A stretch of 20,189 nt of DNA from a virus, in IMG/VR virus record IMGVR_UViG_3300025890_000209, positions 1-20,189 of that record; one strand, given 5' to 3'. The notes below the pieces were generated by a model. It did no database searches. It was given only the letters and a program-made list of their open reading frames with translations, and had not been told where the DNA came from. The translations under genes and the position numbers were made by a program. How positions within the stretch are numbered: the stretch's first letter is position 1; every line of letters starts with the position of its first letter. Shown here one piece after another: positions 1 through 20,189 of the stretch.

Positions 1-1644
1 CCAAGAAAACCATCCAGAATTTCTTTTTATTGCAGATCCAGTTTTTAAAACGTTATCTAAAAAATCACCTCGATTTTTAGTTTGATAAGTAACATAGTGA
101 GCTGCGTCGTAAGCTTCTTTAACTGCGTTCTTACTAGGATTGACTACAAAGTCTGCAATGTAATCTTCTGCTTGTTTAATATCTATTTCACCAAGCTCAA
201 TTTTTTTCATCGCTTCTCTAAAACCTAAACCGTAGAGTTCACCTCTGTACTCTATGTTTTTGAAATAGTTATCAGCGAAAGTTAAAAATCTTGTAGGTAG
301 TCGATTTAATGTAATTGTCTTACCAACAATATCAGCCATTGTTGCGCCAATTTTATTTTCAATATTAAAGTTGGCTGCACTAGCAGCATTAATTCTATCT
401 CCTAATTCTACTTTACTACCTTTATTAAATATTGGTTTAATATCAGCTGCTTCGAAATTTCCTTTTAATGCTTGAGCTAAAGACTTCTTCATAGCCACGT
501 GCATTTCAGTAGCAATTTGATGCTTGCCAAAAGCTTTTGCTACATCTTCATAAAGAACCATTTTATCAAAGTCGTTCTTTCCAAAAGTTGGCATCATCGT
601 AGCCATCTTTCTTTCAGCCTGAACTATTGCTGAAGTAATCCAGTTACCAGCAGTATTTCTAACGTGTGTCATTGGATTAGACAAAATCACGTTTATAAAA
701 CTTTCAGCTATTGCATCTGAGAATTTTGTTATATTTGCAAAAACTCCAGTAGCTTGATTGAAAGCAAGTTTTTTTTCTGGAGAACCACTATCTAAATAAA
801 GAGTAGCAAGATCCTTAGTTGCAGCATCATCTCCTAATTCTAAAATAAGATCACGCTCTAAGAGAGCATCCATATTAGGATTTGATCTACCTACTTCTCT
901 AGTTCCAATTCTAAATTGTTGTAACGCTCTAGCAGTTTCTGTTTGGACACCTTTAATTACTTTTTGTAATTCAGATGTTAAAGCAAAATGTTGTCTAAAA
1001 GCTATAAGATCACTTGTATTTCCGTTTTCAACTTTTTTAGCTAAATCATCTAATTTATTTAGTGAAGCTACTAACAGTTCTCTTGATGCAAAAATAGTTT
1101 CTGCATTTAACGTAGAACCAGGTTGTAAAGTTAATAGCTTAGAGGTTAAAGCGTTTTCGTTTTGATTTAATAAAGTAGATAATTGTTTTGTAACTTTATT
1201 TGTCTGTACGCCTCTTTTTTGCTTATCAAATTCTTTTGCAAATTTTTGAGAAATCTTTTGTATTAAAACTTTAATATCTTCTTCAGATGTAATTTTATTA
1301 ATATTAAAATCACTTAATATTTCTCTTCCTATTTTATTATCTAATAGGTCTATCTTAATATCTTCTAATACTTCGTCAGCTTGTTTGCTTTGATCTTTTA
1401 GTTTAATTTTTTCTTGTTTAATTTTAACTTTAGTAGCTGTTTGCTGACCTTCTTTTAGAGTAAGTTTTTTATCTTTTATTTTTAAAGTTTTATCTGTAGA
1501 TTTTTTTTTCTCTAAATTAGATCTTGGAGTAAGATCAACTCCTTCCTCTGCAGCTTTTATCTTTTTTTCTATTGCTTCAAAATCAATTCCTGACTTTTTT
1601 TTTAATTTTACGCTAGCTATTGTTTTAAGTATTTTTACAACCAT
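1..1644 (-). CDS. Large internal virion / ejection protein, C-terminus cut by window edge
   Basis: An open frame runs from ATG at 1642-1644 to base 1 without a stop, giving 548 codons; the C-terminus lies outside the window. Residues 1-150 are very rich in Lys, Glu and Gln and probably helical or coiled. Around residues 321-336 is the motif LSNPMTHVRNTAGNW, a form of the LSxPxTHxxNxxGN signature that recurs in large phage polyproteins and internal virion proteins. The gene is the third large protein after the tail tube genes, the place of T7 gp15/gp16, so it is likely packed in the head core and ejected with the DNA. I see no lytic transglycosylase motif in the visible part. There is no clear ribosome site before the ATG, and a hairpin (1662-1690) precedes it. 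Being a CDS is near certain; the role is inferred from position and the motif. Confidence 0.85.
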   Translation of the reverse strand, partial: MVVKILKTIASVKLKKKSGIDFEAIEKKIKAAEEGVDLTPRSNLEKKKSTDKTLKIKDKKLTLKEGQQTATKVKIKQEKIKLKDQSKQADEVLEDIKIDLLDNKIGREILSDFNINKITSEEDIKVLIQKISQKFAKEFDKQKRGVQTNKVTKQLSTLLNQNENALTSKLLTLQPGSTLNAETIFASRELLVASLNKLDDLAKKVENGNTSDLIAFRQHFALTSELQKVIKGVQTETARALQQFRIGTREVGRSNPNMDALLERDLILELGDDAATKDLATLYLDSGSPEKKLAFNQATGVFANITKFSDAIAESFINVILSNPMTHVRNTAGNWITSAIVQAERKMATMMPTFGKNDFDKMVLYEDVAKAFGKHQIATEMHVAMKKSLAQALKGNFEAADIKPIFNKGSKVELGDRINAASAANFNIENKIGATMADIVGKTITLNRLPTRFLTFADNYFKNIEYRGELYGLGFREAMKKIELGEIDIKQAEDYIADFVVNPSKNAVKEAYDAAHYVTYQTKNRGDFLDNVLKTGSAIKRNSGWFSW

Positions 1645-1661
1645 GTTATTTGAATTTTTTT

Positions 1662-1690
1662 AAAAAGACCGATTTGAGGATAGTCTTTTT
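1662..1690 (-). terminator. Hairpin with terminal U-run between two internal-protein genes
   Basis: AAAAAGAC (1662-1669) pairs perfectly with GTCTTTTT (1683-1690) around a 13-nt loop. The last five bases of the stem are U in the transcript of either strand. The 111-bp gap 1645-1755 is one of few real gaps in the late operon. It could be a weak, two-way terminator or an mRNA-processing hairpin. The stem has only three G/C pairs, so it may be leaky. Confidence 0.35.
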
Positions 1691-1755
1691 ATTAGATGTT
1701 TTTGTTTAATTTGAAATAGTATTGTTCCTAGTATTATCTAGGATGGAATTACTCT

Positions 1756-4521
1756 TTAGTCTCTGATGAGTTCGTCAAATTCTGAGAAGGCTCGTTCGTC
1801 AAAGTCGTATCTGTATTTTTCTGAGAACTCTTTGTCGAGGTCTTTTTTCTTGGTGAGTAGATCTCGTACGAGCTGTCGAATATCGGATCGTCTAGTTTGT
1901 CCAAGGATCTGCTTATAATTTTTCCCATAGTCTGTTTTATCTCTAGTTATTAAGTTACCGTTTTTATAATATATGATATGAGCTGCATCATCAACATTCA
2001 ATTCGACTAGGTTTTCGAGTCTTTTTTGAAACTCTATATTATCTAAGTCACCTACGTTGATTACAACCACACCTTTTTCTTTAGCAATGACCGCATGACC
2101 ATCACCAAATTCTTTGTCTAAAGCAGTACCGAATTTCTTCATTTGATCTGCTGTAAATTTTTTATCAGTTCTAACTGCAACTGAGTTTGCGTTTTTTTGT
2201 GATCCAGCTTTTATAAATCTGTGATAACCAATTGCGTCTTGCTGTAAGACAACGCCTCTAACAGCTGAATATAATTCTAATAATTCCTCACTTGGTGCAT
2301 CCATCTGAGTAACATCTTTACCAGCACCTTTTACTCTAGTTGTTGCAATTTTAGTTTGTCCAGATGGATTTGATACACCTTGATAATAACCTGGAGCCTC
2401 AAAATGACCTGGAGAAAGTAGGTTTAATTTTTTAGCAATAATATCTGAACCATCTTCATCGTTCATTATTTGTGAAACTTTAAATTGGTATTCTGACTTT
2501 ATATTAGGTGTAGCGCTAGATAATTGATTTAAATGTTTAGAATAAGTTCCTGGTACAGTTTCCCAGGACACAAATGCCAAATTATCTTCTAAAGCATCAG
2601 CAAAATCAAATGCAGCTTTGCCAGTATCTTTTGAAGTTAACTCGTAATCCATTGCAGTATTAAATCTTAAATCAGCAAATTCTTTTTCTTTACCTTTTAT
2701 TGGAATGATAGATCCACCACTTCTAACACCTACATTTTGTTCTAATGCAGCGTCAGCAAAAATCTTTTTTGTACTATCAAATCTTCCTTTTGTTGCAACC
2801 CAGATTGCAGCTTGAGCTTGATCAATATCCCAATTCTTTTGTTTAGCAACTTCGTTTGTAATATCTTCTAAGTAAGAATATTTTACACCATCACTCAATT
2901 CTTGACTTACAAAACCACCAGCTCTGTTCATCCATAAATCAATCGTTGCACCTTGTTTTAATTCTGGATTAATTTCTTTCATTATATTGTTATAGAAATT
3001 ATTTGTCTTTCTTCCGTTCCAAGGAATATTTTCGTTTAACAATAAATGTGATTTTAAATCTTTTGTTTTTTCTGCAATGTTATCATATTCGCCATGACGA
3101 ACTACCATAACATTTCCGCTGTCATCAAGTTCTACAACTTCTAATCCTGTAGATTTTTGTCCTTTAACTCTTTTAGCTCCGCCATACTTACCAATTAAAT
3201 CTCTTTTAAATTTAGCTTTCTGAGTAATATTTAAATCTTGTGGAATAGTTGCTCTCTCTAATATTTCTCCATCCCAAATTTTTTCTCCAGATTGAAACTT
3301 ATTCCAAGCCTTAATTGCAAACTGAGTGTTTGTAGCAACTGGTTTTTGTGGTGAGTAGATTGCTAATAGTTGAGCAAATTGATCAGCTGCTTGTTTATCA
3401 CCTCTGACATAATTTAAAATATTTTGTCCACTTTTATTATACCAGTCTTTACCGAGCTTACCTTCATCAGCTAATCTATTAAAATTACTTAAAGTTTTTT
3501 TTTCAAAACCTTCAGCTGATAGCTTTTTTAAAGAAGGAAGGACCTCACCAGCCTTCGTTCCTAACATTTTTTTTACAACTGTCGGACCTAATCCAGCAGT
3601 CTTTTCAAAACCATATTCATTAACTGTGTCAGGAATACTACTTTGATCATCATCAATGTTAAATTCTAACGGTGGTATTTCATCACTATCAGTAACATTC
3701 TCTGTATTAGATATTGTATTATCAAGAATTGCACCTGAGCTTGCTCCACCACCTACAGCAATTGCTCCTTGTTGTGCTTTGTCAGCTTTCATTTTTCTAG
3801 CTGCAATAATTCCTTTTAATAGTTTTTCTCCAACATCGGTGTAGAGTAAATACTCTCCAAACTGTGCGAACTTATCTACTACCTCACCCATTGGTGTATC
3901 ATCTGGTAAATTAAAAGTTTCTTTTACTGCTCTAAAATATTTACTATCTGTAAAGAAAGTCTCTGATTTATCAAAAGCTAAAGCTTCACTCATTGCACTA
4001 GAAATAATTAAAGATGGTGCTTTAGGTAATCCAGAATTATTTAATTTTTTATATATTGGATAAGTATACATTTGGCTTTGACCAAGCATACCTACAAGCT
4101 TTGATACAAATGGACTTTCTTCATCTGCAAAATTAGATAATGATTGTTTAGCTTTATTTAAATTTTCATACATGCTTTGATAAGCTCTCTCATCCATTTC
4201 ATCTGGATTTGGATCTAAAGCATAAGCAATGTTATTTAGAAAATGACCAAAATTTACTCCACCTTTACCAATAGAGATAAGCGTATCTTTAGGAACTTCT
4301 TTTAAAAAGAAATTGGCTACATCCTTCATAAATAGCCTTTGTTCAGTTTCATCAACTGGTTCAAACTTAACAACACCTGAGTTTTCGTCAGGCTGTTTAC
4401 CTTCAATTATATCTGTATCAATATCATTTTCTATAGCTGCCTTATAAGCTGAAGATTTTTTGATAAGCTGATCTCTTTGAGCTGGAAAGGATATATCTTC
4501 TACTAAATCTATTGACTTCAT
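1756..4521 (-). CDS. Large internal virion protein (921 aa)
   Basis: A 921-residue protein whose ATG overlaps the stop of the preceding 542-aa gene (ATGA), so it is probably translationally coupled. Residues 1-300 are helical and acidic, with a Gly/Ala-rich linker near 253-266. Residues about 345-580 hold a segment whose elements (IYSPQKPVATN, TNNFYNN, TIDLWMNRA, QAAIWV) resemble a domain I know from large phage polyvalent and internal proteins; its activity is unknown to me. The C-terminal 60 residues are strongly charged. Position after gp14-like and gp15-like genes points to an internal core protein that is ejected into the host. No peptidoglycan-hydrolase or polymerase motif was recognised. 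CDS certain; specific function unknown. Confidence 0.85.
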   Translation of the reverse strand: MKSIDLVEDISFPAQRDQLIKKSSAYKAAIENDIDTDIIEGKQPDENSGVVKFEPVDETEQRLFMKDVANFFLKEVPKDTLISIGKGGVNFGHFLNNIAYALDPNPDEMDERAYQSMYENLNKAKQSLSNFADEESPFVSKLVGMLGQSQMYTYPIYKKLNNSGLPKAPSLIISSAMSEALAFDKSETFFTDSKYFRAVKETFNLPDDTPMGEVVDKFAQFGEYLLYTDVGEKLLKGIIAARKMKADKAQQGAIAVGGGASSGAILDNTISNTENVTDSDEIPPLEFNIDDDQSSIPDTVNEYGFEKTAGLGPTVVKKMLGTKAGEVLPSLKKLSAEGFEKKTLSNFNRLADEGKLGKDWYNKSGQNILNYVRGDKQAADQFAQLLAIYSPQKPVATNTQFAIKAWNKFQSGEKIWDGEILERATIPQDLNITQKAKFKRDLIGKYGGAKRVKGQKSTGLEVVELDDSGNVMVVRHGEYDNIAEKTKDLKSHLLLNENIPWNGRKTNNFYNNIMKEINPELKQGATIDLWMNRAGGFVSQELSDGVKYSYLEDITNEVAKQKNWDIDQAQAAIWVATKGRFDSTKKIFADAALEQNVGVRSGGSIIPIKGKEKEFADLRFNTAMDYELTSKDTGKAAFDFADALEDNLAFVSWETVPGTYSKHLNQLSSATPNIKSEYQFKVSQIMNDEDGSDIIAKKLNLLSPGHFEAPGYYQGVSNPSGQTKIATTRVKGAGKDVTQMDAPSEELLELYSAVRGVVLQQDAIGYHRFIKAGSQKNANSVAVRTDKKFTADQMKKFGTALDKEFGDGHAVIAKEKGVVVINVGDLDNIEFQKRLENLVELNVDDAAHIIYYKNGNLITRDKTDYGKNYKQILGQTRRSDIRQLVRDLLTKKKDLDKEFSEKYRYDFDERAFSEFDELIRD

Positions 4522-6146
4522 TTTGCTTGTTCCTGATTAAAAAATTCAAAAAAGTTAAATGCTTTTTTCTCACTCTTAGCTACAGCAAAATCATCACCGC
4601 CTACTCTTTTTCTAACTTCGTAAACATCTTTTAATAAATCTACTCTAGCTATATCTTCTAAAAATTCTGATCTGGTTATTTTACCTTTTTTAAATTGTTG
4701 AGCTAAATCATTATTAATATTTTTAAAATAATTGTCGGGTTCTTTGCCAATTGCAGTTGCAAGATTAGTAATATCAAAATTAAGTGGTTTTAGATTTGGT
4801 GAAAATAAATCAGGCATTTTTTCATTACCTATTTTTGCAATAACTTTTAAGTATGCATTTTCTGGAGACATTCCATCACTAGTAACGTATCTATTAAATC
4901 TAGATAAAGCATCTTGTGTCATCTCTTTATCGTTAGTGCTAATTCCACCAGATCCAAAAAATTGTGATAAGCCTTCCATATCACCAAGATTAATTCTTAG
5001 CTTTTTATAGAAGTCTTTATATTGATCATGTTTAGTTGGATCATTTTTAAAACTTTTTATTAATTTACTTAATGTTGCAGTATCTTTAATATTTGTATTT
5101 TCTAAAAATTCTCTAGATGATTTAAATGTTATCTCAAGATCGTCTAATTCATTTACGTTATCAGCAATGACAATTTGATTATTAATTCTATTTATAAAAT
5201 CTTCGTCTGATACTTTGTCAGGATTTATATATAGATCTAATAAAGCGTTGTATTGAGTAGTATTTATCTTACCGCTATCTTTAATATCGTGTAGCTCATC
5301 AATTGATGGTCTATTTTCATCATCAATTATTCTATTACCTAACTCAGTAAAAGTAGTTACTTGTTCAAAAACTCTCTCGTTCACTTCTTTATCATTTGCT
5401 AATAATTCTTCATTAGCAGCAGATACAAAAGCATTTTGCGCTCTTTCTAAGTATATTCTTCCTTTTTGTGGACCAAACTCCTCAAATAATTCTTTTTCAG
5501 ATAACATTACTCCTAAAGGATCTGTTTTAATTCCTAGGTTTGTAATTGTTTCTTGTTTTAGATATTCGTACTCACTTAAAAGTTTGTTTAAATCTTTTTG
5601 TCCATACTTTGATAATTGAACTCTATCGTTACCCCAGTCTACAAAATTTTTATCACCAGTTGCTCTAATTCCAGCATCTGTATTAGTTCTATCTAATAAA
5701 TTTCTATTTAAAAAATCTATGTCAGCTTGTTTATTTTGTTCAGCTGCTTTAGACATTACACTCTTATAAAGACTAGATTGATTTCTTATTTTTTCTTTAT
5801 TTATGTAAGTATTAACTAAAGATTGAACTTGTTTGTTTTCACCAGATACATCTAGATCATAAGCTTTACTTAATGTTTCTTCAGCAAGCTCCAGGTTGGT
5901 CATCTGAGATGCTTCATATAAGGTACTATCAATAACCTTTTGTTGCGATCCAACTAATTCGTAAAATCTATTTTGATCTTCGATAAGTTTTTGGTCTTTT
6001 TTAATTTTTTGAAATTCTCTACCAGCAGCAGATATATTAGAACCTAATTGTTGAGCAAAACCTACATTAACTGCAAGGTTGGTAACGTTAACTGGTTTAG
6101 AACCTCTTACTTGCATCTGCGATGATTTAATTTCAAATTTTGCCAT
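4518..6146 (-). CDS. Internal virion protein, gp15-like by position (542 aa)
   Basis: A 542-residue, Lys/Asn/Asp-rich, mostly helical protein with no signal peptide or membrane segment. The N-terminus (MAKFEIKSSQMQVRGSKPVNVTNLAVNVGFAQQLGSN is its opening style, here residues 1-37) resembles the starts of phage core proteins that have a short basic arm followed by long helices. It starts at the 1-bp overlap (TAATG) with the stop of the gp14-like gene and ends in an ATGA overlap with the 921-aa gene. In T7 this slot is gp15 (747 aa), a ring of the internal core and of the ejected channel. The assignment rests on order and composition, not on a recognised domain. Confidence 0.75.
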   Translation of the reverse strand: MAKFEIKSSQMQVRGSKPVNVTNLAVNVGFAQQLGSNISAAGREFQKIKKDQKLIEDQNRFYELVGSQQKVIDSTLYEASQMTNLELAEETLSKAYDLDVSGENKQVQSLVNTYINKEKIRNQSSLYKSVMSKAAEQNKQADIDFLNRNLLDRTNTDAGIRATGDKNFVDWGNDRVQLSKYGQKDLNKLLSEYEYLKQETITNLGIKTDPLGVMLSEKELFEEFGPQKGRIYLERAQNAFVSAANEELLANDKEVNERVFEQVTTFTELGNRIIDDENRPSIDELHDIKDSGKINTTQYNALLDLYINPDKVSDEDFINRINNQIVIADNVNELDDLEITFKSSREFLENTNIKDTATLSKLIKSFKNDPTKHDQYKDFYKKLRINLGDMEGLSQFFGSGGISTNDKEMTQDALSRFNRYVTSDGMSPENAYLKVIAKIGNEKMPDLFSPNLKPLNFDITNLATAIGKEPDNYFKNINNDLAQQFKKGKITRSEFLEDIARVDLLKDVYEVRKRVGGDDFAVAKSEKKAFNFFEFFNQEQAK

Positions 6147-6589
6147 TAATTATTCTTTTGTGATGATTGATAACTAGATAAAGCTTTTGCACCTTCCGAA
6201 GTAGCAACCAACAATCCTTTAGTATATTCTTGTCTGCCTTTAGCCTCTAATAATAATGACTGATTATCAGCATCTCTCATTTCGGTGCTTTGATTGTAAT
6301 CAGCAATAGATAAATCTGTTGCTTGTTCTATCTTAAATTCTTGAGCTGCAAAAAAAGTTGATGTGTCTTGTTTAAATTCAAAACCTGACTTTAATAATTT
6401 TACAAAAAAATCTGAGTATTGTTTATTTTGTTGTTTTACAAGTCTAGGCTTATCTATATTTTTATAGATATATTCATCTTCCTTAGCTTTCGCTTTATTT
6501 AACTGTGATTGCTTGTTGTAAAGATCTCGATTACTTTTACCGAGCTGTACTCCAGCAACTGCACCTATAACATTTCCAACCCAACTCAT
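6146..6589 (-). CDS. Internal virion protein, gp14-like (147 aa)
   Basis: A 147-residue protein with a short hydrophobic, Gly/Ala-rich start (MSWVGNVIGAVAGVQLG) followed by long polar helices rich in Lys, Gln and Ala. T7 gp14 (196 aa) has a comparable plan: it sits in the core at the portal end and on ejection inserts into the outer membrane. The gene follows the gp13-like gene after a single base and overlaps the next gene by 1 bp (TAATG). No strong ribosome site is seen, so coupling to the upstream gene is likely. The family is assigned from size, N-terminus and order; sequence identity to gp14 cannot be judged by eye. Confidence 0.7.
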   Translation of the reverse strand: MSWVGNVIGAVAGVQLGKSNRDLYNKQSQLNKAKAKEDEYIYKNIDKPRLVKQQNKQYSDFFVKLLKSGFEFKQDTSTFFAAQEFKIEQATDLSIADYNQSTEMRDADNQSLLLEAKGRQEYTKGLLVATSEGAKALSSYQSSQKNN

Positions 6590-6590
6590 A

Positions 6591-7043
6591 TTAATAAATC
6601 ACACTCATTTGATAAAAATCTGAACCATCAGGTCCATATTTACGTTTTAATCCTTCAGTTTTAAAACCACACCAGGTAGCAAATCTTAATCCTCTTTTAA
6701 ATTCTGCTTTAACAGAGGTCTGAAGTCTTCTAATTTTATATTTCTTACAAGTTTGATCTTGTAATTCTTTAATTGTTCTTGCAGCTAAAAATTTTATATC
6801 AAAAACATTTATACCGCATAGTACCCAAGCCTCAGCTACACCTTCCCATAATTGTACTATCCCACAAGCGAAGACTGGTTTGTCTCCGATAAAATAAGTA
6901 AATGCTTGTCCTTCTTTAGAGTAATTACAAATACGGTTATCTTCATAGCTTGCGTCTATTTCCATAAGCTTATCATTTAAGCCTTGAGAAATAATTTTAT
7001 CAGCGTGCCAAGTTTCAAAAAATTTTATATTCTTATCCGTCAC
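6591..7043 (-). CDS. gp13-like virion protein with GNAT-like fold (150 aa)
   Basis: A 150-residue protein that reads like the T7 gp13 family (DUF2833-type, GNAT-like). The middle has the beta strand pair with AFTYFIGDKPVFACGIV and the segment VAEAWVLCGINVF, followed by a helix and the end motif RFATWCGFKTEGLKRKYGPDG, typical of acetyltransferase-like folds where a C-terminal aromatic strand closes the sheet. T7 gp13 is 138 aa and is needed for correct assembly of the internal core. Translation starts at GTG (7041-7043), inside the last codons of the gp12-like gene (11-nt overlap). Enzyme activity is not implied: the acetyl-CoA loop is not clear. Confidence 0.75.
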   Translation of the reverse strand: MTDKNIKFFETWHADKIISQGLNDKLMEIDASYEDNRICNYSKEGQAFTYFIGDKPVFACGIVQLWEGVAEAWVLCGINVFDIKFLAARTIKELQDQTCKKYKIRRLQTSVKAEFKRGLRFATWCGFKTEGLKRKYGPDGSDFYQMSVIY

Positions 7044-8808
7044 TGGTTACTAAAGTTGGATAGATTGCTAGTATTGAACAAGGTAAAGGCTGATCTTGTT
7101 GAATAGTAATAAATCCATCTGAATTAAAATCATCGTTAAATTCTATTTCTTTATCACCAGCTATTAACGTTTTAACTGGCTGACCTAACGGTGACGATGT
7201 TGTTCTAAATGGTATTGCCTCTAAATTATCTAAACTCGGACCAACTTTAACTCCGACAGTTTCAAATAATCTTAATGTAACTTTACTAATTCTTTTTGTT
7301 TTACCTTGGCTAGTTCCTTCAGCAGCGCCACCTTCTATTCTCATAGTTTGTAAAACTGAATTATATTTTAATCCAACTACTGCTTTTGTAACTGATCTAT
7401 TTAATGTTATAGCTCCCCCACTAACCACTTTGTCTGGATGAGCTGATCCATCTGCCAAGATAGATACAGTTTGTCCTTCTAAATGAGCAAGACCTGATAA
7501 CGTAGTTGTTGCTGAACCAGAATACGATAAATGACTATCTAAAAATTTAAAACTATTACTATCTGTTTCGTCAAAATCAAAATTAGAAAAACATTCAACA
7601 TATCTTTTAGTTGCACCGTTAACTGTTCTTTTAACTATTACCCAAAGTTCATCTTCATTAATTTCACCAGAGATACTAGCAACACTTTCAACTTGAGCAT
7701 TACCATTTCCAAATGATCCACCAAAAATATGTCTGTGCCAAGCTATAACTTCCTCTGATCTTAAATAAGTTAATCCAGCTAAAACTCCATCTTCTCTAAC
7801 ACACCATAAAATACTATCTGGTGATTGTTGATAAGCCATTTCAGTAATTCCAGATTGAGTAACACTTTCATTAAGTATAGTAAGGTCGCTTGCTTGATAG
7901 CCATCTACATCAAAATTAAATGAAAGTTCTCTAACTTTTCTTCTAGCTCTTTGTAAAAATAAAGTTGCATTACCAGCTGGTTGAGCGTCAACATTTGCAG
8001 ATCCAAAAGTTGATTGTCTTTTAATCGCTATGTTTGTTGGAGTTACTGCTGCATCTGTTCCATCAGCTGAAACTGTAAATTCACCACCAGTAGTACCTAT
8101 AATTAAAGTTCTTTGTGTTTTAATAAATCTAATTGCGTTTACCTGGTTTGATGCAATTGTATAAATCATTGCACTATCGGCATTAGTACCAGTTGACATG
8201 TTCTCATAATCACCTGATTTAGAAAACCATAATGTTTGCGGATTATTATTAGAGTTTGCAAAAACTAAACGTTGTTCAAAGAAAGATACACAACTAGGTC
8301 TATTGTTTGCTCCAGCAATTGGCGTAGCTGGTGATCCGCTAAATGATACCGTAGTTAATGTCCAAGATGTATGTCCAGTTCTACTAAGCTTACGCACGTT
8401 ATGGTTTGGATGACACAAGTACATAACATCTGCACTCTGTGCAAATTTAATATCAAATAATTCCGCCTCTAAATAAGGAGAAGATATTTCATAAGCTACT
8501 GATGGAGATCCAGTTACTATCTGACCTTTATCTTTAAAAAATCTTATATATCCATCTCCAAATTCTAAAATATATGTTTGAGCAGTTGAAAACTCAAAAG
8601 GTATTAATCTAGTTTTTTTAGAACTATCTTTTACCTCATCAATAAATTGTGTACCTACTCTTCTTTGAGCTGCTCCTTGAGGAGCTACCAGGAAATTTTC
8701 TAAAACTTTACAACTTGTATTATATTTTGGAAAATCTTGTCTTCCATCTAATTTGGCAGAAAATTCACCACTAACGAAAGAGTTTAAAGCAAGAGTTGTT
8801 CTAGGCAT
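7033..8808 (-). CDS. Tail nozzle protein, gp12-like tail tubular protein B (591 aa)
   Basis: A 591-residue beta-rich protein. The first 100 residues carry the family pattern: FVSGEFSAKLDGRQDFPKY, then NFLVAPQGAAQRRVGTQF, then TRLIPFEFSTAQTYILEFGD. This N-terminal pattern is shared by many podoviral tail proteins annotated as tail tubular protein B, which form the nozzle below the gp11-like ring. It is shorter than T7 gp12 (794 aa). The gene lies just after the gp11-like gene in transcription order, as in T7, but with an unusual 143-bp gap (8809-8951) holding a plus-strand hairpin. It overlaps the gp13-like start by 11 nt. No clear ribosome site precedes the ATG at 8806-8808. Identification is good at the family level. 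Confidence 0.88.
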   Translation of the reverse strand: MPRTTLALNSFVSGEFSAKLDGRQDFPKYNTSCKVLENFLVAPQGAAQRRVGTQFIDEVKDSSKKTRLIPFEFSTAQTYILEFGDGYIRFFKDKGQIVTGSPSVAYEISSPYLEAELFDIKFAQSADVMYLCHPNHNVRKLSRTGHTSWTLTTVSFSGSPATPIAGANNRPSCVSFFEQRLVFANSNNNPQTLWFSKSGDYENMSTGTNADSAMIYTIASNQVNAIRFIKTQRTLIIGTTGGEFTVSADGTDAAVTPTNIAIKRQSTFGSANVDAQPAGNATLFLQRARRKVRELSFNFDVDGYQASDLTILNESVTQSGITEMAYQQSPDSILWCVREDGVLAGLTYLRSEEVIAWHRHIFGGSFGNGNAQVESVASISGEINEDELWVIVKRTVNGATKRYVECFSNFDFDETDSNSFKFLDSHLSYSGSATTTLSGLAHLEGQTVSILADGSAHPDKVVSGGAITLNRSVTKAVVGLKYNSVLQTMRIEGGAAEGTSQGKTKRISKVTLRLFETVGVKVGPSLDNLEAIPFRTTSSPLGQPVKTLIAGDKEIEFNDDFNSDGFITIQQDQPLPCSILAIYPTLVTSDG

Positions 8809-8951
8809 AATTTTTGAAAAGTTATTTAAATTTAATAATCTGTAATTGTTCTTTTAGTCATACATCGGAGGTTAAGCGTACTAGAAGAAAACGAAAACAC
8901 TAGATAACAGCAATAAGGCGATTGGATTTGACGGTTCAGTCGCCTTTCTTT
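8809..8951 (+). ncRNA. Candidate plus-strand small RNA ending in an intrinsic terminator
   Basis: This 143-bp gap between two tail genes has no convincing ORF on either strand. Its right end holds a strong intrinsic terminator on the plus strand (8915-8954). No plus-strand gene exists for thousands of bases to the left, so the terminator would belong to a short transcript begun nearby. A TTGAAA (8814-8819) and AT-rich -10-like words (TAATAAT 8833-8839 region, TGTAAT 8841-8846) are present, but in DNA this AT-rich they are weak evidence. GGAGG occurs at 8867-8871 with no start codon after it at useful spacing. A 5' end further left would make it antisense to the start of the gp12-like gene. 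Existence of the RNA is inferred from the terminator. Confidence 0.4.
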
Positions 8952-8954
8952 TTA
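8915..8954 (+). terminator. Plus-strand intrinsic terminator, 14-bp stem and U-tract
   Basis: As plus-strand RNA, 8915-8928 (AAGGCGAUUGGAUU) pairs continuously with 8933-8946 around the tetraloop UGAC. Ten pairs are Watson-Crick and four are G.U (8922, 8925, 8927, 8928 with partners). The stem is followed by U-rich sequence (UUCUUUUUAU). On the minus strand the four G.U pairs become A.C mismatches and the sequence after the stem (TATTGCTG) is not a U-tract. The hairpin is therefore built for the plus strand, opposite to the flanking genes. Confidence 0.6.
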
Positions 8955-9530
8955 TAGTCTACTATCCGTAAATTCGTTAGCTTCTATTGTTGTTACAGAA
9001 TTTTCCGTAGCATCAATAAATCTAGCTTCCTTTAATCTATCATTTGCACGCTGCAAATATTGATTTGCTAGTGTTGCATTATTTGTAACAGCATAAGCTA
9101 TATCAGCAGCCAGTTGATGAGAAATAGCTTCTCTAAGATTAATATCATAAATATTTGGATCTGTATTTTCTGCTACGTAAATTAGATAAATAGTTCCTTC
9201 GTTTGTTTTAATTTTTCTACCTTCAACTCTATATTCTAAGTCTGAGTTAATACTATCAGTAGCTCCGTTTGAAACTTTTATAACTCTTAAACAATCTGAA
9301 GGTAAAGTAAATTGGCTGCTATATTCTATTACTGGAGCCGCACTATCCTTTGCTAATTCAACTCTTTTAATTAAACAGTTCCAAGGATGAGATCTAAAAA
9401 TTCTACTTCTTATTGGCTCGTATCTTTGATTACATAAACGAGCGTTTTTTGTATCATCTGTTAATGCACTAATTGTTGATGCACCTAAAAGGTTTAAGGC
9501 TGAGTTACATATATCTACTACTGATGCCAT
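8952..9530 (-). CDS. Tail gatekeeper, gp11-like tail tubular protein A (192 aa)
   Basis: A 192-residue protein matching the T7 gp11 family (196 aa) in length and pattern. The N-terminus has ICNSALNLLGASTISAL, then ARLCNQRYEPIRSRIFRSHPWNC, the usual 'C..Y...R...LR.HPW' signature, then ELAKDS and FTLPSDCLRV, where PxDCLRV is typical. The C-terminal third is helical with ISHQLAADIAYAVTNN. Twelve copies of such proteins form the ring between the portal and the nozzle and act as head-completion adaptor. The ribosome site AAGGAG (9541-9546) lies 10 nt before the ATG, which overlaps the stop of the 72-aa gene by 1 bp (TAATG). Confidence 0.92.
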   Translation of the reverse strand: MASVVDICNSALNLLGASTISALTDDTKNARLCNQRYEPIRSRIFRSHPWNCLIKRVELAKDSAAPVIEYSSQFTLPSDCLRVIKVSNGATDSINSDLEYRVEGRKIKTNEGTIYLIYVAENTDPNIYDINLREAISHQLAADIAYAVTNNATLANQYLQRANDRLKEARFIDATENSVTTIEANEFTDSRL

Positions 9531-9748
9531 TAAGTTATTTCTCCTTGTTGTTTACATGAAAATTTAATTGCTAATTTTTCATCTTCAAAATCTTTTTTAT
9601 ATAATTCGTTTAATAAAAAATGTGATTGCTTGTATCCTTGATTAATACATGTGGACCAATTATCAAATGATCCAGTAATACTTTCGTTATTACATTTAGT
9701 TTCTGCTGTTGCAAAACTACATACATATAAAATCAAAATATATTTCAT
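9530..9748 (-). CDS. Small exported cysteine protein, unknown role (72 aa)
   Basis: A 72-residue protein with a clear signal-peptide-like start: Lys2, hydrophobic residues 3-13, and an A-x-A cleavage site (Ala13-Thr-Ala15). The mature part would be about 57 residues with three cysteines (Cys19, Cys34, Cys65) and a Trp at 31; such spacing suits a disulfide-held domain in the periplasm. Cys10 lies inside the hydrophobic part and the residues before it (L-Y-V) do not make a good lipobox. It lies between the decoration and gp11-like genes and its stop overlaps the gp11-like start. A role in lysis, the cell envelope or superinfection exclusion is possible; nothing in the sequence decides. I do not recognise a named family. 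Confidence 0.75.
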   Translation of the reverse strand: MKYILILYVCSFATAETKCNNESITGSFDNWSTCINQGYKQSHFLLNELYKKDFEDEKLAIKFSCKQQGEIT

Positions 9749-9765
9749 TAAAATTTTGTAATTGC

Positions 9766-9789
9766 TTGGCGGAGTATTTCATCCGCCAA
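9766..9789 (-). terminator. Perfect 8-bp hairpin after the capsid/decoration genes
   Basis: TTGGCGGA (9766-9773) and TCCGCCAA (9782-9789) form a perfect, GC-rich stem around an 8-nt loop in the 53-bp gap downstream of the decoration gene. T7 places its late terminator just after its capsid gene, so a partial terminator here would fit. However no U-tract follows on either strand; it may instead protect the 3' end of the abundant capsid mRNA or be a processing site. Confidence 0.4.
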
Positions 9790-9801
9790 ACAAATTATTG
9801 A

Positions 9802-10224
9802 TTACTCAACAGCGTAGATAACCATACACTTAATAGTACCAGTAGCACTTCCGCCACCAGTAGTTATTAAAATGTCAGTTTCAGCTGTTTGTTCAAATGC
9901 AACACCACCGATAGCTCCGTCATTGTGCATTGAGATAACACCAGCACTAGCCGCAGCTGTTGCTGTTATGTATCTGTCTGCATCGGAACCATCACCAACT
10001 GCTAGAGTTACACCAGATCCTAAAGCGTCGTGATGTATTGCTACATCATAAACTTTAGTACCTTTTGGTAATCTTGCAACTGAGATGTCTGAACCACTTG
10101 CTAAGCTTGCAGCTTCGAAAGTGTCGTATTGCACTCTTAGTTTACCAGACCATTCGCTACTATCCGCATTAACAACAGGATCAGCAGTTATGTTGGTAAA
10201 ATTTACTCCTTTTACACTAGCCAT
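9802..10224 (-). CDS. Putative head decoration / minor capsid protein (140 aa)
   Basis: A 140-residue protein rich in Ala, Gly, Thr, Ser and Asp, with alternating strand-like stretches and few charged helices. Elements such as ARLPKGTKVYDVAIHHDALG, LAVGDGSDADRYI and the final strand GTIKCMVIYAVE resemble beta-sandwich proteins encoded right after capsid genes in many marine phages. The start is well defined: AGGAGGA (10232-10238) lies 7 nt before the ATG, a ribosome site as strong as that of the capsid gene, which suggests high copy number. It follows the capsid stop by 19 bp. The structural role is inferred from position, composition and ribosome site; no signature motif was recognised. Confidence 0.75.
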   Translation of the reverse strand: MASVKGVNFTNITADPVVNADSSEWSGKLRVQYDTFEAASLASGSDISVARLPKGTKVYDVAIHHDALGSGVTLAVGDGSDADRYITATAAASAGVISMHNDGAIGGVAFEQTAETDILITTGGGSATGTIKCMVIYAVE

Positions 10225-10243
10225 AATTATTTCCTCCTATTGA

Positions 10244-10909
10244 TTACGCTTCATGCGCTTGTATGGTTAAAACTTTGTCATCTTCAAGTCTTGTGGCACC
10301 CATGGTCATACATAGGTAAACTTGAGTAGCATAGCCTTTGTCTGATCTTTCATCTATTCTCGTCATAACATCCTTGCCTAAAGCAAGTTTGATAGCGTCA
10401 TTAGTGAAAAGCAAACATTCTCTTTTGCTATTAGCTTTAACCAGTCTGTTTGAGACTATAAAGTTAAATCCCATAAACGAATTGATCTCGCCATTAGCCA
10501 AAGCTTTAACTGTGTTAAAGTCTGAGCTAGTAACTTCAGTTGTTCCTAACAAGTCTGTTACTTGTTTTGGTCCAATTACAATCGTTCTAGGCAAACTTGG
10601 ATCTACTGATGCACTATCAAGAATTTCTTTAGCACTTCTTAATTTTGCAATAGTTAATCCAGCAGTACCGCTTTCTGTTATCTTTTGCGAAGATGGAAGA
10701 GCAATGGTTGTTGAACCAGTTTCTCCGCCAAATGCGTTTCCAGCAACAGCTGCGATTATCTCGTCATCCATCGATCTTCCCATGGCATAAGCGGCAGCTA
10801 GTGCATAGTTAGATGTAGGATCTATCAATGTTCTCACACGATCTTGGTTGTCTATTAGATCAGCCCATTCGTAGTCAGCCATTGATACTCTTCTTCTGCT
10901 ATGTGGTGT
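10244..10909 (-). CDS. Major capsid protein, exon 2 (221 aa plus stop)
   Basis: This is the 3' exon of the split major capsid gene; the full coding sequence is complement(join(10244..10909,11138..11335)), 287 aa. Exon 2 begins with codons for TPHSRRRVS, followed by MADYEWADLIDNQDRVRTLIDP, a highly typical stretch of T7-like marine capsid proteins. Later come YAMGRSMDDEIIAA, LRTIVIGPKQVTDLL-like strand/helix elements and GFNFIVSNRL. A start at the internal ATG 10880-10882 would give 212 aa, would drop the conserved TPHSRR residues, and has no ribosome site because the upstream bases belong to the exon and intron. The phase is intact: exon 1 ends on a full codon and exon 2 starts on one. The protein is expected to have the HK97 fold and build the icosahedral shell. 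Confidence 0.93.
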   Translation of the reverse strand, partial: TPHSRRRVSMADYEWADLIDNQDRVRTLIDPTSNYALAAAYAMGRSMDDEIIAAVAGNAFGGETGSTTIALPSSQKITESGTAGLTIAKLRSAKEILDSASVDPSLPRTIVIGPKQVTDLLGTTEVTSSDFNTVKALANGEINSFMGFNFIVSNRLVKANSKRECLLFTNDAIKLALGKDVMTRIDERSDKGYATQVYLCMTMGATRLEDDKVLTIQAHEA

Positions 10910-11137
10910 CAGTTTTGTTATCGTAGTTTTTTTAATTACTACTTCTACATATCACTATGCAGCTCGGACTATATCATCACTTAATAAGTGTTCGGCACTC
11001 TTGGAGATATTATTGTTTCCTCAATCTCTAGTCTCTGAACCTTCTATATACCTTTTAAATTATATAGCTTGGCTGCTGATTGTCTTAAAAAAGATTTTCC
11101 AGCAATTCACCGAATTTTTAATCGACATAATAATTTT
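10910..11137 (-). ncRNA. Group I self-splicing intron, ORF-less, 228 nt
   Basis: Intron nt 1 is 11137 and nt 228 (the terminal G) is 10910. P1: exon bases AATCGAT (11138-11144) pair with GTCGATT (11120-11126), ending in the U.G pair that marks the 5' splice site. P3: TTCGGTG (11108-11114) with TGCCGAA (10991-10997). P4: GCTG (11100-11103) with CAGC (11075-11078). P5: TCTT/AAGA with a TTTT loop. P6: CTATATA (11061-11067) with TATATAG (11044-11050). P7: GACTA (11029-11033) within GTTCAGAGACTAGA, with TAGTC (10967-10971). A GAGAT...ATCTC helix lies between P7 and P3', like P7.1/7.2 of subgroup IA. P8: CACTT/AAGTG with a 3-nt loop. P9 helices GCATA/TATGT and GTAGT/ACTAC follow. The core boxes P, Q, R and S are all recognisable. 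No endonuclease ORF is present. Splicing restores a conserved capsid motif. Confidence 0.95.
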
Positions 11138-11335
11138 ATCGATTTGAGGTGTGTCTGAATGACGTGAAACTCTTTTCTGTGCAGAAACAGCTCCAATTCT
11201 TTCAAAGTAAGCATGCTTGCCTACCACACTCTCAACATCAACAACACCTCTAAGCAGAGAACCTTTTTGTTGTGAAAGCATTTGTACGTTTGCAGAATAC
11301 TGCTGTACAAAGGCTTCCGTTATAGTATTAGACAT
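11138..11335 (-). CDS. Major capsid protein, exon 1 (66 aa)
   Basis: This is the 5' exon of the major capsid gene. The start ATG (11333-11335) has a strong ribosome site AGGAGGA (11343-11349) with 7 nt spacing. It encodes MSNTITEAFVQQYSANVQML, then QQKGSLLRGVV, VVGKHAYFERIG and RHSDTPQID, the usual N-terminal arm and start of the shell domain in T7-like marine capsid proteins. The exon ends after Asp66, at the U of its GAT codon. If unspliced, reading continues 25 codons into the intron and stops at TAA 11060-11062, giving a useless 91-residue product. Capsid protein must be made in hundreds of copies per virion, so splicing must be efficient for the phage to be viable. Confidence 0.93.
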
Positions 11336-11424
11336 TTTTATGTCCTCCTATTATTGGTTATTATTGATTGATCGATTTGATTTTCCAATTTCTCGGATCT
11401 CGTCTTTAGATTTATAGTCTCCAA
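11336..11424 (-). promoter_or_regulatory. Capsid mRNA leader with strong SD and a copy of the splice-site sequence
   Basis: This 89-bp gap upstream of the capsid gene holds AGGAGGA at 11343-11349. It also contains TCAAATCGAT (11371-11380 on the minus strand), identical over 10 nt to the exon 1 end at 11138-11147, so the intron guide GTCGATT could pair with it as with the true 5' splice site. The spacer is unusually long for this packed operon. I found no convincing promoter in it. Confidence 0.45.
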
Positions 11425-11622
11425 TTAGACTTTACTCGAAGCGGTCCTTTTGGATTGTCGCTTAGAATTTTTTTTATTTACCCATTCAAAATAATTTTCT
11501 GCAATAGGTAATGGATCTCTACGATCGTTTTCTGGACTAAACTCAGTTGCTAATCTTAAACATTCAAGTCTAACTTCAACGTCTGTAAGATCACCTTGTG
11601 GTTCAAACTTTTCACTAGCCAT
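11425..11622 (-). CDS. Small head-region protein, unknown (65 aa)
   Basis: A 65-residue protein between scaffold and capsid genes. The N-terminal half holds DVEVRLECLRLATEF, a helix of the kind seen in small proteins at this place in marine T7-like phages, followed by PIAENYFEWVNKK and a basic Lys/Arg/Ser tail. There are no membrane segments or cysteine pairs. The ATG at 11620-11622 lies inside the end of the scaffold gene (8-nt overlap), so it is probably translated by coupling. The function is unknown; a capsid-assembly helper is possible from position alone. Confidence 0.75.
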   Translation of the reverse strand: MASEKFEPQGDLTDVEVRLECLRLATEFSPENDRRDPLPIAENYFEWVNKKNSKRQSKRTASSKV

Positions 11623-12448
11623 TGTTTTTTAACTCATAAAGTCTTTGAACTTCATCAACAGCTTTTTTATGATTGATATGAGTTTTATCCCAATAGGCTG
11701 AACCAGGTTGAGTTAATGTGTCGATCTCACCATCAATTTCTTTAACAGTCATTGCTGAAGCTACCTCACCTTGAACCATACTATCTTCCGACAATTTTGA
11801 TGCAAGATCAGCAAACGCTCTAACTACTTGAGGATTGTTTCCTAAACTAGATCCATCTTGTAAAATTGTATTACGAAGAAAGTCTGCACCTAAAGTATTT
11901 GTTGCAAGATTTCTAGCTTGAGTAACTTTTAAATCATAAGCTGGACCATACTCTTTACGTAGTTCAATCTCAGCTTCAGCTCTAGCAGTCTCATCTCTAA
12001 ATTCTAAAGATTTATCTGATTGCTCAGCAAGACTATTATAATAATTCATAATACCTTGAGCTTGTTTAGGCAATAAACCTAACTTATGAGCTTCAGCAGA
12101 AAATGCTTTTAGAGTTGTATCGTCAACTTTACTCTCTTCAGGAAGTTCATAACTATATCCTTCAGGACTTTCTGGTCTTCCCAGTCTCTCATAAACAGTA
12201 TTCCAATCATCGTCGGTTGCTAGTTTATTAGGTACTGGTATTTTATCTGCACCCACTAATTTTTGAGAGTGTAGATACGACTTTACAAAATCATCCATAT
12301 TTGAAAAATTCTGTAAAGATTTCTCTTCTTTATATTCCTCAGGAATTAAATTTTGAAAATCAAAACTTTGTTCTTGAGGTTGCGATTGATCTGATACGTC
12401 AGCTACTGCCAGTGTATCAGATTGCGTATTTGCAGTTGTCTGATCCAT
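11615..12448 (-). CDS. Capsid scaffolding protein, gp9-like (277 aa)
   Basis: A 277-residue acidic, Gln/Glu/Ser-rich protein typical of scaffolds that fill the procapsid and are released on DNA packaging. The N-terminus is disordered and Gln/Asp-rich; then comes LIPEEYKEEKSLQNFSNMDDFVKSYLHSQKLVG, followed by IPVPNKLATDDDWNTVYERLGRPESPEGY, a pattern frequent in phage scaffolds of this type. The rest is predicted helix, ending in a Lys-rich tail as expected for capsid binding. T7 gp9 is 307 aa and precedes the capsid gene, as here. GGAG lies just upstream of the ATG in the 3-bp gap and end of the Bbp19-like gene. Confidence 0.88.
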   Translation of the reverse strand: MDQTTANTQSDTLAVADVSDQSQPQEQSFDFQNLIPEEYKEEKSLQNFSNMDDFVKSYLHSQKLVGADKIPVPNKLATDDDWNTVYERLGRPESPEGYSYELPEESKVDDTTLKAFSAEAHKLGLLPKQAQGIMNYYNSLAEQSDKSLEFRDETARAEAEIELRKEYGPAYDLKVTQARNLATNTLGADFLRNTILQDGSSLGNNPQVVRAFADLASKLSEDSMVQGEVASAMTVKEIDGEIDTLTQPGSAYWDKTHINHKKAVDEVQRLYELKNNG

Positions 12449-12451
12449 AGA

Positions 12452-12667
12452 TTACTCCTTTTTTAAGATCATCGCTTTTATGAAAAGAAGAACAGATCGT
12501 TGACCTTCCATAAATGCGGTTTCAGTTGTGCTGTCTTTACTAAACGTAGATACGTCATAGTGACATCGTTTTTCTAAATCTGAGATGACAGATTTGCCTT
12601 CATCAGATCCAAAGACTATTTTATAAAATTTAATTAAGTCTTTTAATTTATTGTTGTTGTTTGCCAT
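12452..12667 (-). CDS. Bbp19-like small phage protein (71 aa)
   Basis: A 71-residue protein with the features of the Bbp19-like phage domain: FYKIVFGSDEGKSVISDLEKRCH, a stretch with Phe, Thr and acidic residues, and the end helix AFMEGQRSVLLFIKAMI, where the EGxRxVxLxI pattern is the hallmark. Proteins of this family occur between portal and scaffold genes in many podoviruses; their role in the head is not established. The ATG (12665-12667) lies 20 nt inside the end of the portal gene, so translation is probably coupled. The start at MANNNNK is the only sensible one. Confidence 0.82.
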   Translation of the reverse strand: MANNNNKLKDLIKFYKIVFGSDEGKSVISDLEKRCHYDVSTFSKDSTTETAFMEGQRSVLLFIKAMILKKE

Positions 12668-14267
12668 TTAGTGCTTGTACTAGAGGCGCAGCATTTCTAG
12701 CTTGCTCACTTTGCATCATCTCTTGTTGCATCTGAGCTTGAGCTGCTTGTTGTTCTTGACGGACAGCTCTCAGTTCTTGCACTTGCTTATCTGATTTAAT
12801 CATCTTAGCTGGCAAGCCTAGAATATTTATAATTTGTTTTACCAATCCATTTTCATCAATGTAATCTGTTACTGGTGCTATCTGAGCAACTGAACCAAAA
12901 ATTTCTAATCCTCTCATAATACTTTCAAGTTGAGATCCTTTTTGCGCAACAGCAACTGGAGATACATATTCAATATCTACTTCTTGATTAACTAAAATTT
13001 CTGGAGCTGGTAAGAATTGTTTATTTCTTAACATGATATTAAACACTCTAATAATAAGAGGTTGTAATAATTCTTGTTGTAATCTTCCAATCACTGGTCC
13101 TAAGATCTTCATCTTCTCTTGATTACGTTGCATTACTTCAGTCGCTGTCATTGTTCTATTTTCTTGAATTAACAGCTGGTCGACATGAAATGTACGTGAG
13201 ATAGATCTTCGTCTCTGATCTTCCATATTAAGTCCGAGCGGATTGTTAGCTCCAATGTTTAAAGATTCAATCCGATCTCTACTTCCTGATCTATAATAAT
13301 TTAGCGATCCTGGAGCAGTTCTTACTGGTAAGATCATTGCATCATCTGGTACCAATAAAGGTGGATCCACTTGTTTTTGCGCAGCCTTTAATGATACTTT
13401 TACCATAGTGTTTAAAACTTTTACGTCTGGTAGCGAGTTCATTCCTGGCGATCTGCCATAGATTTCGTTAGATGCTTTTAAGTATCTTGGAACGACATAA
13501 GGAAATTCTCGAAACCCACCAATGGAAATTATGTGTCCAGTTTCATATTCCATGTAAACGGATTGAAACGGCATATTTTGTTTGTCCAATTTATTTGGAT
13601 CAAATACTGATCTAGGTCTAACAACGTGAACTATCTCCACATCATCAAACGGAGCTTTTGTAAATTTAACAGCTAAGTCTCTGCTTACATTTTCTTTACC
13701 AAATTTTTCTAAAGCAGCTTTTGCAGTTAATTTAAATTTTCTATAAATAGTATCAACGAAACCTTTTTCGTTTTCTGTAATATAAATCTCTTTAATATGT
13801 CTTGCTGAAAATCTAACTATATCGTCTTTATCTTCTTCTATAAATAAACAAGAAGTACCAAAGGCTATAAGATCGTGATAATTTTCAAAAATCTCAGTTT
13901 GGAAATTCGATCTCGAAATTGCTATATACATCTTATCCATAGCGTCTTCGAGCCATTCTTTCGCTTCATCACTTTCGTTTAAAAGTGCCTCTTTATATCT
14001 AAGCTGAAACCATCTTTGAGCAGCTGAAGTAAGCATACCGTGAAGACTGGATGCTAACAGCTCTAAACTATGTACTGCAGTAGCGTCGTAGATTTTTATA
14101 TTACGTTTGTCTCCACGAGATCTTTCAGTATTTACATCTGATTTTCTTGGCAACATATAATCAGCAACTTCTTGCCAATGGCTTTCCCAAACTTGTCTTT
14201 TAGTCTGGAGCCTAGACATATTATCTTTAAGTTCTTTAGAGAACTTTCTGAATTTTTCGTCTTGCAT
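12648..14267 (-). CDS. Portal / head-tail connector protein, gp8-like (539 aa)
   Basis: A 539-residue protein close in size to T7 gp8 (536 aa), the dodecameric portal that joins head and tail and through which DNA is packaged. The N-terminal segment WESHWQEVADYMLPR, then DATAVHSLELLASSLHGMLTSAAQRWFQL, is the classic start of this family. RYLKASNEIYGRSPGMNSLPDVKVLN and DPPLLVPDD in the middle, and RTMTATEVMQRNQEKMKILGPVIGRLQQELLQPLI towards the end, are also typical. The C-terminus is Gln/Ala/Met-rich. It begins 1 bp after the preceding gene (TAACATG) and overlaps the Bbp19-like gene by 20 nt. Confidence 0.95.
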   Translation of the reverse strand: MQDEKFRKFSKELKDNMSRLQTKRQVWESHWQEVADYMLPRKSDVNTERSRGDKRNIKIYDATAVHSLELLASSLHGMLTSAAQRWFQLRYKEALLNESDEAKEWLEDAMDKMYIAISRSNFQTEIFENYHDLIAFGTSCLFIEEDKDDIVRFSARHIKEIYITENEKGFVDTIYRKFKLTAKAALEKFGKENVSRDLAVKFTKAPFDDVEIVHVVRPRSVFDPNKLDKQNMPFQSVYMEYETGHIISIGGFREFPYVVPRYLKASNEIYGRSPGMNSLPDVKVLNTMVKVSLKAAQKQVDPPLLVPDDAMILPVRTAPGSLNYYRSGSRDRIESLNIGANNPLGLNMEDQRRRSISRTFHVDQLLIQENRTMTATEVMQRNQEKMKILGPVIGRLQQELLQPLIIRVFNIMLRNKQFLPAPEILVNQEVDIEYVSPVAVAQKGSQLESIMRGLEIFGSVAQIAPVTDYIDENGLVKQIINILGLPAKMIKSDKQVQELRAVRQEQQAAQAQMQQEMMQSEQARNAAPLVQALNGKQQQ

Positions 14268-14268
14268 G

Positions 14269-14853
14269 TTAGCCTAGTAATTGTTTCGTAGATAAAGTTA
14301 GTTCTTCTTTAGGAACATTTAAGATAGTTGTTTTTCTACCTTTTCTTTTTATTCTTAATAATCTTTTAGCCTCAGCATCTTCTTCATTCTGAGCCATCTC
14401 AACAGCTGTTGGTCCTTTAGGAGCCTGACCTTTTGCTTCAGCTTGAGTTCTTTTAACTAACTGATTGTCTGAAATAGTTTGTTTTTCTATTTTCTTTGCA
14501 AGTTCAATTCCTTGAGCTTTTTTCGCAGCTGTTACTCTATTACTACCATCATTATCTCCTCTAGTAGTATTACTCGTTACAGTTTTAGTTTTTGGTTTAC
14601 TGTAACCAAATCTAGTTTTTGATGCTGTTTTATTTCTATTCTTAACAGCGCTACTTATACCTCTTACAACAGCGCCAGTAATACCACCTCTTTTAACAAA
14701 GTTTACAGCTGTGTTTACAGCTTTTCTTCCTTCGTTTCTATTTGATGCTCTACTTGCATCTCTTGCAGTTCCATAAGAACCATCTGATTTTCTTCCAGCT
14801 GGACCGACACCGCCGCCGCCTCCAGTTGAATTTCCTCCACCAAATCCACCCAT
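14269..14853 (-). CDS. Gly-rich small structural protein with GRxxTILN C-terminal motif (194 aa)
   Basis: A 194-residue basic, low-complexity protein. Residues 1-20 are mostly Gly; the middle is Lys/Arg/Thr/Asn-rich and probably unfolded; the C-terminal 26 residues (169-194) carry KRKGRKTTILN followed by STKQLLG. That same motif ends the next upstream gene (84 aa), and both begin MGGF. I know the 'GRxSTILT...LLG' ending from small proteins next to portal genes in many phages, but not its job. The ribosome site TAGGAGGA lies in the last codons of the 84-aa gene (its Leu-Gly-Gly-Asn end). The ORF ends 1 bp before the portal start. Confidence 0.8.
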   Translation of the reverse strand: MGGFGGGNSTGGGGGVGPAGRKSDGSYGTARDASRASNRNEGRKAVNTAVNFVKRGGITGAVVRGISSAVKNRNKTASKTRFGYSKPKTKTVTSNTTRGDNDGSNRVTAAKKAQGIELAKKIEKQTISDNQLVKRTQAEAKGQAPKGPTAVEMAQNEEDAEAKRLLRIKRKGRKTTILNVPKEELTLSTKQLLG

Positions 14854-14854
14854 A

Positions 14855-15109
14855 TTAATTTCCTCCTAATAAGTTTTTTGTATCTATGTTTTCTTCGTCT
14901 ATGTCTAATAGACCTTGATTGGTATTTAAGATTGTAGAACGTCTACCTTTACGTTTTTTTTCTACTTTCTCTAATTCGTCGGTAACTTCTTCTTCTCTTT
15001 GTTTATCATCCACTGGAGGAAGTTCTTTTTTTACATCTTCCACTACTGGCTCAATAAACTGAGGTTGTTGTTTTGGTATACCAAATACTTTTCTAATAAA
15101 TCCACCCAT
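14855..15109 (-). CDS. Small acidic/basic protein with GRxSTILN C-terminal motif (84 aa)
   Basis: An 84-residue protein starting MGGFIRKVFGIP, with an acidic Glu/Lys middle (residues about 20-50) and the end segment 52-84: KRKGRRSTILN, then an acidic linker, then DTKNLLGGN. The motif and its order match the end of the neighbouring 194-aa protein. It follows the large terminase gene by 2 bp without its own clear ribosome site, and its final codons supply the ribosome site of the next gene. Possibly a small virion or portal-associated protein; function unknown. Confidence 0.8.
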   Translation of the reverse strand: MGGFIRKVFGIPKQQPQFIEPVVEDVKKELPPVDDKQREEEVTDELEKVEKKRKGRRSTILNTNQGLLDIDEENIDTKNLLGGN

Positions 15110-15111
15110 AA

Positions 15112-16383
15112 TTATATAATGTTGTAATCGTTGATTGCTGTTTGTTGTTTAGTTACGTTTGTATCTTTTAATCCTTCAAAGCCAGTTGCCATTACTCTAA
15201 CAGCATCGCAATAGTGACTAGACCATGAATGAACGGGTTTTGTATTAAACACTCTTTCTTTCTCAGAGTATTTTCTATGATAGTGTCGCAAAGCATTTAC
15301 AAGGTCTTTGCAATTATCTAGATCAATTCGACATCTCGGCAGTAAAACCTTAACTGCGTGGATACCATCTTCGAGCGGTGTTTTACCAACCACTCTAAAT
15401 TTTACACCTAATTGATAAGCTACTTCTCTTCTTGATCTACCGCTTGTAAACTCAGTAACTTCAATATCGTGTGGCGCATAATGTGTTCCGTAAACATAAG
15501 GTTTAGATTTAAGAACTTCCACATAATGCGGTAAGGCTTGGTTTCTGTTTGCATAGCAATCAATAATATTAATGCTATGTCCTACTTCCTGGAAAAAAAC
15601 TATTGTTGTGTCATCCTTATAACCAAGGTCAAAAGCAGTATGAACCAAATATCCAGGATCATAAGGCACTGTAGTAATATGCTTCTTCTCTTCTAGATCA
15701 GAGATAATATCACCATAAATTGAACCAGGTTGATTGCCAGTAAAACTACATTCAAATTCTTGTTTGAATTTAGCTTCTCCCATAACGGTGAGTGCATTAT
15801 CCAGTTCTTCAGGATCAATAATTTTTGTCTCTGATGCTCTAGCGGTATATAAAAACCACTTAGGATCGTTTTGAGCTTTTTGATAATAGTCATAAAATAT
15901 ATTGTTCATTGATTGCGGAGTTCCAACCATAACCATAAAACCTTTACGGTCAGACAACGCTGGTGTTAATACTTCATCAATTAGTGATGCTTGTACCTGA
16001 GCTGTCTCGTCGATTATAACTCCATCTAAGTAAACGCCACGGATGCTATCTGGGTTCTCACTGCTGAGTAAAGTAATTCTACTACCGTTGATAAAATCAC
16101 ATCTGAGTTCAGTTTCGTTGTACTTCGTTCCAGGAATTTTCTCGGTGTAAAATTTTAAGAAATCCCAGGCAATGCTTTTAGCTTGCTTATACGTTGGTGC
16201 GATATACGCATACCTTGGATTATAATTTGTATTGGTCAAGCAACATCTAACTAAGTGATTAATACAAAGTGTCGACTTGCCAAACCGTCTATGACATAGC
16301 AAAACTGCATTTCGATATTTCAATAATTCTTGGTGCAGATAAGCTTGCTGCTTTCTTGGAGCGTAAGGTATTGTAACTTTCAT
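15112..16383 (-). CDS. terL: Terminase large subunit (423 aa)
   Basis: The packaging motor ATPase and nuclease. Walker A is RRFGKST with Lys36; Walker B with the catalytic acid is GVIIDE (Asp125, Glu126); the coupling motif GTPQ is at 154-157. The C-terminal RNase H-like nuclease starts with FDLGYKDDT (Asp252), continues with the conserved APHD element (Asp306) and ends with SHYCDAVRV, holding the last metal-binding Asp. All key residues for both activities are present, and the length is normal for the family. It starts at a TAATG junction with the preceding 64-aa gene. With the small subunit upstream and the portal downstream, the packaging genes form one block. Confidence 0.97.
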   Translation of the reverse strand: MKVTIPYAPRKQQAYLHQELLKYRNAVLLCHRRFGKSTLCINHLVRCCLTNTNYNPRYAYIAPTYKQAKSIAWDFLKFYTEKIPGTKYNETELRCDFINGSRITLLSSENPDSIRGVYLDGVIIDETAQVQASLIDEVLTPALSDRKGFMVMVGTPQSMNNIFYDYYQKAQNDPKWFLYTARASETKIIDPEELDNALTVMGEAKFKQEFECSFTGNQPGSIYGDIISDLEEKKHITTVPYDPGYLVHTAFDLGYKDDTTIVFFQEVGHSINIIDCYANRNQALPHYVEVLKSKPYVYGTHYAPHDIEVTEFTSGRSRREVAYQLGVKFRVVGKTPLEDGIHAVKVLLPRCRIDLDNCKDLVNALRHYHRKYSEKERVFNTKPVHSWSSHYCDAVRVMATGFEGLKDTNVTKQQTAINDYNII

Positions 16384-16577
16384 TAGTGTAAAGTTGGTGG
16401 ATGCTCCATACCATGATAAGACATATTTATTTTTCTAAATAAGTATTCAGTAAAATCCTTCTTATCCTCTTCACTCATAAATCCGTGAAAGTTAATTAAT
16501 AAACCTTCGTCTTTAGATGTAAAACTGATTGCTGTTACATCTTTAAATCTGTTAATGCTCTTCTTGTGTTTCTTCAT
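16383..16577 (-). CDS. Small protein between terminase genes, unknown (64 aa)
   Basis: A short basic protein beginning MKKHKKSINRFKDVTAISF, with an alternating strand pattern (AISFTSKDEGLLINFHGF) and a helix EEDKKDFTEYLFRKINM, ending in His/Pro. The ATG at 16575-16577 is chosen because GGGAAGA (16584-16590) sits 6 nt upstream; a longer frame would need TTG at 16590-16592 with no ribosome site. Its stop overlaps the large terminase start by 1 bp (TAATG), so it likely couples translation of the terminase. A possible single alpha/beta unit; I do not recognise the family. Confidence 0.7.
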   Translation of the reverse strand: MKKHKKSINRFKDVTAISFTSKDEGLLINFHGFMSEEDKKDFTEYLFRKINMSYHGMEHPPTLH

Positions 16578-16767
16578 GTGTATTCTTCCCAAGGTTTATC
16601 GTATAAGACCTGGCGACCACTTTTTGGTATATGGCACCTCTTTAGTTTTATTCAGTTTTTCGCTGTACTTTTAACGATAGTTGTTGGGTAAACGATTAGT
16701 TTTCTAGATAACAATTAACTTATTTAAACTTTTGTAACTTGGTATGTCACTTACTAACTTACGAACC
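16578..16767 (-). other. 190-bp gap between small terminase and 64-aa gene
   Basis: This gap has no normal gene. A frame without stops from 16,650 down to the TGA that overlaps the 64-aa gene's ATG would encode a tail reading RCHIPKSGRQVLYDKPWEEY, which looks protein-like, but it has no ATG, GTG or TTG. AAAGAGG occurs near 16635-16641 with no start at good spacing except GTG directly adjoining. Nothing else is evident. Confidence 0.3.
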
Positions 16768-17202
16768 TCATGTCGTGTGCGAGACTTTGTTTGTGCTGTC
16801 TCGACTAACGGAGTTTGATACGTCTTTATAATTCTCTTGATCTTGATTGCTCCAAGTAATTTGGATATTTGTATCTTGCTTGATCTCTTGCTTGTCTCCA
16901 TAAATACCTATTAGTTTCGAAGCCATCCATCGATAGTGATGTAACTTCTCTCGAACAACAGCAATGTTCTTATTATCTGCGAACTCAAGTTCCTCAATCA
17001 TCTTATCAAGGAATGTTTGTGATGCTATCTTACGAGCGGTTAATATTTTCTCTGCAAACTCTTTATCAGTTGCTATCCAGTCATAAACTTTAGATAAGCT
17101 TGGATTAGCTTTGTCTTGGCAAATCCTCGTTAGTGGCTTGCCGTTCATCAGTTCCTTTATAATATTCGAACTTATTTCTGGTGTTAGCTGTAGCTTGTTC
17201 AT
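16768..17202 (-). CDS. terS: Terminase small subunit, Sf6 gp1-like (144 aa)
   Basis: A 144-residue DNA-recognition subunit of the packaging enzyme. Residues about 9-50 form the family helix-turn-helix: TPEISSNIIKELMNGKPLTRICQD, then PSLSKVYDWIATDKEFAEKI, followed by ARKIASQTFLDKMIEEL. The long central helix continues through REKLHHYRWMASKLIGIYGDK, a typical 'R...RW..SKL.P..YGDK'-like end of the oligomer core. The last 35 residues are polar and flexible. The start at 17200-17202 keeps the whole HTH; a start at Met19 would delete its first helix. It overlaps the upstream HGG-motif gene by 98 nt. Confidence 0.9.
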   Translation of the reverse strand: MNKLQLTPEISSNIIKELMNGKPLTRICQDKANPSLSKVYDWIATDKEFAEKILTARKIASQTFLDKMIEELEFADNKNIAVVREKLHHYRWMASKLIGIYGDKQEIKQDTNIQITWSNQDQENYKDVSNSVSRDSTNKVSHTT

Positions 17203-17392
17203 AATTTATATTCTTTAAGTTCTTCAAAGACTTTAGCTTACCATCTAGTGTTTTAGGACCAGTGGACCAACCTCCGTGAATACGACAACGAATAGTACCT
17301 TTTTTAGTAAGTATTCCAGATGCTTTACAAGGTAACTTATTCTGTTTGTTGATCGTTTGACATTGTAAGCGATGTTTATGTCTAGCAGCCAT
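17105..17392 (-). CDS. HGGxSTGPKT-motif small protein, zinc-ribbon-like (95 aa)
   Basis: A basic 95-residue protein of the 'HGG..TGP(R/K)T' type often found next to terminase genes in phages. The core is Cys11, Cys22, Cys35 and His38 (CQ...PCK...RCRIHGGWSTGPKT), which could bind one zinc ion. The ATG at 17390-17392 is preferred: an extension to 17497 would add a Phe-rich stretch read from the T-tract, which is not plausible. No good ribosome site precedes the ATG. The last 31 codons overlap the small terminase gene in another frame, an unusually long overlap, so the true end of conserved sequence may be near residue 65. DNA binding in packaging or regulation is possible. Confidence 0.65.
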   Translation of the reverse strand: MAARHKHRLQCQTINKQNKLPCKASGILTKKGTIRCRIHGGWSTGPKTLDGKLKSLKNLKNINYEQATANTRNKFEYYKGTDERQATNEDLPRQS

Positions 17393-17555
17393 AAGCGGTG
17401 TTATGTTTTTAGATTTAAAAAACAAAAAAAAATAAAAAAAAAAAACGAAAGTGAAAGCGTATTCTTTAAATACGTTGATGAGCGAATTGTAATGCACTCA
17501 TATAACTATTCAAGTGAAAATTTATTTTTTTAAAAATATTTGAAGATTAAGCTAA
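17393..17555 (-). promoter_or_regulatory. Leader/terminator region: T-tract and hairpin before the late genes
   Basis: This gap separates the HTH-gene operon from the packaging genes. On the minus strand CGTATT and AATACG (17458-17474, 5-nt loop) form a short stem, followed after CTTTCACTTTCG by a run of T residues reaching 17419 with a single A and a G interrupting. That is suited to terminating the upstream operon, or to act as an attenuator for the promoter just upstream. Confidence 0.4.
17486..17513 (-). promoter_or_regulatory. Candidate sigma70-type promoter for the packaging/late genes
   Basis: On the minus strand TTGAAT (17508-17513) and TACAAT (17486-17491) are 16 nt apart, 4/6 and 5/6 matches to the consensus. 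The expected start near 17,479 lies just before the hairpin at 17458-17474. It is the best promoter-like pair upstream of the terminase genes, but AT-rich DNA gives many chance matches. Confidence 0.4.
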
Positions 17556-18014
17556 TTAACTACTAAAACTGTCTAAATAGTCAAATTTTATTTTACCTTT
17601 TAATTTGTCTACTAGCTTACCTAGGATAGTTAAATATCTATTCTTAATTGTAGTACGATGATAACCAAAATGTCTTGCTAACTCTGACCATTTATATTTC
17701 TTTGCTCGCATCCAAATCATCTCTCTTACTTCTATAGGATTATCTACAATCTCTTTATCAACATACATTAAAACTTCTATTGCAAGCTCCCACCTACTAA
17801 TTTGTGATGGTGTTGCTCTAAATTTTAATTCCTTTTTATAATAACCAATATCTTTTTTCTCATAACTCGTAACCAATAAGTCATACATGCTTGGCGCTCC
17901 AGGATGTTTAGGCTTGGCAATATATCTTTCAGTTCTTGCAGCATCATCAAAGAGATTACATAAATAACTTATTGTAAGTATATCTCGTTCAATAATTTTA
18001 TGAATATTATTCAA
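17556..18014 (-). CDS. HTH DNA-binding protein, DUF6362-like (152 aa)
   Basis: A 152-residue protein with an N-terminal helix bundle containing the aromatic/charged region ERYIAKPKHPGAPSMYDLL and a C-terminal helix-turn-helix at about 107-131: WSELARHFGYHRTTIKNRYL, the second helix beginning at HRTTIKNR. The overall order (LRR-like N-part, 'IS.W', 'VREMIWMRAKKYKWSELARHFG') matches what I know of DUF6362 proteins of phages and alphaproteobacteria. It may regulate transcription, for example of the late genes that start 160 bp downstream, or recognise DNA in another process. The start overlaps the previous gene's end by 8 nt. Confidence 0.75.
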   Translation of the reverse strand: MNNIHKIIERDILTISYLCNLFDDAARTERYIAKPKHPGAPSMYDLLVTSYEKKDIGYYKKELKFRATPSQISRWELAIEVLMYVDKEIVDNPIEVREMIWMRAKKYKWSELARHFGYHRTTIKNRYLTILGKLVDKLKGKIKFDYLDSFSS

Positions 18015-18531
18015 GGTTACGTTCCTTTAATAACTTACCTAATATCCACGGATATTTTAATTCTGTTGTCTTAACCGCTCTAAGCTCTGTGTCAGGCAAG
18101 GTATTTAATGTATCGTATAATTCGTACTGATCTAACTTTGCAAACTTGTAAACTTTATTTACTTGCTCAGGATCTTTTTTTAAATGTTGTTGTAAGTTGG
18201 TCCAACCTTTTGCTGAAGTGTAACCTAAGAAACCAATAGACTTTAAGAATGACTTATATCTTGGCAAATCAAATTCAATTCTTCTTGCAGATTTATTATC
18301 TTCAATTGAAACTAAAGCATCACCTTCAACAACTATTTTAGTTAAGTCAGTTAATATCTTTTTAACTTTGTCTACTGGTATCAATAGATCATTAGCAGTT
18401 TGAATATAATTTATAAAAGGTTTTAATGTTTTAACGTTGTACTGACTGCACCAATAATTGTACGTTTTAAATTGTTGATCAGTTATTTGTAATTTAATTA
18501 ATTCTTTATCAGCTAAGTAAAATTTCTGCAT
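18007..18531 (-). CDS. Unknown protein, possible winged-helix (174 aa)
   Basis: A 174-residue Lys/Leu-rich protein. The ATG at 18529-18531 is chosen because AGAAAG lies 6 nt upstream; the ATG at 18544-18546 and a TTG before it lack a ribosome site. Residues 1-60 (ADKELIKLQITDQQFKTYNYW, then NDLLIPVDKVKKILTDL) look like the helical start of a replication-initiator or DnaD-type winged helix, followed by a strand pair (GDALVSIEDN, RRIEFDLP). This is a weak resemblance only. It overlaps the upstream gene by 23 nt and the HTH gene by 8 nt, so the three form one operon. I cannot name the family. Confidence 0.65.
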   Translation of the reverse strand: MQKFYLADKELIKLQITDQQFKTYNYWCSQYNVKTLKPFINYIQTANDLLIPVDKVKKILTDLTKIVVEGDALVSIEDNKSARRIEFDLPRYKSFLKSIGFLGYTSAKGWTNLQQHLKKDPEQVNKVYKFAKLDQYELYDTLNTLPDTELRAVKTTELKYPWILGKLLKERNLE

Positions 18532-18973
18532 AGTCAGCTTTCTCATCAAATGTTAATGAATTTATTTTTTTTAAAAAGAGTGGTTTACGAGAACAATCTT
18601 TAAAATGTTTTACCTGGAATGATGCAAGGAAACTTACCCATTGTTTCCAATCACAAGTTTGTTTTTTACTGTATGATGGCGAAACTTTTTGAACTGTAAC
18701 TTTGTAAACTTTCTCATCCTTCTCGTGATACCAAATGATGTAAGCTTTAAGACCAGACATCTCAGCTAGTCTCTTAATCATTCTATGACCTTTAAAATAA
18801 TCTTCTCTAGATCCTTTATGACGTGCAGTTTCACCAATAAATAAAGGCTCATTGCAAGCAATACAGCATGCAATTTTATCAACATCCATCATCGCAATTC
18901 CATCGTGAGATGCTCTATGAGTGAGCGAATAAGCACTAAATTTAACGTCTTTGCAGTATATTTGTCTTGTCAT
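18509..18973 (-). CDS. Unknown Cys-rich protein, possible zinc or nuclease-like (154 aa)
   Basis: First gene of the leftward operon. The ATG at 18971-18973 is used; an earlier TTG would add two residues only. Residues 12-54 read FSAYSLTHRASHDGIAMMDVDKI, then CCIAC (36-40), then PLFIGETARHKG. The combination H..H, D30/D32 and E48 could be the metal site of a PD-(D/E)XK-like fold, with the usual Lys replaced (E-T-A), or the Cys pair may bind zinc. Residues about 60-80 (HRMIKRLAEMSGLKAYIIWYHE) form a helix and strand. More Cys occur at the C-terminal side. The functional reading is speculative; the gene itself is well supported by position and composition. Confidence 0.65.
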   Translation of the reverse strand: MTRQIYCKDVKFSAYSLTHRASHDGIAMMDVDKIACCIACNEPLFIGETARHKGSREDYFKGHRMIKRLAEMSGLKAYIIWYHEKDEKVYKVTVQKVSPSYSKKQTCDWKQWVSFLASFQVKHFKDCSRKPLFLKKINSLTFDEKADYAEILLS

Positions 18974-19026
18974 AATCAAAAATCAGCAAAAATATGGCTT
19001 TTTTGACCTAAAATTGCTGTGTTTTT

Positions 19027-19054
19027 CTTATATTTTACTGAAATAACTAATCAA
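19027..19054 (-). promoter_or_regulatory. Candidate leftward promoter
   Basis: On the minus strand TTGATT (19049-19054) and TATAAG (19027-19032) are 16 nt apart. The predicted start near 19,020 gives a leader of about 45 nt to the ATG at 18973, with the CAGCAA/TTGCTG pairing in it. Confidence 0.4.
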
Positions 19055-19097
19055 ATTACTACTTGTCCACAACTTGTATAATATGGTGAACCAGTGG

Positions 19098-19127
19098 TTG
19101 ACTTTATAGGACTAGATACCATATAAG
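19098..19127 (+). promoter_or_regulatory. Candidate repressor promoter giving a leaderless mRNA
   Basis: TTGACT (19098-19103, 5/6) and TATAAG (19122-19127, 5/6) are 18 nt apart. The start site would be at or next to the A of the repressor ATG (19133), so the mRNA would lack a leader, as lambda cI does from PRM. The -35 overlaps the GGTT half of the 19089-19099 inverted repeat. A second -10 word TATAAT at 19077-19082 has no good -35. Confidence 0.4.
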
Positions 19128-19132
19128 AAGGA

Positions 19133-20189
19133 ATGGATCAGAAAAAAATAAATAACCTTACCATTTCAAAATACTCACTTAAAAAAGATAAAGACAATAA
19201 AATCCTCGAAATAGACTGGCAAGAAGGAGCATCAGAAATGATTGATGTTGCAGTAGCTAAATACACTGGATCTCTTTTAGTTGGTGAGATGGCAGTAATT
19301 GGTTTGATGTATAAAAATGGAAACATGTATGAAATTTATGGACCTAAAGAAGAGGCTATGTTTCATGCAATAGAAAAAATTAAAGGTAAAAAAAGAGGTG
19401 CTAAAGAATTACATCAAAAGTTTTTAGATGAATGGAATAAAGCATTACCTTACGTTCCAGGTGGTTTTAAACAAAAAGTTACTGAGCTAGATGAGCATAA
19501 ATTATTAGGTACATCGTTAAAAGCTAAAGGTTACAACGCACCAAAATTTGCAGCTGAAGTAGGAAAAACTAAACAATCTATTTACGGTCAAATATCTGGT
19601 GAGAAAGGTATTTCAAAAGAAACGGCAATTGATTATGGAAAAATTTTAAATGTTGATCCAGTAGATTTATTATTTCCAAAAAAAACTACTAACATTTGGG
19701 GTACAGTCAATACTTTGAAATGGACCGAGACAGATGAAAATTATAAACCTTGTCAAATTTTTGCATCTGGAGAAGAAAATGTAATTATTCCTAGAGACAT
19801 TGCATCACCAAACATTAGAGCAATTAAAGTTAGTGCAAAAGGTTCAATGTATCATAATCAGGTGCTGTTTTATTACAAAGACAATGCAGCAGATTTAGAA
19901 ATTAATAATAAACTTTGTGTTGTTGGAATTAAAACAAAAGGTTTTATGGATGAAGAATTAAATCATTTTTATTTTGGTTTTTATGAAAATTACAGAGGTG
20001 AAAATAATTTATTAAATCCTGATCCTTATGCAAAACCTGATGAAAAAATAATTTTAAAAAATTTTGATTTAGATTTTATTTCTCCAATTGTTGCAACTAT
20101 AGATCCTAAAGCAGTTAAAGATAATACTGAGGCTCAAAGAATTGTACCTGAAGAAATAAGTATTTCTCAACAAAAACATGATCAACAAA
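19133..20189 (+). CDS. CI/LexA-like repressor: HTH plus S24-like domain, C-terminus cut by window edge
   Basis: Open frame from ATG 19133 to the right edge (352 codons, no stop). Residues 1-120 are an unrecognised N-terminal extension. Residues about 124-183 form an XRE-type helix-turn-helix (LLGTSLKAKGYNAPKFAAEVG, then KTKQSIYGQISGEKG, then AIDYGKILNVDPVDLLFP). Residues about 213-325 resemble the S24/LexA C-terminal fold: IRAIKVSAKGSMYHN with Ser238 where the catalytic serine stands, and a final strand ISPIVATIDP. The catalytic lysine expected near 265-285 is not obvious, so self-cleavage may be absent. The stop immediately before the ATG (TAA at 19124-19126) excludes a longer start; AGAAGGA touches the ATG and is too close to act as its ribosome site. 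It is the only plus-strand gene, divergent from the early operon, as expected for a lysogeny repressor. Confidence 0.8.
   Translation, partial: MDQKKINNLTISKYSLKKDKDNKILEIDWQEGASEMIDVAVAKYTGSLLVGEMAVIGLMYKNGNMYEIYGPKEEAMFHAIEKIKGKKRGAKELHQKFLDEWNKALPYVPGGFKQKVTELDEHKLLGTSLKAKGYNAPKFAAEVGKTKQSIYGQISGEKGISKETAIDYGKILNVDPVDLLFPKKTTNIWGTVNTLKWTETDENYKPCQIFASGEENVIIPRDIASPNIRAIKVSAKGSMYHNQVLFYYKDNAADLEINNKLCVVGIKTKGFMDEELNHFYFGFYENYRGENNLLNPDPYAKPDEKIILKNFDLDFISPIVATIDPKAVKDNTEAQRIVPEEISISQQKHDQQ

Follow-up and report, generated by a model that had tools for sequence, protein, structure and literature searches.

What interrupts the major capsid gene of this phage, and how did the interruption come to be there? 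In the 20,189-nt stretch of viral DNA analyzed here (IMG/VR record IMGVR_UViG_3300025890_000209, positions 1 to 20,189; hereafter the window), the minus strand carries a terminase-to-tail block whose capsid region consists of two ORFs, 11335-11060 and 10882-10244. Once 228 nt (10910-11137, minus strand) are removed, 11335..11138 and 10909..10244 are fused in frame to yield 287 amino acids followed by a stop codon, confirming to the base the junction proposed in a preliminary description of this locus; in-frame stops are met if the 228-nt stretch is read through. The identification of the split gene as the major capsid gene also stands, since the spliced protein matches PF19821 (Phage_capsid_2, E 1.2e-90) in Pfam and family 3437 (major head protein, E 2.6e-93) in PHROG. 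A second copy of the capsid gene was found neither in the window nor in a 28.5-kb contig 99.8% identical to it. Elsewhere on the minus strand of the window, the tail genes are followed downstream by reading frames for very large late proteins (1-1644 and 1756-4521), and the sole large plus-strand gene is a long ORF at 19133-20188 that is open at the window end and has no Pfam match.

Table 1. Features of the split capsid locus and of the RNA predicted to interrupt it (window coordinates).
Feature	Position	Strand	Details or basis
Exon 1, major capsid gene, codons 1-66 (MSNT...PQID)	11138..11335	-	198 nt; gap-free against intact capsids
Group I intron, 228 nt, no notable ORF	10910..11137	-	RF00028 match; exact insertion relative to HTVC028P
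Exon 2, major capsid gene, codons 67-287 and stop	10244..10909	-	666 nt; gap-free against intact capsids
In-frame stop within intron; unspliced RNA would give a 91-aa truncated product	11060..11062	-	sequence
Likely ribosome binding site AGGAGG upstream of capsid start	11344..11349	-	sequence
P1 5' exon strand AAUCGAU, ending in the U of U.G	11138..11144	-	covaries with guide sequence
Internal guide sequence GUCGAUU (P1 intron strand)	11120..11126	-	pairing, covariation
P3 5' strand UUCGGUG	11108..11114	-	two pairs with changes on both sides
P3 3' strand UGCCGAA	10991..10997	-	covariation alignment
P4 5' strand UGCUGG; partner 11074-11079	11099..11104	-	Rfam match, covariation alignment
P7 5' strand with one bulged base (G-A-GACUA)	11029..11035	-	G-C beside bulge covaries to A-U
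P7 3' strand UAGUCC	10966..10971	-	covariation alignment
P7.1, extra hairpin between P7 and P3	11004..11028	-	strong covariation; one pair occurs as GC, AU, UA and CG
P9 hairpin	10945..10962	-	covariation alignment
P9.1, second hairpin after P9	10923..10942	-	covariation alignment
Terminal G of intron	10910..10910	-	kept in all full-length introns compared

SAR11 are the ocean's commonest bacteria, and the window phage is related to SAR11 phages. The earlier label of a T7-like phage must be dropped: capsid family and neighboring gene order match HTVC010P-type pelagiphages (proposed Ubiqueviridae, PMC10504331), which are described as relying on host RNA polymerase (PMC10504331). The order connector, assembly protein, capsid, tail tubular A/B is common to the window and Pelagibacter phage HTVC028P, which also supplies the closest isolate capsid, 92.7% identical over all 287 residues and ungapped at the junction. 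At this point the DNA of HTVC028P lacks precisely 228 nt (120 nt, against 348 in the window). Isolates of this type such as HTVC028P resemble the window in gene order and capsid family, and in all close isolates found the capsid gene is uninterrupted. Among the 80 nearest IMG/VR capsid loci, 6 contain an intron, and the complete ones among the others align straight through the junction. In keeping with the proposal of an intron, no homologue was found that translates the 228 nt, and the intact capsids run gap-free across the junction.

The Rfam group I model (Intron_gpI, RF00028) matches 10945-11195 on the minus strand over its full length with 83.9 bits (E 2.2e-20; the Rfam cut-off is 50 bits), and no other Rfam match turned up anywhere in the window with E as high as 1; the covariance-model search suggested in the preliminary description thus returned a significant hit. 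We aligned 13 introns of the window's capsid family, each with 12 nt of 5' exon, and compared them with a structure comprising P1, P3-P9, P7.1 and P9.1 that was drawn manually from the window. Under this structure 97.0% of cells are paired, and 26 of 61 pairs have changed on both sides, where shuffles expect 9.8 and none of 500 reached as high. Sliding the pair partners gave at most 3 doubly changed pairs, and RNAalifold, with no structure supplied, recovered most of the same helices with 24 doubly changed pairs. The folding energy is unremarkable against shuffles (z -1.56) and not decisive alone; the evidence for an intron comes from covariation, from the covariance score and from the empty sites.

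The covariation extends to the splice site. In P1, AAUCGAU pairs with GUCGAUU and places a U.G at the splice site; the U.G is constant in 13 of 13 introns, 5 of 7 pairs have changed on both sides, and the helix tracks the exon (AAUCGAU/GUCGAUU in the window, AAUGGAU/GUUCAUU in relative L025). Compensatory swaps in P3 (CG to GC, GC to UA) and, beside the bulge, in P7 (GC to AU) back the P3/P7 pseudoknot with its bulged P7. The final intron base is G10910, so that U.G, terminal G and core helices P3-P9, all named in the preliminary description, are borne out by the sequence and by the 13-intron covariation. P10, in which the 3' exon would pair with the guide region, looks weak on visual inspection. 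P7.1 is present and covaries, P7.2 was not seen, and this P7.1 would fit subgroup IA; the T4 td intron is of subgroup IA2.

The sequence, its structure, its conservation and the exact empty sites are observed features of the locus and give strong evidence that the window RNA is a functional group I intron, from which we infer catalysis and splicing in the cell. In the folded transcript, the final seven bases of exon 1 would pair with the guide sequence. Following the established group I reaction, guanosine would attack after U11138, the freed end of exon 1 would attack after G10910, and the exons would join at codons GAT-ACA to give a 287-codon capsid message. Since the unspliced message would be terminated after 91 amino acids and the only capsid gene present would then yield no full-length protein, virions are predicted to depend on splicing.

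Two other accounts of the split gene must be weighed here. The insertion might be a chimera of metagenomic reads, and a related locus (L101) does look chimeric between two introns; however, the same intron is found in L092 and in the separately assembled contig that matches 18 kb of the window at 99.8% identity, and the same junction is seen in about a dozen other contigs, leaving this account a negligible chance. Alternatively, the intron might be degenerate and unspliced, with the two ORFs giving separate co-assembling proteins or a pseudogene, as could be argued from the fact that both halves are ORFs and that an ATG lies inside exon 2, at 10882. Yet a product begun at that ATG would be without 75 conserved residues, exon sequence is conserved at the junction, the same arrangement recurs in independent contigs, and compensatory change maintains the structure including the exon-containing P1; we consider this reading very improbable. 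The explanation we favor with high confidence is a compact, spliced group I intron from an endonuclease-less lineage that has apparently spread horizontally and to new sites within this gene family.

Several sites are occupied within one gene family. Related introns lie after residues 45 (L096, L455), 61 (L098), 66 (the window and many others), 78 (L465), 96 (L098) and 270 (L287) of the window's capsid family, all between codons, and two genes carry two introns each, L096 (45 and 66) and L098 (61 and 96). The preliminary description was right about the capsid intron itself but had missed the multiple insertion sites across the same gene family. Guide sequences match the local exon at each site, and the target AAUCGAU is common to sites 66 and 96; the window intron contains no endonuclease ORF in its 228 nt. 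In a second, more diverse group (L132, L203, L267, L284, L363), introns lie at approximate positions around residues 47-52, 152 and 200-203, those of L132, L267 and L284 included, and some genes give three Rfam matches. L132, L267 and L284 are window-family capsid genes with two or three introns, and their intron of ~200 nt close to residue 200 resembles, on visual inspection, a different group I subclass. We rejected L101 (1-760) as a further arrangement: it is probably a chimera of the 5' part of a site-96 intron and the 3' part of a GC-rich site-200 intron, joined through a conserved P4-P6 stretch, and serves as a caution for assemblies of intron-rich genes.

Phage group I introns are usually discussed together with endonuclease-driven homing and DNA-metabolism genes, and the preliminary description had said that they are usually known from such genes. 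In 115 records of the window's phage group (1.62 Mb) all above-threshold introns lie in the capsid gene, which makes up 6% of the sequence, the records having been picked by capsid similarity. A terminase-based control of 50 records, meant to avoid selecting capsid contigs, gave only the near-copy of the window, so that introns are uncommon overall. Weak RF00028 matches in the portal genes of two relatives (16 bits) lie inside an open portal ORF and were dismissed as chance. When the P7-P7.1 motif was sought without regard to host gene, 26 loci emerged. The window's capsid family accounted for 18 of them and PHROG 1328 capsids for 5 (one by flanks only); 1 was in a PHROG 267-like capsid and 2 were in another gene. 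The nearest relatives outside the window's phage group are thus mostly in unrelated capsid families; because the motif is capsid-derived and several loci are near-copies, the scan shows where close relatives live and gives no general rate. Proteins flanking less similar introns matched major head protein families in 14 of 40 representatives, followed by ribonucleotide reductase and DNA polymerase with 2 of 40 each. On a tree of 71 labeled introns, those in capsid genes tend to cluster apart from those in other hosts (8 changes, against 16.1 in shuffles), a figure to which near-copies contribute. Capsid genes are the commonest identified hosts of such introns in our survey, and the mycobacteriophage LittleE offers a demonstrated precedent (PMC3706429).

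Several further capsid loci came to light in these searches. In three IMG/VR contigs (L182, L136, L168), several group I introns split HK97-type major capsid regions into pieces that are separated by endonuclease-like ORFs, L182 having at least 5 intron matches within about 5 kb. Related introns occur in the PHROG 1328 capsids of L195, L207, L152, L240, L205, L253, L456, L457, L459 and L462, and in L195 and L240 at least two intron matches lie close to the capsid gene. A PHROG 29 major capsid gene with a group I intron after it recurs in L115 and some 33 near-copies.

Introns in the window's family are more alike than the genes that carry them. The window shares 93.4% of intron but 69.1% of exon positions with L023, and 85.8% against 60.7% with L104; for L025 and the site-66 intron of L096 the values are 91.3% and 67.1%. 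Structural RNA constraint may account for part of this difference. The site-66 intron of L096 and the site-61 intron of L098 are 91.6% identical, in capsids that are 92% identical; only five codons lie between these sites, which fall in the repeat DTPQxDTPH. In an intron tree built without the guide region, four introns from four different sites form one clade (99/95). A single clade of site-66 introns is rejected (p-AU 5e-27) and one of site-45 introns weakly so (p 0.03), in tests that grouped introns by insertion site after the tree had been seen. Intron and site phylogenies appear to disagree, in trees of 16 short sequences whose inner branches are mostly weakly supported. The guide of L465's site-78 intron matches site 45 better (7 bp) than its own exon (5 bp), and in the tree this intron joins one from site 45 (87/78); this one case is suggestive of a guide kept from the site of origin.

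By what route might such introns travel? RNA reverse splicing, an endonuclease supplied from elsewhere and plain recombination between repeats are the candidate routes. In collaborative homing, an endonuclease of the phage or of a co-infecting phage would cut intronless capsid genes and repair would copy the intron. The sporadic distribution and the excess of intron over exon similarity fit such DNA homing, and free-standing endonucleases adjoin intron-bearing phage genes in the ICP1 terminase and cyanophage psbA cases (PMC10448857). However, no endonuclease domain was found among the ORFs tested from the window and its 28.5-kb near-copy, in which part of the genome is missing, and because homing copies an intron to the same site, it is insufficient alone to account for sites 45, 61, 66, 78, 96 and 270. 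We regard DNA homing as a credible route, though short of probable.

Somewhat more doubtful is spread at the RNA level, in which a free intron would reverse-splice into guide-matched sites of capsid mRNA, with reverse transcription and recombination fixing the copy. The L465 guide, the target common to sites 66 and 96, and the confinement of all introns found in the phage group to the capsid gene favor it, whereas the process needs a reverse transcriptase, none of which was seen, the retained guide is a single case, and recombination could also move an intron between sites 61 and 66, whose flanks are repeats. A bolder and rather unlikely version is that a compact lineage without endonucleases specializes in phage capsid genes, moving between sites and phages at the RNA level; it is just as conjectural that abundant late capsid mRNA would be the target, a partial guide match picking the site and the guide then evolving. 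Whichever way the intron lineage moves, its guide appears to be re-fitted to each new site within the capsid gene family.

The locus is an unusually clear case of the question of how introns without their own endonuclease reach new sites, which thereby becomes testable. Simple gene callers split such capsid genes, and surveys that use the capsid as a marker will therefore miss or truncate those phages; the affected group is regarded as very abundant in the ocean, the split gene occurring in some members only. Introns go unmentioned in two papers on HTVC010P-type phages (PMC6811365, PMC10504331), and open-licence literature yielded neither introns in these phages nor the spread of one lineage among capsid-gene sites, which is weak evidence of absence.

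A capsid intron in itself is already known. In LittleE (Cluster J), the spliced product was demonstrated by RT-PCR and protein sequence (PMC3706429); that intron, like the window's, is group I-like, lies in a phage major capsid gene, follows a U and ends in G (PMC3706429). It differs in its 819 bp, its endonuclease ORF, its HK97-type capsid, its Gram-positive phage and its one site (PMC3706429), as against 228 nt, no ORF, a PF19821 capsid and several sites across relatives in the window's case, where splicing is predicted from sequence. The unrelated lactococcal phage Tuc2009 also has an intron-interrupted capsid gene, as cited in PMC3706429. The T4 introns in td, nrdB and nrdD are likewise phage group I introns, but they interrupt nucleotide-metabolism genes and encode endonucleases, in contrast to the ORF-less intron in a structural gene described here. 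Several introns in one structural gene are also found in Vibrio phage ICP1, whose tape measure gene has three, with splicing shown; there the gene is another one, endonuclease genes are present, and the available portion of the paper describes no spread of one lineage among sites (PMC10448857). As far as we found, what is new is the occurrence of related, endonuclease-less introns at six sites of one capsid family.
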